Origin: Lachnospiraceae bacterium P6A3
GTDB lineage: Bacteria; Bacillota; Clostridia; Lachnospirales; Lachnospiraceae
Direction of reading: 5' to 3'
Assembly: GCA_000702085.1 (NCBI GenBank)
Contig: KL370861.1
Span: 746,911 to 810,910, forward strand
DNA: 64,000 bases
The notes beneath the pieces were generated by a model that did not search any database, was not told the DNA's origin, and saw only the letters and a program-made list of their open reading frames with translations. The translations under genes and the position numbers were made by a program. Shown here one piece after another: positions 1-64,000 of the stretch (positions are counted from its first letter, which is position 1; the number at the start of each line of letters is the position of its first letter).

Positions 1-295
1 GAACCGTGTCATTGATAAGGAATTTGAAGCGGCTCACAGAGAAAATCTTCTTGTGCTTGATGCGACAACCGGACAAAATGCTCTTAATCAGGCAAGAGAA
101 TTTAATGAAGCCGCCAAGCTTTCCGGAATCATTCTTACCAAGATGGACGGAACGGCAAAGGGCGGAATTGCGATAGCTATTCAGGCGCAGATGGGTATTC
201 CCGTTAAATACATCGGCGTCGGTGAGAAGATAGAAGATTTACAGAAGTTTGATGCAGATTCGTTCGTAAGAGCGATTTTTGATGCGGAGGAGTAA
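1..295 (+). CDS. ftsY: Signal recognition particle receptor FtsY, C-terminal part (truncated by window edge)
   Basis: The reading frame is open from the first bases and gives the last ~97 residues of the SRP receptor GTPase. Visible motifs are the DATTGQNALNQ segment, the guanine-specificity loop TKMDGTAKGG and the closing GVGEKIEDLQKF...FV block, all typical of the FtsY/Ffh NG domain. FtsY docks the ribosome-SRP complex at the membrane and reciprocally activates GTP hydrolysis with Ffh, whose gene lies 2.2 kb downstream. The N-terminal A domain, N domain and P-loop lie outside the window. It stops one base before the start of the threonine dehydratase gene. The family call is very secure; only completeness is unknown. 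Confidence 0.95.
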   Translation, partial: NRVIDKEFEAAHRENLLVLDATTGQNALNQAREFNEAAKLSGIILTKMDGTAKGGIAIAIQAQMGIPVKYIGVGEKIEDLQKFDADSFVRAIFDAEE

Positions 296-296
296 T

Positions 297-1520
297 ATGG
301 CTAAGGAAATGCTTACCTTGGATGCCTTTGAGGAAGCTTCCGAAATTGTTTCGAAAGTTACAAGAGATACCAAGCTGATCTATTCCGAATATTTTTCTAA
401 TCAGACCGGTAATAAGGTTTATCTTAAACCCGAGAACATGCAGGTTACCGGAGCGTATAAGATCAGGGGATCATATTATACCATCAGCACTCTTTCCGAT
501 GAGGAAAGATCTAAGGGACTTATTACCGCCTCGGCAGGAAACCATGCGCAGGGTGTTGCTTATGCTGCAAAAGCATACGGTGCCAAAGCCGTCATCGTAA
601 TGCCCACCACAACGCCTCTTATCAAGGTCAACAGAACCAAGAGCTATGGCGCAGAAGTAATTCTCTACGGCGATGTCTATGACGAAGCATGCACCAAGGC
701 ATTAGAGCTTGCTCAGGAGAAGGGCTATACATTCATTCATCCTTTTGACGATCTTAGAGTTGCCACCGGTCAGGGATCCATAGCAATGGAGATCGTGAGG
801 GAACTTCCTCTTGTGGATTATATACTTGTACCCATCGGAGGAGGCGGACTTGCAACCGGTGTTTCTACTCTGGCAAAGCTTCTTAATCCCAAGATCAAAG
901 TTATAGGTGTTGAGCCTGCAGGAGCTGCATGCCTCAAAGCATCTTTTGAAGCAGGTAAGGTCGTGACTCTTGACGGAGTTAATACTATTGCGGACGGTAC
1001 TGCGGTTAAGACACCCGGAGCAAATCTATTCCCTTATCTCAAAGATAATCTTGATGATATTATCACTGTCGAAGATTCCGAACTTGTTGTATGTTTCCTC
1101 GATATGGTTGAGAATCATAAGATGATCGTCGAAAATTCCGGACTTCTTACTGTGGCTGCTCTCAAGCATATGAAGGCAGAAGGCAAGAAGGTTGTATCGA
1201 TTCTTTCCGGCGGTAATATGGATGTGATTACCATGAGTTCCGTGGTTCAAAACGGTCTCATTGCAAGAGACAGGATCTTTACCGTGTCTGTTCTTTTGCC
1301 CGATAAGCCCGGTATGCTTGCCAAGGTTTCCGGCATTCTTGCAGAGCAGGGCGGCAATGTAATCAAACTTGAGCATAATCAGTTTGTATCAATCAACAGA
1401 AATGCCGCCGTTGAACTCAGGATTACTCTCGAAGCCTTCGGAACCGAACACAAGGCTGATATTATCTCGGCTCTTGAAAAAGAAGGATACAGACCTAAAG
1501 TGGTTAAGACCAATATCTGA
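297..1520 (+). CDS. ilvA: Threonine ammonia-lyase (threonine dehydratase) with C-terminal ACT domain
   Basis: PLP enzyme that deaminates L-threonine to 2-oxobutanoate, the first step towards isoleucine, or serine/threonine catabolism. The 407-residue protein has the PLP lysine in TGAYKIRGSY (K55), the substrate loop SAGNHAQGVA and the phosphate-binding loop PIGGGGLATG. From about residue 325 a single ACT regulatory domain follows (VSVLLPDKPGMLAKVSG), suggesting allosteric control. I start at ATG 297, which follows a GGAGGAG SD; an earlier in-frame ATG at 279 lies inside ftsY. The gene sits between ftsY and ylxM, where Bacillus has nothing, so transcription is probably shared with ftsY. The length fits the ACT-bearing TdcB-like class rather than the 500-residue biosynthetic IlvA, so the symbol could equally be tdcB. 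Confidence 0.9.
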   Translation: MAKEMLTLDAFEEASEIVSKVTRDTKLIYSEYFSNQTGNKVYLKPENMQVTGAYKIRGSYYTISTLSDEERSKGLITASAGNHAQGVAYAAKAYGAKAVIVMPTTTPLIKVNRTKSYGAEVILYGDVYDEACTKALELAQEKGYTFIHPFDDLRVATGQGSIAMEIVRELPLVDYILVPIGGGGLATGVSTLAKLLNPKIKVIGVEPAGAACLKASFEAGKVVTLDGVNTIADGTAVKTPGANLFPYLKDNLDDIITVEDSELVVCFLDMVENHKMIVENSGLLTVAALKHMKAEGKKVVSILSGGNMDVITMSSVVQNGLIARDRIFTVSVLLPDKPGMLAKVSGILAEQGGNVIKLEHNQFVSINRNAAVELRITLEAFGTEHKADIISALEKEGYRPKVVKTNI

Positions 1521-1559
1521 TGTCTGAGATATAGAGAGTTCCTTCAGAAGGTTGATCTT

Positions 1560-2057
1560 ATGAATAAGCGTTTAAAGTTTTTGGGATTGGATGTTCTGTA
1601 TTCCCTTTCCTCTGTGATAATTGCAGGTTTGTGTTCCCTTGTTCAATGTATAGCTCTTAAGAAGCTTGATACGGTCAGCGGTTACGATATACTGTTTTTC
1701 GATATGCAGTTCAATCCGCTTGCCTATATCGCGGGAACGGTTTTGTTTCTTCTTTTCTTTTATTATTCATATAAAAGATTTTTGATTAAAAAGTATAAAG
1801 AATATCCCGTAAATCATCCTGCGGTTATAATCATGCATTTTATCATCTCCGTTGTTTTTGCGTTTGCAATGTTTATTGTTCTCATATTTGCTTCGCTGTT
1901 ATTGATCGGATTTGATAAAAACCTGGTTCCCGAACTTCTTGCATTTATCACCATTTTTGTCTGGCCGGGTGCATTTATCGTTTATATGAATGCCACTTTG
2001 GCAATATATCTGATAGGAACGCGTAAAATTCAGAATACGAAAAAGAAGAAAAAATAA
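1560..2057 (+). CDS. Small polytopic membrane protein of unknown function
   Basis: 165 residues with four hydrophobic segments (about residues 8-30, 48-68, 88-117 and 124-150) and a lysine-rich C-terminus ending KKKKK, which predicts an inside tail. No motif was recognised. An AGAAGG SD lies eight bases before the ATG. The layout resembles RDD-like or small integral membrane proteins but no signature supports that. It is the last gene of the ftsY-ilvA transcription unit: a strong terminator hairpin follows eight bases after the stop. Reality as a gene is likely because of the SD, the composition and the close fit between its neighbours; function is unassigned. Confidence 0.75.
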   Translation: MNKRLKFLGLDVLYSLSSVIIAGLCSLVQCIALKKLDTVSGYDILFFDMQFNPLAYIAGTVLFLLFFYYSYKRFLIKKYKEYPVNHPAVIIMHFIISVVFAFAMFIVLIFASLLLIGFDKNLVPELLAFITIFVWPGAFIVYMNATLAIYLIGTRKIQNTKKKKK

Positions 2058-2064
2058 ATATTTT

Positions 2065-2099
2065 CAAGTGTCAAGTGATTTTGCTTGACACTTGTTTTT
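2065..2099 (+). terminator. Rho-independent terminator after the ftsY-ilvA unit
   Basis: Perfect 11-bp stem CAAGTGTCAAG (2065-2075) with CTTGACACTTG (2084-2094), 8-base loop, followed directly by five T. The 3' arm also contains the -35 box of the next promoter. Confidence 0.88.
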
Positions 2100-2113
2100 G
2101 TTTGTAATATTAT
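2085..2113 (+). promoter_or_regulatory. Sigma-A type promoter for ylxM-ffh
   Basis: TTGACA (2085-2090), a 17-base spacer and TATTAT (2108-2113). The consensus -35 box sits inside the 3' arm of the preceding terminator stem. Predicted transcription start is about 2119-2121, giving a ~30-base leader to the ylxM ATG at 2149. Confidence 0.85.
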
Positions 2114-2148
2114 ACTCAAGGTGCGCAAAAAGCGTCTGTAGGTGAATT

Positions 2149-2487
2149 ATGGATAAAATCCTCGAACAATCACTTCTGTATGATTTTTACGGCGAGCTTT
2201 TAAGCGAGCACAGGAGAAAGATTTATGAAGCTTCCCTTTTCGAAGATCTGTCCCTGGGAGAGATTGCGGAGAGCGAAGGTATATCCAGACAGGCGGTTCA
2301 TGATGCTTTAAGGCATTGCGATAAAGCGCTTAATGAATATGAATCCAAACTTCATCTGGTGGAAAGATTCCTGAAGATGAAGGGCGAGATAGAAGAGATT
2401 AAAAAGCTTTCCGTTTCGGAAGGCGATAATGAAACCAGACTTAAAGCTATCAGCAGTATAGCTGATACGATCATCGGAGAACTTTAA
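2149..2487 (+). CDS. ylxM: YlxM family putative DNA-binding protein (SRP operon)
   Basis: 112-residue UPF0122 protein. It resembles sigma-70 region 4: the segment EDLSLGEIAESEGISRQAVH (about residues 36-55) is a clear helix-turn-helix. YlxM is nearly always encoded directly upstream of ffh in Firmicutes, and work in streptococci links it to SRP assembly or SRP RNA binding. Here its TAA shares one base with the ffh ATG (TAATG), so the two are translationally coupled. It is the first gene behind the promoter at 2085-2113, with a TAGGTGA SD. Confidence 0.92.
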   Translation: MDKILEQSLLYDFYGELLSEHRRKIYEASLFEDLSLGEIAESEGISRQAVHDALRHCDKALNEYESKLHLVERFLKMKGEIEEIKKLSVSEGDNETRLKAISSIADTIIGEL

Positions 2488-3887
2488 TGGCTTTTGAGGG
2501 ACTCAGCGAAAAACTGCAAAATGCATTTAAAAATCTCCGCAGTAAAGGAAAGCTCACCGAAGCAGACGTAAAAGAAGCTCTCAAAGAAGTAAAAATGGCA
2601 CTTCTTGAGGCTGATGTTAACTTCAAGGTTGTTAAGAGTTTTGTTAAGACTGTTGAAGAAAAGTGCATCGGAAGCGATGTTCTGAACGGACTTAATCCTT
2701 CACAGACAGTCATTAAGATCGTAAATGATGAACTTACTTCCCTTATGGGAAGCGAGACCACGGAAGTAGCATTTCGTCCCGGCAAAGAGATTACCGTTAT
2801 TATGATGGCAGGCCTTCAGGGTGCGGGTAAAACCACTGCATCAGCCAAAATGGCGGGTCAGTTTATCAAAAAGGGAAAGAAGCCTTTGCTGGTAGCCTGC
2901 GACGTTTACAGACCCGCAGCTATAGAGCAGTTAAAGGTTAACGGACAGAAAGTCGGTGTAGAGGTTTTCGATATGGGAACCGATACTTCTCCCGCGGAGA
3001 TCGCAACCAAGGCCTACGAAAAGGCACTGAAGGAAAATTTCAATGTTGTCATCCTCGATACCGCAGGACGACTTCATATAGATGAAGATCTCATGAATGA
3101 GCTCAAAGAGATCAAAGAGAAGGTAAATGTATTCCAGACCATACTGGTTGTCGATGCAATGACCGGTCAGAGTGCGGTAACCGTATCTCAGACATTTGAT
3201 GAACAGATAGGTATTGACGGCGTCATCTTATCCAAGCTTGACGGCGATACAAGAGGCGGTGCGGCCCTTTCCATCAAAGCCGTTACCGGAAAGCCCATCC
3301 TCTATGTCGGAATGGGTGAAAAGCTTACCGATCTGGAGCAGTTCTATCCCGATCGTATGGCTTCCAGAATACTCGGCATGGGTGATGTACTGACCCTTAT
3401 CGAGAAGGCTCAGGCTTCGGTTACAACAACCGAAGAAGAAGGCCGCGGTATGATGAACCGCATGCAAAAAGGTAAGTTTGATTTTAACGATTACCTTGAA
3501 AGCATGAAGCAGATGAAGAATATGGGAGGTCTTGCTTCAATCCTTTCCATGATGCCCGGACTCGGAATTAATTCCGCCGATCTGGATGCGGCTGTTGATG
3601 AAAGCAAGCTTAAGAGGACCGAAGCTATCATCTATTCCATGACTCCCGAAGAGCGGTCCAATCCCAAGATACTTAATCCCAGAAGAAAATTCAGGATTGC
3701 CAAAGGTGCGGGACTTGATATAGCCGAAGTTAACAGATTCATCAAGCAGTTCGAACAGAGCCAGAAGATGATGAAGCAGATGTCCGGAATGGGCAAGCGA
3801 GGAAAAGGAATGTTCCCCGGAATGGGCGGCGGATTCCCCGGCGGTTTCCCGGGCGGAGGACGCAGGGGCGGTTTTCCTTTCAGATAA
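2487..3887 (+). CDS. ffh: Signal recognition particle GTPase Ffh
   Basis: 466 residues. The N domain (1-~90) is followed by the G domain with P-loop GLQGAGKTT (from residue ~109), DTAGRLHID and the specificity loop SKLDGDTRGG; the methionine-rich M domain runs from about 300 (ILSMMPGLG, MMKQMSGMGKRG). Ffh binds SRP RNA and signal sequences of nascent membrane proteins and delivers them to FtsY, encoded just upstream. The C-terminus is an unusually glycine/phenylalanine-rich tail (GGGFPGGFPGGGRR), a common low-complexity ending in clostridial Ffh. Start codon overlaps ylxM by one base. Assignment is unambiguous. Confidence 0.97.
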   Translation: MAFEGLSEKLQNAFKNLRSKGKLTEADVKEALKEVKMALLEADVNFKVVKSFVKTVEEKCIGSDVLNGLNPSQTVIKIVNDELTSLMGSETTEVAFRPGKEITVIMMAGLQGAGKTTASAKMAGQFIKKGKKPLLVACDVYRPAAIEQLKVNGQKVGVEVFDMGTDTSPAEIATKAYEKALKENFNVVILDTAGRLHIDEDLMNELKEIKEKVNVFQTILVVDAMTGQSAVTVSQTFDEQIGIDGVILSKLDGDTRGGAALSIKAVTGKPILYVGMGEKLTDLEQFYPDRMASRILGMGDVLTLIEKAQASVTTTEEEGRGMMNRMQKGKFDFNDYLESMKQMKNMGGLASILSMMPGLGINSADLDAAVDESKLKRTEAIIYSMTPEERSNPKILNPRRKFRIAKGAGLDIAEVNRFIKQFEQSQKMMKQMSGMGKRGKGMFPGMGGGFPGGFPGGGRRGGFPFR

Positions 3888-3961
3888 TTAAGATTGAATC
3901 CGGAATATGATCCGTTTTCATAGATAAAAAACACGTTAATCAATATTGGAGGAATTTTAAA

Positions 3962-4207
3962 ATGGCAGTAAAGATCAGACTTAGAAGAATCGGAGAAAAG
4001 AAGGCTCCTTTTTATCGCATTATCGTTGCAGATTCAAGAAGCCCCAGAAACGGAAGATTTATCGATGAGATCGGAACCTATGATCCTTCCAAGGATCCCA
4101 GTGAGTTCCACATCGACGAAGAGGCAGCTAAGAAGTGGATCGCTAACGGCGCTCAGCCTACCGAGGTTGTCGGCAAGCTTTTCAAGGTAGCAGGCATCAT
4201 TAAATAA
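3962..4207 (+). CDS. rpsP: 30S ribosomal protein S16
   Basis: 81 residues, the usual bS16 length, beginning [20 protein letters not shown], the family signature. The protein binds 16S rRNA in the body of the small subunit and helps its assembly. A GGAGGA SD lies eight bases ahead of the ATG. The 74-base gap after ffh contains no clear terminator; a separate promoter there is possible but I could not define one with good boxes. It is followed 27 bases later by khpA, the standard Firmicutes order. Confidence 0.97.
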
Positions 4208-4234
4208 TCTTGCATTTTGATCTTAGGAGGCCTT

Positions 4235-4465
4235 ATGAAAGAACTCGTTGAAGTTATTGCAAAGGCTCTCGTAGAACATCCCGAAGAGGTTGTTGTGACC
4301 GAAACCAAGGAAGGCAATGATTATATTGTTAAGCTTTGCGTAGCTTCTTCCGATATGGGAAAAGTCATAGGAAAACAGGGAAGGATAGCAAAGTCGATCC
4401 GTTCCGTAGTAAAAGCAGCGGCATCAAGGGAAAATGCAAGAGCCGATGTTGAAATAACCGACTAA
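4235..4465 (+). CDS. khpA: KH-domain RNA-binding protein KhpA (YlqC)
   Basis: 76 residues forming a single type-II KH domain with the GxxG loop in SDMGKVIGKQGRIAKSIR. KhpA pairs with KhpB/EloR in many Firmicutes as a global RNA chaperone connected to cell elongation. I use ATG 4235, five bases behind a perfect AGGAGG (4225-4230); an upstream in-frame TTG at 4217 lies before that SD and is rejected. Placed between rpsP and rimM as in Bacillus. A strong hairpin terminator follows eight bases after the stop. Confidence 0.94.
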   Translation: MKELVEVIAKALVEHPEEVVVTETKEGNDYIVKLCVASSDMGKVIGKQGRIAKSIRSVVKAAASRENARADVEITD

Positions 4466-4472
4466 AAATCGA

Positions 4473-4505
4473 ACGGACCACCCTGAAGGTGGTCCGTATT
4501 TTTAA
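4473..4505 (+). terminator. Terminator or attenuator between khpA and rimM
   Basis: Perfect 10-bp stem ACGGACCACC (4473-4482) with GGTGGTCCGT (4488-4497), loop CTGAA, followed by ATTTTT. It ends about 15 bases before the rimM ATG, so rimM-trmD either depends on read-through or on a promoter not recognised here. Confidence 0.82.
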
Positions 4506-4518
4506 ATTATCTAAGCTT

Positions 4519-5028
4519 ATGAAAAATTATCTCAAAGCAGGAACAATCACACAGCCCTTCGGTATCAAGGGAGAGACCAAAGTATACCCTCTGACCGATG
4601 ATCCAAGACTGTTTAAAAGCCTAAAAAAGGTTTATATGGAAAAGGACGGATCATATGAGGAATTTGAGATTGAAAGTGCCCGTATGGCGCTTCCTCTTGT
4701 GATCTTAAAGCTTAAGGGAATAGATACTCCCGAGGATGTGCGTTCCTACAGACAAAAGGATCTGTATATTCTCAGGGAAGATGCATCGCCTTTGTCCGAA
4801 GGTGAGTATTATTTTGCGGATATAATCGGAATGGAAGTGAGCGATGATACCGGAATCAGCCGCGGAAAGATCACAGACATCCTTCAGACCGGAGCAAATG
4901 ATGTTTACGAAATTACCGCAGATGACGGTTCTTCATTTTTGCTTCCTGCCATAAAGGATTGTATTATCAAAGTTGATGTTGAAAATAATAAGATGCTCAT
5001 TCACATCCTGGAGGGACTTTTGGATTGA
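4519..5028 (+). CDS. rimM: Ribosome maturation factor RimM
   Basis: 169 residues. The N-terminal half starts YLKAGTITQPFGIKGETKVY, the RimM signature, and the C-terminal PRC-barrel half contains EYYFADIIGMEV and NDVYEI. RimM binds S19 and helps maturation of the 30S head. The homologous sequence begins at ATG 4519; there is no SD in front of it, only the AT-rich tail of the preceding terminator. A GTG at 4489 in frame lies inside the hairpin and is unlikely. Overlaps trmD by four bases (TTGA), implying coupled translation. Confidence 0.93.
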   Translation: MKNYLKAGTITQPFGIKGETKVYPLTDDPRLFKSLKKVYMEKDGSYEEFEIESARMALPLVILKLKGIDTPEDVRSYRQKDLYILREDASPLSEGEYYFADIIGMEVSDDTGISRGKITDILQTGANDVYEITADDGSSFLLPAIKDCIIKVDVENNKMLIHILEGLLD

Positions 5029-6230
5029 TCTTTAAAGTACTTACGCTTTTTCCCGAAATGATCTCATCCGTAATGGAAACGGGAATCATAGGAAGAGCAT
5101 TAAAACAAGAAAAAATCACCTTCCAAACGGTGAATATCAGGGATTTTGCCGACAATAACAGGGCACAGATCGATGATTATCCATACGGAGGCGGCGCGGG
5201 GCAGGTTATTCAGGCTCAGCCTGTTTATGATGCGTTTAAATCCGTTGTTCCCGATTCTGAGGACGGGGTTAAGCGAAGAGTCATTTATCTGTCACCTCAG
5301 GGTAAAAGATTTGACCAGAGAATGGCCAAGGAATTTTCCGGTGATGATGAGCTCGTCTTTTTATGCGGTCATTATGAAGGCGTCGATGAAAGGGTTCTTG
5401 ATGAGATTGTAACGGATTATGTATCCGCCGGCGATTATATACTTACCGGAGGCGAACTTCCCGCACTGATGGTTATGGATGCCGTTTCAAGGCTTCTTCC
5501 CGGAGTTCTCGGAAACGATTCATCCCCGGATATAGAAACATTTTACCGGGATCTTCTTGAATATCCGCAGTACACAAGACCCGAAGTCTGGCATGAAAAA
5601 GAGGTTCCCGCCGTTCTTCTGTCCGGTAATCATAGGGATATCGAAGACTGGCGACTGGAAAGATCCATTGAGAGGACTCAGAGAAACAGGGCAGACCTTT
5701 TCAGGATATATACGGAAAAGACTGCACTGGTCAATAAAATGAAAAAGGCCAAGGTACAGAATATTCCCGCATCCGAAGCTCTTTCTTTTAACGATACGGA
5801 TATAATATTTGCCGGTAATTCCTATTATCTTCTGTATGATAATGATGCAAAGGCATTTTATGCAGGCTGCTTTGAAAAAAAGAACCTTTTGATAGACGGC
5901 TATGAATCCCGCGTTGTCAATAATGAGATAAAAAAACATGCTAAAGCGGGAGATAAGTGTATTCAGCTCAATCTTCCCGATATCATAACCGATAAGGATT
6001 ACAAGGACGGATATCTGCTTGTATTTACCGAGCGAAATCCTTTATCGACTCAGAGAGTCAAAGAATACGGCGAATTCGGTGAATACCTTAAAGAAAACGT
6101 AGCCCAAGCCCTTTTGCTCGGTAAAACATATTACATTTTTGTCGAAGCTAAGGACAAACAGCATGTTCAACTTGCCAAGGCTATGGGCTTTTATATGTCT
6201 TATATTAAGATTAAGGTATTCAGAAAATAA
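5025..6230 (+). CDS. trmD: tRNA (guanine-37-N1)-methyltransferase TrmD with an extra C-terminal domain
   Basis: Methylates G37 of tRNAs with SAM, preventing +1 frameshifts. Residues 1-~235 are a complete TrmD: KVLTLFPEM start, YGGGAGQVIQ, LCGHYEGVDERV, the trefoil-knot loop DYILTGGELPALMVMDAVSR and HEKEVPAVLLSGNH. TrmD is normally 240-250 residues; this protein is 401. The additional ~166 residues (starting near KMKKAKVQNIPASEAL) form an apparently folded domain with alternating strands and helices, ending in KQHVQLAKAMGFYMSY, faintly acetyltransferase-like but not identifiable by eye. No frameshift or internal start explains it as a separate gene. The start is TTG 5025, behind GGAGGG and overlapping the rimM stop. 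Confidence 0.93.
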   Translation: MIFKVLTLFPEMISSVMETGIIGRALKQEKITFQTVNIRDFADNNRAQIDDYPYGGGAGQVIQAQPVYDAFKSVVPDSEDGVKRRVIYLSPQGKRFDQRMAKEFSGDDELVFLCGHYEGVDERVLDEIVTDYVSAGDYILTGGELPALMVMDAVSRLLPGVLGNDSSPDIETFYRDLLEYPQYTRPEVWHEKEVPAVLLSGNHRDIEDWRLERSIERTQRNRADLFRIYTEKTALVNKMKKAKVQNIPASEALSFNDTDIIFAGNSYYLLYDNDAKAFYAGCFEKKNLLIDGYESRVVNNEIKKHAKAGDKCIQLNLPDIITDKDYKDGYLLVFTERNPLSTQRVKEYGEFGEYLKENVAQALLLGKTYYIFVEAKDKQHVQLAKAMGFYMSYIKIKVFRK

Positions 6231-6249
6231 GAACATTTGAAGAAAAAAC

Positions 6250-6278
6250 TTGCATTTTGCATTGCATTATGTTAAATT
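6250..6278 (+). promoter_or_regulatory. Candidate promoter for rplS
   Basis: TTGCAT (6250-6255), 17-base spacer, TAAATT (6273-6278), in the 124-base gap between trmD and rplS. Boxes are moderate matches; spacing is ideal. Confidence 0.5.
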
Positions 6279-6298
6279 ACCAATGTTGCGTTAAAAAG

Positions 6299-6354
6299 GT
6301 GGTCCGCTGTTACCCAAGAGGTATTAAGAACATCCTTTCGAAAAGGAGTATATT
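6299..6354 (+). promoter_or_regulatory. rplS 5' leader, candidate L19 autoregulatory structure
   Basis: The untranslated leader carries GGTGGTCCGCTGTTACCC and a CCTTT-CGA-AAAGG hairpin (6334-6346) whose 3' arm contains the first bases of the rplS SD (AAAAGGAG, 6341-6348). Firmicutes rplS genes are known to carry an L19 leader element in this place; I infer rather than prove membership. The AAGAGG at 6316-6321 could form an alternative pairing with CCTTT that would free the SD. Confidence 0.5.
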
Positions 6355-6702
6355 ATGTCAGACATTATTAAGGAAATTGAAAAAGAGCAGCTTAAGAGCG
6401 AAGTTCCCGAGTTCAACGTAGGTGATACCGTTAAGGTTCACAACCGTATCGTAGAGGGCGAGAAGTCCAGAATTCAGATTTTCGAGGGAACTGTTATCAA
6501 GAGACAGAACGGTTCTAATCGTGAGACTTTTACCGTTCGTAAGATTTCCAACGGTGTAGGTGTTGAGAAGACCTGGCCCCTTCATTCTCCCAATGTTGAG
6601 AAGATCGAGATCGTCAGAAAAGGTAAAGTCAGAAGAGCTAAGCTCAACTACCTTAGAGACAGAGTCGGTAGGGCTGCAAAGGTTAAAGAAGTTGTTAAAT
6701 AA
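6355..6702 (+). CDS. rplS: 50S ribosomal protein L19
   Basis: 115 residues, the normal bL19 size. Signature segments include [20 protein letters not shown] and [20 protein letters not shown]-like sequence near the middle. L19 sits at the 30S-50S interface. Preceded by AAAAGGAG at a good distance, with a structured leader and its own candidate promoter; followed by a very strong terminator at 6719. It is therefore probably a monocistronic or boundary gene separating the ffh/trmD cluster from the lepB-rbgA cluster. Confidence 0.97.
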
Positions 6703-6718
6703 TTTAAGCTTTTTTACG

Positions 6719-6749
6719 ATAACCGGTGCCATGGCACCGGTTATTTTTT
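6719..6749 (+). terminator. Rho-independent terminator after rplS
   Basis: 26-base perfect palindrome 6719-6744 (arms ATAACCGGTGCC / GGCACCGGTTAT) whose 3' end runs into a T6 tract. Confidence 0.9.
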
Positions 6750-6770
6750 GTGGTCTAAAATGCCTAAAAA

Positions 6771-6779
6771 TGCTATAAT
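6771..6779 (+). promoter_or_regulatory. Extended -10 promoter for the lepB-rbgA operon
   Basis: TGC-TATAAT (6771-6779): a consensus -10 with the TGn extension, which can compensate for the poor -35 (TGGTCT at 6751-6756, 17 bases upstream). Predicted start about 6785-6787. Confidence 0.65.
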
Positions 6780-6841
6780 ATTTCAAGGTATGCGTATTAT
6801 TAGAAAAGCCTGCGGAATGGCTTTGGAAAACGGTATTTGAA

Positions 6842-7417
6842 GTGAAACAGGACGGGTATTATTTTTACAAGAGAAGAAAGAGATTTTCCGATGATTTTAT
6901 TCATGAGGTCTTTCATTGGATTATTGGTGTTCTTATCAGCCTGATACTTGCACTGGTTTTTGTATATTTTATGGGTGTCAGCTTCATTGTATCAGGTGAT
7001 TCTATGTCTCCCGGTCTTGTTGACGGTCAGAAAGTTCTGGTTAACGGTCTTGTTTATAAATTTACCCAGCCTAAGCCCGGAGATGTGATAGTATTTCTCC
7101 CCAACGGAAACCCCAATCTAAATTATTATGTCAAAAGGGTAGTTGCTGTGCCGGGCGACCGTATATATGTTTCCGACGGTACTTTGTATGTAAATGATGC
7201 AGTATCTGATGTTGTTAATGGCAGGATCGTCGATCCCGGCATACTTGCCAATGAGATTACCGTATCTCAGGGGACTTATTTTGTAATGAGTGATGACATA
7301 TCGGATGCCGATGATTCGAGAAACGCCAATATCGGTCCGGTAGAGATCAAATATATAGAAGGAAAAGTATGGTTTGCTTTTTCGAAGGATTCTTCGAAGA
7401 TGCATTTGGTAGATTAA
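6842..7417 (+). CDS. Signal peptidase I paralogue (divergent active-site region)
   Basis: 191 residues: a cytoplasmic basic N-terminus (YKRRKRF), one transmembrane segment (about 25-47), then the S26 fold with the catalytic serine in VSGDSMSPGL and the catalytic lysine in YYVKRVVAVPGD. The C-terminal conserved box, usually GDNRxxSxDSR, reads SDDISDADDSRN, so this paralogue is altered compared with its sister at 8272. It would cleave signal peptides outside the membrane. The only start giving the full TM helix is GTG 6842, which has no SD and directly follows a 16-codon mini-ORF (6790-6840). It abuts rbgA with no gap. Confidence 0.85.
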   Translation: MKQDGYYFYKRRKRFSDDFIHEVFHWIIGVLISLILALVFVYFMGVSFIVSGDSMSPGLVDGQKVLVNGLVYKFTQPKPGDVIVFLPNGNPNLNYYVKRVVAVPGDRIYVSDGTLYVNDAVSDVVNGRIVDPGILANEITVSQGTYFVMSDDISDADDSRNANIGPVEIKYIEGKVWFAFSKDSSKMHLVD

Positions 7418-8272
7418 ATGGCAGGAAATGATTACGGCTGGTATCCCGGCCATATGACAAAATCAATAAGGGCTATACGCGGAGAACTCGGTCTGGTTGA
7501 TCTGTGTGTTGAGGTTATCGACGCCAGAATTCCTTTATCCAGCAGAAATCCCGATATCGATGAGCTGGCCAAGGACAAATACAGACTTATTATCCTGAAT
7601 AAGTCAGATCTTGCGGATGAAAAGAAATCAACCGCATGGGCCGAATATTTTAAATCCATAGGTATAGAAACTCTTCAGTTATGCGCCAAAGAACGGAAAG
7701 CATCGGATCTTGTCAAAAAGGCTGCGCTTAATGTATGCCGTGAAAAGATCGAAAGAGATAAAAAGCGCGGTATTTTAAACAGGCCTATAAGGGCTATGGT
7801 ATGCGGCATACCGAATGTGGGTAAATCAACCCTTATTAATACCATAACGGGTAAATCAAAGGCTCAGACGGGCAATAAACCCGGTGTCACCAGAAGCAAT
7901 CAATGGGTTAAGACTAATGCGGGAATTGACCTTTTGGATACTCCCGGACTTCTGTGGCCCAAATTTGAGGATAAATCCGTAGGTTTTAAACTGGCTGCCA
8001 TAGGCTCCGTAAACGATCAGGTTATTAACACCATGCAGCTTGCGGGAGAGGTCGTTCTTTTGATGAATGATCTTTACCCCGACAGAGTAAGGGAGAAATA
8101 TGAGATTGAAGATCTGACCAAACCCGAAGAAGTATTCAAAGCCGCAGCGTTTAAAAACGGTATTTTATTAAAGGGCGGTGAGCCTGATATTCAGAGAGCC
8201 GCCGATCTTATTCTTACCGACCTGAGGAGCGGAAAGCTCGGCAGGATCACATTGGAGGAGCCTTCACTGTAA
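7418..8272 (+). CDS. rbgA: Ribosome biogenesis GTPase RbgA (YlqF)
   Basis: 284-residue circularly permuted GTPase that acts late in 50S assembly. The permuted order G4-G1-G3 is visible: NKSDLAD (about residue 60), GIPNVGKSTLIN (about 129) and DTPGLLWPK (about 170). The start YPGHMTKSIRAI is the family signature, and the C-terminal helical domain follows. ATG comes immediately after the TAA of the upstream signal peptidase gene, and the stop overlaps the next one by a base (TAATG). Finding RbgA flanked by two signal peptidase genes is a known Firmicutes-type arrangement of lepB near ylqF. Confidence 0.95.
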   Translation: MAGNDYGWYPGHMTKSIRAIRGELGLVDLCVEVIDARIPLSSRNPDIDELAKDKYRLIILNKSDLADEKKSTAWAEYFKSIGIETLQLCAKERKASDLVKKAALNVCREKIERDKKRGILNRPIRAMVCGIPNVGKSTLINTITGKSKAQTGNKPGVTRSNQWVKTNAGIDLLDTPGLLWPKFEDKSVGFKLAAIGSVNDQVINTMQLAGEVVLLMNDLYPDRVREKYEIEDLTKPEEVFKAAAFKNGILLKGGEPDIQRAADLILTDLRSGKLGRITLEEPSL

Positions 8273-8826
8273 TGGACAGGAAAACAAAAAATAAAGTCTT
8301 AAAAGAATCATTTAACACCGCTGTTTATTTTCTTGTAGTCTTTTTGCTGGCTGCATTTGTCCTCAAATATGTGGGACAAAGATCCGTCGTGGAAGGTGAT
8401 TCCATGTACGGGACTCTCTATAACGGAGAAAGCGTCTGGGTTAATAAATTCAAGTACAGATTTTCCGAGCCCCAAAGATTCGATATTGTGGTATTTCCCT
8501 ATGAATATCAGGAGGATACATATTTCATAAAGAGGATAATAGGACTCCCCGGAGAAACGGTTTATATCGATGAAGAGGGTAATATCTATATCAACGGTGA
8601 GATTCTCGAAGAAAATTACGGATATGAAGTTATAAAGCCCGAAAACAGAGGGCTTGCCGCTCAGGAGATCGTTGTCGGAGAGGATGAGTATTTTGTTATG
8701 GGTGATAACCGTAATAACTCCATGGATTCCAGATATAACAACGTTGGAAATATACCCAAAGAAAAACTTATCGGTAAGGCTGTGTTCAGACTGTTTCCTC
8801 TTAAGTCATTCGGAGGCATTTATTGA
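8272..8826 (+). CDS. lepB: Signal peptidase I
   Basis: 184 residues with one N-terminal transmembrane helix (about 14-32). All S26 boxes are canonical: VEGDSMYGTL with the catalytic serine, YFIKRIIGLPGE with the catalytic lysine, and GDNRNNSMDSR near the C-terminus. It cleaves N-terminal signal peptides of exported proteins at the outer face of the membrane. Start overlaps the rbgA stop (TAATG) and its TGA overlaps the rnhB ATG (TTGATG), so the operon is tightly coupled. This is the more typical of the two signal peptidases in the operon. Confidence 0.94.
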   Translation: MDRKTKNKVLKESFNTAVYFLVVFLLAAFVLKYVGQRSVVEGDSMYGTLYNGESVWVNKFKYRFSEPQRFDIVVFPYEYQEDTYFIKRIIGLPGETVYIDEEGNIYINGEILEENYGYEVIKPENRGLAAQEIVVGEDEYFVMGDNRNNSMDSRYNNVGNIPKEKLIGKAVFRLFPLKSFGGIY

Positions 8827-9581
8827 TGGAAAGCATAGGTGATATCAAAGCAGCAATAGCCGGAACGCCGGATGAAAATCTGCCCGGAATCATTGCCCTG
8901 TATGAAAGCGATGAAAGAGGCGGCGTGCAAAAGCTTGTAGAAGGTGCACGCAAGAGATATGACAAACTACTTGCCGAGAAAAAAAGGATATATGAATTAA
9001 GATCTTTTGAAAGACAGTTCCCTGATCTGGAATTCATCTGCGGAATAGATGAAGTGGGAAGAGGCCCTTTTGCCGGTCCTGTGGTTGCCGGAGCCGTAAT
9101 TTTACCCAAGGACTGTGAAATATTATATATAAACGATTCAAAGAAACTGTCCGAAAAAGTAAGAGACAGACTTTATGACGAAATAAGCGAAAAAGCTGTT
9201 TCTGCTGCGGTAGGCATAGTTGATGCCGCAAGGATTGATGAGATAAATATTCTTCAGGCTACATATGAAGCCATGAGGCAGGCTATAAGCAAACTTGATC
9301 CAAAGCCCCAGCTTTTACTGAACGATGCCGTTACCATTCCCGGTGTGGATATAAAGCAGGTTCCCATCATTAAAGGTGATGCCAAGAGCATTTCCATTGG
9401 TGCGGCCAGTATTTATGCCAAAGTTACCAGGGATAGAATGATGAAAGAATACGATGCGGTATATCCCGAATACGGATTTGCCGCAAATGTGGGATACGGT
9501 ACTGCTGCTCACATCGAAGCACTTAAAAAGTACGGACCTTGTCCGATACACAGAAGAAGTTTTATTCACAGTTATATTTGA
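8826..9581 (+). CDS. rnhB: Ribonuclease HII
   Basis: 251 residues. Cleaves the RNA strand of RNA-DNA hybrids and removes misincorporated ribonucleotides. Catalytic acidic residues are in GIDEVGRGPFAGPVVAGAV (first D-E pair) with NDSKKLS, GDAKSISIGAASIYAKVTRD and GYGTAAHIEAL following. An N-terminal extension of ~65 residues precedes the core, as in Bacillus RnhB. I use ATG 8826, ten bases behind a GGAGG, not the TTG one codon earlier. Same operon as lepB and rbgA. Confidence 0.95.
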   Translation: MESIGDIKAAIAGTPDENLPGIIALYESDERGGVQKLVEGARKRYDKLLAEKKRIYELRSFERQFPDLEFICGIDEVGRGPFAGPVVAGAVILPKDCEILYINDSKKLSEKVRDRLYDEISEKAVSAAVGIVDAARIDEINILQATYEAMRQAISKLDPKPQLLLNDAVTIPGVDIKQVPIIKGDAKSISIGAASIYAKVTRDRMMKEYDAVYPEYGFAANVGYGTAAHIEALKKYGPCPIHRRSFIHSYI

Positions 9582-9599
9582 TCACAAGCGTAAAATGGT

Positions 9600-11501
9600 A
9601 TGACGGGAATCAGTGATATATTCTTAAACGGAATAAGACCTGTTACGGATGCTCCTTCTTCCAATGTTTCGGGAGACGGAATATCTTACCTGTCATCGCT
9701 TAAAAACGGAGATACGTTTTCTGCCAAGGTTATGGATGTTTCGGGGGCGGATGTAACTCTCAAACTTCCGTCAGGAGGAACGGTTAATGCCAAACTTTCC
9801 TCGGATATGAGTATCAGCCGGGGACAGACTATATCCTTCGAGGTTAAAAACGGCGGATCCACAGTATCCATTACCCCGCTTTTAACAAATACCTCCCCTG
9901 ATATCAGCGTTTTAAAAGCGCTTAACATGGCCCAGATCCCTGTTTCGGACACATCGGTGAACATGACTTCCGAAATGATGAAAGCAGGTCTTTCCATCGA
10001 CAGATCATCGCTTCTGGGAATGTATGAAAATGTAATGAACAATCCGGAAGCAAATGTTTCGGATATGGTCGATCTTACAAAACTGGGTTTGCCTGTTAAT
10101 CAGGAAAATATCAGTAATATAGAAAGTTACAAGAATCTGTCTTATCAGATTGATTCCGGACTTCAGTCTCTTGCCGAAAAAACAGATCAGGCTCTTCTTG
10201 ATATGGTTAAAGGAGGGGATGTATCAAATGCCGCAAGGCTTATGAGTTCCATAATCGATGCTTCCGCCATACACATGGAAGCAGGAACAACGATCGAAGA
10301 TATTGTCAAAGGTCCCGAAAATCCTCTTCAGTCCGATATTCCGGAGCTGAATATAACTGATGAGATTAAGACTCCGGATTTACCGGAAAAAGACGCTTCT
10401 CACCTTGAAACAAGCAATACGGATACTCTCAAGGATTCGGAAACGGGTGAAAAGAGTGTATCTGAAGGCAGTGATTCAGGTGCTGCCGTTTCTGCAGGGG
10501 AAACGAAAGCGGATGCTGCTTCCAGAGCCCTGGAACTTCTTAAGAATCTCAGTTCCGATAAGATTACTTCCGAAAATGAAGAAAGTTCCAAACCGTTACA
10601 AACCAATAATTCGGGAACGGTTTTAAATCGTGCAGAGGATCAGGCTCAGCCGTCAGTCAGGGATAATGTCACATTAAATGATGATTATGACAAATCCCTT
10701 ACGCTGTATAAGGATTTGAGCGGGGATAAAGATTTTGTTCCTGCCGATCTGAAGGATCTGTTAACGCATTTTTCGGAATTAACCCGGAAGGCTATTGTAA
10801 ACGGAGATATCGACTCGTTAAAAAAACTTGTGGAGTCCGATCCGTTAAGAAAGCTTTCCATGGCCGGCTTGAAAGACAGCTGGAGTATTTCTCCGTCAGA
10901 GGTTGCAGATAAAGAAAAAGTTGAATCACTTTATAAAAGGCTTTCATCCCAGCTAAATATGCTGAAGGAGGGTTTGGCCTCCGCAGGAGCACAAAACACT
11001 CCGGCAATGAATGCGGCAAACAACATGAGCTCCAATATAGATTTTCTTCAGCAGATCAATCAGATGTACGCTTATATTCAGCTTCCCATCAAGCTTTCCG
11101 GCGGTGAATCCGCACACGGGGATCTGTATGTTTTCTCAAACAGGAAAAATATGAGCTCCGATGATTCCGTAGTCACTGCTTTTATGCATCTTGATATGGA
11201 TAATCTGGGTCCTGTCGATGTTTATGTATCTATGGATGTGAATGCGGGCGGAAAGGTTTCCACCGATTTTACCGTAGCTGATGACGATACTTTGGATTTT
11301 CTGGACAAAAATATGCACCTTCTTACCGAGAGACTTCAGAAAAGAGGGTATGATCTTCAGGCATCGATGAAGGTTAAGGGAGAGGAAGAAGGTCCCGAAG
11401 AAAACGCACTTGACAAGGGCGGAGTCAACCTGCTTCTTGTTCATGCGGGAGGAGCCTTTTCGTATAAGGCCGGAATGAGATCATTTGATGTGAGGGCATA
11501 A
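9600..11501 (+). CDS. FliK/YlqG-like protein with a hook-length-control type C-terminal domain
   Basis: 633 residues, serine/aspartate-rich and largely low-complexity in the middle (about 270-350). The last ~130 residues (AYIQLPIKLSGGESAHGDLYVF through VYVSMDVNAGGKVSTDFTV) resemble the C-terminal domain of flagellar hook-length control proteins (Flg_hook), which in FliK touches FlhB to switch export specificity. The following gene encodes an FlhB C-terminal-like protein, matching the Bacillus ylqG-ylqH order after rnhB. There is no signal peptide or membrane segment. Role is inferred; it is not part of a flagellar operon here. The ATG has no obvious SD. Confidence 0.7.
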   Translation: MTGISDIFLNGIRPVTDAPSSNVSGDGISYLSSLKNGDTFSAKVMDVSGADVTLKLPSGGTVNAKLSSDMSISRGQTISFEVKNGGSTVSITPLLTNTSPDISVLKALNMAQIPVSDTSVNMTSEMMKAGLSIDRSSLLGMYENVMNNPEANVSDMVDLTKLGLPVNQENISNIESYKNLSYQIDSGLQSLAEKTDQALLDMVKGGDVSNAARLMSSIIDASAIHMEAGTTIEDIVKGPENPLQSDIPELNITDEIKTPDLPEKDASHLETSNTDTLKDSETGEKSVSEGSDSGAAVSAGETKADAASRALELLKNLSSDKITSENEESSKPLQTNNSGTVLNRAEDQAQPSVRDNVTLNDDYDKSLTLYKDLSGDKDFVPADLKDLLTHFSELTRKAIVNGDIDSLKKLVESDPLRKLSMAGLKDSWSISPSEVADKEKVESLYKRLSSQLNMLKEGLASAGAQNTPAMNAANNMSSNIDFLQQINQMYAYIQLPIKLSGGESAHGDLYVFSNRKNMSSDDSVVTAFMHLDMDNLGPVDVYVSMDVNAGGKVSTDFTVADDDTLDFLDKNMHLLTERLQKRGYDLQASMKVKGEEEGPEENALDKGGVNLLLVHAGGAFSYKAGMRSFDVRA

Positions 11502-11789
11502 ATGGCGGAAGATAAAAAAACAAAAGTTAAAACAGCCGTCGCTCTTGAGTACGATCCTTCCGACGATGCCCCCAGAGTCATAGCTTCGGGAACAGGTAAG
11601 CTGGCCGAGAAGATCATCGAAAAGGCACAGGAGAGCAAGGTTCCCATTCATGAGGACGATAAGCTTGCTCAGACTCTTTCCAAGCTTGAAATCGGTGAAA
11701 TGATACCTCCCGAGCTTTATGAGGTTGTTGCGGAAATACTGATATTTGTTGATTCGATGGACAAGATCAAGAATAAACTCAAAGGATGA
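11502..11789 (+). CDS. FlhB cytoplasmic-domain-like protein (YlqH/FlhX type)
   Basis: 95 residues matching the part of FlhB beyond its autocleavage site: TAVALEYDPSDDAPRVIASG then GKLAEKIIEKAQESKVPIHEDDKLA and a C-terminal IPPELYEVVAEIL. The NPTH cleavage motif itself is absent and there is no membrane part, so it mimics only the cleaved FlhB-CC fragment. Such stand-alone FlhB-like proteins (YlqH in Bacillus, FhlX in some clostridia) can interact with export substrates or with FliK. It follows the FliK-like gene with no gap and overlaps yraN by four bases (ATGA). Confidence 0.82.
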   Translation: MAEDKKTKVKTAVALEYDPSDDAPRVIASGTGKLAEKIIEKAQESKVPIHEDDKLAQTLSKLEIGEMIPPELYEVVAEILIFVDSMDKIKNKLKG

Positions 11790-12145
11790 ATAACAGACAA
11801 ACAGGTTCATATCACGAAGGCATCGCAATTGAATATCTTAAGAATAAAGGTTATAAGATAATTGACAGAAATGTTTTAAATAAATGCGGTGAAATAGATA
11901 TAATATGTTTGTCGGATCAAAATGAACTGGTTTTTGCAGAGGTTAAATACCGAAGCTCAGGGAAAGCCGGAGATCCCCTTGAAGCCGTTGACAGGCGTAA
12001 GATCAGGAAGATATGTAAAGCATCCGCAGCGTATTTAATGTATCATAAGGAATATACGGACTACCGGATCAGATATGATGTGATCGGTGTTTATGAAAAC
12101 AAAGAGATAAAGCACATAGAAAACGCGTTTTATTATGAGGTTTGA
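11786..12145 (+). CDS. YraN/UPF0102 family endonuclease-like protein
   Basis: 119 residues with the PD-(D/E)xK-type core of UPF0102: EYLKNKGYKIIDRN, CGEIDIICLSD, LVFAEVKYRSS and AVDRRKIRKICKASAAYL. The acidic residues E, D and the E-V-K triad suggest a metal-dependent nuclease fold related to Holliday-junction resolvases, but no activity is established for most members. The gene overlaps the previous one (ATGA) and is the usual neighbour of rnhB in Firmicutes. It ends the operon that began at 6842 or reads on into the two-component genes. Confidence 0.9.
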   Translation: MNNRQTGSYHEGIAIEYLKNKGYKIIDRNVLNKCGEIDIICLSDQNELVFAEVKYRSSGKAGDPLEAVDRRKIRKICKASAAYLMYHKEYTDYRIRYDVIGVYENKEIKHIENAFYYEV

Positions 12146-12147
12146 GC

Positions 12148-12843
12148 ATGGCTAATATACTCGTATGTGATGATGACAAAGATATAGTTTCCGCAATAGA
12201 GATATATCTTCTCGAAGACGGGCATATCATATTCAAGGCCTTTGACGGATACCAGGCTCTGGATATTCTTTCCAAGGAAGACATCCAGCTTGTGATTCTC
12301 GATATTATGATGCCCGAAATGAGCGGCATCGAGGTTGCCGAGAAAATCAGGGAAAACAGTGAAGTTCCCATTATTTTCCTGTCCGCCAAGTCCGAAGAAT
12401 CCGACAAGGTTGACGGACTTAATGCCGGTGGAGACGATTATGTTACCAAGCCTTTTTCTCCTGCGGAGCTTACGGCGAGAGTAAGGTCCAATTTAAGACG
12501 TTATACACAGTTCGGCAACAACAACGAACCTGCAAACAATCATATTTATTCTGCCGGAGCTCTTTGCATAAACGATGAAAGCAAGAGCGTTACCGTGGAC
12601 GGCGAACCTGTTAAGCTTACTCCCATCGAATATAATATTCTTTTGCTTCTGCTTAAGAATAAAGGCACTGTTTTTTCAACGGATAAGATTTTCCAGTCCA
12701 TCTGGAACGAAACTCCTATCGCTACAGATAATACAGTTGCTGTGCACATCAGACATATCAGAGAAAAAATTGAGATCAATCCCGGACAGCCCAAGTTTCT
12801 GAAGGTTGTATGGGGTGTCGGTTATAAGATAGAAGATATCTGA
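12148..12843 (+). CDS. OmpR/PhoB-family response regulator
   Basis: 231 residues. The receiver domain (1-~120) has the acidic pair in VCDDDKDI, the phosphoacceptor in LVILDIMMPEMSG, IIFLSAKS and DYVTKPFSPAEL. A winged-helix Trans_reg_C domain follows from about 135 (KLTPIEYNILLLLLKNKG, DNTVAVHIRHIREK, VVWGVGYKIE). It therefore binds DNA when phosphorylated, most likely by the histidine kinase encoded two bases downstream. I start at ATG 12148 behind a GAGG; the TTG two codons earlier overlaps the yraN stop. Target genes are unknown. Confidence 0.93.
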   Translation: MANILVCDDDKDIVSAIEIYLLEDGHIIFKAFDGYQALDILSKEDIQLVILDIMMPEMSGIEVAEKIRENSEVPIIFLSAKSEESDKVDGLNAGGDDYVTKPFSPAELTARVRSNLRRYTQFGNNNEPANNHIYSAGALCINDESKSVTVDGEPVKLTPIEYNILLLLLKNKGTVFSTDKIFQSIWNETPIATDNTVAVHIRHIREKIEINPGQPKFLKVVWGVGYKIEDI

Positions 12844-12845
12844 TC

Positions 12846-15542
12846 ATGAACAGAGTACTTGTCAGAAAAATCTTATTGCATATAAGCGTACATCTGTGCG
12901 CTTTTATGGCATTTATACTGGCTGCCGATATATTGTTCGGCAGTTATGTTTCTGTTGATTATATCGGGGATTCCGAAAAATACATCCTCGATCCTTTTCC
13001 CATGTCCGACGATGAACTGGACCGTATCGTAACGGATATTTTTGCCCATCAGGCAAGCGATATAATGAGATATACCGCCGCCTGCAGGATTCTGAGGGTT
13101 TCCAACGGCATAGAAGTAAACAGGATGGTCGATATATCCGACTATTATACAGGCGCTTCCAAGATCAAGATCAGATATTCGGTTTCAGATCTTATCAATT
13201 TCGGAAGACGCGGAGTTTCTTATACCGAGAGAAATTACAGTATTACCGATTTCGTATACCGTTACGGTGATCCCATGTATGTCCAAAACTTTGATCTGGA
13301 TGAATACGGAAATCTGTACTTTAAAGGATTTGAAAGTGTCAATAAAAACCGTGGTTCGGATTCTTATTCCCCTGAAGGAGATGATCTGATTCTTGGTGAC
13401 GGAGACAAGAAAATCCTTGATGCGATGGCCGAACTCGAACCTGCGGATCTTATGCATCTGATCGTAGAATATTGCATCAGACATTATCCCGATGATGTCA
13501 GCATGACTGTATGGGACGACGGAATGGTATATGTTACCGTTAAAGAACCCAATCTTGAGGGTGACTCCAGGTCCGATATGGATGATGAGGAATTGATCAG
13601 AAACTGGGATTCCTATTTTATCGTCATTGACGAATTGAAAGCCGCTGCGACTCTTTTCTCATCCTGTTATGACATATATCGTGAGGGTCAGACCATTTAC
13701 GATTCGGACAAGATGAATCTCTTTTATCATATAACCACTACGGATTCCCTGGGTATATCTCATGTTTATACCAACGATCAGGAATCCAAGAGGTATGATG
13801 ATACCGAGCTTACGGACCTTTATTCCGGTCATAAGCATTTTCTAATCTGTTACTATGACGATCTTGAGTATTCGACTCTTTCGGATATCAACGAATCCGT
13901 CATCACCGATGTTATCAAAGCATTTCCTACTGTTTATCCCGACAATACATGTGTCTGGATGTATCTTGATGATAATTTTTCCAAAGCGGAAGACATTTAC
14001 TACAACGTCAGCTATAAATTCAATGACGTAAAACAGCTTGCAAGGCTTTATGCGTTATTGATCACAATCTTTGCTCTTTTGTGGCTTCTTTCTTTTTCAT
14101 ATCTTGTATTTATTACCGGAGTTGTGGAAAGAGACGGAAAAGAAGTTTATATACTTTTACCTCAGGACCGCGTGTGGATAGAACTGCTGATCCTTCTGAC
14201 ATATGCGTTCTTTGTCATATTCCGGTATTACACTAAGTATCTTGGCGGTCTTCTGGATGAAAACCTTTCGGAATTTTCATCACTGAGCGACAAGCTTCTT
14301 AAAGACTCGGGAATATCATCTTATGTGATATTCGGTCTTTTCGGATTGTCTGTAAGTATGGCTCTTTCTTTTATCGTCTTTTCCATTGTTCGAAGGATAA
14401 GAGCCGGAGTGCTCGGAGAGTACTCTTTTACCAGGAAAGTAAAACAGCTTTTCGAGTGGTTTGCTTTATCGCTTTCGGGCGGAACCGGTGCTGCCGCTAC
14501 AGTGCTTTTACCTTATGTTTTGTTCCTGGGATCCAATTTCGGAGGAATGTTTCTGATCCTTCACCTGGTTAATTCCAAGATATATGTTTCTGCGATTCTT
14601 GTAGGCGGATTATTACTGTTTTTGGATGTTTCCGTCGGAATTACCATGTTCCTGATCACTGCGGAGAAAAAACAGCTCCTTGACGGCATAGCCAAGATCA
14701 GGGGAGGAGAAACCGATTATAAGATCAATGTAAAGAATCTTCGTGCGGAAAACAGGAATCTTGCTGAGAGTATCAATAATATCGGTGAAGGTATCAAGCA
14801 GGCGGTCGAAGATTCCATCGTAGAGGAACATCTCCGTACGGAGCTTATTACAAACGTTTCCCACGACCTTAAAACTCCCCTTACTTCAATAATCAACTAT
14901 TCCGATCTTCTTAAGAGGGATAACCTTACCGAAGATCAGAAAAAGGAATACCTTAAGGTAATTACCGATAAATCAATCAAGCTTAAAAAGCTCCTTGAGG
15001 ATCTCCTTGAGGCATCGAAGCTTTCTTCCGGTAAGATCGAGATAATCAAGGCCAGAACCAATCTGACCGAGCTGATTAATCAGGCACTCGGAGAGTATGA
15101 GGGCAGATTCAAGGAGAAAAATCTTGATGTTGTGACCAATGTATTTCCCAGAGTCCTTGTTTTTGCCGATGCCGCATGTATGTGGAGGGTTCTTGATAAC
15201 CTTTTCGAAAATATCTGCAAATATGCCATGAGCGGAACAAGAGTTTATTTTGAGCTCATTGCATTTAACGGAGAGGTTGAGATCAAGGTTAAGAATGTCT
15301 CCAGGGCAAAACCCGAATTCCAGGGATACGAGCTTACCGAGAGATTCATAAGAGGTGACCAGAGCAGGTCCGGTGAAGGCTCGGGTCTCGGACTTTTCAT
15401 CGCCAAGAGCCTTATAGAGGCACATAACGGTAAATTTGAAGTTGTAGTTGACGGCGACCAGTTTACAACCATTATAACCATGAAGGAACTTGGCTCCGAT
15501 ACAACCGACTGGGATTACATTTACGGGGACGATTTGTCGTAA
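12846..15542 (+). CDS. Membrane sensor histidine kinase with a large extracytoplasmic domain
   Basis: 898 residues. An N-terminal transmembrane helix (about 9-28) is followed by a ~370-residue extracytoplasmic region, then a cluster of about five further membrane segments (about 400-600), a HAMP-like linker, HisKA with the phospho-histidine in NVSHDLKTPLTS (H673), and HATPase_c with N box NLFENICKYA and G2 box GEGSGLGLFIAKS. It pairs with the OmpR-type regulator just upstream. The sensing domain shows no motif I recognise. The promoter of the next gene overlaps its 3' end. The kinase assignment is certain; the signal is unknown. Confidence 0.92.
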   Translation: MNRVLVRKILLHISVHLCAFMAFILAADILFGSYVSVDYIGDSEKYILDPFPMSDDELDRIVTDIFAHQASDIMRYTAACRILRVSNGIEVNRMVDISDYYTGASKIKIRYSVSDLINFGRRGVSYTERNYSITDFVYRYGDPMYVQNFDLDEYGNLYFKGFESVNKNRGSDSYSPEGDDLILGDGDKKILDAMAELEPADLMHLIVEYCIRHYPDDVSMTVWDDGMVYVTVKEPNLEGDSRSDMDDEELIRNWDSYFIVIDELKAAATLFSSCYDIYREGQTIYDSDKMNLFYHITTTDSLGISHVYTNDQESKRYDDTELTDLYSGHKHFLICYYDDLEYSTLSDINESVITDVIKAFPTVYPDNTCVWMYLDDNFSKAEDIYYNVSYKFNDVKQLARLYALLITIFALLWLLSFSYLVFITGVVERDGKEVYILLPQDRVWIELLILLTYAFFVIFRYYTKYLGGLLDENLSEFSSLSDKLLKDSGISSYVIFGLFGLSVSMALSFIVFSIVRRIRAGVLGEYSFTRKVKQLFEWFALSLSGGTGAAATVLLPYVLFLGSNFGGMFLILHLVNSKIYVSAILVGGLLLFLDVSVGITMFLITAEKKQLLDGIAKIRGGETDYKINVKNLRAENRNLAESINNIGEGIKQAVEDSIVEEHLRTELITNVSHDLKTPLTSIINYSDLLKRDNLTEDQKKEYLKVITDKSIKLKKLLEDLLEASKLSSGKIEIIKARTNLTELINQALGEYEGRFKEKNLDVVTNVFPRVLVFADAACMWRVLDNLFENICKYAMSGTRVYFELIAFNGEVEIKVKNVSRAKPEFQGYELTERFIRGDQSRSGEGSGLGLFIAKSLIEAHNGKFEVVVDGDQFTTIITMKELGSDTTDWDYIYGDDLS

Positions 15543-15562
15543 TCGTAAAGCGGTGATATAAT
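15534..15562 (+). promoter_or_regulatory. Promoter for the PRPP synthetase-der-plsY-gpsA unit
   Basis: TTGTCG (15534-15539), 17-base spacer, TATAAT (15557-15562) with a TGn extension (TGA at 15554-15556). The -35 lies within the last codons of the histidine kinase gene. Confidence 0.7.
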
Positions 15563-15601
15563 AAAGCGCTTTTTAAAATATTACAGGACAGGAACAGATT
15601 T

Positions 15602-16792
15602 ATGCCTAATATTGTAGAACTTGAAAATTCAATGCCCGTAGGTAAGCTTAAGCTTATTGTTCATCCTTCTTTCGGAAGCAAAGGTGATAAGATCAACGAT
15701 TACCTTGCTCTTTTCAGAAAAGATATTCATAACGATCTTGTTAAGAATGATCCCGCTTTCCAGGGATACCAGATGGATGATTACAGGCTTTCGTTTGAAA
15801 TTCCCAGATTCGGAAGCGGAGAGGCTAAGTGTAAGCTTAACGAATCCACAAGAGGAATGGATGTTTATATTCTCGTAGACGTATGTAATCACTCGATTAC
15901 CTACAATATGAACGGCTACGAAAACCATATGTCTCCCGATGATATATATCAGGACCTTAAGAGGATCATCGCATCCATTGACGGAAAAGCTTCCAGGATA
16001 AATGTCATCATGCCCTTTATGTATGAGGGCAGACAGCACAGAAGAACCGGAAGAGAATCCATGGACTGCGCTTATATGCTCAAAGAGCTCCATGATATGG
16101 GTATGTATAATTTCATTACCTTTGATGCCCACGATCCCAGAGTCTCAAATTCAATCCCTCTTAACGGATTTGATAACTTTATGCCTCCTTATCAGTTTAT
16201 CAAAGCTCTTCTTTGCAATGAGGACGATCTTATCGTTGATGAGGATCATATGGTTGTTATTTCACCCGATGAAGGAGCTTTGGACAGAGCGATTTATTTT
16301 GCCAACGTACTCGGACTCAATACCGGTACTTTCTATAAGAGAAGAGACTATACCAAGATCGTTAACGGTAAGAATCCCATTGTTGCTCATGAATTCCTGG
16401 GAGACAACATCGACAGCAAGGATGTTGTAATCATTGATGACATGATCTCTTCCGGCGGAAGTATGGTGGATACCGCAAGACAGCTTAAAGAGATGAATGC
16501 AAGACGTGTGTTTATCTGTACAACATTCGGACTCTTTACCGAAGGCCTTAAGATCTTTGATGAGGCCTATGAAAAGGGTTATTTTGACAGGGTTATTACC
16601 ACCAACCTTACATATCTTCCTCCCGAAATATATGACAAGCCTTATTTCATTGAGGCCGATATGTGTAAATTCATTGCTTCGATCATTGATTTCATGAATC
16701 ATGATTCATCCATGTCGAACGTAATGGATAACACCCAGAAAATGCATGCGGTTCTGGAAAATTACAACGCACGCAGAAATATTGAACTTTAA
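15602..16792 (+). CDS. Ribose-phosphate pyrophosphokinase-like protein (long form)
   Basis: 396 residues, against ~315 for ordinary Prs. The PRPP-binding loop is VVIIDDMISSGGSMVDTA (about 275-292), the ATP-site region reads MPFMYEGRQHRRTGRES in place of the usual YARQDRK form, and the pyrophosphate/metal region is TFDAHDPR. It would make PRPP from ribose 5-phosphate and ATP for purine, pyrimidine and amino-acid synthesis. The extended N-terminus and divergent ATP loop suggest the diverged PRPP synthetase branch of clostridia, or a phosphoribosyltransferase-fold paralogue. It is first behind a good promoter; its SD is weak. Confidence 0.82.
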   Translation: MPNIVELENSMPVGKLKLIVHPSFGSKGDKINDYLALFRKDIHNDLVKNDPAFQGYQMDDYRLSFEIPRFGSGEAKCKLNESTRGMDVYILVDVCNHSITYNMNGYENHMSPDDIYQDLKRIIASIDGKASRINVIMPFMYEGRQHRRTGRESMDCAYMLKELHDMGMYNFITFDAHDPRVSNSIPLNGFDNFMPPYQFIKALLCNEDDLIVDEDHMVVISPDEGALDRAIYFANVLGLNTGTFYKRRDYTKIVNGKNPIVAHEFLGDNIDSKDVVIIDDMISSGGSMVDTARQLKEMNARRVFICTTFGLFTEGLKIFDEAYEKGYFDRVITTNLTYLPPEIYDKPYFIEADMCKFIASIIDFMNHDSSMSNVMDNTQKMHAVLENYNARRNIEL

Positions 16793-16809
16793 GTGTTAGG
16801 AGACTCCTT

Positions 16810-18138
16810 TTGAATAAGGGTCATATCGTAAAAAGCGTAAATAAAGGTTCCATAGCAGACTCGCTGGGCATTTTGCCCGGCGATGTTGTAATTAAGATAG
16901 ATGATAATGAAATAGAAGATATCTTCGATTATCAGTTCTTTACCCTCACCGATTATCTGGTTCTTACCGTTTTGAGAGACGGCGAAGAGTGGGAATATGA
17001 GATTGAAAAGGGCGATAACGAAGATCTCGGACTTGTCTTTGAAAACGGAATGATGGGAGATTACAGAAGATGCAGCAATAACTGTATTTTCTGCTTTATT
17101 GACCAGATGCCTCCCGGTATGAGGGATACTCTTTATTTCAAAGACGATGATTCCAGACTATCTTTCCTACAGGGAAATTACATAACTCTCACAAATCTTT
17201 CTCAAAAAGATCTCGACAGGATCATCCGATATAATCTTTCACCTGTTAATGTTTCCATACATACAATGAATCCCGAACTCAGATGTAAGATGCTGGGAAA
17301 CCGCTTTGCGGGGACATCGCTTAAAAAACTTGATGTTCTTGCCGAGGCCGGCATAGAAATGAACGGCCAGGTTGTATGCTGCAAAGGTATTAATGACGGT
17401 AAGGAACTGGAGTTTACCATTTCCGAGCTGATGAAGTATATTCCATCTTTTAAATCTTTATCCGTTGTACCGGTAGGGCTGTCAAAATACCGTGAAGGGC
17501 TGTATCCGCTGGAGCCTTTCGGACCTGAGGATTCAGCGGAAGTGATCGATATAATCGAGAAATACCAGAAAATCTGCTTTGAAAAATTCGGCATTCACTT
17601 TGTTCATGCAAGCGATGAATGGTATCTGGTTGCGGGCAGGGAAATGCCTGAAGCGGACAGATATGACGGATATCTGCAGCTTGATAACGGAGTCGGTATG
17701 ATGCGCTCCTTTATGGATGAGATCGACGAACAGATAAAAAAGCGTAAGGATGACGGATCCTTTGAGAAATATTCCTGTGACAGGCATTTTACACTTGTTA
17801 CGGGTAAACTGGCATATCCCGTTATTAAAGCTACTGCAGACAGGGTTATGTCCGAAATGAAAGGTGTCAGGATCGACGTTGCGGAAATCAGAAATGACTT
17901 TTTCGGAGAGAGGATTACCGTTTCCGGTCTTCTTACAGGACAGGATATTATAGCCCAGTTAAAGGGCAGAGACTTAGGCTCCGAGGTCAAATTACCGGAG
18001 AGTGTAGTAAGGGCCGGAACCGACGTTTTTCTTGATGATTACACGATTCCTCAGGTGTCGGAAACTTTACAAGTTCGCGTAGTTACGATAAAATCTAATG
18101 GTTACGACTTTGTTGATCAATTGATCGGAATAGGATAA
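16810..18138 (+). CDS. PDZ / radical-SAM-like DUF512 protein
   Basis: 442 residues. An N-terminal PDZ-like segment (KGSIADSLGILPGDVVIKI, about 9-27) precedes an iron-sulfur site of radical SAM spacing, C88-x3-C92-x2-C95 in CSNNCIFCFIDQMP, and the C-terminal DUF512 (TGKLAYPVIK through VTIKSNGYDFVDQL). Members are widespread in Clostridia and commonly lie next to der, as here; their reaction is not established. The start is TTG 16810 behind AGGAG. Its stop is two bases before der, so both probably come from one transcript and may share a ribosome- or RNA-related role. Confidence 0.9.
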   Translation: MNKGHIVKSVNKGSIADSLGILPGDVVIKIDDNEIEDIFDYQFFTLTDYLVLTVLRDGEEWEYEIEKGDNEDLGLVFENGMMGDYRRCSNNCIFCFIDQMPPGMRDTLYFKDDDSRLSFLQGNYITLTNLSQKDLDRIIRYNLSPVNVSIHTMNPELRCKMLGNRFAGTSLKKLDVLAEAGIEMNGQVVCCKGINDGKELEFTISELMKYIPSFKSLSVVPVGLSKYREGLYPLEPFGPEDSAEVIDIIEKYQKICFEKFGIHFVHASDEWYLVAGREMPEADRYDGYLQLDNGVGMMRSFMDEIDEQIKKRKDDGSFEKYSCDRHFTLVTGKLAYPVIKATADRVMSEMKGVRIDVAEIRNDFFGERITVSGLLTGQDIIAQLKGRDLGSEVKLPESVVRAGTDVFLDDYTIPQVSETLQVRVVTIKSNGYDFVDQLIGIG

Positions 18139-18140
18139 TT

Positions 18141-19463
18141 ATGAGCAGACCTATTGTGGCCGTTGTCGGACGTCCCAATGTCGGAAAATCCACCCTTTTT
18201 AATGCCCTTGCAGGTGAGAGGATTTCCATCGTTAAAGACACTCCCGGCATCACAAGAGACAGGATTTATGCGGATGTCTCCTGGCTGAATTACAATTTTG
18301 TATTGATAGATACAGGCGGAATCGAACCCGAATCCAAAGACCTTATTCTTTCTTCAATGAGAGAACAGGCCCAGATCGCCATCGATACCGCTGATGTTAT
18401 TATATTTGTTTGCGATGTTAAGACAGGCCTTCAGGATGCCGATGCAGGCGTTGCCGCTATGCTCAGAAAATCCAGAAAGCCGGTCGTTTTATGCGTTAAT
18501 AAAGTAGATTCTTTTGATAAACAGCAGGCCGATGTTTTTGAATTCTATAATCTGGGAATCGGTGAACCATTCCCCATTTCCGCTGTCGGAATGCTGGGAT
18601 TCGGTGAACTGCTGGATAAGGTCGTAAGTTATTTTCCCGAAGAGAGCGAAGCACCAGAGGATGAAGATATTCCCAAGGTAGCCGTTATAGGTAAACCCAA
18701 CACCGGCAAATCGTCTCTTATCAATAAACTTCTTGGAGAAAACCGTCTTATCGTATCCGATATCGCGGGAACTACAAGAGATGCCGTTGATACAAGGGTA
18801 AAGTTCGGAGATAAAGAATATATCTTTATCGATACCGCCGGACTTCGCAGAAAAAACAAGATCAAAGATGAGCTTGAACATTTTATGATAGTCAGAACCG
18901 TCGGTGCGGTTGAAAGAGCCGATATTGCCGTTCTGGTTATCGATGCAAAGGAAGGCGTTACGGAGCAGGATGCCAAGATTGCGGGAATCGCCCATGACAG
19001 AGGAAAGGCGGTTGTTATTGCAGTCAATAAGTGGGATGCTGTCGAAAAGGACGATAAGACCATTTATAAGTTTACCGAGAATGTCAGAAACATTCTTTCC
19101 TTTATGCCTTATGCGGAGATTGTTTTTATATCCGCTCTTACCGGTCAGAGATTAAACAAGCTCTTTGAAACAATAGACATTGTCAGGGAAAGTCAGGACA
19201 GAAGAGTCGGAACCGGTGCTCTTAACGAGATTCTTGCCGAGGCGGTGGCTATGCAGCAGCCTCCCAATGATAAAGGAAGATTCCTTAAGCTTTACTATAT
19301 TACCCAGGTCGCATCAAGACCTCCGACGTTTGTTATTTTCGTTAACGACAAAGAACTCGCCCATTTTTCATATATCAGATATATTGAAAATCAGGTGAGA
19401 GAAACCTTCGGGTTTAAAGGTACACCTCTCAAGTTCATAGTCAGAGAGAGGAAAGGTGAGTAA
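18141..19463 (+). CDS. der: Ribosome biogenesis GTPase Der (EngA)
   Basis: 440 residues with two tandem GTPase domains, the hallmark of Der: GRPNVGKSTLFN, DTPGITRDR, DTGGIE and NKVD in the first; GKPNTGKSSLIN, DTAGLRRKNKI and NKWD in the second; then a C-terminal KH-like domain (KFIVRERK end). Essential for 50S subunit assembly. The ATG comes two bases after the DUF512 gene. The stop lies within the start region of plsY. Full length and canonical. Confidence 0.97.
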   Translation: MSRPIVAVVGRPNVGKSTLFNALAGERISIVKDTPGITRDRIYADVSWLNYNFVLIDTGGIEPESKDLILSSMREQAQIAIDTADVIIFVCDVKTGLQDADAGVAAMLRKSRKPVVLCVNKVDSFDKQQADVFEFYNLGIGEPFPISAVGMLGFGELLDKVVSYFPEESEAPEDEDIPKVAVIGKPNTGKSSLINKLLGENRLIVSDIAGTTRDAVDTRVKFGDKEYIFIDTAGLRRKNKIKDELEHFMIVRTVGAVERADIAVLVIDAKEGVTEQDAKIAGIAHDRGKAVVIAVNKWDAVEKDDKTIYKFTENVRNILSFMPYAEIVFISALTGQRLNKLFETIDIVRESQDRRVGTGALNEILAEAVAMQQPPNDKGRFLKLYYITQVASRPPTFVIFVNDKELAHFSYIRYIENQVRETFGFKGTPLKFIVRERKGE

Positions 19464-19464
19464 T

Positions 19465-20145
19465 ATGGCCAGGTTATGGTGTTTTTTGATAGGGTATGCT
19501 TTCGGCCTTATTCAGACCGCATTTATTGTCGGTAAGCATAAAGGTATAGATATCAGAAATTACGGGAGCGGAAACGCAGGTACCACAAATGCGCTCAGGG
19601 TTCTCGGCAAAAAATACGGACTGATTGTTTTTGCGGGAGACATGCTTAAGGCGATTGTCACCTCTCTTATCATCAGATTAACTTTCGGTGCAATATATCC
19701 CGACATGAAATATCTGCTTATTTTGTGGGGCGGCGCAGGATGTATTCTGGCTCATGATTTTCCTTTCTATATGCACTTTAAAGGCGGAAAAGGAATCGCC
19801 GCAACCGGAGGAACCGTTCTTTGCTTTCACGGTTCGTTCTTTTTTACCGGATTGGCATATTTCTTCGTTCCCTTTTTTATCACACATTACGTAAGCCTCG
19901 GATCTCTGATACTTTACGCGGGATTTGTGATCCAGCTGGTTGTTTCCGGCCAGCTCCATCCCTTCGGAGTATTTGAGGGTATATCCCAGGCCTATCTTAA
20001 CGAAATGTATATAATCGCCCTTTGTCTCATGATCCTTGCCTACTGGCAGCACAGATCAAACATTGTAAGACTTATCAAGGGCGAAGAGAGAAAGACATAT
20101 CTGGGTAAAAAGAGTACGGAGAATCTTTCTGACACTAATAAGTAA
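19465..20145 (+). CDS. plsY: Glycerol-3-phosphate acyltransferase PlsY
   Basis: 226 residues, polytopic. Transfers the acyl group from acyl-phosphate to glycerol 3-phosphate, the first step in phospholipid synthesis. The conserved loops are present: DIRNYGSGNAGTTNALRVLG, FKGGKGIAATGGT and a final YWQHRSNIVRLIKGEERKT. I prefer ATG 19465, spaced four bases from AGGTGAG; a GTG at 19456 inside the der stop region is an alternative start. It precedes gpsA, which makes its substrate glycerol 3-phosphate, so the pair forms a functional unit as in Bacillus. Confidence 0.94.
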   Translation: MARLWCFLIGYAFGLIQTAFIVGKHKGIDIRNYGSGNAGTTNALRVLGKKYGLIVFAGDMLKAIVTSLIIRLTFGAIYPDMKYLLILWGGAGCILAHDFPFYMHFKGGKGIAATGGTVLCFHGSFFFTGLAYFFVPFFITHYVSLGSLILYAGFVIQLVVSGQLHPFGVFEGISQAYLNEMYIIALCLMILAYWQHRSNIVRLIKGEERKTYLGKKSTENLSDTNK

Positions 20146-20168
20146 TATTTTTCTGTGAGGTATTTGAT

Positions 20169-21173
20169 ATGGCAAAGATTACTGTTCTTGGCGGTGGTAC
20201 CTGGGCAATCGGACTTACTATTCAGCTTGCGACTGCAGGTCATGATGTGACCGTATGGTCCGCTCTGGAATCCGAGATTGATATGCTTCGGAGCACCCAT
20301 GCACATGTTAATCTTCCGGGAGCAACCATTCCCGATTCCGTCAAATATACTCTCGATGACAAAGAAGCCGTTACGGACAGAGATATTCTTGTAATGGCTG
20401 TCGCAAGTTCCTTTACCAGAAAAACCGCGAAAAGACTTGCTCCTTACATAAAGGAGGGGCAGATAATAGTTGATGTGGCCAAGGGAATCGAAGAGGGAAC
20501 TCTTAAAACTCTTTCCGAACAGATTAATGATGAGATACCCTCGGCTAAGGTAGTGGCTTTATCGGGCCCTACGCATGCAGAAGAAGTCAGCAGGTATATG
20601 CCGACCACAATTGTTGCGTCATCTCCCGATAAAGAAGTTGCCATGTATATCCAGGATGTATTTATGACGGATACCTTAAGAGTTTATACCAGCTCCGATA
20701 TCAAAGGCGTTGAGCTTGGCGGATCTCTTAAGAATGTTGTTGCACTTGCCGCAGGCATTGCAGACGGTCTGGGCTACGGAGATAATGCAAAAGCCGCACT
20801 TATAACCAGAGGAATTGCGGAGATCTCAAGACTCGGCGTGAAAATGGGATGCAGACCGGAGACTTTCAGCGGCCTTACCGGAATGGGAGATCTTATAGTA
20901 ACATGTGCCAGCATGCATTCCAGAAACAGAAGATGCGGCATTCTTCTGGGACAGGGTAAGAGCCTTGAAGAAGCTCAAAAAGAAGTCGGAATGGTTGTCG
21001 AAGGAATATATTCCGCAAAAGCAGCAATTGAACTCGGTAAAAAATACGATGTTTCACTTCCCATCATCGAGCAGGTTAATCTGATCCTGTTTGAAGGTAA
21101 AGACGCAGGTACAGCCGTTAAGGAATTAATGCTTAGGGAAAAGAAGGATGAAGTATCCGATACTCAGTGGTGA
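20169..21173 (+). CDS. gpsA: NAD(P)H-dependent glycerol-3-phosphate dehydrogenase
   Basis: 334 residues. Reduces dihydroxyacetone phosphate to sn-glycerol 3-phosphate for PlsY. N-terminal Rossmann motif VLGGGTWAIGLTIQL, SGPTHAEEV, and the catalytic lysine region ELGGSLKNVVALAAGI with GYGDNAKAALITRG. GAGG SD seven bases ahead. The 3' end overlaps by 26 bases the start of an unrelated signalling gene, so the downstream module is translationally tied to this housekeeping gene. Confidence 0.96.
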   Translation: MAKITVLGGGTWAIGLTIQLATAGHDVTVWSALESEIDMLRSTHAHVNLPGATIPDSVKYTLDDKEAVTDRDILVMAVASSFTRKTAKRLAPYIKEGQIIVDVAKGIEEGTLKTLSEQINDEIPSAKVVALSGPTHAEEVSRYMPTTIVASSPDKEVAMYIQDVFMTDTLRVYTSSDIKGVELGGSLKNVVALAAGIADGLGYGDNAKAALITRGIAEISRLGVKMGCRPETFSGLTGMGDLIVTCASMHSRNRRCGILLGQGKSLEEAQKEVGMVVEGIYSAKAAIELGKKYDVSLPIIEQVNLILFEGKDAGTAVKELMLREKKDEVSDTQW

Positions 21174-22614
21174 TATTTCCGTATACATTATCATACTGTC
21201 GGCCTTTTTGCTGATTGCGATTAACCTTTTGATCGCCTCTTGCTATATTTTTGTCAAATATAAGAATAAATACACGTCCGGTCTGTATAAAGCACGTGAA
21301 GAAGCAAGACTTGCCGTGGAAAATAAAAATCTTGTTCTGTCCAATGTTTCCCGTCTTATAAGGAATCAGATGATTCGTGTTGTCGGAACCAACGAACTTA
21401 TTTTTCGTGAAAGTTCCGACAATATTACCAGAGAAAGAGCTTTACAGATCAGATCCTCACTGGATGATATCCTTGCCCTTATGCAGGGGGTGCAGGATTA
21501 TTCCATGCTTGAGCGTAATCTTATTGATGTGGTATCTGATGAATTTGATCTTGCTTCCCTGATCATTGATTCTGTTACCATGACTGCGCCTCTTTACAGG
21601 TCCAAAGACCTTATTCTCGATCTTTCCGTAGATAAATCACTTCCAAGAAAAATAGTCGGAGATTCTTACAAGCTGAGAAGATGCCTGATATATCTTCTTT
21701 CTTTTGCGTGCAAAAAAAATAACAGGGGTAAAGTTAAACTGTCCATCGATCTTAAGAAAAATGAAGGCTCCAGATGCACAATCGAATTTAATCTTCATAT
21801 CACGGGTCTGGATATAAGTCTTTCCAAGATAGATTACCTGCTTTCCTATGAATCCGCAGTTAATGATATGATTTTTTCACACAGTGATCTTGATCTTCTG
21901 GACGTTTATCTTGCATCCGGATATCTTCGTATACTCGGTACGGAACTTGAGATTACAAATGCAGATAAGGATGTGTTTGATGTTTCCTTTACACTTAAAA
22001 CCAAGAGCGTGGAAGATGAAGTTATCGGAGATATAAGAAATGCATACAGAAACGGCAATCGCCGAAGAAATGATTCCGGTCTGAGATTTAAAGCAGACGG
22101 GGTAAGGATTCTTTTTATCGATGAAAAAGAAGCTTCCGTTAATTATGTTGAGAAAATAATCGGGGATACCGGTATTAAACTCGATTCCGCAAGTACCTTA
22201 TCCGATGCTTCGGCACTTTTATCCCATAATGAATATGACCTTATTATGCTGAATGATGCGCTTAAGACCGATGATGGGATTTTTTACATAGATAAGATAC
22301 GCAGCGGAGAAATTAGTGCCGCCAATTCCCGCATTCCCTGTATTGCGGTTACATCAGATATAAAGCTTTCTATTTCCGAGTCGGTCAGTCATAAAAAATA
22401 CGAATCGTTTTTGCTTAATCCGATTGATCCCGAAACATTGGAGGATACTCTTATAAAGCTTCTTCCGGCAGGCAAGATTGAAGTTGTTTCGGATTATGGT
22501 CTGTTTCCCGGCATCAGAAGCGTAGACGACATACGAAAATATTCCGAGGGTTATGAGGAATTGTATGAAAATGCCGTCAGGATCTATAAACGTTCAAAGG
22601 CGTATAAAGAGTAA
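21148..22614 (+). CDS. Membrane-anchored pseudo-histidine-kinase with degenerate receiver domain
   Basis: 488 residues: transmembrane helix (about 12-36), a HisKA-like helix pair, a HATPase-like region and a C-terminal receiver-like domain (about 325-455). Every catalytic site is altered. The H box, normally SHEIRTPL, reads SRLIRNQM, with Arg at the histidine position (R69). The N box reads IYLLSFACKK, without its asparagine, and no glycine-rich G1 or G2 box is visible. The receiver has Asn at the acceptor site (YDLIMLND, N369) and FLLNPID, with Asn for the usual lysine, though an acidic pair (FIDE) remains. It is therefore expected to bind or scaffold rather than catalyse. The ATG overlaps gpsA by 26 bases. 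The domain reading is confident; the role is inferred. Confidence 0.8.
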   Translation: MKYPILSGDISVYIIILSAFLLIAINLLIASCYIFVKYKNKYTSGLYKAREEARLAVENKNLVLSNVSRLIRNQMIRVVGTNELIFRESSDNITRERALQIRSSLDDILALMQGVQDYSMLERNLIDVVSDEFDLASLIIDSVTMTAPLYRSKDLILDLSVDKSLPRKIVGDSYKLRRCLIYLLSFACKKNNRGKVKLSIDLKKNEGSRCTIEFNLHITGLDISLSKIDYLLSYESAVNDMIFSHSDLDLLDVYLASGYLRILGTELEITNADKDVFDVSFTLKTKSVEDEVIGDIRNAYRNGNRRRNDSGLRFKADGVRILFIDEKEASVNYVEKIIGDTGIKLDSASTLSDASALLSHNEYDLIMLNDALKTDDGIFYIDKIRSGEISAANSRIPCIAVTSDIKLSISESVSHKKYESFLLNPIDPETLEDTLIKLLPAGKIEVVSDYGLFPGIRSVDDIRKYSEGYEELYENAVRIYKRSKAYKE

Positions 22615-22637
22615 TTTGGTTTTGGCAGAGGTTTCTT

Positions 22638-25259
22638 ATGCTCTATCAGCTTGATTACAATATATTTTTTGAACTTGCAGCACTTCCCGTAGATCTGATA
22701 GTGCTTTTCTTTGTGCTGGGAAATTATAAAAACGAGGAAGAGGCGAATTTCAGATTTAAGATTTTTGCTTCCTTTGTTACTGTCGGATGTGTCCTTGATA
22801 TAGTTACCGCCATCCTTTGCAGTATGGATGGTATTCCAAATCTGTTAAGGATGTTCTTCTATACATATGTAAACTTCATGTCTGCATGTGCGGGCATGGC
22901 GTATTATCTGTATATGTGTGCTTTTTCGAAGTTTTATAAGAGAAAAGGCCTTCTTATCATAAGTTACCTTATAAACATCATATATATACTTCTTCTTATC
23001 ATTAATATGTTTTCCGGTATCGCATATTCATATGACGATTCCGGTGATGCGGTACACGGCCCCTTATTTGTTCCGGTGGTCTATATGTTTCCTTTGTTCT
23101 ATGTTGTACTTGGTACCATTCTTGTCTTTCTGCAAAAAAAGAAATTCACCAAAGTACAAAGAACATTTATGCTCATTGGGCTTTCAGTAATATTAGCCAT
23201 ATTCCTCGGGCAGTCGGGCAGAAATGAGAGCACTCTCATGATCTATTACATCGGATCCATAGGTATGCTCATGCTGTTCCTTACACTGGAAACCCCGGAT
23301 CACCTGAGGCTTCTTCAAACGGTTGATGAGCTTGAAGAAGCGAGAACGGGTGAAAAGAATGCCCTCGATAAGATTAAAGAGGTGGATGATTCCAACAGCA
23401 AGCTCCTTGTTCATCTGTCCCATGAGATGAAAACTCCGGTAAATGCAATTTTGGGATACAGCGATGCCATTATGAAGGCTGATGTTCCCGATGAAGTAAG
23501 GGAAAATGCAACGAATGTATTTAAGGGGGCCAAAAGACTTAACCAGTTCATGAATGAGCTGACGGATTATGCTTCGGACAGAAACAGACTTTCCGAGACT
23601 ATGATGCCGTATTATGCCGAATATGATAAAGGCGGAAAAGACAGATTTGATGACTTTGAACAATCCGATCTAAAGGCGCTGGAAAGAAGTGCTCATGAGA
23701 GCAGAAGATATAATTTCCGGCGTGATTCCGCACAATATAAGATACTTTGTGTTGATGATAACGAATTGAATCTTGACCTTCTTGTCAGGATAGTTTCATC
23801 ATTCGGTTTTTCCGTTGATTCAGCCGTAAACGGAGAAGAAGCCATTGCTCTTGTCAGGAAAAATACATACGATTTGATTTTTATGGATCATATGATGCCT
23901 GTAACAGACGGAGTTGAGGCTATGCATATCATGAGAGACGAAGGTCTCTGTGATCTTACCCCTATAATTGTCGTCACAGCAAATGCTGTCAGGGGAGAAA
24001 AAGAAAAATATCTGAAAGAAGGCTTTGATTCCTATATTCCAAAACCGTTCTCTAACGGTTCTATTTTGCGAGTGATCGGAAAATTCCTTCCTATCGCAAA
24101 TATGGACACCCTTGTTAAGGTTAATGACAAAGCCGGCATTTCAAGATTTATGCTTGCTTCCACGTTTTCCAGACCTCTTTTGTGCCCGCTGGCCAGATTT
24201 TTGATTTCGGGTTCGGATTCTGATAATATTAACAGAATTGCCAGATTATTTTCGACTACTACGGGCAAAGTTGATGTTGTATACGATGGTGATGACTTCG
24301 TAAGGTATATTACAGAAAACGAATATGATATCATATTTGTTGAGGACGGCCTTGCCGATTCATCGGGCAGTCTTATCAAAAACTATATTTGGAACTATGT
24401 TGATGTTCCTTCGATTTTGATCACGGATGTTTCCTCCGCACACGACCCTGCGGTAATTTATGAAAGTTATACAGATTACATGGATTACGGTGCGGGAGCG
24501 GAGATTATAGATGCAATTCTTTTGCTCTATCTGCCCAAGAATAAAGTCGGTGTGATAGGCTCTTCCGAAAAGAACGACGATTCTAAGCCTTTACCCTATG
24601 ATACCGAGAATATCGTTCCTGTTTCGGATACCGTTATCCTGAAAACAGATGAAAACGAGGATGCTTTAGCCGGGATTCCGGAAGCTGTCCGGGAGATGGA
24701 TGAAATTGACGCGGATCTCGGATTCAATAATTGCGGATCCGATGAAGGTCTGGTTAGAGCACTTGAGATTTTTGCTTCAAATGCAATGTCAAAAGCGGAT
24801 GAGATAGAATCATTTTACGATTCCGGTGATATTGATGCTTATACTATCCGTGTACATGCCCTTAAAAGTTCCGCAAGGATTATCGGAGCGGTTTCGCTTT
24901 CCGAAAAAGCAGGGCTTCTTGAAGGGGCCGGCAAATCCGGAGATAAATCATATATTGATCTGAATACCGGTGCGCTTTTGGACGATTTCAGAAGTCTTGG
25001 AAGCAAGCTGAAAGCAGTCTTTGAAGATAAAGACAAGGGCGATAAGGAACCCATCGGTGCAGCTAAACTGCAGGATGCTTATAATACCATATATGAGCTT
25101 GCTCAGATGATGGATTATGACAGCCTTGAACTTATATTTGCTTCACTAAAGGAGTATTCTTTCGAAGAAAAAGACCGTCTTAAACTGGAGCGTATTAAGA
25201 GCGCTATGGATGAGCTCAACTGGGACGGTGTATTAAAGGCGGTAAAGGAGTCATTATGA
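22638..25259 (+). CDS. 7TM HisKA-REC-pseudoREC-HPt phosphorelay protein lacking a kinase ATPase domain
   Basis: 873 residues. About seven N-terminal membrane helices (1-~215), a coiled-coil linker, HisKA with an intact H box HLSHEMKTPVNAILG (H262), then only ~40 residues before a canonical receiver (LCVDDNELN, YDLIFMDHMMPVTDG with D417, IPKPFS). No HATPase_c domain fits between them. A second receiver-like domain follows (about 515-635), with Glu at the acceptor site (YDIIFVED, E569). Next comes an HPt domain with H740 in RVHALKSSA, and a helical end. The protein carries three potential phosphate carriers but cannot phosphorylate itself, so a partner kinase is needed. AGAGG SD; ATGA overlap with the next gene. 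Confidence 0.85.
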   Translation: MLYQLDYNIFFELAALPVDLIVLFFVLGNYKNEEEANFRFKIFASFVTVGCVLDIVTAILCSMDGIPNLLRMFFYTYVNFMSACAGMAYYLYMCAFSKFYKRKGLLIISYLINIIYILLLIINMFSGIAYSYDDSGDAVHGPLFVPVVYMFPLFYVVLGTILVFLQKKKFTKVQRTFMLIGLSVILAIFLGQSGRNESTLMIYYIGSIGMLMLFLTLETPDHLRLLQTVDELEEARTGEKNALDKIKEVDDSNSKLLVHLSHEMKTPVNAILGYSDAIMKADVPDEVRENATNVFKGAKRLNQFMNELTDYASDRNRLSETMMPYYAEYDKGGKDRFDDFEQSDLKALERSAHESRRYNFRRDSAQYKILCVDDNELNLDLLVRIVSSFGFSVDSAVNGEEAIALVRKNTYDLIFMDHMMPVTDGVEAMHIMRDEGLCDLTPIIVVTANAVRGEKEKYLKEGFDSYIPKPFSNGSILRVIGKFLPIANMDTLVKVNDKAGISRFMLASTFSRPLLCPLARFLISGSDSDNINRIARLFSTTTGKVDVVYDGDDFVRYITENEYDIIFVEDGLADSSGSLIKNYIWNYVDVPSILITDVSSAHDPAVIYESYTDYMDYGAGAEIIDAILLLYLPKNKVGVIGSSEKNDDSKPLPYDTENIVPVSDTVILKTDENEDALAGIPEAVREMDEIDADLGFNNCGSDEGLVRALEIFASNAMSKADEIESFYDSGDIDAYTIRVHALKSSARIIGAVSLSEKAGLLEGAGKSGDKSYIDLNTGALLDDFRSLGSKLKAVFEDKDKGDKEPIGAAKLQDAYNTIYELAQMMDYDSLELIFASLKEYSFEEKDRLKLERIKSAMDELNWDGVLKAVKESL

Positions 25260-26017
25260 CGGATTCCATACTTATTATCAGTAAAGTAGACAGTTTTATG
25301 GTCAATGCGATCAAGGTAAAACTTGAATCGGCGGGATTTATGTGTTTTTTTGAATCCACCGATTCTCCGACCATTAACAAGAGTATCGACGAAAAGAAAG
25401 TCATTGTTTTATATGTTGACGATTCGATCTTTGAAAAACCGGATCTTCTTATTTATCTGAAAGATAAATGCAACGATGATGATAAGAAGCTTATTCTGAT
25501 AGGTTCTCCGTCGGACTTTAACGGTATTTCCGACTATATATCGGATAATTATCTCGCCGGAAAGCTTGAGAGACCCTTCGATATAAGCGATCTTATCGCA
25601 ATCCTGTTCGGAGTTCAGTCTACGAAAGTGGTTGATGAAGATAAAAAGAGCATACTTATAGTAGACGATGACGCAAGCTACCTGAGAACGGTTCGTGACT
25701 GGCTGAAAGATATTTATAAAGTATATATGGCCAATTCGGGTATTCAGGCTTTGACCTGGCTTGCCAAAAACCATGCGGATCTTATACTTCTGGACTATAT
25801 GATGCCCATAACCACAGGAAAAGAAATCCTCGAGATGCTTCGAAGTGAAGACTTTTCCAAGGATATACCGGTTATTTTCCTTACATGCAAATCCGATAAG
25901 GAAACGGTTAAATCCGTAATGCCTCTTAAACCCGAAGGATATCTTCTGAAGTCCATTAATATGGCGGTACTCAGAAGTGAACTGGAAAAATTTTTTAACG
26001 GAGAAAGTTTGATATGA
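25256..26017 (+). CDS. Tandem receiver-domain protein (degenerate REC + canonical REC)
   Basis: 253 residues. Residues ~3-115 look like a receiver fold but lack the N-terminal acidic pair (ILIISKVD) and have LERPFD at the lysine site. Residues ~127-250 are a canonical receiver: ILIVDDDASYL, the acceptor in LILLDYMMPITTG, VIFLTCKSD and EGYLLKSI. There is no DNA-binding or enzymatic output domain, so it likely passes phosphate or works by protein contact. AAAGGAG SD, start overlapping the phosphorelay gene (ATGA) and stop overlapping the MoxR gene (ATGA), which argues that its partner is the ATPase encoded next. Confidence 0.87.
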   Translation: MTDSILIISKVDSFMVNAIKVKLESAGFMCFFESTDSPTINKSIDEKKVIVLYVDDSIFEKPDLLIYLKDKCNDDDKKLILIGSPSDFNGISDYISDNYLAGKLERPFDISDLIAILFGVQSTKVVDEDKKSILIVDDDASYLRTVRDWLKDIYKVYMANSGIQALTWLAKNHADLILLDYMMPITTGKEILEMLRSEDFSKDIPVIFLTCKSDKETVKSVMPLKPEGYLLKSINMAVLRSELEKFFNGESLI

Positions 26018-26823
26018 GTAAATTCGATGGAACAAAAGGATATGTCGCAAGTCCCGAGCTTATGGACGCCGTAAATATATCCATTGCACTTCAGAAACCT
26101 CTTTTGGTAAAAGGAGAACCCGGTACCGGAAAGACCATGCTTGCCCAGTCCGTTGCCGATGCGCTCGGCAAGAAGCTTATTATCTGGAATATCAAGTCCA
26201 CCACTAAGGCACAGGACGGTTTGTATATGTATGATACGATCCAGAGACTTTATGACGGACAGTTCGGAGAAGGCGGAGTCGATGATATTGCCCACTACAT
26301 CAAACTCGGAAAGCTCGGTGAAGCATTCGAGTCCGATGAGCAGGTGGTTCTTCTTATCGACGAGATAGATAAAGCGGATCTTGAATTTCCCAATGACCTT
26401 CTCTGGGAGCTTGATCAGATGGAGTTTTATATTAACGAGACCAAGAGAACCGTTAAGGCAAAAACAAGGCCTATAGTCATTATTACCTCCAATGCCGAGA
26501 AAGAACTTCCTGATGCTTTCTTAAGAAGATGTATATTCCACTACATCGAGTTCCCCGGAAAAGAACTTATGACCGAGATAGTTAAGGTTCATTTCCCCGA
26601 TGTCGAGGATAATCTTCTTAATGAAGCAATGGATGTTTTCTATCAGATCAGAGATATCAGGGACATCCGTAAGAAACCTTCCACCTCGGAACTTATCGAC
26701 TGGATCAATGCTCTTCAGATCGGGGGCATTCCTTACGGACAGATCAAAGCAAAGCTTCCCTTCATCGGTGTAGTTGTAAAGAAAGATGAAGATATGGAAC
26801 TGGCAACCCATCAGAACTTTTAA
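26014..26823 (+). CDS. MoxR-family AAA+ ATPase
   Basis: 269 residues with Walker A KGEPGTGKTMLAQS (about 29-42), Walker B VVLLIDEIDKAD (about 110-121), sensor 1 IVIITSNAEKELPDAF and the arginine finger region LRRCIFHY. MoxR ATPases generally act with VWA-domain partners to activate or remodel protein complexes; such a partner follows two bases downstream. Translational overlap with the double-receiver gene upstream is unusual for MoxR and links it to the phosphorelay module. A GGAG SD precedes the ATG. The substrate complex is unknown. Confidence 0.92.
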   Translation: MSKFDGTKGYVASPELMDAVNISIALQKPLLVKGEPGTGKTMLAQSVADALGKKLIIWNIKSTTKAQDGLYMYDTIQRLYDGQFGEGGVDDIAHYIKLGKLGEAFESDEQVVLLIDEIDKADLEFPNDLLWELDQMEFYINETKRTVKAKTRPIVIITSNAEKELPDAFLRRCIFHYIEFPGKELMTEIVKVHFPDVEDNLLNEAMDVFYQIRDIRDIRKKPSTSELIDWINALQIGGIPYGQIKAKLPFIGVVVKKDEDMELATHQNF

Positions 26824-26825
26824 TT

Positions 26826-28034
26826 ATGTTTTTGAATTTTTTTGAAAGCTTAAGAAAGCATGGGATCAATGTCACTTTAGGAGAGTGGCTTGATCTTATG
26901 AATGCCTTGGACAGCGGACTTATCGGAGGTTCTCTTACAAGGTTCTATTATGGTGCCAAAATGATACTTGTTAAGAGCGAAACGGATTTTGACAAGTATG
27001 ATGAAGCCTTTGATGAATGTTTTAAAGCTGCTCAAAGTGATCCGGAGGTCGGAGCGGAGATGCTCAGGTGGCTTGATAAGTCGGATATGATGCAGCTTGC
27101 CGAGATGGAAGCCAAGGATCACCTTAACAAGATGGAAGGTGAGGGCATTATTATCGACAAAGAGGATGTTGAACAGAAGTTTAAGCAGCGTCTTAAGGAT
27201 CAGGATTCCGAGCATAACGGAGGATCCTTCTGGATCGGTACCATGGGAAAGACTTCCTTCGGAAATACCGGCGGAAACATCGGCGGTGTAAGAGTGGGCG
27301 GAATGACAGGATATCAGTCTGCGTTTGCGGTAATGGGTGCCAGAAAGTACCGTGACTTCAGAGATGACCGGGTTATGACCAACAGACAGTTCCAGCTTGC
27401 TTTCAGACGTCTCAGACAGTTTTCATCAAGACTTGATACCAATGAGAGAGAACTTGATATAGATAAGACCGTGGACGAAACCTGCAATCAGGGCGGCGTT
27501 CTTAAAATCGAGATGAGAAAACCCAGGAAAAATTCCGTAAAGCTGCTTCTGCTTATGGATTCCGGCGGTACAATGATCCCATATTCATCTCTGCTTAACG
27601 AACTGTTTCAGGCGGTCAATAAGAGCAATCACTACAAGGAAGTAAAGTGTTATTATTTCCATAATTGTATTTATTCCCACGTATATAAGACACCGGAGTG
27701 CGAAAACGGTGACTGGGTAGAGACCAATTGGCTTTTCCGTAACACGGATAAGGACTATAAGGTTATAATAGTCGGTGATGCTGCCATGGCTCCCGAAGAG
27801 TTTTATTCGGATACGGGTAACTACCGCGGTCCCAACGACGGATTAAGCGGAGAAGAATGGCTTAAATCACTCAAAAGACATTACAAGAAGGTTGTATGGC
27901 TCAATCCCAAGATGGCACCCGGAGCCGCTCCTTGGAGAGAGATAGAAACCGTTCTTAAGCAGATGTTTCCCATGTATAAGCTTTCCGTCGGAGGTCTGGA
28001 TAAGGCTATGAGTAAGCTTATGGAGAACAGATAA
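26826..28034 (+). CDS. VWA-domain CoxE-like protein, partner of the MoxR ATPase
   Basis: 402 residues. The C-terminal half is a von Willebrand A fold: LLLLMDSGGTMIPY marks the metal site, followed by CYYFHNCIYSHVY and KVVWLNPKMAPG. The metal motif reads D-S-G-G-T rather than DxSxS; members of this CoxE-like subfamily, as I recall them, often carry D-x-G-G-S, so I treat this as a family trait. The N-terminal half is helical with a glycine-rich stretch (about 135-170). It is two bases after the MoxR gene and ends the five-gene module; tyrS follows with its own promoter-like element. Confidence 0.9.
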   Translation: MFLNFFESLRKHGINVTLGEWLDLMNALDSGLIGGSLTRFYYGAKMILVKSETDFDKYDEAFDECFKAAQSDPEVGAEMLRWLDKSDMMQLAEMEAKDHLNKMEGEGIIIDKEDVEQKFKQRLKDQDSEHNGGSFWIGTMGKTSFGNTGGNIGGVRVGGMTGYQSAFAVMGARKYRDFRDDRVMTNRQFQLAFRRLRQFSSRLDTNERELDIDKTVDETCNQGGVLKIEMRKPRKNSVKLLLLMDSGGTMIPYSSLLNELFQAVNKSNHYKEVKCYYFHNCIYSHVYKTPECENGDWVETNWLFRNTDKDYKVIIVGDAAMAPEEFYSDTGNYRGPNDGLSGEEWLKSLKRHYKKVVWLNPKMAPGAAPWREIETVLKQMFPMYKLSVGGLDKAMSKLMENR

Positions 28035-28075
28035 AATTATATTATCCGGTTAATGTGATTTGCCGCGATTTTTAG

Positions 28076-28081
28076 TATAAT
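28076..28081 (+). promoter_or_regulatory. Candidate -10 box ahead of tyrS
   Basis: TATAAT at 28076-28081 in the 80-base gap after the VWA gene. No good -35 at 16-18 bases and no TGn extension, so it is weak evidence. The gap is too short to hold a T-box leader. Confidence 0.4.
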
Positions 28082-28114
28082 AAGTTATATTTATATAAAA
28101 GGAGATTTTTGAAA

Positions 28115-29338
28115 ATGGGTATTTATGAAGAGCTGCAGGCAAGAGGCCTTATTGCTCAGACTACTGATGAAAAAGAGATCAGGGATCTTGTTAATAACGG
28201 TAAAGCAACTTTTTATATAGGTTTTGACTGCACTGCCGATTCTCTTACGGCAGGCCATTTCATGGCACTTACTCTTATGAAGAGACTTCAGGAGGCAGGT
28301 AACAAGCCCATAGCTCTTATCGGCGGAGGAACCACCATGATAGGCGATCCTTCCGGCAGATCAGATATGAGAAAGATGCTTACAAGAGAAGATATCGATC
28401 ACAATGCCGAGTGCTTTAAGAAGCAGATGGAGAAATTCATCGATTTCGGCGAAGGCAAAGCCATCATGGTAAACAACGCCGACTGGCTTATGAACCTTAA
28501 CTACATTGAGCTCCTTCGTGAGGTCGGTGCATGTTTCTCCGTTAATAACATGCTCAGAGCTGAGTGTTACAAGCAGAGAATGGAAAAAGGTCTTTCATTC
28601 CTGGAGTTTAACTACATGATAATGCAGTCTTACGACTTCTATTACATGTTCCAAAAATACAATTGTAATCTTGAGTTCGGCGGAGACGACCAGTGGAGCA
28701 ACATGCTTGGCGGTACCGAGCTGATCCGCAGAAAACTCGGAAAAGATGCGCATGCAATGACTATCACCCTTCTTACCGATTCCAACGGAAACAAGATGGG
28801 AAAGACCGCCGGAAATGCCGTATGGCTTGATCCCAATAAGACTTCTCCCTTTGATTTCTACCAGTATTGGAGAAATGTCGGAGATGCCGATGTATTTAAG
28901 TGCCTGAGAATGCTCACATTCCTTCCTCTTGAGAAGATCGAAGAGATCGAAAAGTGGGATAATTCAAGGATCAATGATGCCAAGAAGATCCTTGCTCATG
29001 AACTTACCGAACTTGTACACGGTAAGGAAGAAGCAGATAAGGCAGAGGCCGGTTCCGCAGCGCTCTTCGGAGGCGGTGATCTTTCAAATGCCGATATTCC
29101 TACCGTTAAGATCGAAGATGACGATTACAGGGACGGTAAGATCGATATTCTCGGAATCCTTGTTAAAGCAGGTCTTTGCCCAACCAGAAACGAAGCTCGT
29201 CGCGCCGTTGAACAGGGCGGTGTTACCGTAGATGATGAGAAGGTAACGGATATCAAGACTCTTTACAGTGCCGAGGATCTTAAGGACGGAAAGCTGGTAA
29301 GACGCGGCAAAAAAGCATATAAAAAGGTGACTTCATGA
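28115..29338 (+). CDS. tyrS: Tyrosyl-tRNA synthetase
   Basis: 407 residues. Class I synthetase; the HIGH-equivalent is TAGHF after FDCTADSL, the tyrosine pocket region is FLEFNYMIMQSYDFYYM with GGDDQWSNM, and the KMSKS loop reads KMGKT (about residue 228). A C-terminal S4 domain (LVKAGLCPTRNEARRAVEQGG) binds the tRNA. AAAGGAG precedes; ATG 28115 is chosen over the TTG at 28109 because homologues begin MGIYEEL. The stop overlaps punA (ATGA), putting a synthetase in front of nucleoside salvage genes. Confidence 0.96.
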   Translation: MGIYEELQARGLIAQTTDEKEIRDLVNNGKATFYIGFDCTADSLTAGHFMALTLMKRLQEAGNKPIALIGGGTTMIGDPSGRSDMRKMLTREDIDHNAECFKKQMEKFIDFGEGKAIMVNNADWLMNLNYIELLREVGACFSVNNMLRAECYKQRMEKGLSFLEFNYMIMQSYDFYYMFQKYNCNLEFGGDDQWSNMLGGTELIRRKLGKDAHAMTITLLTDSNGNKMGKTAGNAVWLDPNKTSPFDFYQYWRNVGDADVFKCLRMLTFLPLEKIEEIEKWDNSRINDAKKILAHELTELVHGKEEADKAEAGSAALFGGGDLSNADIPTVKIEDDDYRDGKIDILGILVKAGLCPTRNEARRAVEQGGVTVDDEKVTDIKTLYSAEDLKDGKLVRRGKKAYKKVTS

Positions 29339-30156
29339 GTAAAGAATACGAAAAGCTCCAAAAGGCCGTAGATGCTGTACGTAAGATAACCGATTTTGTT
29401 CCTGATATCGCACTTGTTCTCGGTTCTGGGCTGGGCGGTTATGCGGATTCCATCAAACCTGTGTGTGAGATTGCCTATTCGGACCTTCCCGGATTTCCGG
29501 TATCCACCGTACAGGGACATTCCGGAAAGTTTATCTTCGGATACGACGGAGATAAGAAGATCGTATGTATGAAGGGCAGAGTACACATGTATGAGGGTTA
29601 TGAACCGTCGGATGTTGTCATGCCCATCAGACTTATGGGACTTCTCGGAGCCAAGATTCTTTTTCTTACCAATGCCGCAGGAGGCATAAATGAGACCTTC
29701 CATCCCGGATGTCTCATGCTCATTGAAGATCAGATATCTTTCCTGGTCAGAAATCCTCTTATCGGACCTAATGTAGAAGAACTCGGAACCAGATTTCCGG
29801 ATATGACCAGGATTTATGATGCCGAGCTTTGCAAGATAATCACAGATAAGGCTTCCGAGCAAAACAGTGAACTCTTTAAGGGAGTTTATGTACAGCTCAG
29901 TGGACCTTCTTATGAATCACCTTCCGATGTAAAGGCTCTGAGACTTCTCGGAGGAAGCGCGGTCGGAATGAGCACGGCGATCGAAGCCATAGCAGCAAGA
30001 CATATTGGTATGAGGGTATGCGGAATATCCTGTATCAGTAATATGGCCGCAGGTATCACCGGTGAAGAACTGAATCACGAAGAAGTTCAGAAGGCCGCAA
30101 ATTCCGTAGCCGAAAGATTCGTAGCCCTTGTAAGAGGCTCCATAGCAGCTTTTTAA
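29335..30156 (+). CDS. punA: Purine nucleoside phosphorylase
   Basis: 273 residues of the trimeric PNP type. Phosphorolyses guanosine, inosine and deoxy forms to the base and (deoxy)ribose 1-phosphate. Motifs: VLGSGLGGYAD (phosphate site), VQGHSGKF, GRVHMYEGY, LTNAAGGIN, and LSGPSYESPSD with GMSTAIEAIAARH near the base site. Coupled to tyrS by an ATGA overlap and followed by cdd, an amidohydrolase and a purine permease, forming a clear salvage operon. Confidence 0.95.
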   Translation: MSKEYEKLQKAVDAVRKITDFVPDIALVLGSGLGGYADSIKPVCEIAYSDLPGFPVSTVQGHSGKFIFGYDGDKKIVCMKGRVHMYEGYEPSDVVMPIRLMGLLGAKILFLTNAAGGINETFHPGCLMLIEDQISFLVRNPLIGPNVEELGTRFPDMTRIYDAELCKIITDKASEQNSELFKGVYVQLSGPSYESPSDVKALRLLGGSAVGMSTAIEAIAARHIGMRVCGISCISNMAAGITGEELNHEEVQKAANSVAERFVALVRGSIAAF

Positions 30157-30166
30157 GGTGATGATC

Positions 30167-30589
30167 ATGGATGAAGAATTGATCCAAACTCTGATAATCA
30201 ATGCTTTTGAGGCCAGAACAAAAAGCTATTGCAAGTATTCCGGCTATGCTGTAGGCGCCGCTCTTTTAACTTCCGATGGCGAGATTTACAGAGGCTGCAA
30301 TGTCGAAAATTCATCGTACGGTGCAACAATATGTGCCGAGAGATGTGCGGCTCTTAAAGCAGTCAGCGAAGGCAGTAATGAATTTAAGGCCATTGCCATA
30401 GTCGGGGGCATGAAGGATGCAAAGGAACTTAAAGATTATGCTTACCCTTGCGGTGTATGCAGACAGTTTCTTTCCGAATTCGGTTCATCCGATATGATTG
30501 TTATCGTAGCAAAGAGCATTGACGATAAAAAAGTCTTTACACTTGGGGAACTTCTTCCCGAAAGCTTTTCAGCCGATTCAATAAAGTGA
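30167..30589 (+). CDS. cdd: Cytidine deaminase
   Basis: 140 residues, the homotetrameric form. Converts cytidine and deoxycytidine to uridine forms. The catalytic glutamate and zinc cysteines are in GATICAERCA and PCGVCRQFL, and substrate residues in GCNVENSSYG. Three in-frame starts occur close together (GTG 30158, ATG 30161, ATG 30167); the last has AAGGTGA at the best distance. Eight bases separate it from the amidohydrolase gene. Confidence 0.94.
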   Translation: MDEELIQTLIINAFEARTKSYCKYSGYAVGAALLTSDGEIYRGCNVENSSYGATICAERCAALKAVSEGSNEFKAIAIVGGMKDAKELKDYAYPCGVCRQFLSEFGSSDMIVIVAKSIDDKKVFTLGELLPESFSADSIK

Positions 30590-30596
30590 GAAAGAA

Positions 30597-31895
30597 ATGA
30601 ACATTCGACTCTATAATGCCGCTATCCTGGATCTTGACGGAAATGCTTCGTTAAAAAAAGGCGAAGTGATTATTTCGGACGGCATTATTTCGAATGTTAT
30701 TTACTATGGTGATAATGAACTTTCACATCAGAATTCGGGGATAGTTTTTGACAGGGTTATCGACTGTGAAGGTAATCTTCTGATGAGGGGCTTCAATAAT
30801 GCACATACTCATTCCGCAATGACCTTCTTAAGATCCCTTGCCGATGATAAACCTACTCCCGATTGGCTGAAAGAGGATATATTCCCGAATGAAGCCAAAC
30901 TTGGTGATGAAGATATAGCGGATTTTCAATGCCTTGCCATTATGGAGTATGTATCGGGCGGAATAGTATCCGCCATGGATATGTACCTAAGGCCCTATGT
31001 GACCGCGGAGGTTTTTTCTCAGGCCGGTATGAGATGCGCCATAGTTTCCGGTCTCAATGATTTTACCTTTTCTATCCCGGAATTGGAGGAAGCGTATAAA
31101 GTCCTTAATTCTTATGATCCGTTGATCACATTTAAGGCCGGTATTCATGCCGAGTATACCTGTTCGAAAGATATGCTTGAGGAGCTTTCCGGTGTTATAA
31201 AGTCGCTGGATTGTCCTTTTTACTGTCATTTATCCGAAACCAAATCCGAAGTGGAAGAGTGCGTGGAAAGATATGGAAAGACTCCTCTCATGTACCTTGA
31301 TTCACTCGGACTGTTTGATAAAGGCGGCGGTATTTACCATGGTGTTCATCTGACCGACGAAGAAATAGATCTTATGGCCGATAAAGGCATTTATACCGTC
31401 ATAAATTCCGGCTCTAATTGTAAGCTGGCCAGCGGGATCGCACCTCTAAAAAAGCTTTATGATAAAAAAGTTCCTCTTGCCATGGGTACAGACGGACCCG
31501 CAAGCAATAATTCCCTTAATATGTTCAAAGAGATGTATCTTACGAGCGTATTATGTAAACTGCGGGAAAATGATGCGGCCTGTCTTGATGCTTCGGTCAT
31601 TCTGGATATGGCCGTTAAAGGATCAGCAGGATGTATGGGGTATGAGGATTCCGGGCTTGTTAAAGAAGGAAATCCCGCAGATCTCATATTGCTTGATCTT
31701 AATAAACCTAATATGCAGCCTGTAAATAATATTGTTAAAAATATTGTTTATTCAGGAAGCTCATCTAATGTTATAATGACTTTGGTCGCGGGGAGAGTAC
31801 TCTTTTATAAGGGTGAATATGACCTTGGTTTCGATCCGGAGGAGATCATTTACAGATGCCGTACGAGAACAAGGCGTATCATTAATGGGGTTTAA
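30597..31895 (+). CDS. Amidohydrolase, probable nucleoside/purine-type deaminase (MtaD/SsnA-like)
   Basis: 432 residues of the metal-dependent amidohydrolase superfamily. Visible metal ligands are HTH in NAHTHSAMTFLRS, a histidine in FYCHLSETKSEVEE, GVHLTDEEI and the catalytic aspartate in MGTDGPASNNSLNMFKEM. These four blocks match S-adenosylhomocysteine/methylthioadenosine deaminases and related 8-oxoguanine or guanine deaminases; the exact base or nucleoside cannot be decided by eye. Position between cdd and a purine permease supports nucleoside or purine catabolism. AAAGAA precedes the ATG. Confidence 0.85.
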   Translation: MNIRLYNAAILDLDGNASLKKGEVIISDGIISNVIYYGDNELSHQNSGIVFDRVIDCEGNLLMRGFNNAHTHSAMTFLRSLADDKPTPDWLKEDIFPNEAKLGDEDIADFQCLAIMEYVSGGIVSAMDMYLRPYVTAEVFSQAGMRCAIVSGLNDFTFSIPELEEAYKVLNSYDPLITFKAGIHAEYTCSKDMLEELSGVIKSLDCPFYCHLSETKSEVEECVERYGKTPLMYLDSLGLFDKGGGIYHGVHLTDEEIDLMADKGIYTVINSGSNCKLASGIAPLKKLYDKKVPLAMGTDGPASNNSLNMFKEMYLTSVLCKLRENDAACLDASVILDMAVKGSAGCMGYEDSGLVKEGNPADLILLDLNKPNMQPVNNIVKNIVYSGSSSNVIMTLVAGRVLFYKGEYDLGFDPEEIIYRCRTRTRRIINGV

Positions 31896-31900
31896 AAATT

Positions 31901-31963
31901 ATCGGTTGTTAAACCGATGATAATAAACCGGTGAAAACCGGAAAATTTCACTCTCATAGAGAG
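31901..31963 (+). promoter_or_regulatory. Three consecutive short hairpins in the permease leader
   Basis: Stems at 31901-31918 (ATCGGTT/AACCGAT, loop GTTA), 31928-31941 (CCGGT/ACCGG, loop GAAA) and 31951-31963 (CTCTC/GAGAG, loop ATA). No T tract follows, so they are not simple terminators; the last one ends just before the GAAGGAG SD. Confidence 0.4.
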
Positions 31964-31975
31964 GAAGGAGATCAT

Positions 31976-33337
31976 ATGTTAGAAAAAACTTTTAAACTGA
32001 AGGAGAATGGCACCGACGTCAAGACCGAGATCATTGCCGGTATCACAACCTTCATGGCGATGGCTTATATCCTGGCCGTCAATCCCAGCATTCTTTCCGC
32101 TTCAGGTATGAATGCCCAGGCTATTCTCATCGCTACCGCACTTTCCGCATTCATAGGAACCATGTGCATGGCTTTAATGGCCAATTATCCTTTTGCCCTT
32201 GCTCCCGGACTCGGACTTAATGCTTATTTTGCATATACCGTTTGCGGATCAATGGGTTATTCATGGCAGTTTGCTCTCTTTGCTGTATTTATCGAAGGTA
32301 TTATTTTCGTAATTCTTTCGGTAACTCCCGTAAGAGAAGCAATTTTCAACGCAATTCCTCTTCAGCTTAAGAAGGGCGTTTCGGTCGGTATCGGACTTTT
32401 CGTTGCATTCATCGGTCTTCAGAACGGTAAAATTGTTGTAGGCGGTGCAACCCTTGTTACCATCGTTCCTTTTAAGTCTGAGTTCCATACTACCGGTGCT
32501 TGGGCACTTCTTACCATTATCGGCGTTCTTATCATTGCGGTTCTTCATGTTAAGAAGATAAAGGGCGCTATTCTTATCGGTATTTTCGCGACCTGGATAC
32601 TCGGAATCATTTTTGAGAAAGCCGGAATCTATACTCCCGTACCCGATGCCGGATTCTACTCAACCATTCCTTCAAGCTTTACCGATTTCAGCTTTGCTTC
32701 CATCGGTGAAACCTTCGGAGCATGCTTCTCATCAGCTGCTTTTGAATCCTTCAATGCTATTGATTTTGTAGTTATCATGCTTGCTTTCCTTTTCGTTGAT
32801 GTTTTCGATACTCTCGGAACCCTCATCGGATGTGCGGATAAAGCTGACATGCTCGATAAGGATGGAAAACTTCCCAGAATCCGTCCCGCACTTCTTGCTG
32901 ACGCTATTGCAACCAGCGCAGGTGCAGTTCTCGGAACTTCAACCACCACCACTTTCGTAGAGAGCTCTTCAGGTGTATCCGCAGGCGGACGTACCGGACT
33001 TGCATCTGTTGTTACCGGTTTCCTTTTCCTTGTATCACTGATCCTTTCCCCTCTCTTCATTTCGATTCCTTCATTTGCAACCGCTCCCGCGCTTGTGTTT
33101 GTCGGATTCCTTATGATGGGATCAATTACCGGAATCGATCTTAAGGATCCTACCGAGGCTATTCCCGCGTTCCTTGCACTTCTTATCATGCCTCTTGTTT
33201 ACAGCATTTCCGATGGTATCAGCGTCGGTGTTATCTCTTACGTTGTCATTAATCTTTTCACCGGCAATGCTAAGAAGATCAAGCCTCTTATGTACGTACT
33301 TGCAATACTCTTTATTCTTAAGTACGCATTTCTTTAA
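31976..33337 (+). CDS. Purine permease, AzgA/PbuG-type NCS2 family
   Basis: 453 residues with 12-14 hydrophobic helices. Imports purine bases (hypoxanthine, guanine or adenine) with a cation. Family signatures: the start KTEIIAGITTFMAMAYILAVNP, ALAPGLGLNAYFAYTV, FVDVFDTLGTLIGCADKA and GTSTTTTFVESSSGVSAGGR. Start is ATG 31976 behind GAAGGAG; the longer frame from GTG 31931 runs through leader hairpins and is rejected. It follows the salvage enzymes and is ended by a very strong terminator. Confidence 0.93.
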   Translation: MLEKTFKLKENGTDVKTEIIAGITTFMAMAYILAVNPSILSASGMNAQAILIATALSAFIGTMCMALMANYPFALAPGLGLNAYFAYTVCGSMGYSWQFALFAVFIEGIIFVILSVTPVREAIFNAIPLQLKKGVSVGIGLFVAFIGLQNGKIVVGGATLVTIVPFKSEFHTTGAWALLTIIGVLIIAVLHVKKIKGAILIGIFATWILGIIFEKAGIYTPVPDAGFYSTIPSSFTDFSFASIGETFGACFSSAAFESFNAIDFVVIMLAFLFVDVFDTLGTLIGCADKADMLDKDGKLPRIRPALLADAIATSAGAVLGTSTTTTFVESSSGVSAGGRTGLASVVTGFLFLVSLILSPLFISIPSFATAPALVFVGFLMMGSITGIDLKDPTEAIPAFLALLIMPLVYSISDGISVGVISYVVINLFTGNAKKIKPLMYVLAILFILKYAFL

Positions 33338-33346
33338 TTAACAAAA

Positions 33347-33382
33347 GCCCTGCGGAAAGTTTTCTTTCCGCAGGGCATTTTT
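33347..33382 (+). terminator. Rho-independent terminator after the purine salvage operon
   Basis: Perfect 13-bp stem GCCCTGCGGAAAG (33347-33359) / CTTTCCGCAGGGC (33364-33376), TTTT loop, then ATTTTT. One of the strongest terminators in the window. Confidence 0.93.
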
Positions 33383-33388
33383 AGTGAT

Positions 33389-35071
33389 ATGTACGGAATA
33401 ATATTTATCGTTGTAATCTTAATACTTCTCATAATAAGCGGTATCAGGATGTCCAAAGAGGAATCCGAAAAGATTACCGTTTTTTTACGTGATTCTTTCG
33501 GTAAGCCTTCTATCAAAAAGCTTACGGAAGCCAGAAAGGAATCCCTTAAAAGAAACCTTGATATGTTCCTTTCTTCGAAAAAAGAAGGAGAGTATATCGA
33601 TGATCTGACCTGGTGCGATACCGGGATGGAAGATGTTTTTCTGCAGATGGATAATTGTCTGAGTTCCGCGGGAGAGGAATATCTTTACAGAAATCTTCAT
33701 GATCTTTCGGGTTCGGTTGAGAGTATTGAGCATACCGATACAGTAGTAAGTGAATTGTATTCGGATGAATCCTTGAGAATAAATCTTGGAAAGGCTTTGA
33801 ATGAGCTTGGATTTGTCAAAGACAGATCTCTTCCGGAATATCTTGATAAGATTCTTTCTACGGATCGTATACTCAATCCGTTTTTCCATATTTTTGCGGA
33901 TATATGTTACATCCTTGCTATTATTGTTACTTTTTTTGTTCCCGTAATAGGTGTATTTTTTATTATTCTTCTTGTTGTATTACAGGTTTCTTCTTATTTT
34001 TCTTTCAAAAGGAAGGCTGATGAATGCTTATGCGGCTTTTCCATGATCATGGGCCTTGCTTCCATGGGTAAAGTACTTCCCTCTGTTAAAGACGGTGAAA
34101 CCGGAAAACTTCTGGACGAACTTTCCGGGGAACTAAGAGGGATCAGACTTAAAACGACATTTTCGGCACTTGTGATCAATTCCGGTTCGAATGCTACAGG
34201 CGGAATTTTCTCAATGCTTTTTACATACATTAATCTGTTATTCCATTTTGACCTGATAGCTGCTCAGATACTCCTCGGTAAGATCGCAGCTTCCAAAGAC
34301 AGTGTTTTGAATGCTTATGAGCGCACCGGATATCTGGATATGTGCCTTTCCGTTGCTTCTTACAGGGCTTTTCTTGAAACAAAGGGCGGTTTTTGCAAGC
34401 CTGTATTTACCGAAGACAGGTGCATTTGCATTAAGGACGGTTTTAATCCGCTTATTGATTCTCCTGTTGCAAATGATGTTACGAATTCCGGCGGAGTTCT
34501 TATCACAGGATCAAATGCCAGCGGTAAATCCACTTACATGAGGATGATCGCCGTTAATGCCATCCTTGCTCAGACAGTTTCCACATGCCCATCCTCGGAA
34601 TACAAGGGCTCTGTGTTCGGTATTTATTCATCCATTGCCGTAAATGATTCCATTCTTAAGGGAGAGTCGTATTTTATGGCAGAAATAAGAAGCCTTAAGA
34701 GGATAGTGGATGCTTCGGATAATGAAACCAGACCTGTTATCTGCTTTATCGACGAGATCTTCAAGGGAACTAATACTGCCGAGAGGATTGCTGCCGCCGA
34801 TGCTGTACTTCATTATCTGAGAGATAAGGGAGTTCTGGTATTTGCTGCCACCCATGACCACGAACTTACCTCGCTGGCAGCGGATCTTTACGATAATGTT
34901 CATTTCAGCGAAAAAATAGAAGGAGATGACGTTTTATTTACGTATAAGCTTGAAAAAGGCCCCTCCGTAAGCACCAATGCCATAGCACTTTTAAGGAAAA
35001 ACGGCTTTCCCGAAGAAGTTATTGCAAGAAGTGAAAAATTGTGTGCTTCCCTTGACTGGAAAGCCTTCTAA
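33389..35071 (+). CDS. Membrane-associated MutS-like ATPase
   Basis: 560 residues. An N-terminal membrane helix (about 3-20), two more near 170-212, then the MutS-type ABC ATPase: Walker A ITGSNASGKSTYM (about 370-383), signature region YFMAEIRSLKRIV, Walker B ICFIDEIFKGTNTAER (about 451-466) and the histidine switch FAATHDHEL. The mismatch-recognition, connector and most lever domains of true MutS are absent, so it is not the repair MutS encoded at 42258. Its role, possibly a membrane-linked DNA or nucleotide sensor, is not established. The ATG lies seven bases behind a terminator T tract and has no SD. Confidence 0.85.
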   Translation: MYGIIFIVVILILLIISGIRMSKEESEKITVFLRDSFGKPSIKKLTEARKESLKRNLDMFLSSKKEGEYIDDLTWCDTGMEDVFLQMDNCLSSAGEEYLYRNLHDLSGSVESIEHTDTVVSELYSDESLRINLGKALNELGFVKDRSLPEYLDKILSTDRILNPFFHIFADICYILAIIVTFFVPVIGVFFIILLVVLQVSSYFSFKRKADECLCGFSMIMGLASMGKVLPSVKDGETGKLLDELSGELRGIRLKTTFSALVINSGSNATGGIFSMLFTYINLLFHFDLIAAQILLGKIAASKDSVLNAYERTGYLDMCLSVASYRAFLETKGGFCKPVFTEDRCICIKDGFNPLIDSPVANDVTNSGGVLITGSNASGKSTYMRMIAVNAILAQTVSTCPSSEYKGSVFGIYSSIAVNDSILKGESYFMAEIRSLKRIVDASDNETRPVICFIDEIFKGTNTAERIAAADAVLHYLRDKGVLVFAATHDHELTSLAADLYDNVHFSEKIEGDDVLFTYKLEKGPSVSTNAIALLRKNGFPEEVIARSEKLCASLDWKAF

Positions 35072-35152
35072 AAGGTATACTAAATAGAGTGTTTTAGTGG
35101 GTTATGCCCCGATTTTTCCGTACAATATGTAGTCGGCCGTCGGAGGTTAATT

Positions 35153-35329
35153 ATGGATAAATTCATTGCATTTTCCAATTCGTTTTTGTCTTATCTGCTC
35201 CTTATGATAATAATTGTCGCAGTGGCGGCTCTCGGTTTTGCGGCCGGAAGAATACTGAGGAACAGAAAGGACTCAAAATCGGTCAAGGAAGTATCTTCAG
35301 AAGCTGTTACATCCGGATCCGATAATTGA
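35153..35329 (+). CDS. 58-residue single-pass membrane protein
   Basis: Short frame starting MDKFIAFSNSFLSYLLLM, with one membrane helix (about residues 11-35), then a basic stop-transfer segment GRILRNRKDSKS and a serine-rich polar tail. CGGAGG lies six bases before the ATG and a strong terminator begins nine bases after the stop, so it is a genuine small gene. No known motif. Similar small membrane proteins are scattered in clostridia without function. A TACAAT (35121-35126) upstream could be its -10. Confidence 0.75.
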   Translation: MDKFIAFSNSFLSYLLLMIIIVAVAALGFAAGRILRNRKDSKSVKEVSSEAVTSGSDN

Positions 35330-35337
35330 TAAGTCTG

Positions 35338-35375
35338 AAAAAGGATACGGTCTGATCGTATCCTTTTTATTTTTG
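35338..35375 (+). terminator. Rho-independent terminator after the small membrane gene
   Basis: 12-bp stem AAAAAGGATACG (35338-35349) / CGTATCCTTTTT (35357-35368), 7-base loop, followed by ATTTTTG. Ends about 14 bases before the WYL regulator start. The A/T ends make it potentially bidirectional. Confidence 0.88.
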
Positions 35376-35388
35376 TAAAAAGTTGCAC

Positions 35389-36357
35389 ATGAATATATAT
35401 AACAATAAGACCAGAATTCTGCTTATCCTGGATATTCTGAAAAATAAAACAGATGAGAATCATGCACTTAAAGCTTCGGATTTGCTTGAAAGTATCCAAA
35501 ATGAAGGGCTTAAGTGTGACAGAAAGACTTTATATGATGATATAAAGTCGCTTACGGATGCGGGCTTTGATATTATTCATGAATCCGGCGGCGGATATAA
35601 GCTTGTTTCAAGAGAATTTGAAGATGCCGAATTGAGACTCCTTGCGGATGCCGTTTATTCATCGAAATTCATTTCTGCGGGAAAAACCAAGATTTTGGCG
35701 GGAAAGCTGAAGGAACAGACAAGTACTTACATGGCGTCCACCATGATAAGAAATATTTATTCCTCGGATACCAAAACACCCAACGAGGATGTTCTGTATA
35801 ATGTGGATACTTTATCAAGGGCCATTCAGGATGAAAAAAAGGTTGAGTTTGAATATTTGGTATGGGGCCCGGATAAAAAGCTGGTTACTAAGGGAAAAAA
35901 GAAAAGAGTATTAAGCCCCTGGTCTCTTATATGGCAGGATCAGAATTATTATCTTCTGGCATATGATTCAGAAGCCGGTAAGATGAAACATTTCCGTGTC
36001 GATAAGATGAGGCATGTGACATGTACCGATGAGGGACGTGAAGGAGCCGAAGAATATAAGAAAATCGATATTTCCTCATACGTGGAAGAAACCTTTTCCA
36101 TGTACGGAGGCAAGCAGGAGACTGTAATACTTGATTTTCCCGAAGAACTGATAGGTATCGCTTATGACAGATTCGGTACCGATGTCGCACAGAGAAAAGG
36201 CGAAAAAGGAAGAATTGTCATAAGAACCAAATGCTATGTATCAAACCAGTTCTACGGCTGGCTGTCAGGCCTGGGTAAGGATGTTAAACTGGCAGGTCCC
36301 GATACGGCAGTTAAAGCATATAAAGACTATTTAAAATCATTGTTGGAAAATATGTAA
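35389..36357 (+). CDS. WYL-domain transcriptional regulator
   Basis: 322 residues. An N-terminal helix-turn-helix (ILDILKNKTDENHALKASDL then CDRKTLYDDIKSL, about 10-60) is followed by a WYL domain (about 145-220: VEFEYLVWGPDKK, LSPWSLIWQDQNYYLLAYD, FRVDKMRHV) and a C-terminal WCX-like domain. WYL regulators bind small ligands or nucleic acids and frequently sit near defence or DNA-metabolism genes. Here it lies between a MutS-like ATPase and anaerobic nucleotide reductase. ATG 35389 has no SD and only ~14 bases behind the terminator T tract, so the transcript may be leaderless; a TTG at 35383 is the alternative. Confidence 0.88.
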   Translation: MNIYNNKTRILLILDILKNKTDENHALKASDLLESIQNEGLKCDRKTLYDDIKSLTDAGFDIIHESGGGYKLVSREFEDAELRLLADAVYSSKFISAGKTKILAGKLKEQTSTYMASTMIRNIYSSDTKTPNEDVLYNVDTLSRAIQDEKKVEFEYLVWGPDKKLVTKGKKKRVLSPWSLIWQDQNYYLLAYDSEAGKMKHFRVDKMRHVTCTDEGREGAEEYKKIDISSYVEETFSMYGGKQETVILDFPEELIGIAYDRFGTDVAQRKGEKGRIVIRTKCYVSNQFYGWLSGLGKDVKLAGPDTAVKAYKDYLKSLLENM

Positions 36358-36371
36358 CCCGGAGGAACGTC

Positions 36372-38537
36372 GTGGCAGAAAGCATCGATTACGGAAAAAT
36401 CTATAAACCTTCGTCTGAAGTTTATGTGATCAAAAAGGACGGATCCAAGGAAATCTTCAATGTGCAGAAGGTTATTAATGCTGTCGGAAAGAGTGCATAC
36501 AGAGCTCTTACGGAATTTTCCGATGAAGATAACAGAAAGATCTGTGAGCTTATTATCGAAAAGGTTGATTCCCTTCCCGAAAATGAGATACCGATCCCAA
36601 AGATGCACAACATCGTAGAAGAGGTTCTCGAAAAGGTTAAACCGATTGTTGCCAAAAGCTACAGGGATTATCGCAATTACAAGCAGGACTTTGTAAGAAT
36701 GCTTGACGATGTATATAAGAAATCCCAGTCTATCATGTACATCGGTGACAAGGAGAATTCCAATACGGATTCCGCACTGGTTTCGACCAAGAGAAGTCTT
36801 ATTTTCAACCAGCTGAATAAAGAGTTATACCAGAAGTTCTTCCTTACCACCGAAGAGATTCAGGCCTGCCGTGACGGATATATCTATATTCATGATATGT
36901 CCTCCAGACGTGATACCATGAATTGCTGTCTTTTTGATATCGCATCCGTTTTGAAGGGCGGATTTGAGATGGGCAATATCTGGTATAACGAGCCCAAGAG
37001 TCTTGATACCGCATTTGATGTAATGGGAGATATAGTACTCTCCGCGGCATCTCAGCAGTACGGTGGCTTTACCATTCCTTCCGTGGAATATACCCTTGAG
37101 CCTTATGCAAAGCTTTCGTATGAAAAGGCCAGAAAAAAATATATGGATCTCGGCGTTCCCGAAGAAAAAGCTTCCGAGGCTGCACTTGCGGGAGTTGAAA
37201 GGGAATTTGAGCAGGGCTTCCAGGGATGGGAATATAAATTCAATACTGTTGCTTCCAGCAGAGGCGATTATCCTTTCATAACCGTGACCGCAGGTACCGG
37301 AACAAGTGATTTTCAGAAAATGGCAACCAAAGCCCTTTTGAAAGTACACATGGAAGGACAGGGCAAGAAGGGCAGAAAGAAACCCGTTCTTTTCCCCAAG
37401 ATTGTGTTCCTTTATGATGAAAAGCTTCACGGAGAAGGCGGAGAGCTTGAGGACATATTCGATCTTGCAGTTAAATGCTCTTCCAAGACCATGTATCCCG
37501 ATTACCTTTCCCTTACAGGTGAAGGTTATGTTCCGTCAATATATAAAAAGTACGGTAAGATTATTTCTCCCATGGGATGCAGAGCTTTCCTTTCTCCCTG
37601 GTATGAAAAAGGCGGAATTGAACCCGCAGGCGAAGATGATGAGCCCGTTTATATCGGACGTTTTAATATAGGCGTTGTTTCACTGCATCTTCCTATGATC
37701 CTTGCCCGCAGCAGAAAAGAGAACAGGGATTTCTATGAGATCCTTGACTATTATCTTGAACTTATAAGAAATCTTCATTTAAGGACCTATTCTTACCTGG
37801 GTGAAATGAAGGCTTCCACCAATCCTCTTGCTTACTGTATGGGAGGATTCAGAGGCGGACACCTGGAACTTTCCGACAAGATAAAACCTCTTCTTGAGTC
37901 CGCAACGGCATCCTTTGGAATAACCGCTTTAAATGAACTTCAGCAGCTATATAATCACAAATCGCTGGTTGAAGACGCGGAATTTTCTCTTGAAGTCATG
38001 AGACATATCAACGAGAAGATTGCTCAGTTTAAAAAAGAAGACCATAAGCTTTATGCAATTTACGGAACTCCCGCTGAAAACCTTTGCGGTCTTCAGGTCA
38101 AGCAGTTCAGGAACAAATTCGGAATAGTTGAAGGTGTATCCGACAGGGAATATGTATCCAATTCATTCCATTGTCATGTTACCGAGGATATATCACCCAT
38201 AGAAAAACAGGACTATGAAAAGAGATTCTGGGATCTGTTTAACGGCGGAAAAATCCAGTATGTAAAATATCCCGTTGATTATAATCTTGTTGCCATCAAA
38301 ACTCTTATAAGACGTGCCATGAAGATGGGATTTTATGAAGGTGTAAATCTGTCGCTTTCTTATTGTGATGATTGCGGTCATGAAGAGTTATCAATGGATG
38401 TTTGCCCCGTATGCGGCAGCAGAAACCTGACCAAGATCGACCGTATGAACGGTTATCTGTCTTATTCAAGAACTCATGGTGACACCAGGCTTAACGATGC
38501 CAAGATGATCGAGATTTCGGAAAGAAGATCCATGTAA
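36372..38537 (+). CDS. nrdD: Anaerobic ribonucleoside-triphosphate reductase
   Basis: 721 residues; glycyl-radical enzyme making dNTPs without oxygen. N-terminal ATP-cone (VIKKDGSKEIFNVQKV, about 18-110) for allosteric control, the large barrel with IYIHDMSSRRDTMNCC, and a C-terminal zinc site formed by C665, C668, C678 and C681. The radical glycine is G694 in RMNGYLSYS, 28 residues from the end as expected. GTG start five bases behind GGAGGA. It shares a base with nrdG (TAATG), which encodes its activase. Typical of a strict or facultative anaerobe. Confidence 0.96.
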   Translation: MAESIDYGKIYKPSSEVYVIKKDGSKEIFNVQKVINAVGKSAYRALTEFSDEDNRKICELIIEKVDSLPENEIPIPKMHNIVEEVLEKVKPIVAKSYRDYRNYKQDFVRMLDDVYKKSQSIMYIGDKENSNTDSALVSTKRSLIFNQLNKELYQKFFLTTEEIQACRDGYIYIHDMSSRRDTMNCCLFDIASVLKGGFEMGNIWYNEPKSLDTAFDVMGDIVLSAASQQYGGFTIPSVEYTLEPYAKLSYEKARKKYMDLGVPEEKASEAALAGVEREFEQGFQGWEYKFNTVASSRGDYPFITVTAGTGTSDFQKMATKALLKVHMEGQGKKGRKKPVLFPKIVFLYDEKLHGEGGELEDIFDLAVKCSSKTMYPDYLSLTGEGYVPSIYKKYGKIISPMGCRAFLSPWYEKGGIEPAGEDDEPVYIGRFNIGVVSLHLPMILARSRKENRDFYEILDYYLELIRNLHLRTYSYLGEMKASTNPLAYCMGGFRGGHLELSDKIKPLLESATASFGITALNELQQLYNHKSLVEDAEFSLEVMRHINEKIAQFKKEDHKLYAIYGTPAENLCGLQVKQFRNKFGIVEGVSDREYVSNSFHCHVTEDISPIEKQDYEKRFWDLFNGGKIQYVKYPVDYNLVAIKTLIRRAMKMGFYEGVNLSLSYCDDCGHEELSMDVCPVCGSRNLTKIDRMNGYLSYSRTHGDTRLNDAKMIEISERRSM

Positions 38538-39097
38538 TGAGATATCATGATATTACAAAAGATGATATGAAAAACGGTGACGGACTACGTATCGTTCTTT
38601 GGGTATCCGGTTGTTCACATATGTGCAGTCAGTGCCAGAACCCTCAGACATGGGATCCCGACGGCGGCATATACTTTGACGATAATGCGAGGAAAGAACT
38701 TTTTGATCTCCTTGCACGTGATTATATCTCCGGACTCACCTTAAGCGGCGGTGATCCTCTCTATCCCGGCAACCGTGATGAAATTACGAATCTTCTTAAG
38801 TCCTTTAAAGATAAGTTTCCCAAGAAGACAGTATGGCTTTATACCGGCTATACCTGGGAAGAAATCAAAATGTTGCCTCTTATGAAATACGTGGATGTCG
38901 TCGTCGACGGAAAATACGACAAAAACCTTCGCGATGTAACCCTTCTCTGGAAGGGAAGTTCTAACCAGCGTGTTATCGACGTTCAGGATTCCCTTGCTTC
39001 CGGTGAAGTTAAGATTCATTGTCCCGACCATTATTCTGTACTGGATCCAAATTCAGTATATGGCAGTTCTAAATCAGGTGTTCCTTGCATGTACTAA
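38537..39097 (+). CDS. nrdG: Anaerobic ribonucleotide reductase activating protein
   Basis: 186-residue radical SAM protein that installs the glycyl radical on NrdD. The cluster motif is GCSHMCSQCQNP (C-x3-C-x2-C) followed by GLTLSGGDPLYPGN and YTGYTWEEI, all diagnostic. Start overlaps the nrdD stop. The C-terminal half (VVDGKYDKNLRDVTLLWKGS) is complete, and the gene is followed by the large inverted repeat, not by a conventional terminator. Confidence 0.96.
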   Translation: MRYHDITKDDMKNGDGLRIVLWVSGCSHMCSQCQNPQTWDPDGGIYFDDNARKELFDLLARDYISGLTLSGGDPLYPGNRDEITNLLKSFKDKFPKKTVWLYTGYTWEEIKMLPLMKYVDVVVDGKYDKNLRDVTLLWKGSSNQRVIDVQDSLASGEVKIHCPDHYSVLDPNSVYGSSKSGVPCMY

Positions 39098-39102
39098 TGT
39101 AA

Positions 39103-39293
39103 GGCCATGAACAAGTTCTTGTCAGTATTTTTGCGATTTTGCCGACTCACTTAATGAACAGAGTTTCGCAAGATTGCTTCGAGGACTTGTTTGAGCGTAG
39201 CGAGTTCCGCAGAAGCAATCTGTTTTGCGAAACGAATGTGAATTTAGTGAGTACGGCGCATGAGCACAAATACTGACAAGCTTGTACATGGCC
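39103..39293 (+). repeat. 191-base imperfect inverted repeat (palindromic element) between nrdG and dut
   Basis: The two halves fold on each other over almost their whole length. Matching arms: GGCCATG (39103) with CATGGCC (39287-39293); CTTGTCAGTATTT (39118-39130) with AAATACTGACAAG (39268-39280); GCCGACTCACT (39141-39151) with AGTGAGTACGGC (39246-39257); GTTTCGCAA (39163-39171) with TTGCGAAAC (39225-39233); AGATTGCTTC (39171-39180) with GAAGCAATCT (39212-39221). The apex carries GGACTTG/CGAGTTCC around TTTGAGCGTAG. There is no T tract and no coding frame. It could be a palindromic mobile unit, a structured RNA or an mRNA-stabilising hairpin. Confidence 0.85.
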
Positions 39294-39309
39294 GTAGATA
39301 GGAGAAATC

Positions 39310-39816
39310 ATGACCAGAGTAGGTAAATTTGAGAAAGTATCATTTGATCAGTTTAAGTCAGGAATGGAAGACTTTGGACTGGATGACGCGATATTAAAAG
39401 AAAAGTATGATCATATTCAGCTTCCCGTAAGAGCGACCACAGGAAGTGCGGGCTATGACATCAGGACTACTGTGGATATTCATCTCGAGCCCGGTCAGAC
39501 CGTGAAGATTCCCACCGGAATCAGAGTTTCCATGCTTGAGGACTGGATGCTTGCCGTATTCCCCAGAAGCGGCCTCGGATTCAAATTCAGACTTCAGCTG
39601 AACAATACAGTAGGAATCATCGACAGCGATTACTATTTTTCCGATAACGAGGGACATATTTTCGTTAAACTTACCAATGATTCCAATGAGGGGAAAGTTG
39701 TTGACCTCAAAGAAGGCGATGCCTTTGCCCAGGGAATATTCCTTCCTTACGGCATTACCGAAGATGATCAGGTTACCGCGTCCAGAAACGGCGGCTTTGG
39801 AAGTACGGGAAAATAA
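39310..39816 (+). CDS. dut: dUTP diphosphatase
   Basis: 168 residues of the trimeric dUTPase family. Hydrolyses dUTP to dUMP, keeping uracil out of DNA and supplying thymidylate synthesis. Five motifs visible: GSAGYDIRT (I), FPRSGLGFK (II), VGIIDSDYY (III), DAFAQGIFLPYG (IV) and the C-terminal RNGGFGSTGK (V). An N-terminal extension of ~40 residues precedes motif I. GGAG SD just behind the inverted repeat. A terminator follows. Location behind nrdDG fits deoxynucleotide metabolism. Confidence 0.95.
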   Translation: MTRVGKFEKVSFDQFKSGMEDFGLDDAILKEKYDHIQLPVRATTGSAGYDIRTTVDIHLEPGQTVKIPTGIRVSMLEDWMLAVFPRSGLGFKFRLQLNNTVGIIDSDYYFSDNEGHIFVKLTNDSNEGKVVDLKEGDAFAQGIFLPYGITEDDQVTASRNGGFGSTGK

Positions 39817-39840
39817 GCAGAAAACACATATGTAGAATTA

Positions 39841-39862
39841 AATACTATATATAGTGTTTTTT
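39841..39862 (+). terminator. Terminator after dut
   Basis: AATACTA/TAGTGTT stem (39841-39847 with 39852-39858, one T-G pair), TATA loop, T6 run. AT-rich and moderate in stability. Confidence 0.65.
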
Positions 39863-39875
39863 AATAATATTTTAA

Positions 39876-39905
39876 TTGTTTTTCTATATCTGTTTGATGT
39901 ATTAT
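39876..39905 (+). promoter_or_regulatory. Candidate promoter for degV-miaB-mutSL
   Basis: TTGTTT (39876-39881), 18-base spacer, TATTAT (39900-39905). Leader of about 45 bases to the degV ATG. Confidence 0.5.
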
Positions 39906-39955
39906 ATCACTCGGTGTAAGCTATAACTTACTTTAGATTTGACCGGAGGTATAAT

Positions 39956-40822
39956 ATGTTTAAGATCTACACAGATAACGGATCCGATATTCCTGAGGAT
40001 TATGCCGCAGAGCATGGTATTGAAACCATCAACCTTGCTACAATAATCGACGGAGTGGTGTATAATCAGGGAGTTGAACTCCCCAAAGAAGAGTTCTATA
40101 AAAGACTTGCCGAAGGTGCAAAGCCTTCAACATCACAGGTTAATCCCGATCAGGCTAAGAAATTCTTTGAAGAAAGAATCGACGAGGCTGATGAATTCCT
40201 GTTTATAGGTATTTCAACAGGTCTTTCGGGCACCGTTCAGAGCGTTATAGCCGGTGCTAAAGAAGTAATGGAGAAGCATCCCGGAAAGAGAATTGAAGTT
40301 GTTGATTCCCTTACGGGTTCACTCGGAGAAATGCTTCTTGTAACAAAGGCCGTTGATATGAGAGATGCAGGCAAGAGCTTTGACGAGACAGTCTCATACG
40401 TTCGTGAAAATGCCATACATGCATGCCTTGCTATCACAGTAGATAATCTCATGGATCTTTGGAGAGGCGGAAGAGTAAGCAAGACAAGCGCTGTAATCGG
40501 TACAGTCGCTGCAATTAAGCCTTTCATTACCGTCAATAATGAAGGCAAACTCGATGCGGGCGGCAAGATCAGAGGCAGAAAAAAGAGCCTTGATCATATA
40601 GTTGATTATATGGAAGAGCATATGGGATCATACCGTGATATGAACGATACCATTATGGTTGCTCACGGAAATTGTCCCGAAGATGCCGAATATCTTAAAA
40701 ATTTAATTGAGGAGCGTCTGGGCTTTAAGAAGTTTATGGTAAACAGCATTGGCCCTATGATCGGTACACATACCGGACCTACCATTTGTCTGGCCGGATA
40801 TTTTGGTGAAACACGCTCCTGA
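39956..40822 (+). CDS. DegV-family fatty-acid-binding protein
   Basis: 288 residues. The DegV fold binds a fatty acid between two domains; Firmicutes members (FakB) present fatty acids to the kinase FakA for incorporation into phospholipid. Signatures: YTDNGSDIPEDYA, GAKPSTSQVNPDQ, FIGISTGLSGTVQS, DSLTGSLGEMLLV and a C-terminal TGPTICLAGYFG. CGGAGG SD. Which of the many DegV subtypes this is, and whether a FakA exists, cannot be told here. It starts a unit continuing into miaB and mutSL. Confidence 0.92.
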   Translation: MFKIYTDNGSDIPEDYAAEHGIETINLATIIDGVVYNQGVELPKEEFYKRLAEGAKPSTSQVNPDQAKKFFEERIDEADEFLFIGISTGLSGTVQSVIAGAKEVMEKHPGKRIEVVDSLTGSLGEMLLVTKAVDMRDAGKSFDETVSYVRENAIHACLAITVDNLMDLWRGGRVSKTSAVIGTVAAIKPFITVNNEGKLDAGGKIRGRKKSLDHIVDYMEEHMGSYRDMNDTIMVAHGNCPEDAEYLKNLIEERLGFKKFMVNSIGPMIGTHTGPTICLAGYFGETRS

Positions 40823-40832
40823 TGGAGTGCTA

Positions 40833-42245
40833 ATGAAACAGTCAGACATTCTGGCAACAGAAAAACAGCTTTCTTTTATCAATGAGTCGGCAAATGCATT
40901 AAAAATTGCCGAAGAAAATATAGGACGTAAACTCACTGCATCCGTAGTCACTTTCGGATGTCAGATGAATGCGCGTGATTCCGAAAAATTAGCCGGTATC
41001 CTTGTATCTGCGGGATTTGAACTTCTCGAAGATACCGAGGATGCCGACTTTGTTTTGTATAATACCTGTACCGTCAGAGATAATGCCAATCAGAAACTGT
41101 ACGGTCATCTGGGCGAGGTTCATTCCAGGAAAAAGAAGAATCCGGATATGCTTATCGGAATATGCGGATGTCTTCCCCAGGAACCTTCAGCTTTTGAGCG
41201 TTTAAAGAAGTCCTATTCTTTTGTTGATCTTATATTCGGAACTCATAATCTTTACGCTTTCCCCGAGTATTTAAACAGACTGTTATCGGGCGAAAGACAT
41301 ATTTATGAGATCATGGATCATACCGACAACATCGTCGAAGACCTTCCCGTACTCAGAAAATATCCTTTTAAATCAGGCGTAAATATCATGTTCGGATGCA
41401 ATAATTTCTGTACTTATTGCATTGTTCCTCATGTCAGAGGAAGGGAAAGAAGCAGAGAAAGTGCCGATATTCTGTCAGAGGTTAAAAAACTTGCGGATTC
41501 AGGTGTAAAGGAGATCATGCTTCTGGGACAAAACGTTAATTCTTACGGTAACGGTCTTGAACATGAGATTTCTTTTCCCGAACTTTTGAAGAGAACCTGT
41601 GATATTCCCGGAATTGAGAGAGTCAGATTTATGACTTCGCATCCAAAGGATCTATCCGATGAACTCATAAAGACCATTAAAGAAAATGAGAAGATCTGCA
41701 GACATCTTCATCTTCCTCTTCAAAGCGGATCCACAAAAGTTCTTAAAGAGATGAACAGAAGATATACCAAGGAGCAGTATGTTGATCTTGCTCTTAAGAT
41801 AAGAAATGAGATTCCCGATATTGCCATGACAACCGATATTATGGTGGGATTTCCCGGTGAAACTTCTTCTGATATTGATGACACAATAGATGTGATCAAT
41901 AAAGTAAAATACGATAATGCTTTTACTTTTATCTATTCTAAAAGAATGGGTACACCCGCTGCTGTTAGGGAAGATCAGGTTCCCGAAACTCTTGTAAAAG
42001 AAAACTTTGACAGAGTTTTAAAGGTTGTTCAGGAGACTGCAAAAGAGCAGAGCCTCAGATGGCAGGGACAGGTATTGGATGCCCTTGTTGAGGAGGAAAA
42101 TTCCTCTATGGAAGGATATGTTACTGGTAGACTTTCCAATAATATGATCGTTCATTTTGAAGGCTGTAAAGAGATGATAGGAAATATCATTCCTGTTAGA
42201 CTGGATGAATGCAGGGGATTTTATTACATGGGAAGCAAGGCTTAA
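40833..42245 (+). CDS. miaB: tRNA-2-methylthio-N6-dimethylallyladenosine synthase MiaB
   Basis: 470 residues. Radical SAM methylthiotransferase acting on i6A37 of tRNA, the product of MiaA, whose gene is 6 kb downstream in the same block. UPF0004 N-terminal domain with FGCQMNARDSEK and NTCTVRDNA supplies three cysteines for the second cluster. The radical SAM cluster is C189, C193 and C196 in GCNNFCTYC, followed by VRGRERSR. A C-terminal TRAM domain (ALVEEENSSMEGYVTGRLS onward) completes it. Start ATG 40833 behind GGAG; earlier in-frame codons overlap degV. Confidence 0.96.
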   Translation: MKQSDILATEKQLSFINESANALKIAEENIGRKLTASVVTFGCQMNARDSEKLAGILVSAGFELLEDTEDADFVLYNTCTVRDNANQKLYGHLGEVHSRKKKNPDMLIGICGCLPQEPSAFERLKKSYSFVDLIFGTHNLYAFPEYLNRLLSGERHIYEIMDHTDNIVEDLPVLRKYPFKSGVNIMFGCNNFCTYCIVPHVRGRERSRESADILSEVKKLADSGVKEIMLLGQNVNSYGNGLEHEISFPELLKRTCDIPGIERVRFMTSHPKDLSDELIKTIKENEKICRHLHLPLQSGSTKVLKEMNRRYTKEQYVDLALKIRNEIPDIAMTTDIMVGFPGETSSDIDDTIDVINKVKYDNAFTFIYSKRMGTPAAVREDQVPETLVKENFDRVLKVVQETAKEQSLRWQGQVLDALVEEENSSMEGYVTGRLSNNMIVHFEGCKEMIGNIIPVRLDECRGFYYMGSKA

Positions 42246-42257
42246 AGGAGCTTTACG

Positions 42258-44924
42258 ATGCCGGATATAAATGATGTTTCACCTATGATGCAAAATTATC
42301 TGGAGACTAAGAAAGAGTATCCGGATTCCATACTTTTCTACAGGATCGGTGATTTCTACGAAATGTTCTTTGATGATGCCGTTCAGGTATCCAGAGAACT
42401 GGAGCTTGTTCTTACCGGAAAATCCTGCGGAATGGAAGAGAGAGCGCCCATGTGCGGCGTTCCTTTTCATGCTGCGGATACCTATATATCCAGACTTGTT
42501 TCCAAGGGATATAAGGTTGCTATCTGTGAACAGGTGGAAGATCCGAAGCTTGCAAAAGGCCTTGTCAAACGTGAAGTAATCAAAGTTGTCACTCCCGGTA
42601 CCAATATCAATTCCCTTACTCTTGATTCCGGCAAAAACAATTATCTGATGTGTATTTGTTATCAGGATAACGGTATCGGTATCAGTGTGGTTGATGTATC
42701 TACCGGAGAATTCCTTGTTTCCGAGCTTTCAAGCGTCAACCAAATAAGTGACTACTTGGGAAGATTTGATCCTTCCGAAATTATCTGCAATAATGCTTTT
42801 TCCGTTCAAAGCGATCTTCTTAATTCCATCAAAGAAAAATACAGCATACCTGTTACTGTTCTTGATAATGCCGTATTTGAAGAAAAGACCGCTACAGGTG
42901 AAGTTTTAAGACAGTTCAAGGTAAAGAGTCTTATCGGTCTGGGTCTTGATTCCATGATCCCGGGTGTTCTTGCAGCCGGTGCATCACTTATCTATCTTCA
43001 TGATACCCAGAAAACGGATCTTGGAAATCTCTCAGAGATTCATCCCTATATTGCCGATAAGTACATGATGCTGGATTCTTCGTCCAGGAGAAATCTTGAA
43101 CTTACAGAAACCATAAGAGACAAACAGAAAAAAGGATCTCTTCTGGGAGTTTTGGACAGGACAAAAACCGCAATGGGCGGAAGACTTCTCAGAACTTTCC
43201 TTGAGCAGCCCTTAATTGATGAAACAGAAATCGTAAAAAGGCAGGATGCAATTTCTGCTTTTAATTCAAATACCATCGCTCGTGATGAGCTTAGAGAATA
43301 TCTCACCCCTGTCTATGACTTGGAAAGACTTCTTGCAAGAGTAAGTTTCGGAACAGCCACTCCTCCGGATCTTTTATCTCTGGCTTCATCACTTCAGATG
43401 CTCCCTCATATCAAAACCGTACTTGAGGATGTTCACTCTGAAGAACTTGATGGTATTAAAGAGAGATTTGATGTGCTTGCCGATATCGAATCTCTTATAA
43501 CAAATTCCATAAAAGAAGAACCCGAAACTACAATCAGGGACGGAAATATAATAAAAGACGGCTTTAATGAAGAAGTAGACAGATTAAGATCTGCCAAAAC
43601 GGAGGGTAAAGGCTGGCTTGCACAGCTTGAGGAAGCCGAAAAAGAAAGAACAGGTATCAAGGGACTGAAGATTAAATTCCATAAATCCTTCGGATATTTC
43701 TTTGAAGTTACCAATTCATATCTGGATAAAGTTCCGGATGATTTCATACGCCGTCAGACACTTACAACTTGTGAAAGATTCACTTCCGTTAAACTCAAAG
43801 AACTTGAGGACAGTGTTCTGAATGCAGAAGAGAAAATCAGAAATCTTGAGTATGATCTTTACTGTCAGATCAGAAATACCGTAGGTGCCGAGAGCGAAAG
43901 AATCCTTAAAACCGCAAAGTGCATCGCTTTTCTGGATGTATATACGGATCTTGCATATATTGCCGAAGTCAACAGATATGTAAAACCTCATATCAACAGC
44001 AAAGGAATAATCAATATCAAAGAGGGAAGACATCCCGTAGTCGAAAAGATGCTGGGTGGAGAACTCTTTGTTTCAAATGACACTTATCTTGATAATTCTT
44101 CCAATCTGGTAAGTATCATTACCGGTCCCAATATGGCAGGTAAATCAACTTACATGAGACAGACCGCTCTTATCGTACTTATGTCTCAGATAGGCTCATA
44201 TGTTCCTGCAACAAGTGCGGATCTATGTGTTGTGGATCGTATTTTTACAAGAGTCGGTGCTTCCGATGACCTTGCATCAGGCCAGTCCACTTTCATGATT
44301 GAGATGAATGAGGTCTCCAATATCCTCAGAAATGCTACTTCCAAGAGTCTACTTATCTTGGATGAAATCGGCAGAGGCACTTCTACATTTGACGGACTTG
44401 CCATTGCGTGGGCCGTGATCGAGCATATCAGCAACAAACGCATACTGGGTGCAAAGACTCTGTTTGCGACTCATTACCATGAGCTCACAGAGCTTGAAGG
44501 CAAGATTGATAATGTACATAACTACTGCATCGCTGTAAAGGAATCCGGGGATGATATTGTTTTCCTTCGTAAGATAATAAAAGGCGGTGCTGACAGAAGC
44601 TACGGAATTCAGGTTGCTAAACTTGCGGGAGTTCCGGATATAGTTATAGACAGAGCCAAGGAAATTGCTTCTTCCCTTGCCCTTCAGGATATCTCAACCA
44701 TAGTCGAATCTATTGCTGCAGGTGAACAGGGCAGCGGTAAGACCAAAAAGGTTACCAAGCCTGATGAGGTCGACAGCGGACAGCTTTCATTTTTTGATCT
44801 TGTATCCGATGAAGACCTTCTTAAGGAAATCGAAGATATAGATATTCAGAATCTGACACCTCTTGATGCACTTAATACGCTTCACAGATTGCAGAATAAG
44901 ATCAAGAACAGGTATAAAGTATGA
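42258..44924 (+). CDS. mutS: DNA mismatch repair protein MutS
   Basis: 888 residues, a full-length MutS. The mismatch-reading wedge is in ILFYRIGDFYEMFFDDA (Phe-x-Glu), the ATPase contains TGPNMAGKSTYMRQ (about residue 622), DLASGQSTFMIEMNEV, LLILDEIGRGTSTFDG and FATHYHELTEL, and a C-terminal clamp-binding-like QLSFFDLV is visible, presumably contacting the sliding clamp. AAAGGAG SD. Overlaps mutL by four bases (ATGA). Confidence 0.97.
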   Translation: MPDINDVSPMMQNYLETKKEYPDSILFYRIGDFYEMFFDDAVQVSRELELVLTGKSCGMEERAPMCGVPFHAADTYISRLVSKGYKVAICEQVEDPKLAKGLVKREVIKVVTPGTNINSLTLDSGKNNYLMCICYQDNGIGISVVDVSTGEFLVSELSSVNQISDYLGRFDPSEIICNNAFSVQSDLLNSIKEKYSIPVTVLDNAVFEEKTATGEVLRQFKVKSLIGLGLDSMIPGVLAAGASLIYLHDTQKTDLGNLSEIHPYIADKYMMLDSSSRRNLELTETIRDKQKKGSLLGVLDRTKTAMGGRLLRTFLEQPLIDETEIVKRQDAISAFNSNTIARDELREYLTPVYDLERLLARVSFGTATPPDLLSLASSLQMLPHIKTVLEDVHSEELDGIKERFDVLADIESLITNSIKEEPETTIRDGNIIKDGFNEEVDRLRSAKTEGKGWLAQLEEAEKERTGIKGLKIKFHKSFGYFFEVTNSYLDKVPDDFIRRQTLTTCERFTSVKLKELEDSVLNAEEKIRNLEYDLYCQIRNTVGAESERILKTAKCIAFLDVYTDLAYIAEVNRYVKPHINSKGIINIKEGRHPVVEKMLGGELFVSNDTYLDNSSNLVSIITGPNMAGKSTYMRQTALIVLMSQIGSYVPATSADLCVVDRIFTRVGASDDLASGQSTFMIEMNEVSNILRNATSKSLLILDEIGRGTSTFDGLAIAWAVIEHISNKRILGAKTLFATHYHELTELEGKIDNVHNYCIAVKESGDDIVFLRKIIKGGADRSYGIQVAKLAGVPDIVIDRAKEIASSLALQDISTIVESIAAGEQGSGKTKKVTKPDEVDSGQLSFFDLVSDEDLLKEIEDIDIQNLTPLDALNTLHRLQNKIKNRYKV

Positions 44925-46897
44925 TTAAAGTTTTAAACAAAGAAACAATAGACAGGATATCTGCCGGTGAAGTGGTAGAGCGTCCCTCCAATGTTGTTAA
45001 GGAACTTGTTGAGAATGCGATTGACTCGGGAGCTACGGCCATAACGGTTGAGATCAAAGCCGGTGGCCTTGATCTGATACGTGTTACCGATAACGGATGC
45101 GGTATAGAACCGGATCAAATGAAGACCGCATTCTTAAGACATGCAACCAGTAAAATAGACAATGCAAGCGATCTCGACTCCATAACGACTCTGGGTTTCA
45201 GAGGTGAGGCACTTGCAAGTATATGTGCGGTTTCCGAAACCGAAATGATTTCCGCACTTCCCGGTTCACTTACCGGAAACAGACTCATCATCCGAGGCGG
45301 TGATGAGATTTCTTTTGAAGAGATAGGAGCTCCTTCGGGAACCACTGTCATAGTACGAAATCTGTTTTATAACACTCCGGCCAGAAAGAAATTCCTGAAA
45401 ACCAATTCCACGGAAGGCTCATATGTTGCGGAGCTTATGGAAAAGATAGCTTTATCCCATCCGGAAGTATCTTTCCAGTATTCTATGGACAACCGTTCCA
45501 GGTTCCACACTTCGGGTAACGGTGACCTGATGGAGGTTATTTTCAGAGTATTCGGAAGAGAAACGGCAGGAAGTCTTGTTCCCATATCTGCCGAAAATGA
45601 CAGATTTAAGGTATCAGGATTCTTAGGCAAGCCTGAGATCATAAGATCAAACCGTAATATGGAGATTTATTTCCTGAACGGAAGATATGTGAAGAATAAT
45701 TTTATATCAACGGCTGTGGAAGAAGGATTTAGGGAATATCTTATGCTTCATAAGTTCCCTGTTGTGTTTTTAAACTTCACCATCGATCCTTCCAAGGTAG
45801 ATGTTAATGTACATCCTGCAAAGCTGGATGTCAGAATATCCGATCAGCAGATGTTTTTTGCTTTTGTTTCATCATCTATTCATGATGTTATGACAAAAGC
45901 AGAAATGATTCCCGAGAACATTCTTACAAGCGATGCAGATAAAAAGGAGCTTTCCAAAGAAAGTGCTGCTGAAGTAGCATCAGGCAAAAATCCCGAACCT
46001 TTTGAGATTAAAAGAACGGGATTTTCCGGTGTCGAAAGTGCGGTTAAAGCTTATTCGGAATCAGTATCTTCTCCTTTAAAGGCTTCAGTATCATATAATT
46101 TTGCTCCTTCGGATGACGCCGGCATCGTATCTGAGGATTCGTTTTTTGAAGATGATCGTAAAGATATAAAAGCAGATTATAAATCTTCATCGGACCTCGC
46201 TACAGCCTCGGTACAAACCGAAAAAAACACCAAATCAGATGCGGATACATTCCTTGAAAATACTTCTTTTAAACAGGCGCAGCTTTTTGAAGACCATCTC
46301 CTTGATGCCGAAAAGAGAGCCGCTTATAAGATAATAGGTCAGGTCTTTGATACATACTGGATTGTTCAATACGAACAGCAGATGTTCATAATAGATCAAC
46401 ATGCGGCACACGAAAAGGTTAATTACGAACGGTTCGTAAAAAGAATTCATGAAGGCGTTCATCCCACACAGATGCTTATGCCTCCGATCATTGTTACTCT
46501 TACCGGCGCCGAGGAAGCTGTTCTTAACGATAACATTGATAGTTTCAGAAATATCGGCTTCGAGATAGAAAACTTCGGCGGTAATGAATATGCATTAAGG
46601 GGCGTTCCTACCGATCTGTTCAGGCATTCGGAGAAAGAGCTTTTCCTTGCGATCCTTGACGAACTTGCCGAGAATCCCGGTCTCGGAAGCTTTAAGACAA
46701 TAGATGAAAAGATTGCGGGTATGGCTTGTAAAGCTTCCGTAAAGGGCGGCGACCGTATTGGATCTGAACAGGCGGAAAAACTTATAGATGAACTGCTGAC
46801 CCTGGATAATCCTTACAATTGTCCTCACGGAAGACCCACCATAATATCCATAACAAAAAATGAAATGGAAAAGAAATTCCAGCGAATAGTCAACTGA
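44921..46897 (+). CDS. mutL: DNA mismatch repair protein MutL
   Basis: 658 residues. N-terminal GHKL ATPase: IDRISAGEVVERPSNVVKEL, ENAIDSGAT, VTDNGCGI and TLGFRGEALASI. A long, poorly conserved linker (about 335-455) leads to the C-terminal endonuclease domain with DQHAAHEKVNYERF, the metal-binding DQHA(x)2E(x)4E motif. It therefore nicks the daughter strand as expected in bacteria without MutH. Coupled to mutS and to miaA by overlapping stop/start codons. Confidence 0.97.
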   Translation: MIKVLNKETIDRISAGEVVERPSNVVKELVENAIDSGATAITVEIKAGGLDLIRVTDNGCGIEPDQMKTAFLRHATSKIDNASDLDSITTLGFRGEALASICAVSETEMISALPGSLTGNRLIIRGGDEISFEEIGAPSGTTVIVRNLFYNTPARKKFLKTNSTEGSYVAELMEKIALSHPEVSFQYSMDNRSRFHTSGNGDLMEVIFRVFGRETAGSLVPISAENDRFKVSGFLGKPEIIRSNRNMEIYFLNGRYVKNNFISTAVEEGFREYLMLHKFPVVFLNFTIDPSKVDVNVHPAKLDVRISDQQMFFAFVSSSIHDVMTKAEMIPENILTSDADKKELSKESAAEVASGKNPEPFEIKRTGFSGVESAVKAYSESVSSPLKASVSYNFAPSDDAGIVSEDSFFEDDRKDIKADYKSSSDLATASVQTEKNTKSDADTFLENTSFKQAQLFEDHLLDAEKRAAYKIIGQVFDTYWIVQYEQQMFIIDQHAAHEKVNYERFVKRIHEGVHPTQMLMPPIIVTLTGAEEAVLNDNIDSFRNIGFEIENFGGNEYALRGVPTDLFRHSEKELFLAILDELAENPGLGSFKTIDEKIAGMACKASVKGGDRIGSEQAEKLIDELLTLDNPYNCPHGRPTIISITKNEMEKKFQRIVN

Positions 46898-47853
46898 TGA
46901 TTAACAAACCTCCTCTTATAATCCTATCCGGTCCTACGGCAACAGGTAAAACGGATCTTTCCGTTTTATTTGCCATGCAGCATGATCTTGAGGTTATATC
47001 AGCTGATTCCGCCCAGGTCTATAAGGGGATGGATATCGGCAGTGCCAAGATCACGGAAGAAGAGAAAAGAGGCATTCCCCATCATCTTATTGATGTATGT
47101 GATATATGCGAAGATTATTCCGCGTTTCGTTTTAAGGAGATGGCCTCGGAGGCTATAGCGGATATATATAAAAGAGGAAAGGTTCCTATTGTTGTCGGAG
47201 GAACAGGCTTTTACATTCAGGCATTGTTAAAAGGCGTTAACTTTGACGATGAAGGTCCCGATGAAGAATACCGTGGTTCTTTACAGAAACTTGCCGAGCT
47301 TAACGGAGCGGGTTATCTTCATGAAAGGCTTTCTGAAGTCGATCCGGAAAGTGCGGATAAAATTCCGGAAGGTAATGTAAAAAGAGTAATAAGAGCTCTT
47401 GAATACCATCATCTTACCGGCAAGAAAATATCCGATCACAATGAAGAGGAGAGTAAAAGAGAACCTGAATTTAACGCCGCATACTTTGTTCTTATGGATG
47501 ATAGAGAGCTGATGTATGAAAGGATTGATAAAAGAGTCGATAAGATGATAGAGGCCGGCCTTGAAGAGGAAGTCAGAACTCTTCTTGAGAAGGGGGCAGA
47601 CCCTTCCTTTGTTTCGATGCAGGCCATAGGCTACAAAGAGATGATTCCCTATATCAAGGGTGAATATTCTCTTGAAGAAGCTGTTTACAATATAAAACTA
47701 AGAACCAGACATTTTGCAAAAAGACAGGTTTCATGGTATAAAAGAGAGCCTGATGTGATTTATATAAATCGCGGTGATTTTGAAGGCGATAATAATAAAA
47801 TGTCAGATTTTATGTACAGAGAATGTTTGAAAAGAGGAATTTTCAATGAATGA
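46897..47853 (+). CDS. miaA: tRNA dimethylallyltransferase MiaA
   Basis: 318 residues. Transfers the dimethylallyl group to N6 of A37 in tRNAs reading UNN codons, preparing the substrate for MiaB. P-loop SGPTATGKTDLSVLFA, then VISADSAQVYKGMDIGSAK, HHLIDVCDI, VVGGTGFYIQALLKG and KRQVSWYKREPDV. Start overlaps the mutL stop (TGATG); stop overlaps the next gene by eight bases. The mutS-mutL-miaA order is common in Firmicutes; hfq, its frequent follower, is missing here. Confidence 0.96.
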   Translation: MINKPPLIILSGPTATGKTDLSVLFAMQHDLEVISADSAQVYKGMDIGSAKITEEEKRGIPHHLIDVCDICEDYSAFRFKEMASEAIADIYKRGKVPIVVGGTGFYIQALLKGVNFDDEGPDEEYRGSLQKLAELNGAGYLHERLSEVDPESADKIPEGNVKRVIRALEYHHLTGKKISDHNEEESKREPEFNAAYFVLMDDRELMYERIDKRVDKMIEAGLEEEVRTLLEKGADPSFVSMQAIGYKEMIPYIKGEYSLEEAVYNIKLRTRHFAKRQVSWYKREPDVIYINRGDFEGDNNKMSDFMYRECLKRGIFNE

Positions 47854-49132
47854 AGTTTCAAAACAGCTCTACAGAGAGCTTGGGATCAGCGATAAAGTAA
47901 TAGAAATTTCGAAAGATGTTCTGGAATCTCTGGATGACAGATTCCGCAAGATTGATGATAATGCCGATTATTGTACTTTGAAAGTCTTAAAAGCATTTCA
48001 GAAAAACAATGTTAATGAAAGCTGTCTGATGGGAACAACAGGCTACGGATACAACGATCTTGGCAGGGAAACCCTCGAAAAGGTCTATGCGGATTATTTT
48101 CACACCGAGGATTGTCTTGTAAGACCTCAGATAACTTGCGGAACTCATGCTCTTGCTTTAGCTCTTATGAGTAACCTGAGACCCGGAGATGAACTTATGA
48201 GCGCCGTCGGAAAGCCTTACGATACCCTTGAAGAGGTCATCGGTATCCGTCCTTCCACAGGGTCACTTGCCGAATATGGTATTACTTATGCTCAGGCTGA
48301 CCTGAATGAGGACGGCACTCCGAATTTTGAAAATATCAGAAATGCCATTAACGATAAAACAAAGCTGGTAACCATTCAAAGATCCAAAGGATATCAGACC
48401 AGACCTTCACTTTCGGTGGATACGATTGCTGAAATTATCAAAACCGTCAAAGCCGTGAGAAAAGACATTATCTGTATGGTAGATAACTGTTACGGTGAAT
48501 TTGTTGAACCTTATGAACCTTCGGATTTCGGGGCTGATATGGTTGTTGGTTCCCTTATCAAAAATCCGGGCGGAGGACTTGCTCAGGTTGGAGGGTATAT
48601 AGCGGGAACAAAGGAATGTATTGAAAAATGTTCTTACAGATTAACCGCTCCCGGACTCGGAAGAGAAGTCGGACCTTCCCTTGAAGCGCTTCCCAGAATG
48701 TATCAGGGCTTCTTTATGGGACCTACAGTTACGGCTTCTGCATTAAAAAGTGCAATTTTTGCCGCAAATCTCTTTGAAAAATTCGGATATGAAAGCTTTC
48801 CTTCAGGATCCGAAGAAAGACATGACATTATACAGGCTATCACTTTCGGAAAACCCGAAGGCCTCATAGCCTTTTGCGAAGGAATACAGGCGGCTGCACC
48901 CGTGGATTCTTCTTTTGCTCCCGAACCCTGGGATATGCCCGGATATGATTCCAAAGTAATTATGGCTGCCGGTGCTTTTGTGTCCGGTTCTTCCATCGAA
49001 TTGTCCGCAGACGGCCCCTTAAGAGAGCCTTATACCGCTTATTTTCAAGGCGGTATTACATGGTCTCACGGTAAATTCGGCATTATCAAAGCCTTCCAAA
49101 CTCTGGTGGATAAAGGCCTGATTTTGTGTTAA
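47846..49132 (+). CDS. Methionine gamma-lyase-like PLP protein (YnbB / aluminium-resistance family)
   Basis: 428 residues of the cystathionine beta-lyase/aluminium-resistance family (COG4100 type). The PLP site is in VGSLIKNPGGGLAQVGGYI, with MVDNCYGEFVEP upstream, HALALAL near residue 95 and GREVGPSLEALPRMYQGFF. Family members neighbour miaA and glnR in Firmicutes; the reaction is not firmly known. Overlap of eight bases with miaA indicates co-translation. A hairpin with T-rich 3' end follows immediately after the stop. Confidence 0.9.
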   Translation: MNEVSKQLYRELGISDKVIEISKDVLESLDDRFRKIDDNADYCTLKVLKAFQKNNVNESCLMGTTGYGYNDLGRETLEKVYADYFHTEDCLVRPQITCGTHALALALMSNLRPGDELMSAVGKPYDTLEEVIGIRPSTGSLAEYGITYAQADLNEDGTPNFENIRNAINDKTKLVTIQRSKGYQTRPSLSVDTIAEIIKTVKAVRKDIICMVDNCYGEFVEPYEPSDFGADMVVGSLIKNPGGGLAQVGGYIAGTKECIEKCSYRLTAPGLGREVGPSLEALPRMYQGFFMGPTVTASALKSAIFAANLFEKFGYESFPSGSEERHDIIQAITFGKPEGLIAFCEGIQAAAPVDSSFAPEPWDMPGYDSKVIMAAGAFVSGSSIELSADGPLREPYTAYFQGGITWSHGKFGIIKAFQTLVDKGLILC

Positions 49133-49180
49133 AATAACAAAGATTGCGATAAGGAATGTTTTGCAATCATATGTTATTTT
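49131..49180 (+). terminator. Hairpin terminator/attenuator before the small membrane gene
   Basis: Outer stem AAAATAACA (49131-49139) / TGTTATTTT (49172-49180) and inner stem GATTGC (49142-49147) / GCAATC (49163-49168) around a 15-base loop. It ends in TTTT directly in front of the GGAG SD of the next gene, so it may stop transcription or tune translation. Confidence 0.6.
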
Positions 49181-49193
49181 TGGAGACTGTTAA

Positions 49194-49436
49194 ATGAAAT
49201 ATAAGGGATGGATTTTATTTTTTCTGGTGATTATCGGTTTCATACTGGGTAATCTCATCGGAACACATTGTAATATCGAGTTTTTGTCATATGGCGGACA
49301 GTTCGGGCTTACATCACCGCTGGAAGTAAATCTCGGATTTGTCATCCTTACATTCGGACTTACCTTTAATATAACCATTGCAGGTATTCTCGGTATGATA
49401 GCCGCGTTTGTAGGTTATAAGTTTATGAAGATCTGA
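49194..49436 (+). CDS. Small membrane protein (DUF4321-like)
   Basis: 80 residues with two hydrophobic helices (about 5-23 and 48-77) separated by a loop holding YGGQFGLTSPLEVNLGF. The pattern, including the GNLIG segment and the SPLxVNLGF box, matches the DUF4321 family of sporulating and non-sporulating clostridia, normally next to maf/radC/mreB, which is exactly the context here. Function unknown. GGAG SD eight bases before the ATG. Confidence 0.8.
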   Translation: MKYKGWILFFLVIIGFILGNLIGTHCNIEFLSYGGQFGLTSPLEVNLGFVILTFGLTFNITIAGILGMIAAFVGYKFMKI

Positions 49437-49437
49437 T

Positions 49438-49469
49438 ATGCGTTGCCCCGGAGAAGGGGAAAGGCGCAT
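49438..49469 (+). promoter_or_regulatory. Stem-loop over the radC ribosome-binding site
   Basis: ATGCG (49438-49442) pairs with CGCAT (49465-49469) and CCCC (49446-49449) with GGGG (49456-49459). The GGGG is part of the SD region GGGGAAAGG, so folding would hide it. Confidence 0.4.
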
Positions 49470-50159
49470 ATGAAGAATAAAACGGATAAAAAACAGGAAA
49501 AACCGTACGAAAGATTTGATTTGTTAGGTCCCGAAAGTTTAACCGATGCAGAACTCCTTGCCATAATTCTCAGAACAGGTACAAAAGGCAGTGACGCGGT
49601 TGAGCTTTCAAGAAAAGTTTTGGAGCTGGGAAAATATCCGAGAACAGGATTGTTGGGACTTTATGATTCCTGTGTCGAAGACCTTGAGAGAATATCCGGA
49701 ATAGGAAGAGTAAAAGCCATTAAGCTGAAAGCTCTTGCGGAAGTATCCAGGAGAATGCATGAAGCCAAACTGGCCGAAGGATTAAATGTAATGAATGCAT
49801 CATCTGTTGCGGGCTACTACATGGAACGGATGAGACATAACAAATTCGAAAAAGTAATCCTTCTGAGTATAGATTCAAAAGGCAGAGTTCTGAGGGAATC
49901 GGAAGTATCAAAAGGCAGTGTAAACAGGTCTTTAGTCAGTATCAGGTCCATAATGATGGAAGCACTTGATGCCGAAGCGGTTCATCTGATCCTGATGCAT
50001 AATCATCCCAGCGGAGATCCCAGTCCTTCCAAAGAGGACAACGAACTTACAAAGAAGCTGTCCGAAAGCTGTAAATTAATGGAAATACCGCTTTTGGATC
50101 ATATAATTATCGGAGATAATCTGTATTACAGTTATAACGAATCAGGACTTTTACGGTAG
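49470..50159 (+). CDS. radC: RadC/JAB-domain protein (UPF0758)
   Basis: 229 residues. A short helix-hairpin-helix segment (LERISGIGRVKAIKLKAL) precedes the JAMM/MPN+ metalloprotease-like domain with HLILMHNHPSGDPSPSKED, the metal ligands HxHx(7-9)D. Despite its name, a DNA-repair role is doubtful; the biochemical function is unknown. Start ATG 49470 has GGGGAAAGG at five bases; the TTG at 49443 in the hairpin is rejected. It opens the rod-shape cluster, the usual Firmicutes position before mreB. Confidence 0.94.
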   Translation: MKNKTDKKQEKPYERFDLLGPESLTDAELLAIILRTGTKGSDAVELSRKVLELGKYPRTGLLGLYDSCVEDLERISGIGRVKAIKLKALAEVSRRMHEAKLAEGLNVMNASSVAGYYMERMRHNKFEKVILLSIDSKGRVLRESEVSKGSVNRSLVSIRSIMMEALDAEAVHLILMHNHPSGDPSPSKEDNELTKKLSESCKLMEIPLLDHIIIGDNLYYSYNESGLLR

Positions 50160-50173
50160 AGAAAGGAAATATT

Positions 50174-51184
50174 ATGCCGGCAAATGCTTACGGTATCGAC
50201 CTTGGTACCAACCACATCAAGATTTTTAACAATAATGACAATACGATCACCATTCAGAAGAATATGATCGCAATTAAGGATGAGAGCGAGTTCTTTGCAT
50301 ACGGTGATTCGGCTTACGAGATGCATGAGAAAGCACCCGCCAATATTCAGATTTCATATCCCTTAAGCTGCGGTGTAATTTCAGATCTTCATAATGTTGA
50401 GCTTCTCGTAAAGTACATCATCAGCGATCTTCAGGGCGGAAGCCCCAAGAACGCCGATTTCCTTATTGCCGTTCCTTACGATATCACCGATGTAGAGAAG
50501 AGAGCTTTCTACGATCTTCTTAAAGAAGCCGGTATCAAGGCTCACAAGATCTATGTCACTCAGATGGCCATCGCAGACGGCGTGGGTATGGGCATAGATG
50601 TTAAGAATTCCGTAGGTGTTCTTGTTGTAAATGTCGGTTTTGAAACTACGGAAATTTCGGTTCTTTCGCTTGGCGGTATCGTTCTATCCAAACTTATCAA
50701 AGAGGGCGGTCTTAAATTTGACGATTCCATCAGAGCTGCCGTAAGAAATGAATTCGGTCTTATGATCGGAGGAAAGACTGCCGAAGAGGTTAAGAAGAAT
50801 CTTAAGGAACTCGAGAAGAACAATAAAGGCGCAACGGTATACGGACGTGATATCGTAACCGGGCTTCCCGTTCAGAGAGAGATTCCCACAAAACTTATTG
50901 TTGATTCTCTTGAAGGTGATTTCAAGACCATAATCGATAACATTAAATTTATTCTTGAGAGAACTCCTCCCGAATTGTCTGCGGATATATTCAGAAACGG
51001 AATATATCTTACCGGCGGAGCAAGCCAGGTTTCACATCTGGTAGAGAGGATTGCTGACGGAACCGGACTTAAGGTTAACGTTACGGATGAACCGCTTACA
51101 TCAACGGCATACGGTCTCGGAAGAATTATTCAGGATCCGGAATATTCCGGTCTGGCACAGAGTGCCGAGGGCATGGGTAAATGA
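50174..51184 (+). CDS. mreB: Rod-shape determining actin-like protein MreB
   Basis: 336 residues. Forms membrane-bound filaments that guide the elongation machinery. ATP-binding blocks: YGIDLGTNHIKIF (phosphate 1), GVLVVNVGFETTEISVL (phosphate 2) and the adenosine motif IYLTGGASQVSHL. Phosphate 1 lacks the usual GTANT sequence, and VNVGFETTEIS departs from the standard DIGGGTT, so it is a divergent member, perhaps of the Mbl/MreBH side. AAAGGAAA SD. Overlaps mreC (ATGA). Confidence 0.92.
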   Translation: MPANAYGIDLGTNHIKIFNNNDNTITIQKNMIAIKDESEFFAYGDSAYEMHEKAPANIQISYPLSCGVISDLHNVELLVKYIISDLQGGSPKNADFLIAVPYDITDVEKRAFYDLLKEAGIKAHKIYVTQMAIADGVGMGIDVKNSVGVLVVNVGFETTEISVLSLGGIVLSKLIKEGGLKFDDSIRAAVRNEFGLMIGGKTAEEVKKNLKELEKNNKGATVYGRDIVTGLPVQREIPTKLIVDSLEGDFKTIIDNIKFILERTPPELSADIFRNGIYLTGGASQVSHLVERIADGTGLKVNVTDEPLTSTAYGLGRIIQDPEYSGLAQSAEGMGK

Positions 51185-52050
51185 GTCCTGTCGTAAAACC
51201 CAAGGGGGAGAGATTTACACTGCCAAGTAAATATCTCCTCCTTATTTTAACTTGTATATGCATTCTTTTGATGATACTGACCTATGGGACTAACATATTC
51301 GATGTTCCCGTAAATTCTGCGGTCGGTACTGTTATTGTGCCTTTTGAAAAAGGTATATCAAGAGCCGGAGAGTGGCTCAGAAACCGTAAAGAGGAGCTGA
51401 CCTCGGTAAGAAGTCTTCTGGAAGAAAATCAGAGACTGCGCGAACAGATAGATGAGCTCACTGAAGAAAATATCATCCTTACACAGGAACGCTATGAACT
51501 TACCGATATGCAGGCTCTTCTCGGATTATCCGAGGTTTATTATTCATATGAAAAAGTAGGGGCCAGAGTGATCTTCAAAGATGCAGGCAACTGGTATTCC
51601 TCTTTTATCATAGACAAGGGAACCGATGACGGTCTTGCTCTTGATATGAATGTTATTGCAGGCGGCGGACTTGTGGGCAGAATTACCAAGATCGGTCCCA
51701 ACTGGGCGAGAGTAACTTCTATTATATCGGACGGTGTAAATGTAAGCGGTCAGGTTGTTTCTTCGGATCTTACACTTATGGTATCAGGAGATCTTAAGCT
51801 GGTTGACAGGGGATTGCTTAGTTTTTCTCTTTTATCTGACCCCGACGGCCTTGTTGTAATAGGCGATAAAGTCGTTACCAGCAATATAAGTGACAAATAC
51901 CTTCCCGGACTTTTGATCGGTTATATAGATACCGTTCAAAACGATGCAAATAACCTTACCAAGTCGGGAACCATTTCTGTAGCTACGGATTTTGATCACC
52001 TTTCCGTTGTTTTGGTGATCACGGATTTAAAAGATTACGATTACGAATGA
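51181..52050 (+). CDS. mreC: Rod-shape determining protein MreC
   Basis: 289 residues: one membrane helix (about 18-36), a coiled coil (about 60-95, SLLEENQRLREQIDELTEEN) and two beta domains, with VIAGGGLVGRITKIG a family signature. Bridges cytoplasmic MreB with the extracellular synthases such as the PBP2 encoded downstream. Start overlaps mreB (ATGA), stop overlaps mreD (ATGA). Confidence 0.95.
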   Translation: MSPVVKPKGERFTLPSKYLLLILTCICILLMILTYGTNIFDVPVNSAVGTVIVPFEKGISRAGEWLRNRKEELTSVRSLLEENQRLREQIDELTEENIILTQERYELTDMQALLGLSEVYYSYEKVGARVIFKDAGNWYSSFIIDKGTDDGLALDMNVIAGGGLVGRITKIGPNWARVTSIISDGVNVSGQVVSSDLTLMVSGDLKLVDRGLLSFSLLSDPDGLVVIGDKVVTSNISDKYLPGLLIGYIDTVQNDANNLTKSGTISVATDFDHLSVVLVITDLKDYDYE

Positions 52051-52571
52051 TTCAGCGAATTCTCATCGCAATTTCAATACCTTTCTTTTTCCTGCTTCAA
52101 ACCGGTGTTTTTACATACCTGAAGCTTGGTAACTGTATCCCTAATCTGATGGTCCTGATAGCATGCATTTACGGATTCTTTTACGGTGAAAAATCCGGAT
52201 GTATCGTCGGATTCTTCTGCGGTCTTCTGATGGACATTTTCTTCGGAAATATGCTTGGACTTAATGCGATGATCATCATGTTCATCGGATATATAAACGG
52301 AGGATTCAGTGATCTGTTTTATTCGGAGGATATCAGACTTCCCATGATCCTCCTTACACTCAGTGATGCTACTTACGGACTTTTGTTTTATATTTTTACA
52401 TTTCTCATGAGAGGAAAGCTTTCCATCGGTTATTATCTGACCGGTGTTATCCTTCCCGAGATTTTTTATACAATCCTTGTTTCGCTTGTTATATACCCGA
52501 TACTACTCGGAATCGATACACTTTTCAGAAATCTGAGAATCAAGAAGGAAAGAGAAAAGCAGGATGTTTGA
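52047..52571 (+). CDS. mreD: Rod-shape determining protein MreD
   Basis: 174 residues, mostly hydrophobic with five or so membrane helices. Recognised by the place between mreC and mrdA, GCIVGFFCGLLMDIFFGNMLGLNA and the ECF-substrate-component-like fold. Contributes to the elongasome with MreC. Overlaps mrdA by eight bases, a sign of coupled translation throughout the cluster. Confidence 0.93.
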   Translation: MIQRILIAISIPFFFLLQTGVFTYLKLGNCIPNLMVLIACIYGFFYGEKSGCIVGFFCGLLMDIFFGNMLGLNAMIIMFIGYINGGFSDLFYSEDIRLPMILLTLSDATYGLLFYIFTFLMRGKLSIGYYLTGVILPEIFYTILVSLVIYPILLGIDTLFRNLRIKKEREKQDV

Positions 52572-55431
52572 CGGACTGCGTGAGAGAATAATAAATATTT
52601 TCACAAGCCGTGTCACGATCATTTATCTGATCATGACCCTGCTTTGCGGTGTTCTCTTATACAGATGCTTTGTGTTACAGATCATTAACGGACAGACATA
52701 TCTTGACAATTTCATCCTCGAACAGGAAAAAGTCAGGGATATTATGCCCACAAGGGGAAATATCTACGACAGAAACGGCAATATTCTCGCTTATAATGAA
52801 CTTGCCTATTCCGTAAATATAGAGGATACATTCGAAACATCTTCAAGTAAGGACAAACAACTTAATGAGCTTGTTTATACCCTGATTAAGCTTATCGAGA
52901 AAAACGGCGATACCATCGATTCCGATTTCAAGATTTCACTTAACGAAGACGGAGAATTCATTTATACGGTTTCGGGAACCTATCTTAACAGATTCCTTGC
53001 GGACGTATATGATCATGCCGATCCCAAAGATCTGACGGAAGAAGAGAAGAATTCAACACCCGTACAGGTAATGATTTATCTGAGCAGAAAATCCGGAAAG
53101 GGATTTCATTTTGCAATCGGTGATTATATCGATCCCGAAGATACCAAGTCAGAATTTATTGAAGGCAAGGGATATTCCAATAAAGAATGGCTCGAGATGG
53201 TCGAGATACGTTATGCCATGAGCCTTACTTCATATCGAAAATATATCGGAACTACGATTTCGACTGATGTCAAACCCGAAACCGTTGCTCTTATCATGGA
53301 AAATTCCGATATTCTTCCCGGAGTTTCCATACAGGAAGATACAGTCAGAAGATATGTTAACAGTGTCTATTTCGCACATATTCTCGGATATACCGGAAGA
53401 ATATCATCCGAAGAAATTGATATTCTTAATCAGAGAATGATAGATGAGGGTGCAACGGAAGGTTCATATACTTCCGAAGACGTAGTCGGAAAAAGCGGAA
53501 TTGAAAACTACCTTGAAACAACTCTTCAGGGAACCAAAGGCTATGAAAGAGTCATGGTTGATAATACCGGTAAGGTTCTCTCCGTGCTTGAGCATAAGGA
53601 TGCGGTAAGAGGGCAGGATGTATATCTGTCCATTGATATGGAACTTACAATGGAGCTTTATGATATTACCGAGAGAAAGATCGCATATATCCTCATTCAA
53701 AAGCTCCAGAATGCCAAATATGCCGTAAGAACCACGGACTCTGTCAAAACCATCCCTATTGCTGATGTTTATTATGCTGTATTCAGAAATAACGTCCTGG
53801 ATATATCTCATTTTGCTGCGGATGATGCGCTTCCTACGGAACAGGATGTTTATCAGAGATTTCTTTCTTATAAGGAGACGGTTTATTCGACTCTCGAAAC
53901 CGGTATGAGAACAACGAGAACTCCTTATGAAAAGCTCTCGGATGAATATAAGGTATATCAGTATTATATTGTTAAGCTCCTGATGAATGACGGAGTAATA
54001 ATGACATCCGAAGTCGATACCGAGGATCCGGTATATAAAGGATGGGATGAAGGCGGAGATGTAGCTCTGGGTGATTTACTGGATCATGCAATTGCTATGG
54101 GATGGGTTGATATTTCCAAGCTTGACCTCGAGTCCAAATATGCAAGTTCATCCGAGATTTTTGATGCTCTGATAATTAAAATTTTCAAGCTCTGTGATTC
54201 GGACCAGGAATACCAGACAAGATTTTATAAATATATGATCTTAAACGATAAGATCAGCGGATATCAGGTATGCAAGCTTCTTATCGAGCAGGAAGCAATT
54301 TATATTCCCGAATCCGAGATCAATCGTCTTAATTCCGGTGCCATAAGCGCTTATACCTTTATGGTGAACAGGATATCGAATCTGGATATTACTCCGGCTC
54401 AGCTTGCCCTTGAACCCTGTAACGGATCCGTCGTAATGACAAATCCAAATAACGGGCAGGTTCTGGCCCTTGTATCCTATCCCGGATATGACAATAATCT
54501 GCTGGCAAATTCGGTAGATACCGATTATTGGAACAGGCTTCTTAATGACGACTCATCACCTTTGCTGAATTTTGCTACTCAGTATAAAGCAGCTCCCGGA
54601 TCTACCTTTAAGATTGTTTCCGCTACCGCGGGATTCGGAGAAGGTGTTATCAATACTTCGACCCTTATAAACTGTAACGGAATTTTTACGGATATCGAAC
54701 CGCCTTCCAAGTGTACGGCCATACATGGTAATGAAACCGTAAGAACGGCTATCAGGGATTCGTGTAACCTGTATTTCTTCAATGTGGGATACCGTCTTGC
54801 TACATTAAACGGATACTATGACGATGCCGCGGGTCTGGAATATCTCTATAAATACGCGGATATGTACGGCCTTACCGTAAGATCCGGTGTGGAAATAACA
54901 GAATATGAACCCGATGTATCCGATAAGGACTCTGTACGATCATATATCGGTCAGGGTACTAATGCATATACCACAACGCAGCTTGCCAGATATGTCTCGA
55001 GTATCGCAAACGGCGGTACAACATATGATCTTACTTTGCTTGATCATATAGAAGATTCATACGGAAGAACGGTATGGGAACATGAACCCGTAATTTATAA
55101 CACCGTGGAAATGGAAGACTATCAGTGGAACGCCATTATAAACGGTATGATGGACGGTGTTAACAATAAACCCTATTTTTCGGATATTCCGGTTCCCGTT
55201 GCCGGAAAAACAGGTACCGCGCAGCAGTCAAGATCTAAACCGGACCATGCACTTTACATCGCATTTGCGCCGGCTGTAGGTGAAGCGGAAGTTGCTCTTT
55301 CCGTAAGAATTCCTTTCGGTTTCTATTCCGATTATGCAGCCCAGCTTGCTCACGAATGCCTGCAGGCTTATTACGACGTTGAGCCGGAAACCGAACAATC
55401 CGCATATGCTACCGATGAACGAAGAGACTGA
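52564..55431 (+). CDS. mrdA: Penicillin-binding protein 2 (elongation transpeptidase, long clostridial form)
   Basis: 955 residues. Single membrane helix (about 18-40), dimerisation domain beginning MPTRGNIYDRNGNILAYNE, then the transpeptidase with S680 in APGSTFKI (SxxK), SCN in IRDSCNLYF and KTG in VAGKTGTAQQ. About 245 residues (about 372-617) are inserted between the two domains compared with Gram-negative PBP2; clostridial MrdA proteins are generally this long. Cross-links peptidoglycan during elongation together with RodA encoded two genes on. Confidence 0.94.
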   Translation: MFDGLRERIINIFTSRVTIIYLIMTLLCGVLLYRCFVLQIINGQTYLDNFILEQEKVRDIMPTRGNIYDRNGNILAYNELAYSVNIEDTFETSSSKDKQLNELVYTLIKLIEKNGDTIDSDFKISLNEDGEFIYTVSGTYLNRFLADVYDHADPKDLTEEEKNSTPVQVMIYLSRKSGKGFHFAIGDYIDPEDTKSEFIEGKGYSNKEWLEMVEIRYAMSLTSYRKYIGTTISTDVKPETVALIMENSDILPGVSIQEDTVRRYVNSVYFAHILGYTGRISSEEIDILNQRMIDEGATEGSYTSEDVVGKSGIENYLETTLQGTKGYERVMVDNTGKVLSVLEHKDAVRGQDVYLSIDMELTMELYDITERKIAYILIQKLQNAKYAVRTTDSVKTIPIADVYYAVFRNNVLDISHFAADDALPTEQDVYQRFLSYKETVYSTLETGMRTTRTPYEKLSDEYKVYQYYIVKLLMNDGVIMTSEVDTEDPVYKGWDEGGDVALGDLLDHAIAMGWVDISKLDLESKYASSSEIFDALIIKIFKLCDSDQEYQTRFYKYMILNDKISGYQVCKLLIEQEAIYIPESEINRLNSGAISAYTFMVNRISNLDITPAQLALEPCNGSVVMTNPNNGQVLALVSYPGYDNNLLANSVDTDYWNRLLNDDSSPLLNFATQYKAAPGSTFKIVSATAGFGEGVINTSTLINCNGIFTDIEPPSKCTAIHGNETVRTAIRDSCNLYFFNVGYRLATLNGYYDDAAGLEYLYKYADMYGLTVRSGVEITEYEPDVSDKDSVRSYIGQGTNAYTTTQLARYVSSIANGGTTYDLTLLDHIEDSYGRTVWEHEPVIYNTVEMEDYQWNAIINGMMDGVNNKPYFSDIPVPVAGKTGTAQQSRSKPDHALYIAFAPAVGEAEVALSVRIPFGFYSDYAAQLAHECLQAYYDVEPETEQSAYATDERRD

Positions 55432-55452
55432 TATTTCCTTTGGGAGGAATCA

Positions 55453-56148
55453 ATGAGTCAGGGAGTCACTCTAAAAAGCTATAACGGAGCAATTAAACTC
55501 ATACTTGATCCGGAGATGAACTTTAACGAGCTTCTCGGTCTTGTAAGGGATAAGTTTTATGCATCGAAGGCTTTTCTGGGAACCTCTTCTATTATTCTTG
55601 ATATAGAGGGAAGAAAACTTTCGGATATTGAAGAATCCCTTATCGTTGATGCCATAAATGCAAGCTGCGATGTCAATGTAGCCTGTCTTGTGGGCAAAAA
55701 CGAAAACGACCAGGAGCATATCAAAAAAGTGGGAGAGATATTAAACGATAAGATTAATTCTCTCGATAAATGTATAATCCTTCAATCATCCGTAATGAAC
55801 AAACAGGTTATTGATGTTGAAGACAGTGTGTTGGTCCTTGGGGATGTAAATCCCGGAAGTCAGATAAAAAGCTGCGGTAATATCATCGTTCTCGGAGGAC
55901 TGTACGGTTCCGCATTTGCCGGTTCATCGGGAGATGAATCATCCTTTGTATGTGCCATAGAGATGGAGCCGGAGAGCCTGATAATCGGAGATAAGAAATA
56001 TACCCCTGAAAACAAACCTATCTGGTCCGCAATGCTTAAGCCCGCACCAAAGGTTGCGAGGATCTGTGACGGAGAATTGACCATAGGGCCCCTTAACAGG
56101 GTCGTGATGGAGAAGATATATGAGTCTAAAAAACTATCGGATACGTGA
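55453..56148 (+). CDS. minC: Septum-site determining protein MinC
   Basis: 231 residues. N-terminal domain (to ~105) and the right-handed beta-helix C-terminal domain (VEDSVLVLGDVNPGSQI, GNIIVLGGLYGSAFAG). Inhibits FtsZ ring assembly away from mid-cell. In Clostridia minC is usually followed by minD and minE; here rodA follows directly, overlapping by 29 bases. Whether MinD, which normally brings MinC to the membrane, is encoded elsewhere cannot be seen. GGGAGGAA SD. Confidence 0.92.
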   Translation: MSQGVTLKSYNGAIKLILDPEMNFNELLGLVRDKFYASKAFLGTSSIILDIEGRKLSDIEESLIVDAINASCDVNVACLVGKNENDQEHIKKVGEILNDKINSLDKCIILQSSVMNKQVIDVEDSVLVLGDVNPGSQIKSCGNIIVLGGLYGSAFAGSSGDESSFVCAIEMEPESLIIGDKKYTPENKPIWSAMLKPAPKVARICDGELTIGPLNRVVMEKIYESKKLSDT

Positions 56149-57295
56149 TTATGACTTCAAAATAATACTTTTCGCCGTTTTATTATCCGTAATCGGTGTA
56201 TTTGCCATATCCTCGGCAATGGGTGATACCCTTGCCGGTCAGGAGAATGTAAAAAAACAGATCGGAGGAATCATTTTCGGTACTGTAATGATGGTGATAA
56301 CCTCTCTTATTGACTATCATTTCATTCTGAAATTCAGGATTCTGATCTATATTTTTAACATTGTAATGCTTGTCTGGGTTCTTTTGGGCGGACATTCGTC
56401 CCACAATGCTCAAAGATGGCTTAATATCGGCGCTATAACCTTCCAGCCTTCCGAGCTGGCCAAGCTGTTATTGATTTTATTTTTGGCTTCGTTTATTATG
56501 AAATACAAGGATAAAATCAGCAGTTTTCATTTGCTTTTGGTATGTTCAGCGCTGTTTTTGGTACCGTTTTTTTTGATATTCAAACAGCCCGATCTGTCGA
56601 CCAGTATTGTCCTGATTTTTATCTTTTCGGCCATTATGTTTTCCAGTGGTATCAAGAAGAGGATAATACTTATTGTGATGCTGATAGTTATTCCGGTAGG
56701 AGTCGCTTTTGTCAGCTATATGCTCAATCCGGATAACGGCGTTTTGGAAGGTTATCAGCTTAAGAGGATATATGGTTTCCTGTATCCCGAAGATTACCCG
56801 GACATCGCTTATCAGCAGAACAATTCCGTAACCGCCATCGGCTCCGGAATGCTTGAGGGAAAAGGCTATAAGAATAATCAGATAACATCGGTCAAGAACA
56901 GCAATTTTCTTTCGGAGGCCGAAACCGATTTCATTTTTGCCGTTATAGGTGAGGAATTCGGATTCAGGGGAGCTTCGGTCACGATTTTGTTACTGTTTTT
57001 GATATCCCTGAGCTGTTTGAGCGTGGGGATACGGGCAAAAGATACTGCAGGGGCCGTCATTTGTGCCGGAATGGGTACTTTTATCGGTGTACAGGGTTTT
57101 ATGAACATTGCCGTTGCAACGTTTTTGATGCCAAACACCGGTATTCCGCTGCCATTTGTCAGTTATGGTCTTACGTCACTTGTAACGCTTTATTTGGGAC
57201 TTGGGGTAGTTCTGAATGTTAGGCTTCAGGTGAAGCATTCAGTGAATCCGCTGGATGAATTCACACTAAATTTTAATGGAAAGGGGCCGTATTAG
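56120..57295 (+). CDS. rodA: Peptidoglycan glycosyltransferase RodA
   Basis: 391 residues, SEDS family, ten predicted membrane helices. Polymerises lipid II for elongation with PBP2. Motifs: GGHSSHNAQRWLNIGAITFQ with PSELAKLLLILFLA, KQPDLSTSIV, and the C-terminal FLMPNTGIPLPFVSYG. ATG 56120 lies inside minC, behind GGAGAAG. Overlap ties its translation to minC. Confidence 0.94.
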   Translation: MSLKNYRIRDYDFKIILFAVLLSVIGVFAISSAMGDTLAGQENVKKQIGGIIFGTVMMVITSLIDYHFILKFRILIYIFNIVMLVWVLLGGHSSHNAQRWLNIGAITFQPSELAKLLLILFLASFIMKYKDKISSFHLLLVCSALFLVPFFLIFKQPDLSTSIVLIFIFSAIMFSSGIKKRIILIVMLIVIPVGVAFVSYMLNPDNGVLEGYQLKRIYGFLYPEDYPDIAYQQNNSVTAIGSGMLEGKGYKNNQITSVKNSNFLSEAETDFIFAVIGEEFGFRGASVTILLLFLISLSCLSVGIRAKDTAGAVICAGMGTFIGVQGFMNIAVATFLMPNTGIPLPFVSYGLTSLVTLYLGLGVVLNVRLQVKHSVNPLDEFTLNFNGKGPY

Positions 57296-57301
57296 GGGAT
57301 A

Positions 57302-57697
57302 ATGAATATTGCACTTATCGCTCATGATTCCAAGAAAAAGCTCATGCAGAATTTCTGTGTGGCATATCGCGGAATCCTGACAAAGCACGACTTATACGCC
57401 ACAGGAACCACAGGAAGACTTATCGAGGAGGTTACCAATCTCTCGATTCATAAATTCCTGGCCGGTCATTTGGGAGGAGAACAGCAGCTTGCGGCTCAGA
57501 TCGAACAGAATCTGATCGATCTTGTTATATTCTTAAGAGATCCCGTAAATACCACCGTTCACGAGCCTAATGTCGAGAACGTGTTCAGGGACTGTGATCT
57601 TCACAACATTCCGCTTGCCACCAATCTTGCAAGTGCGGAACTCCTTATAAAATCCCTCGACAGAGGCGATCTTGAATGGAGAGAGATGTATAAATGA
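57302..57697 (+). CDS. mgsA: Methylglyoxal synthase
   Basis: 131 residues. Converts dihydroxyacetone phosphate to methylglyoxal, a bypass relieving phosphate limitation. HDSKK at the N-terminus, TGTTGRL phosphate site, IFLRDPVNTTVHEP and DLHNIPLATNLASAELLI. The block that is HDPD or HEPD in well-studied enzymes (containing the catalytic His98 and Asp101 of E. coli) reads HEPN here. Position after rodA is standard in Clostridia. The AGGGGA SD overlaps the rodA stop region. Confidence 0.92.
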   Translation: MNIALIAHDSKKKLMQNFCVAYRGILTKHDLYATGTTGRLIEEVTNLSIHKFLAGHLGGEQQLAAQIEQNLIDLVIFLRDPVNTTVHEPNVENVFRDCDLHNIPLATNLASAELLIKSLDRGDLEWREMYK

Positions 57698-58689
57698 TCC
57701 GTCTTTTCGGAAAATCAAAATTCAGTTTTTTATCACTTTTCATAATAGCTGCACTTTTCATGACGGGATGCGGATCCGATTTTGCATCCCCTTATTCTGC
57801 GTCCGTTTTATCTTCTGAGATGGCCGGAAGAGGCTTTACCGCAGATCTGAAAGCGGATGCATTTGCTTCGGATCTTTGTGTTATAAACGAGAATATTCCT
57901 GTTCCCGACCTTGAATTATCAACACAGGTAGAATCTTATCTTCTTATAGACATCAACAATCAGACCGCTCTTGCGGCTTACGATGTTCACAGACAGATTC
58001 ATCCCGCTTCGACAACCAAGCTCATGACCGCTCTGGTGGCTCTTGAGAATTGTTCTATGGACGAAAAGATTGTTCTCGGTGAAGAAGTTACCGGCTTTGC
58101 ATATGATGAAACCGTTCTTCCCGGTAAGGTCGGAGATACCATGACCATGGATCAGGCACTTCATTTCATGCTCATGTATTCTGCTAATGACATCGCAAAT
58201 GCCATAGCTGTTCATGTAGGCGGAAGTATCGGAAATTTCTGTAACATGATGAATGAAAAAGCAGCTGAGATCGGAGCTACAAATACTCATTTTTCCAATC
58301 CTCACGGACTTGATGCAGACGATCATCTGACTACCGCTTATGATCTGTATCTTATTCTCAGCGAATGCATTAAATACGAAAAATTCGTCGAGATAGTTTC
58401 AAGTTCCGAATATTCCACGGTTTATTACAACTCACAGGGTAACACCGTCGATAAAACAGTAAGAAGCACCGATCTTTTTATCAGGACCGATAAAGATGTA
58501 AATGCTCCCGCGGGAATAACCGTCATCGGAGGGAAGACCGGAACTACCGGCAAAGCAGGACATTGTCTTATTGTTTTATGCAAGGATTCGGCAGGTAATC
58601 CGTATATTTCCTGCGTCATGGGAACCGCTGATACGGACACGCTCTATACGCATCAGAAAATGCTCATGAATCTTATATTAAACGGTTAA
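57694..58689 (+). CDS. Lipoprotein-type D-alanyl-D-alanine carboxypeptidase (PBP5-like fold)
   Basis: 331 residues. Signal sequence with a lipobox ending FMTGC (C26), so anchored by lipid. The serine-peptidase core has S106-x-x-K109 in HPASTTKLMTAL, SAN in LMYSANDIANA and KTG in GGKTGTTGKAGH. It removes the terminal D-alanine from peptidoglycan side chains. Unlike typical DacA it lacks the C-terminal PBP5_C domain and amphipathic anchor, ending soon after the KTG block. Coupled to mgsA by ATGA overlap; a terminator lies at its end. Confidence 0.88.
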   Translation: MIRLFGKSKFSFLSLFIIAALFMTGCGSDFASPYSASVLSSEMAGRGFTADLKADAFASDLCVINENIPVPDLELSTQVESYLLIDINNQTALAAYDVHRQIHPASTTKLMTALVALENCSMDEKIVLGEEVTGFAYDETVLPGKVGDTMTMDQALHFMLMYSANDIANAIAVHVGGSIGNFCNMMNEKAAEIGATNTHFSNPHGLDADDHLTTAYDLYLILSECIKYEKFVEIVSSSEYSTVYYNSQGNTVDKTVRSTDLFIRTDKDVNAPAGITVIGGKTGTTGKAGHCLIVLCKDSAGNPYISCVMGTADTDTLYTHQKMLMNLILNG

Positions 58690-58715
58690 AAAGCGATTGA
58701 AAAAATACGCTTTTT
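58688..58715 (+). terminator. Terminator after the elongation/carboxypeptidase cluster
   Basis: 8-bp stem AAAAAGCG (58688-58695) / CGCTTTTT (58708-58715), 12-base loop, 3' arm ending in T5. The loop contains the -35 of the next promoter. Confidence 0.7.
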
Positions 58716-58725
58716 AAACTATAAT
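58697..58725 (+). promoter_or_regulatory. Promoter for the P-loop/HlyD-like/yggS/sepF unit
   Basis: TTGAAA (58697-58702), 17-base spacer, TATAAT (58720-58725). -35 and spacer lie in the loop and 3' arm of the terminator hairpin. Leader of ~75 bases, with a small CCGAAAA/TTTTCCGG hairpin near 58748. Confidence 0.82.
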
Positions 58726-58807
58726 CTTATTAGTGATCTGCTAAATCCGAAAACGATTTTCCGGGAAGAGTCGATACACTAAAATAACAGCATCGGAGGG
58801 CAAATTA

Positions 58808-59236
58808 GTGGTTTCATTGATAGTTGGTCAGAAGGGCAAAGGTAAGACTAAGGAGCTTTTGGACAGGGTTAATGCCGATGTAAAGAACGTCTCAGGTAAT
58901 ATTGTATATCTTGATAAGGACACGGCTCATATGTATGAGCTCAACAACAAGATCAGACTTATCAATGTAAGCGAATTCGATATTTCCAATTCAGATCAGT
59001 TCTATGGCTTCGTTGCAGGTATCATCTCCCAGAATCACGATATTCAAGAAATGTTTATCGATTCTTATGCTAAGATCTCTCAGCAGGTCGATAAAGATAT
59101 AACCGAGAATGTTGAGAAGCTTGCGGCACTTTCGGAGAAGTATAAGGTAGACATGGTTCTTTCGGTTTCCATCGAGAGAAGCAAATTCCCCGCAGGTCTT
59201 CAGGCTAACGAGAAGATAGCAATTAATTTCCTTTAA
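58808..59236 (+). CDS. Small P-loop protein of unknown function
   Basis: 142 residues. The first residues hold a Walker A, LIVGQKGKGKTKELLD (G7-T14). No clear Walker B; possible equivalents are IVYLDKD and DMVLSVSIE. A helical central part (about 60-115) follows. The small size suggests a minimal nucleotide-binding module; similar short proteins in Lachnospiraceae carry loose PilT-like labels without support. GTG start, seven bases behind GGAGGG. First gene of the unit ending at sepF, so a link to division or envelope is inferred from neighbours only. Confidence 0.8.
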   Translation: MVSLIVGQKGKGKTKELLDRVNADVKNVSGNIVYLDKDTAHMYELNNKIRLINVSEFDISNSDQFYGFVAGIISQNHDIQEMFIDSYAKISQQVDKDITENVEKLAALSEKYKVDMVLSVSIERSKFPAGLQANEKIAINFL

Positions 59237-59254
59237 TATCAATTTGACTGAAAC

Positions 59255-59287
59255 CCCCGGATATGACTGTATAAGCCGCATCCGGGG
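59255..59287 (+). promoter_or_regulatory. Stem-loop upstream of the HlyD-like gene
   Basis: CCCCGGAT (59255-59262) pairs with ATCCGGGG (59280-59287). The T-run after it is poor (TGTCTTTAT), so termination would be weak; its GGGG is the only SD-like sequence for the ATG at 59297. Confidence 0.5.
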
Positions 59288-59296
59288 TGTCTTTAT

Positions 59297-60700
59297 ATGA
59301 GTAACAACAATCAGGACAACATCAGAAAGTTCACCAAAGAACATAACTTTGGTTTCGGAACGGTCCTATTCTTAGGGATCTTTATTTACGTTGTAATTGT
59401 TTTATTCATATATTTCTCATCAGACCCGATAGTCAGATATGAAGTCGTAGAAGGGTCACTTTCATCACAAAATATATACAGAGCCATGGCCTTCAGGGAC
59501 GAACATGTTATCCAGAGTCCCTATTCCGGATATGTAAATTTCCTTGCAAGAGAAGGCCAGAAGGTTGCGGTGGGAGATATTGTTTACACCGTAGATGAAA
59601 CAGGTAAGCTTAACGAATACCTGGAGTCACAGTCACTTCTTGAAAATACTCTGACCGATAAAGAGCTTGACGATTTCAAAAATGAACTCGTCGATTTTTC
59701 GCATTCTTACGATCCGGTTTCTTACACGGAAGTTTATTCTTTTAAATATTCGCTTCAGAATTCGGTTCTGAAACTAGCTAACTCGAATTTCCTTGAATCA
59801 CTCAGACAGGCTCAGGATGAAGGCGGACTTTCCACAGCGGTTAAATACTGTACCAGCGGAGAAGCCGGAGTTGTATCCTATTGGGTTGACGGATATGAGA
59901 ACTTTGATCCGGCCAATATCTCCATGGATACTTTTGACGAGCGTAAATACGAGAAGACCAATATTTCCGCTAATGAGCTTAGAGCCGAGGGAGATGTTGT
60001 ATATAAACTTTCGGAGAGCGAAGACTGGTATATTATTTTTCCCATCAAAGAATCAGACGCCGAGGCGTTTGAATCAGAAGGGTACATTCTTACCAGATTT
60101 CTCAGAAATCAGTACGAATCCTGGGGAGCTGTTTCGATAATCAGAAATGACAAGGAAGTATTTTGCAGACTTGATTTTAATAATTCCATGTCTTCTTTCG
60201 TTAATGAAAGATACCTTGATATTGAGCTGATCCTTAACGAAGAATCCGGACTTAAAGTACCCAATTCTTCAATAATTGAAAAAGAATTCTATCTCATAAA
60301 CGAGAATTTTGTAATATTTGATGCCGTTAATAATATTTATTATGTGATTCTATCGGGATATGACGATACCGGTCAGCCCATCACCATCAGAAAAGAAATC
60401 TCCGTATACAGCCATGATGAAGAGGCACATGTTTATTACGTGGATGAGACGTTCCTGACGGCGGGTGACACGCTTCATATGGAAAACTCCCAGCAGGTTT
60501 TTGCAATTAAAGACAAAGGTACGCTGACGGGAGTTTACAACATTAATAAAGGGTATGCGGATTTCAAGGAAATAACGATTTTGGCTCAAAATGACGAATA
60601 TGCGATCGTAAAGCCCAATTCAACATACGGACTCAGGGTATATGACTATATAGCCCTCAGGGCCGACACAGTATCGGACGATCAGTTTATAAATGAATAA
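59297..60700 (+). CDS. HlyD-like membrane-fusion type protein
   Basis: 467 residues. One N-terminal membrane helix (about 21-43), then an extracytoplasmic part. A biotinyl-lipoyl-like half motif is visible early (IQSPYSGYVNFLAREGQKVAVGDIVYTVDE, split about 72-101) and a beta-rich region follows to ~450. This is the architecture of HlyD/efflux adaptor proteins, but no transporter gene is near. In clostridial division clusters such a protein often precedes yggS and sepF, so an envelope role at the septum is a reasonable inference. No standard SD; see the hairpin before it. Confidence 0.78.
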   Translation: MSNNNQDNIRKFTKEHNFGFGTVLFLGIFIYVVIVLFIYFSSDPIVRYEVVEGSLSSQNIYRAMAFRDEHVIQSPYSGYVNFLAREGQKVAVGDIVYTVDETGKLNEYLESQSLLENTLTDKELDDFKNELVDFSHSYDPVSYTEVYSFKYSLQNSVLKLANSNFLESLRQAQDEGGLSTAVKYCTSGEAGVVSYWVDGYENFDPANISMDTFDERKYEKTNISANELRAEGDVVYKLSESEDWYIIFPIKESDAEAFESEGYILTRFLRNQYESWGAVSIIRNDKEVFCRLDFNNSMSSFVNERYLDIELILNEESGLKVPNSSIIEKEFYLINENFVIFDAVNNIYYVILSGYDDTGQPITIRKEISVYSHDEEAHVYYVDETFLTAGDTLHMENSQQVFAIKDKGTLTGVYNINKGYADFKEITILAQNDEYAIVKPNSTYGLRVYDYIALRADTVSDDQFINE

Positions 60701-60711
60701 CAGGTATTAAA

Positions 60712-61413
60712 ATGAGTTGTAAAGAGAATTACTTGGAAGTACTTGATAAGGTTAAAGATGACCTTAAAATCGCAGGACGAAATCCGGAGGAATGCACTCT
60801 TGTTGCCGTAAGCAAGACAAAGCCTTTGGAGCTTCTTAAAGAAGCATATGATGCCGGATGCAGAGACTTCGGTGAGAATTATGTTCAGGAGCTTGTAGAC
60901 AAGATTCCGCAAATGCCCGATGATATCAGATGGCATATGATCGGACATCTTCAGACCAACAAGGTAAAATATCTTATCGGAAAAACATATCTTATACATA
61001 GTGTGGACAGCGTCAAACTGGCTAAGGAAATCGGAAAACAATCCGAAAAAGCAGGAATTACCACAGATATTTTGCTTGAAGTAAATGTAGCGCAGGAGGA
61101 GTCCAAATTCGGATTTACCGAAAAAAACATAATGGATTCCGTGCTTGAAATCTCTAAGATTCCCGGTGTATGTGTAAAGGGGCTTATGACAAGTGCCCCG
61201 ATATGCGATAATCCCGAGGAAAACAGGACATATTTTAGAAAACTGAAGCAATTATCCATTGACATAAAAAAGCAAAATATTGATAATGTTTATATGGGTT
61301 TTCTTTCAATGGGTATGAGCGGAGATTATGAAGTTGCACTCAGTGAAGGTTCAACTTTTGTAAGAGTAGGAACCGCCATTTTCGGAGAAAGAGATTATTC
61401 TAAGAATATTTAG
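60712..61413 (+). CDS. PLP homeostasis protein YggS/YlmE
   Basis: 233 residues, alanine-racemase-like TIM-barrel binding pyridoxal phosphate. The PLP lysine is in LVAVSKTKPLELL, with FGENYVQELVDK, WHMIGHLQTNKVKY and MGMSGDYEVALSEGSTFVRVGTAIFG closing the site. Keeps free PLP and amino-acid pools balanced; ylmE precedes sepF in Bacillus, as here. No strong SD in AGGTATTAAA. Confidence 0.94.
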   Translation: MSCKENYLEVLDKVKDDLKIAGRNPEECTLVAVSKTKPLELLKEAYDAGCRDFGENYVQELVDKIPQMPDDIRWHMIGHLQTNKVKYLIGKTYLIHSVDSVKLAKEIGKQSEKAGITTDILLEVNVAQEESKFGFTEKNIMDSVLEISKIPGVCVKGLMTSAPICDNPEENRTYFRKLKQLSIDIKKQNIDNVYMGFLSMGMSGDYEVALSEGSTFVRVGTAIFGERDYSKNI

Positions 61414-61424
61414 GAGAGGGTAAG

Positions 61425-61913
61425 ATGGGTAGTACTGTAGATAAGTTTATTAATTTCATGAAACTTGATAATAAAGACGAAGAAGACGACGAAGATTACG
61501 GCTTCGGTGAAGACGATACCGAACAGCCCGCTAAATATCAGAATACCGATGATGATTCTCAGGACAAGCCCAAGAAGGCTGCAAAGGGAATGTTTAAAAA
61601 CCAGGATTCGCGGAGGAAGACTATGAGCGCAGGAATTAATGCCGGTGTCAGCATGAGATTTCCCAAGGAACTCAATGATGCTGCAGAAGTTGTTGATGAT
61701 CTTAAGTCCATGAACAGTGTTGTCCTTAATCTTCAGGGACTTGATTCTTCACTTGCACAGAGCATTTATGATTTCCTTTGCGGAGCTTGTTATGCACTTG
61801 GATGCCGTATGGAAAAAGTATCCGATTATGTGTATGTAATCACTCCCGAGAGCGTAACTCTTTCCGGAGATCTTTTGTCTGCTCAGGGTCCTGAAGGAAA
61901 CGGAATTTTCTGA
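61425..61913 (+). CDS. sepF: Cell division protein SepF
   Basis: 162 residues. Short N-terminal membrane-targeting helix (VDKFINFMKL), an acidic low-complexity linker (DEEDDEDYGFGEDD) and the C-terminal SepF domain (FPKELNDAAEVVDDLKSMNS, VVLNLQGLDSSLAQSIYDFLCG, ITPESVTL). It bundles and tethers FtsZ to the membrane. AGGAGAGGG SD. Terminated by the hairpin at 61934. Confidence 0.95.
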   Translation: MGSTVDKFINFMKLDNKDEEDDEDYGFGEDDTEQPAKYQNTDDDSQDKPKKAAKGMFKNQDSRRKTMSAGINAGVSMRFPKELNDAAEVVDDLKSMNSVVLNLQGLDSSLAQSIYDFLCGACYALGCRMEKVSDYVYVITPESVTLSGDLLSAQGPEGNGIF

Positions 61914-61933
61914 TTTCAATGAATTGATCATTT

Positions 61934-61972
61934 CGGACCGTTTAGCTTAATGCTATCGGTCCGTTATTTTTT
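61934..61972 (+). terminator. Rho-independent terminator after sepF
   Basis: CGGACCG (61934-61940) / CGGTCCG (61957-61963), extended by TAGC/GCTA inside, loop TTAAT, followed by TTATTTTTT. It ends just before the aroB SD. Confidence 0.85.
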
Positions 61973-61983
61973 GAGGTTTATTA

Positions 61984-63105
61984 ATGAAAGATAATGAAAC
62001 TGTAGATATGTCCAGGCTCACGGTGAAAACCTCTGCCAAGACTTCCTATGACATCGTTTATAAAACATCATTTGAAGCGCTTACTGCTGAAGTGGGAGAA
62101 CTTTATCCCGATAAGCCTGCCATCTGTGTTATTACGGATTCTAATGTTGATCCTCTTTATTCGGGGGAAGTCATTAAGAAGCTTGAACCCGTATCCAAAT
62201 CCGTAATCAAATACGTAATCCCTGCAGGGGAAGAAAATAAAAATCTTGATGAGATAAGAAAAGTCTATGCTTATCTTATCGAGAATAAAATGGACAGAAA
62301 AACGGTCCTTGTTGCCCTTGGCGGCGGTGTGATCGGAGACATGACAGGCTTTGTAGCCGCAACCTTTTTGAGGGGTGTTGATTTTATTCAGATTCCCACA
62401 ACACTTCTTGCGCAGGCCGATTCTTCCATCGGCGGAAAAACCGGTGTAGATTTTGACGGATATAAGAACATGGTGGGAGCATTTAAGATGCCTTCACTTG
62501 TTTATACAAATCTTTCAACGCTTTCTTCGCTTTCGGGCAAGCAGTTTTGCTCCGGCTTTGCCGAGGTTATGAAATCGGCTCTTTTAAAAGATGAGAAATT
62601 CTATACCTGGCTTATCGATAATTCATATGAAATAAGAGACAGGGATGTTGATACTCTTGCAGAGATGGTTTACCGCTGCGATGATATCAAGAGATATATA
62701 GTTGAAAAAGACCCTTTTGAGAAAAAAGAAAGAGCACTTCTTAATTTAGGCCACACCCTGGGGCATGCAATAGAAAAGTATTATGATTTCAAATTCCTCC
62801 ACGGAGAATGTGTTTCGCTCGGATGCGTTGCGGCCGCTTTCATTTCCTGGAAAAAGGAATTCCTTTCCAAGGAGGAGTTTTATGAGATAAGGGATATGTT
62901 CGTATTATTCGGACTCCCCATTTCAATGGATCTTGCGGATATTCCCAAGATCATCGAGTTAACCAAAAACGATAAGAAGATGGATTCCGGACATGTGAAA
63001 TTCATTCTTCTTAAGAAAATAGGCAAAGCTTTTATCAATGAAGAAGTAACGGATGAAGAAATGTCCGCAGCTCTTGATGAACTCAACTTTGCCGAAGGAG
63101 ATTGA
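61984..63105 (+). CDS. aroB: 3-dehydroquinate synthase
   Basis: 373 residues. Second step of the shikimate pathway. Signatures: PAGEENKNLDEI, VALGGGVIGDMTGFVAATFLRG, QIPTTLLAQADSSIGGKTGVD, SGFAEVMKSALL and the metal histidines in NLGHTLGHAIEK and LHGECVSLG. GAGG SD right behind the sepF terminator; no other shikimate gene is nearby. Stop overlaps the lspA start region, and an intermediate GAAGGAG serves lspA. Confidence 0.95.
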   Translation: MKDNETVDMSRLTVKTSAKTSYDIVYKTSFEALTAEVGELYPDKPAICVITDSNVDPLYSGEVIKKLEPVSKSVIKYVIPAGEENKNLDEIRKVYAYLIENKMDRKTVLVALGGGVIGDMTGFVAATFLRGVDFIQIPTTLLAQADSSIGGKTGVDFDGYKNMVGAFKMPSLVYTNLSTLSSLSGKQFCSGFAEVMKSALLKDEKFYTWLIDNSYEIRDRDVDTLAEMVYRCDDIKRYIVEKDPFEKKERALLNLGHTLGHAIEKYYDFKFLHGECVSLGCVAAAFISWKKEFLSKEEFYEIRDMFVLFGLPISMDLADIPKIIELTKNDKKMDSGHVKFILLKKIGKAFINEEVTDEEMSAALDELNFAEGD

Positions 63106-63107
63106 AA

Positions 63108-63677
63108 TTGGAATCGGAAAATAAAGAATTAGTCAGTATGCATGAGAGAAAAAAGATTGCCAAAAGCAAGATGATCTGCTTCTGCCTTCTTTTAATAGCA
63201 GCTGCAGTGTTTTTTGATCAGTACAGCAAATATCTGGCGGTTTCTCACCTCAAAGACAGAAATGCGTATGTTCTTATCGATAAAGTCCTGGAACTTTATT
63301 ATATAGTAAACACAGGCTCCAGCTGGGGTATGCTCGCAGGTCAGAAGGCACTCATTCTTTTTATCTCTGTAATTATAATTACGCTCTGCATTTTTATGAT
63401 CATTAAAAGTCCGGAGGATGTTAAATTTATTCCTTTTAATGTATCGCTTTCAATGATCATTGCGGGCGGAATCGGTAACGGTATTGACAGAATACGTTAT
63501 TCTTACGTAATTGATTTTATATATTTTAAGGCCATAAATTTCCCGGTGTTTAATGTTGCCGATATTTTTGTTACATGCGGAGCCGTTCTTTTTATCCTTC
63601 TCATTCTTTTAAAATATAAAGAGAAGGATCTGTATTTCATGAAGTTTAACCAGAAGAAATTCAGGGAGATGAACTAG
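63108..63677 (+). CDS. lspA: Lipoprotein signal peptidase
   Basis: 189 residues with four membrane helices. Cleaves the signal peptide of prolipoproteins in front of the lipid-modified cysteine, including presumably the carboxypeptidase at 57694. Motifs: FFDQYSKYLA, NTGSSWGMLAGQ, GGIGNGIDRIRYSYVIDFI and FPVFNVADIFV, with catalytic aspartates in VIDFI and NVADI. I choose TTG 63108, seven bases behind GAAGGAG; TTG 63102 and ATG 63138 are alternatives. Shares two bases or fewer with rluD (TAGTG). Confidence 0.93.
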   Translation: MESENKELVSMHERKKIAKSKMICFCLLLIAAAVFFDQYSKYLAVSHLKDRNAYVLIDKVLELYYIVNTGSSWGMLAGQKALILFISVIIITLCIFMIIKSPEDVKFIPFNVSLSMIIAGGIGNGIDRIRYSYVIDFIYFKAINFPVFNVADIFVTCGAVLFILLILLKYKEKDLYFMKFNQKKFREMN

Positions 63678-64000
63678 TGAAACATTATCTTTTTAATGTT
63701 GAAGAAGAGTATGAAGGGGAGAGAGTCGACAGACTTCTCCCTTCTTTACTTGAGGGCGTTTCCAGATCATATCTTCAAAAAGTGATCAAAGAGGGCGGGC
63801 TTATTGCAAACGGAAAAGCGGCAAAACCTTCTTTAAAGGTAAAAGAAGGAGATGTGCTTGAACTGGATCTGCCTGAAGCAGAGACCCCTGATATTCCCGC
63901 AGAGAATATTCCTCTGGATATACTTTATGAGGACGCCGATGTCATTATTATAAATAAACCTAAAAATATGGTCGTTCATCCTGCAGCCGGACATTATACG
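63677..64000 (+). CDS. RluD-family 23S rRNA pseudouridine synthase, N-terminal part (truncated by window end)
   Basis: The reading frame from GTG 63677 (GGGAG at eight bases; overlaps the lspA TAG) stays open to the window end, 108 residues. The S4 RNA-binding domain is present (EYEGERVDRLLPSLL, SRSYLQKVIKEGG, VKEGDVLEL) and the catalytic domain starts with ILYEDADVIIINKPKNMVVH and HPAAGHYT. The catalytic aspartate lies downstream of the window. lspA-rluD is the common Firmicutes pair (YlyB in Bacillus). Confidence 0.93.
   Translation, partial: MKHYLFNVEEEYEGERVDRLLPSLLEGVSRSYLQKVIKEGGLIANGKAAKPSLKVKEGDVLELDLPEAETPDIPAENIPLDILYEDADVIIINKPKNMVVHPAAGHYT

Follow-up and report, generated by a model that had tools for sequence, protein, structure and literature searches.

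The window analysed here is a 64,000-nucleotide stretch of the genome of Lachnospiraceae bacterium P6A3, in which five tightly spaced genes, called A to E below, lie between a gene that we take to be gpsA and one that is presumably tyrS:

20169..21173, + strand: presumed gpsA (open reading frame), the conserved left neighbour
21148..22614, + strand: A, a membrane-anchored pseudo-histidine kinase (open reading frame, Pfam, alignment, structure model)
22638..25259, + strand: B, 7TM-HisKA(H262)-REC(D417)-pseudoREC(E569)-HPt(H740)-C-terminal extension, without HATPase_c (open reading frame, Pfam, alignment)
25256..26017, + strand: C, a double receiver (open reading frame, Pfam, alignment)
26014..26823, + strand: D, a MoxR/CoxD-type AAA+ ATPase (open reading frame, Pfam, Walker motifs)
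26826..28034, + strand: E, a CoxE-type VWA protein and partner of D (open reading frame, Pfam, MIDAS-like pattern)
28109..29338, + strand: presumed tyrS (open reading frame), the right neighbour in many relatives

Open reading frame calls and Pfam bear out the five genes and the architecture first described for them, and a search for promoters (14 found against 21.4 expected) and terminators (9 against 7.3) gave no signal. Proteins D and E form a MoxR-VWA pair of the CoxD-CoxE type, with AAA_5 and VWA_CoxE above the Pfam cut-offs; the Walker A motif GEPGTGKT and the Walker B pattern each occur in 132/132 D proteins, a pattern search matched the MIDAS-like DSGG[ST]M in 104 of 132 E proteins, and D is present in all 31 genomes of the genus. 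By Pfam and motifs the pair is of the same kind as CoxD-CoxE, NorQ-NorD and RavA-ViaA. NorQD remodels its target using a VWA plug (abstract of PMC9976466) and RavA-ViaA acts on fumarate reductase (abstract of PMC10585395), and in these abstracts no phosphorelay receiver is described as controlling either. Sequence searches of the PDB returned only Midasin and Cdc48/VCP-type AAA proteins for D and nothing meaningful for E. An assignment to MadB/MadC of the MADS defence system was rejected, as D reached 119 of 475 bits and E 21.9 of 600 bits with the NCBIfam models.

Protein A consists of one transmembrane helix, a degenerate DHp, a degenerate HATPase-like domain at about 172-283, a degenerate receiver at 321-434 and a conserved C-terminal helix. 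The phospho-accepting histidine and the N, G1 and G2 boxes are gone in 14/14 aligned A rows, which makes A a pseudo-histidine kinase: a homologous DHp-CA core from which these elements have been lost. The original prediction had proposed a structural check for a HATPase-like fold in this gene: the whole kinase fold is retained, RetS-like in the structure model and structure comparisons, but it is degenerate and its catalytic boxes are lost. Both structure comparisons rank RetS highest or close to it, and it is the only match below 0.001 when the HATPase region alone is compared with the PDB; in a whole-profile sequence search with A, 7p8e and GacS rank above RetS. The separate HATPase profile used on A was built without A orthologues. 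With the RcsD model of NCBIfam, A gives an alignment at 2.6e-13, A forms a long branch in trees, and the DHp hairpin of its model has low confidence (pLDDT below 50 at 74-89 and 96-106). RetS has a 7TM sensor, a DHp-CA core and two receivers, and retains its own histidine. An identity of A with RetS was rejected: because A has a single N-terminal membrane helix and a single degenerate receiver, it is not RetS and at most works like it.

In protein B, HATPase_c is absent by Pfam, and the stretch from HisKA to REC is too short for one in all 15 alignment rows, while H262, E263, K265 and T266 are invariant in 15/15; its second receiver has E569 at the acceptor position and is a pseudoREC. The first receiver of C is degenerate and falls below Pfam detection, and the second is intact (D180). 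The original prediction is upheld in finding no intact kinase among the five genes, A having lost its catalytic elements and B having no HATPase_c, and in reading B residues H262, D417 and H740, together with D180 in C, as a kept phosphate path, which the alignments confirm. Among known systems, RcsD carries the HPt of its relay on a membrane protein whose kinase core is dead or missing, and has no working HisKA or receiver before that HPt. B is likewise a membrane HPt carrier without a kinase core, but differs from RcsD in retaining the HisKA histidine and the receiver aspartate, and C, unlike the output of RcsCDB, has two receivers and lacks a DNA-binding domain. With its phospho-accepting HisKA on a HATPase-less protein, B also has the defining feature of split histidine kinases, which place the phospho-accepting histidine and the ATPase on separate proteins, as in CheA3/CheA4 of Rhodobacter sphaeroides and Hik36/Hik43 of Synechocystis (passages of PMC7656254); here, however, the would-be ATPase partner A is dead, and B adds a REC and an HPt. 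HisKA proteins without HATPase numbered 1556 of 42417 in one survey (in a portion of PMC3591291).

Across relatives, 14 of the 31 genus genomes place A-B-C between gpsA and D, with order kept and tight spacing. Elsewhere in the genus the gpsA-D slot holds a trimmed B alone (n=1), an intact hybrid kinase with C (n=1; genome G300, outside the A-B-C clade) or no signalling gene (n=15), and many relatives that lack A-B-C have gpsA immediately upstream of D. Outside the genus, none of the 51 family loci and none of 47 order loci, the latter being those with D recognised and a gene present before it, has a same-strand receiver or kinase gene directly before D. The family set comprised 58 loci, with L041, L056, L081 and L089 unscored, and the order set 55, with L204, L224 and L242 unscored, E having been lost by the simple gene caller in all seven; D went unrecognised beside E in three further loci of each set. 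The five-gene arrangement was thus not seen outside the genus, and a conserved five-gene module was rejected, A-B-C preceding D in only 14/31 genus genomes and any receiver or kinase gene doing so in 0/51 family loci. The original prediction had taken the five genes as a unit and had named regular separation of D-E from the signalling genes as the result that would speak against it; separation is what we found, because D-E regularly stands apart from A-B-C, 15 of the 31 genus genomes having neither A-B-C nor a substitute. Opposite-strand kinase or receiver genes occur near D-E in two order loci, L244 and L252, that of L252 directly before D.

A receiver or kinase gene directly follows E in 6 of 48 family loci, the six not being independent (6/48 vs 38/540, p 0.14, against a background that includes a conserved upstream regulator/kinase pair), and in 0 of 39 loci of the order sample. 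An AU test does not reject a tree in which the C of G300 joins the slot clade (p 0.10), and a second origin of the slot arrangement in that genome is not firm. C itself belongs to a family: a C query gives 4-9 matches, single-receiver proteins included, in each of 22 of the 31 genus genomes, and paralogues adjoin uvrB (overlapping it by 4 bases in L150), HD-domain proteins, a symporter/tyrS interval and other genes. G325 and G299 have zero matches at 1e-20, and those of G320 and G315 are distant and at receiver level only; G320 and G325, which lie inside the clade (completeness 93% and 83%), have no close C-family protein and retain D. A trait lost together with the C family was sought among c-di-GMP enzymes and flagella and none was found, because GGDEF and flagellin matches occur in 31/31 genus genomes, among them G320 and G325.

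These distributions bear on whether A-B-C might be a self-contained relay merely housed in the gpsA operon, with C targeting, for example, c-di-GMP enzymes or a hub shared by its paralogues, and with D-E independent. The numerous paralogues of C beside unrelated genes, the presence of D in all 31 genomes although four have no C match or distant ones only, and D-E standing alone in the order sample would fit such a relay, whereas the order A-B-C kept tightly spaced before D in 14 species, and C behind an intact kinase in the same slot of G300, outside the clade, would not; we regard it as a serious possibility, clearly short of an even chance.

The origin of A-B-C is indicated by a related cassette found elsewhere in four genomes, which consists of an intact hybrid kinase, a HisKA-REC protein without an ATPase domain and a REC-HPt protein, with C as well in two of the four. 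The kinase counterpart of A is intact in L257, L258, L337 and L339, and A and the cassette kinases form one clan, at 99/97 in a careful 26-row kinase tree, the same clan split standing at 96 in a 40-row quick-method tree. The cassette screen covered 80 loci, with gene rows read for L257-L274, L284, L304, L314 and L329 and the rest screened by script; a survey of CA-less proteins outside G000 and G116 gave 23 places in 20 genomes, of which 15 were examined in 14 stretches and the others (G006, G009, G089, G143, G190, G212, G252 and the second place of G187) in the match listing alone. Judged from sequence, A-B-C corresponds to this cassette, a correspondence new in this analysis: B is a fusion of cassette genes 2 and 3, its gene-3-derived receiver exchanged the acceptor Asp for Glu, and the kinase, now pseudokinase A, was lost in the window's clade, while H262, D417, H740 and D180 of C were retained. 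It is the cassette relatives, rather than A-B-C of the window, that resemble a split kinase.

That A-B-C is a functionless, decaying remnant of the kinase cassette would accord with the loss of every tested catalytic residue of A, with the disappearance of some or all of A-B-C in 2 of 16 clade members, and with dN/dS values of A and B about 6 to 12 times those of D and E. Decay is nevertheless disfavoured, because dN/dS of A, B and C is well under 1 in both subclades and the frames are open in 14 species, with invariant phosphosites, and we find it scarcely credible. The natural series from intact cassette through kinase-dead relay and trimmed single protein to clean loss shows how a kinase can be dropped while the downstream phosphosites remain selected.

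As originally proposed, the phosphate donor must be encoded elsewhere, and in genome G000 the hybrid kinases that include a HATPase domain number at least 18; 13 of 18 were placed in the tree, none of A's own kind, and the five left out showed no fit to the A profile. We hypothesize that A-B-C is a kinase-less relay fed in trans, with A gating B and C giving output to D-E, a reading to which we tentatively assign a little less than an even chance. One or more candidate hybrid kinases would phosphorylate B at H262, or directly at D417 or H740, and phosphate would pass from D417 to H740 and on to D180 of C; the RetS-like A may bind the bare DHp of B and, in the way RetS acts on GacS, gate its phosphotransfer or its phosphatase activity; and phosphorylated C might dock on the co-encoded D-E and alter its chaperone activity, the weakest step. 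That an outside kinase feeds B, that A modulates B in the manner of RetS and GacS, and that C is the output is the most likely part of this scheme, and an action of C on D-E is at most plausible, from the adjacency of the genes. Observations pointing to a link between relay and D-E are the intact kinase with C in the slot of G300 and the six post-E genes among 48 loci; those against it are the C paralogues beside unrelated genes, the 0/39 of the order sample and the retention of D in G320 and G325. That a co-evolved RetS-like pseudokinase gates a bare-DHp membrane protein, and that phosphate borrowed from the hybrid kinases of the cell reaches a double receiver which directly switches a MoxR-VWA machine and not transcription, we consider rather unlikely.

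The RetS-GacS pair of Pseudomonas aeruginosa, for which a complex of the RetS kinase region with the DHp of GacS has been solved (7n0e), is a close precedent for A by fold, but A has no histidine and a single membrane helix, and B, its partner, lacks an ATPase domain altogether. RetS draws phosphate from GacS and dephosphorylates it (abstract of PMC5992135), and A and B might accordingly be attenuators, with B draining or dephosphorylating the receivers of other kinases, as sink or phosphatase, and A tuning it. An H-E-x-K-T motif kept without an ATPase domain would suit this role, and other HisKA proteins are known to combine an HE/DxxN/T motif with the lack of HATPase (711 of 42417, in a portion of PMC3591291); a pure phosphatase, however, needs neither an invariant HPt histidine nor the receiver Asp of C, although a sink would, and we hold attenuation to be improbable. 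The series from intact cassette to clean loss makes it a question testable with few proteins whether bare DHp domains are fed in trans, or act as phosphatases in trans, and if C also binds D-E, a phosphorelay would act on a MoxR-VWA remodelling machine, a combination that appears nowhere in the titles and abstract openings of the open-access literature searched.

On plasmids, E-like proteins occur in 17 of 72,556 records, all at below 60% identity. Two of these neighbourhoods, L199 and L200, have no annotated two-component gene directly beside E; an AAA gene adjoins E in L199, an 'ATP-binding protein' is present in L200, and a diguanylate cyclase lies some genes off in both.

The original prediction described five genes behind gpsA (20169..21173, + strand), and that observation was right: reading of the open frames places all five at the positions claimed, with neighbours overlapping or almost adjoining one another, in the window (G000:C2:746911-810910 within the 2.98 Mb genome). 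With domains detected by Pfam and NCBIfam, they are:

A, 21148..22614, + strand: pseudo-histidine kinase; one receiver detected, with long NCBIfam kinase models aligning across the middle
B, 22638..25259, + strand: 7TM-HisKA(H262)-REC(D417)-pseudoREC(E569)-HPt(H740) protein; HisKA, receiver and Hpt detected, no HATPase_c
C, 25256..26017, + strand: double receiver, the second intact (D180); one receiver detected
D, 26014..26823: MoxR AAA+ ATPase; AAA_5, with a score under the MadB cut-off
E, 26826..28034: CoxE-type VWA protein; VWA_CoxE

The phosphate path through B and C is retained. In alignments, H262, D417 and H740 are invariant in all 15 rows of B, as are T447 and K469, and C has D180 in every one of its 17 rows, bearing out the intact phosphosites that had been predicted; at the acceptor place of the second B receiver, the alignment reads Glu in all 14 rows having that receiver. 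Median dN/dS in two subclades (5 species and 10 pairs each) was 0.14 and 0.09 for A, 0.09 and 0.09 for B, 0.03 and 0.03 for C, 0.013 and 0.015 for D, and 0.011 and 0.014 for E, values that are rough because dS is about 0.8-1.7.

The claim of a conserved five-gene module is wrong. D is present in all 31 genomes of the genus, and inspection of all 31 neighbourhoods finds A-B-C in the slot between gpsA and D in 14 only; E is visible behind D in 12 of these 14 (cut in one), the contig ending before E in the other two. The slot holds B alone in G320 (L161), as a 623-aa 7TM-HisKA-REC-HPt protein lacking the pseudoreceiver and the C-terminal extension; it is empty in G325 (L160), a member of the A-B-C clade whose contig stops inside E; in one genome, G300 (L181), it contains an intact Reg_prop hybrid kinase (1410 aa) and C, preceded by a 313-aa gene of opposite strand; and 14 further genomes lack any receiver or kinase gene there (three with one opposite-strand gene in the slot; in G308, D is cut at the contig end). 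In a quick tree built from gpsA, D, E and der, the A-B-C genomes form a single clade of 16 with G320 and G325 (SH-aLRT 100), and G300 falls outside it. Beyond D-E, the L181 stretch of G300 also encodes, at 3434-6886, a 1150-aa hybrid kinase in which a DegV domain separates receiver and Hpt; its neighbours are a second C gene and a sodium:alanine symporter. Close C-family double receivers are missing from four genomes (no match at 1e-20 in G325 and G299; receiver-level matches only in G320 and G315), the remaining 27 having at least 2 matches each; no link was seen between this absence and whether a genome has GGDEF or flagellin.

Beyond the genus the survey of co-occurrence gave the same answer, D-E regularly standing without the three signalling genes in genus, family and order alike. 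E has matches in 59 of 299 family-sample genomes; gpsA directly precedes D in 16 of the 54 family loci scored outside the genus, and no receiver or kinase gene precedes D in any of the 51 where D was recognised. The order sample, in which 78 of 392 genomes match, supplied 55 further loci (52 scored), with a kinase gene before D in one of the 47 having a gene there (L252, opposite strand). Several family genomes (L032, L034, L053, L059, L062 and others) carry before D, often on the opposite strand, a gene of about 284-297 aa that, judging by a motif, resembles methylenetetrahydrofolate reductase.

The history of A-B-C is that of a split-kinase-like relay from which the kinase was lost and in which the phosphosites were retained, and this says more than the sequence-only reading could show. 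The B alignment was scanned against genome_contigs (84,980 species), and among the best 80 of 586 relatives two loci, L257 and L258, carry a four-gene run:

Gene 1: hybrid kinase with HisKA, HATPase_c and receiver; 760 aa (L257), 754 aa (L258)
Gene 2: 7TM-HisKA-REC without HATPase_c; 618 aa (L257), 948 aa with added REC-HD_5 (L258)
Gene 3: REC-HPt; 361 aa (L257, Hpt slightly below the Pfam cut-off), 351 aa (L258)
Gene 4: C; 251 aa (L257), 282 aa (L258)

By BLAST against L257, A 15-444 matches gene 1 (25%), B 2-486 gene 2 (35%), B 547-867 gene 3 (35%) and C gene 4 (39%); the halves of B match genes 2 and 3, and B is therefore a fusion of these two. Two more cassette runs, without adjoining C, occur in family genomes (G004, L339; G135, L337, whose gene 2 no longer has the 7TM part and carries added REC-HD-type sequence), and G049 (L338) has a solitary 7TM-HisKA-REC-HPt protein. 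The 11 other fetched loci sharing B's 7TM region (L340-L350) have the HATPase domain inside; HATPase_c is also lacking from two HisKA-REC-HPt proteins whose front is Cache-type (L304, L293).

A careful kinase-core tree of 26 rows, omitting five G000 kinases that did not fit the profile, is divided by a branch with support 99/97: six A proteins fall together with the four gene-1 kinases, opposite 16 kinases of which 13 come from G000. A thus probably belongs with the gene-1 kinases, on evidence that is good and, because A is a long branch, imperfect. Catalytic residues are present in all four gene-1 kinases, DHp His and receiver Asp in all four gene-2 proteins, and receiver Asp and HPt His in all four gene-3 proteins; with these residues intact in all four cassettes, it is in the window's clade that the kinase and the gene-3 receiver degenerated, and the remaining parts did not.

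B's 7TM region also stands fused to HD_5 in a 439-aa protein of the window's genome (L172:1498-2814; G000:C1:572279; 34% over B 4-253), and so is a shared input module. L258:6001-8847 joins an ATPase-less 7TM-HisKA-REC to a REC-HD_5 output in one chain, and the tail of the L337 gene-2 protein resembles, by eye, that of L258 gene 2. The intact-kinase cassette at L257:10390-15306 stops directly before genes whose sequences resemble hrcA-grpE-dnaK-dnaJ.

Relatives of the individual parts are known. HisKA proteins without HATPase are counted at 1556 of 42417, 711 with a phosphatase motif, and split kinases have been proposed for them (PMC3591291); pseudo-histidine kinases are a recognised class, 722 of 76,471 HisKA domains lacking the His (PMC12632262); RetS takes phosphate from GacS, acts on it as a phosphatase and blocks its autophosphorylation (PMC5992135); and MoxR-VWA pairs act on target complexes by remodelling or modulating them (PMC9976466, PMC10585395). 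In mainly open-access literature, we found no description of the cassette (intact kinase, ATPase-less partner, REC-HPt and double receiver), of a kinase-dead descendant of it, or of a MoxR-VWA pair as the target of a receiver.

Given a working relay, control of D-E by C is about equally likely to hold or to fail. Favouring it, the same slot of G300 holds an intact kinase and C; this C falls with a different paralogue set (94/76) and would therefore be a second arrival in the slot, although the AU test does not reject a tree that places it in the slot clade (p 0.10). The gene directly after E has a receiver or kinase domain in 6 of 48 family loci: REC-HD_5 and then a hybrid kinase in L042 (Pfam), with L064 and L065 similar by profile, a lone receiver in L059, a hybrid kinase in L062, and a LytTR regulator 350 bases away in L073. 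Set against a background of 5 of 507 this gives p 1e-4; against 38 of 540, with the conserved upstream regulator/kinase pair included, p 0.14. Arguing against the link, no receiver or kinase gene follows E on the same strand in any of 39 order-sample loci, D is retained in genomes without a close C-family protein, and C paralogues adjoin unrelated genes such as uvrB (4-base overlap, L150). In G116 (L197), a 656-aa gene to which a search gave no name comes after the same kinase and C as in L150:7510-10238 (G000:C1), where the uvrB-overlapping paralogue stands behind a full hybrid kinase.
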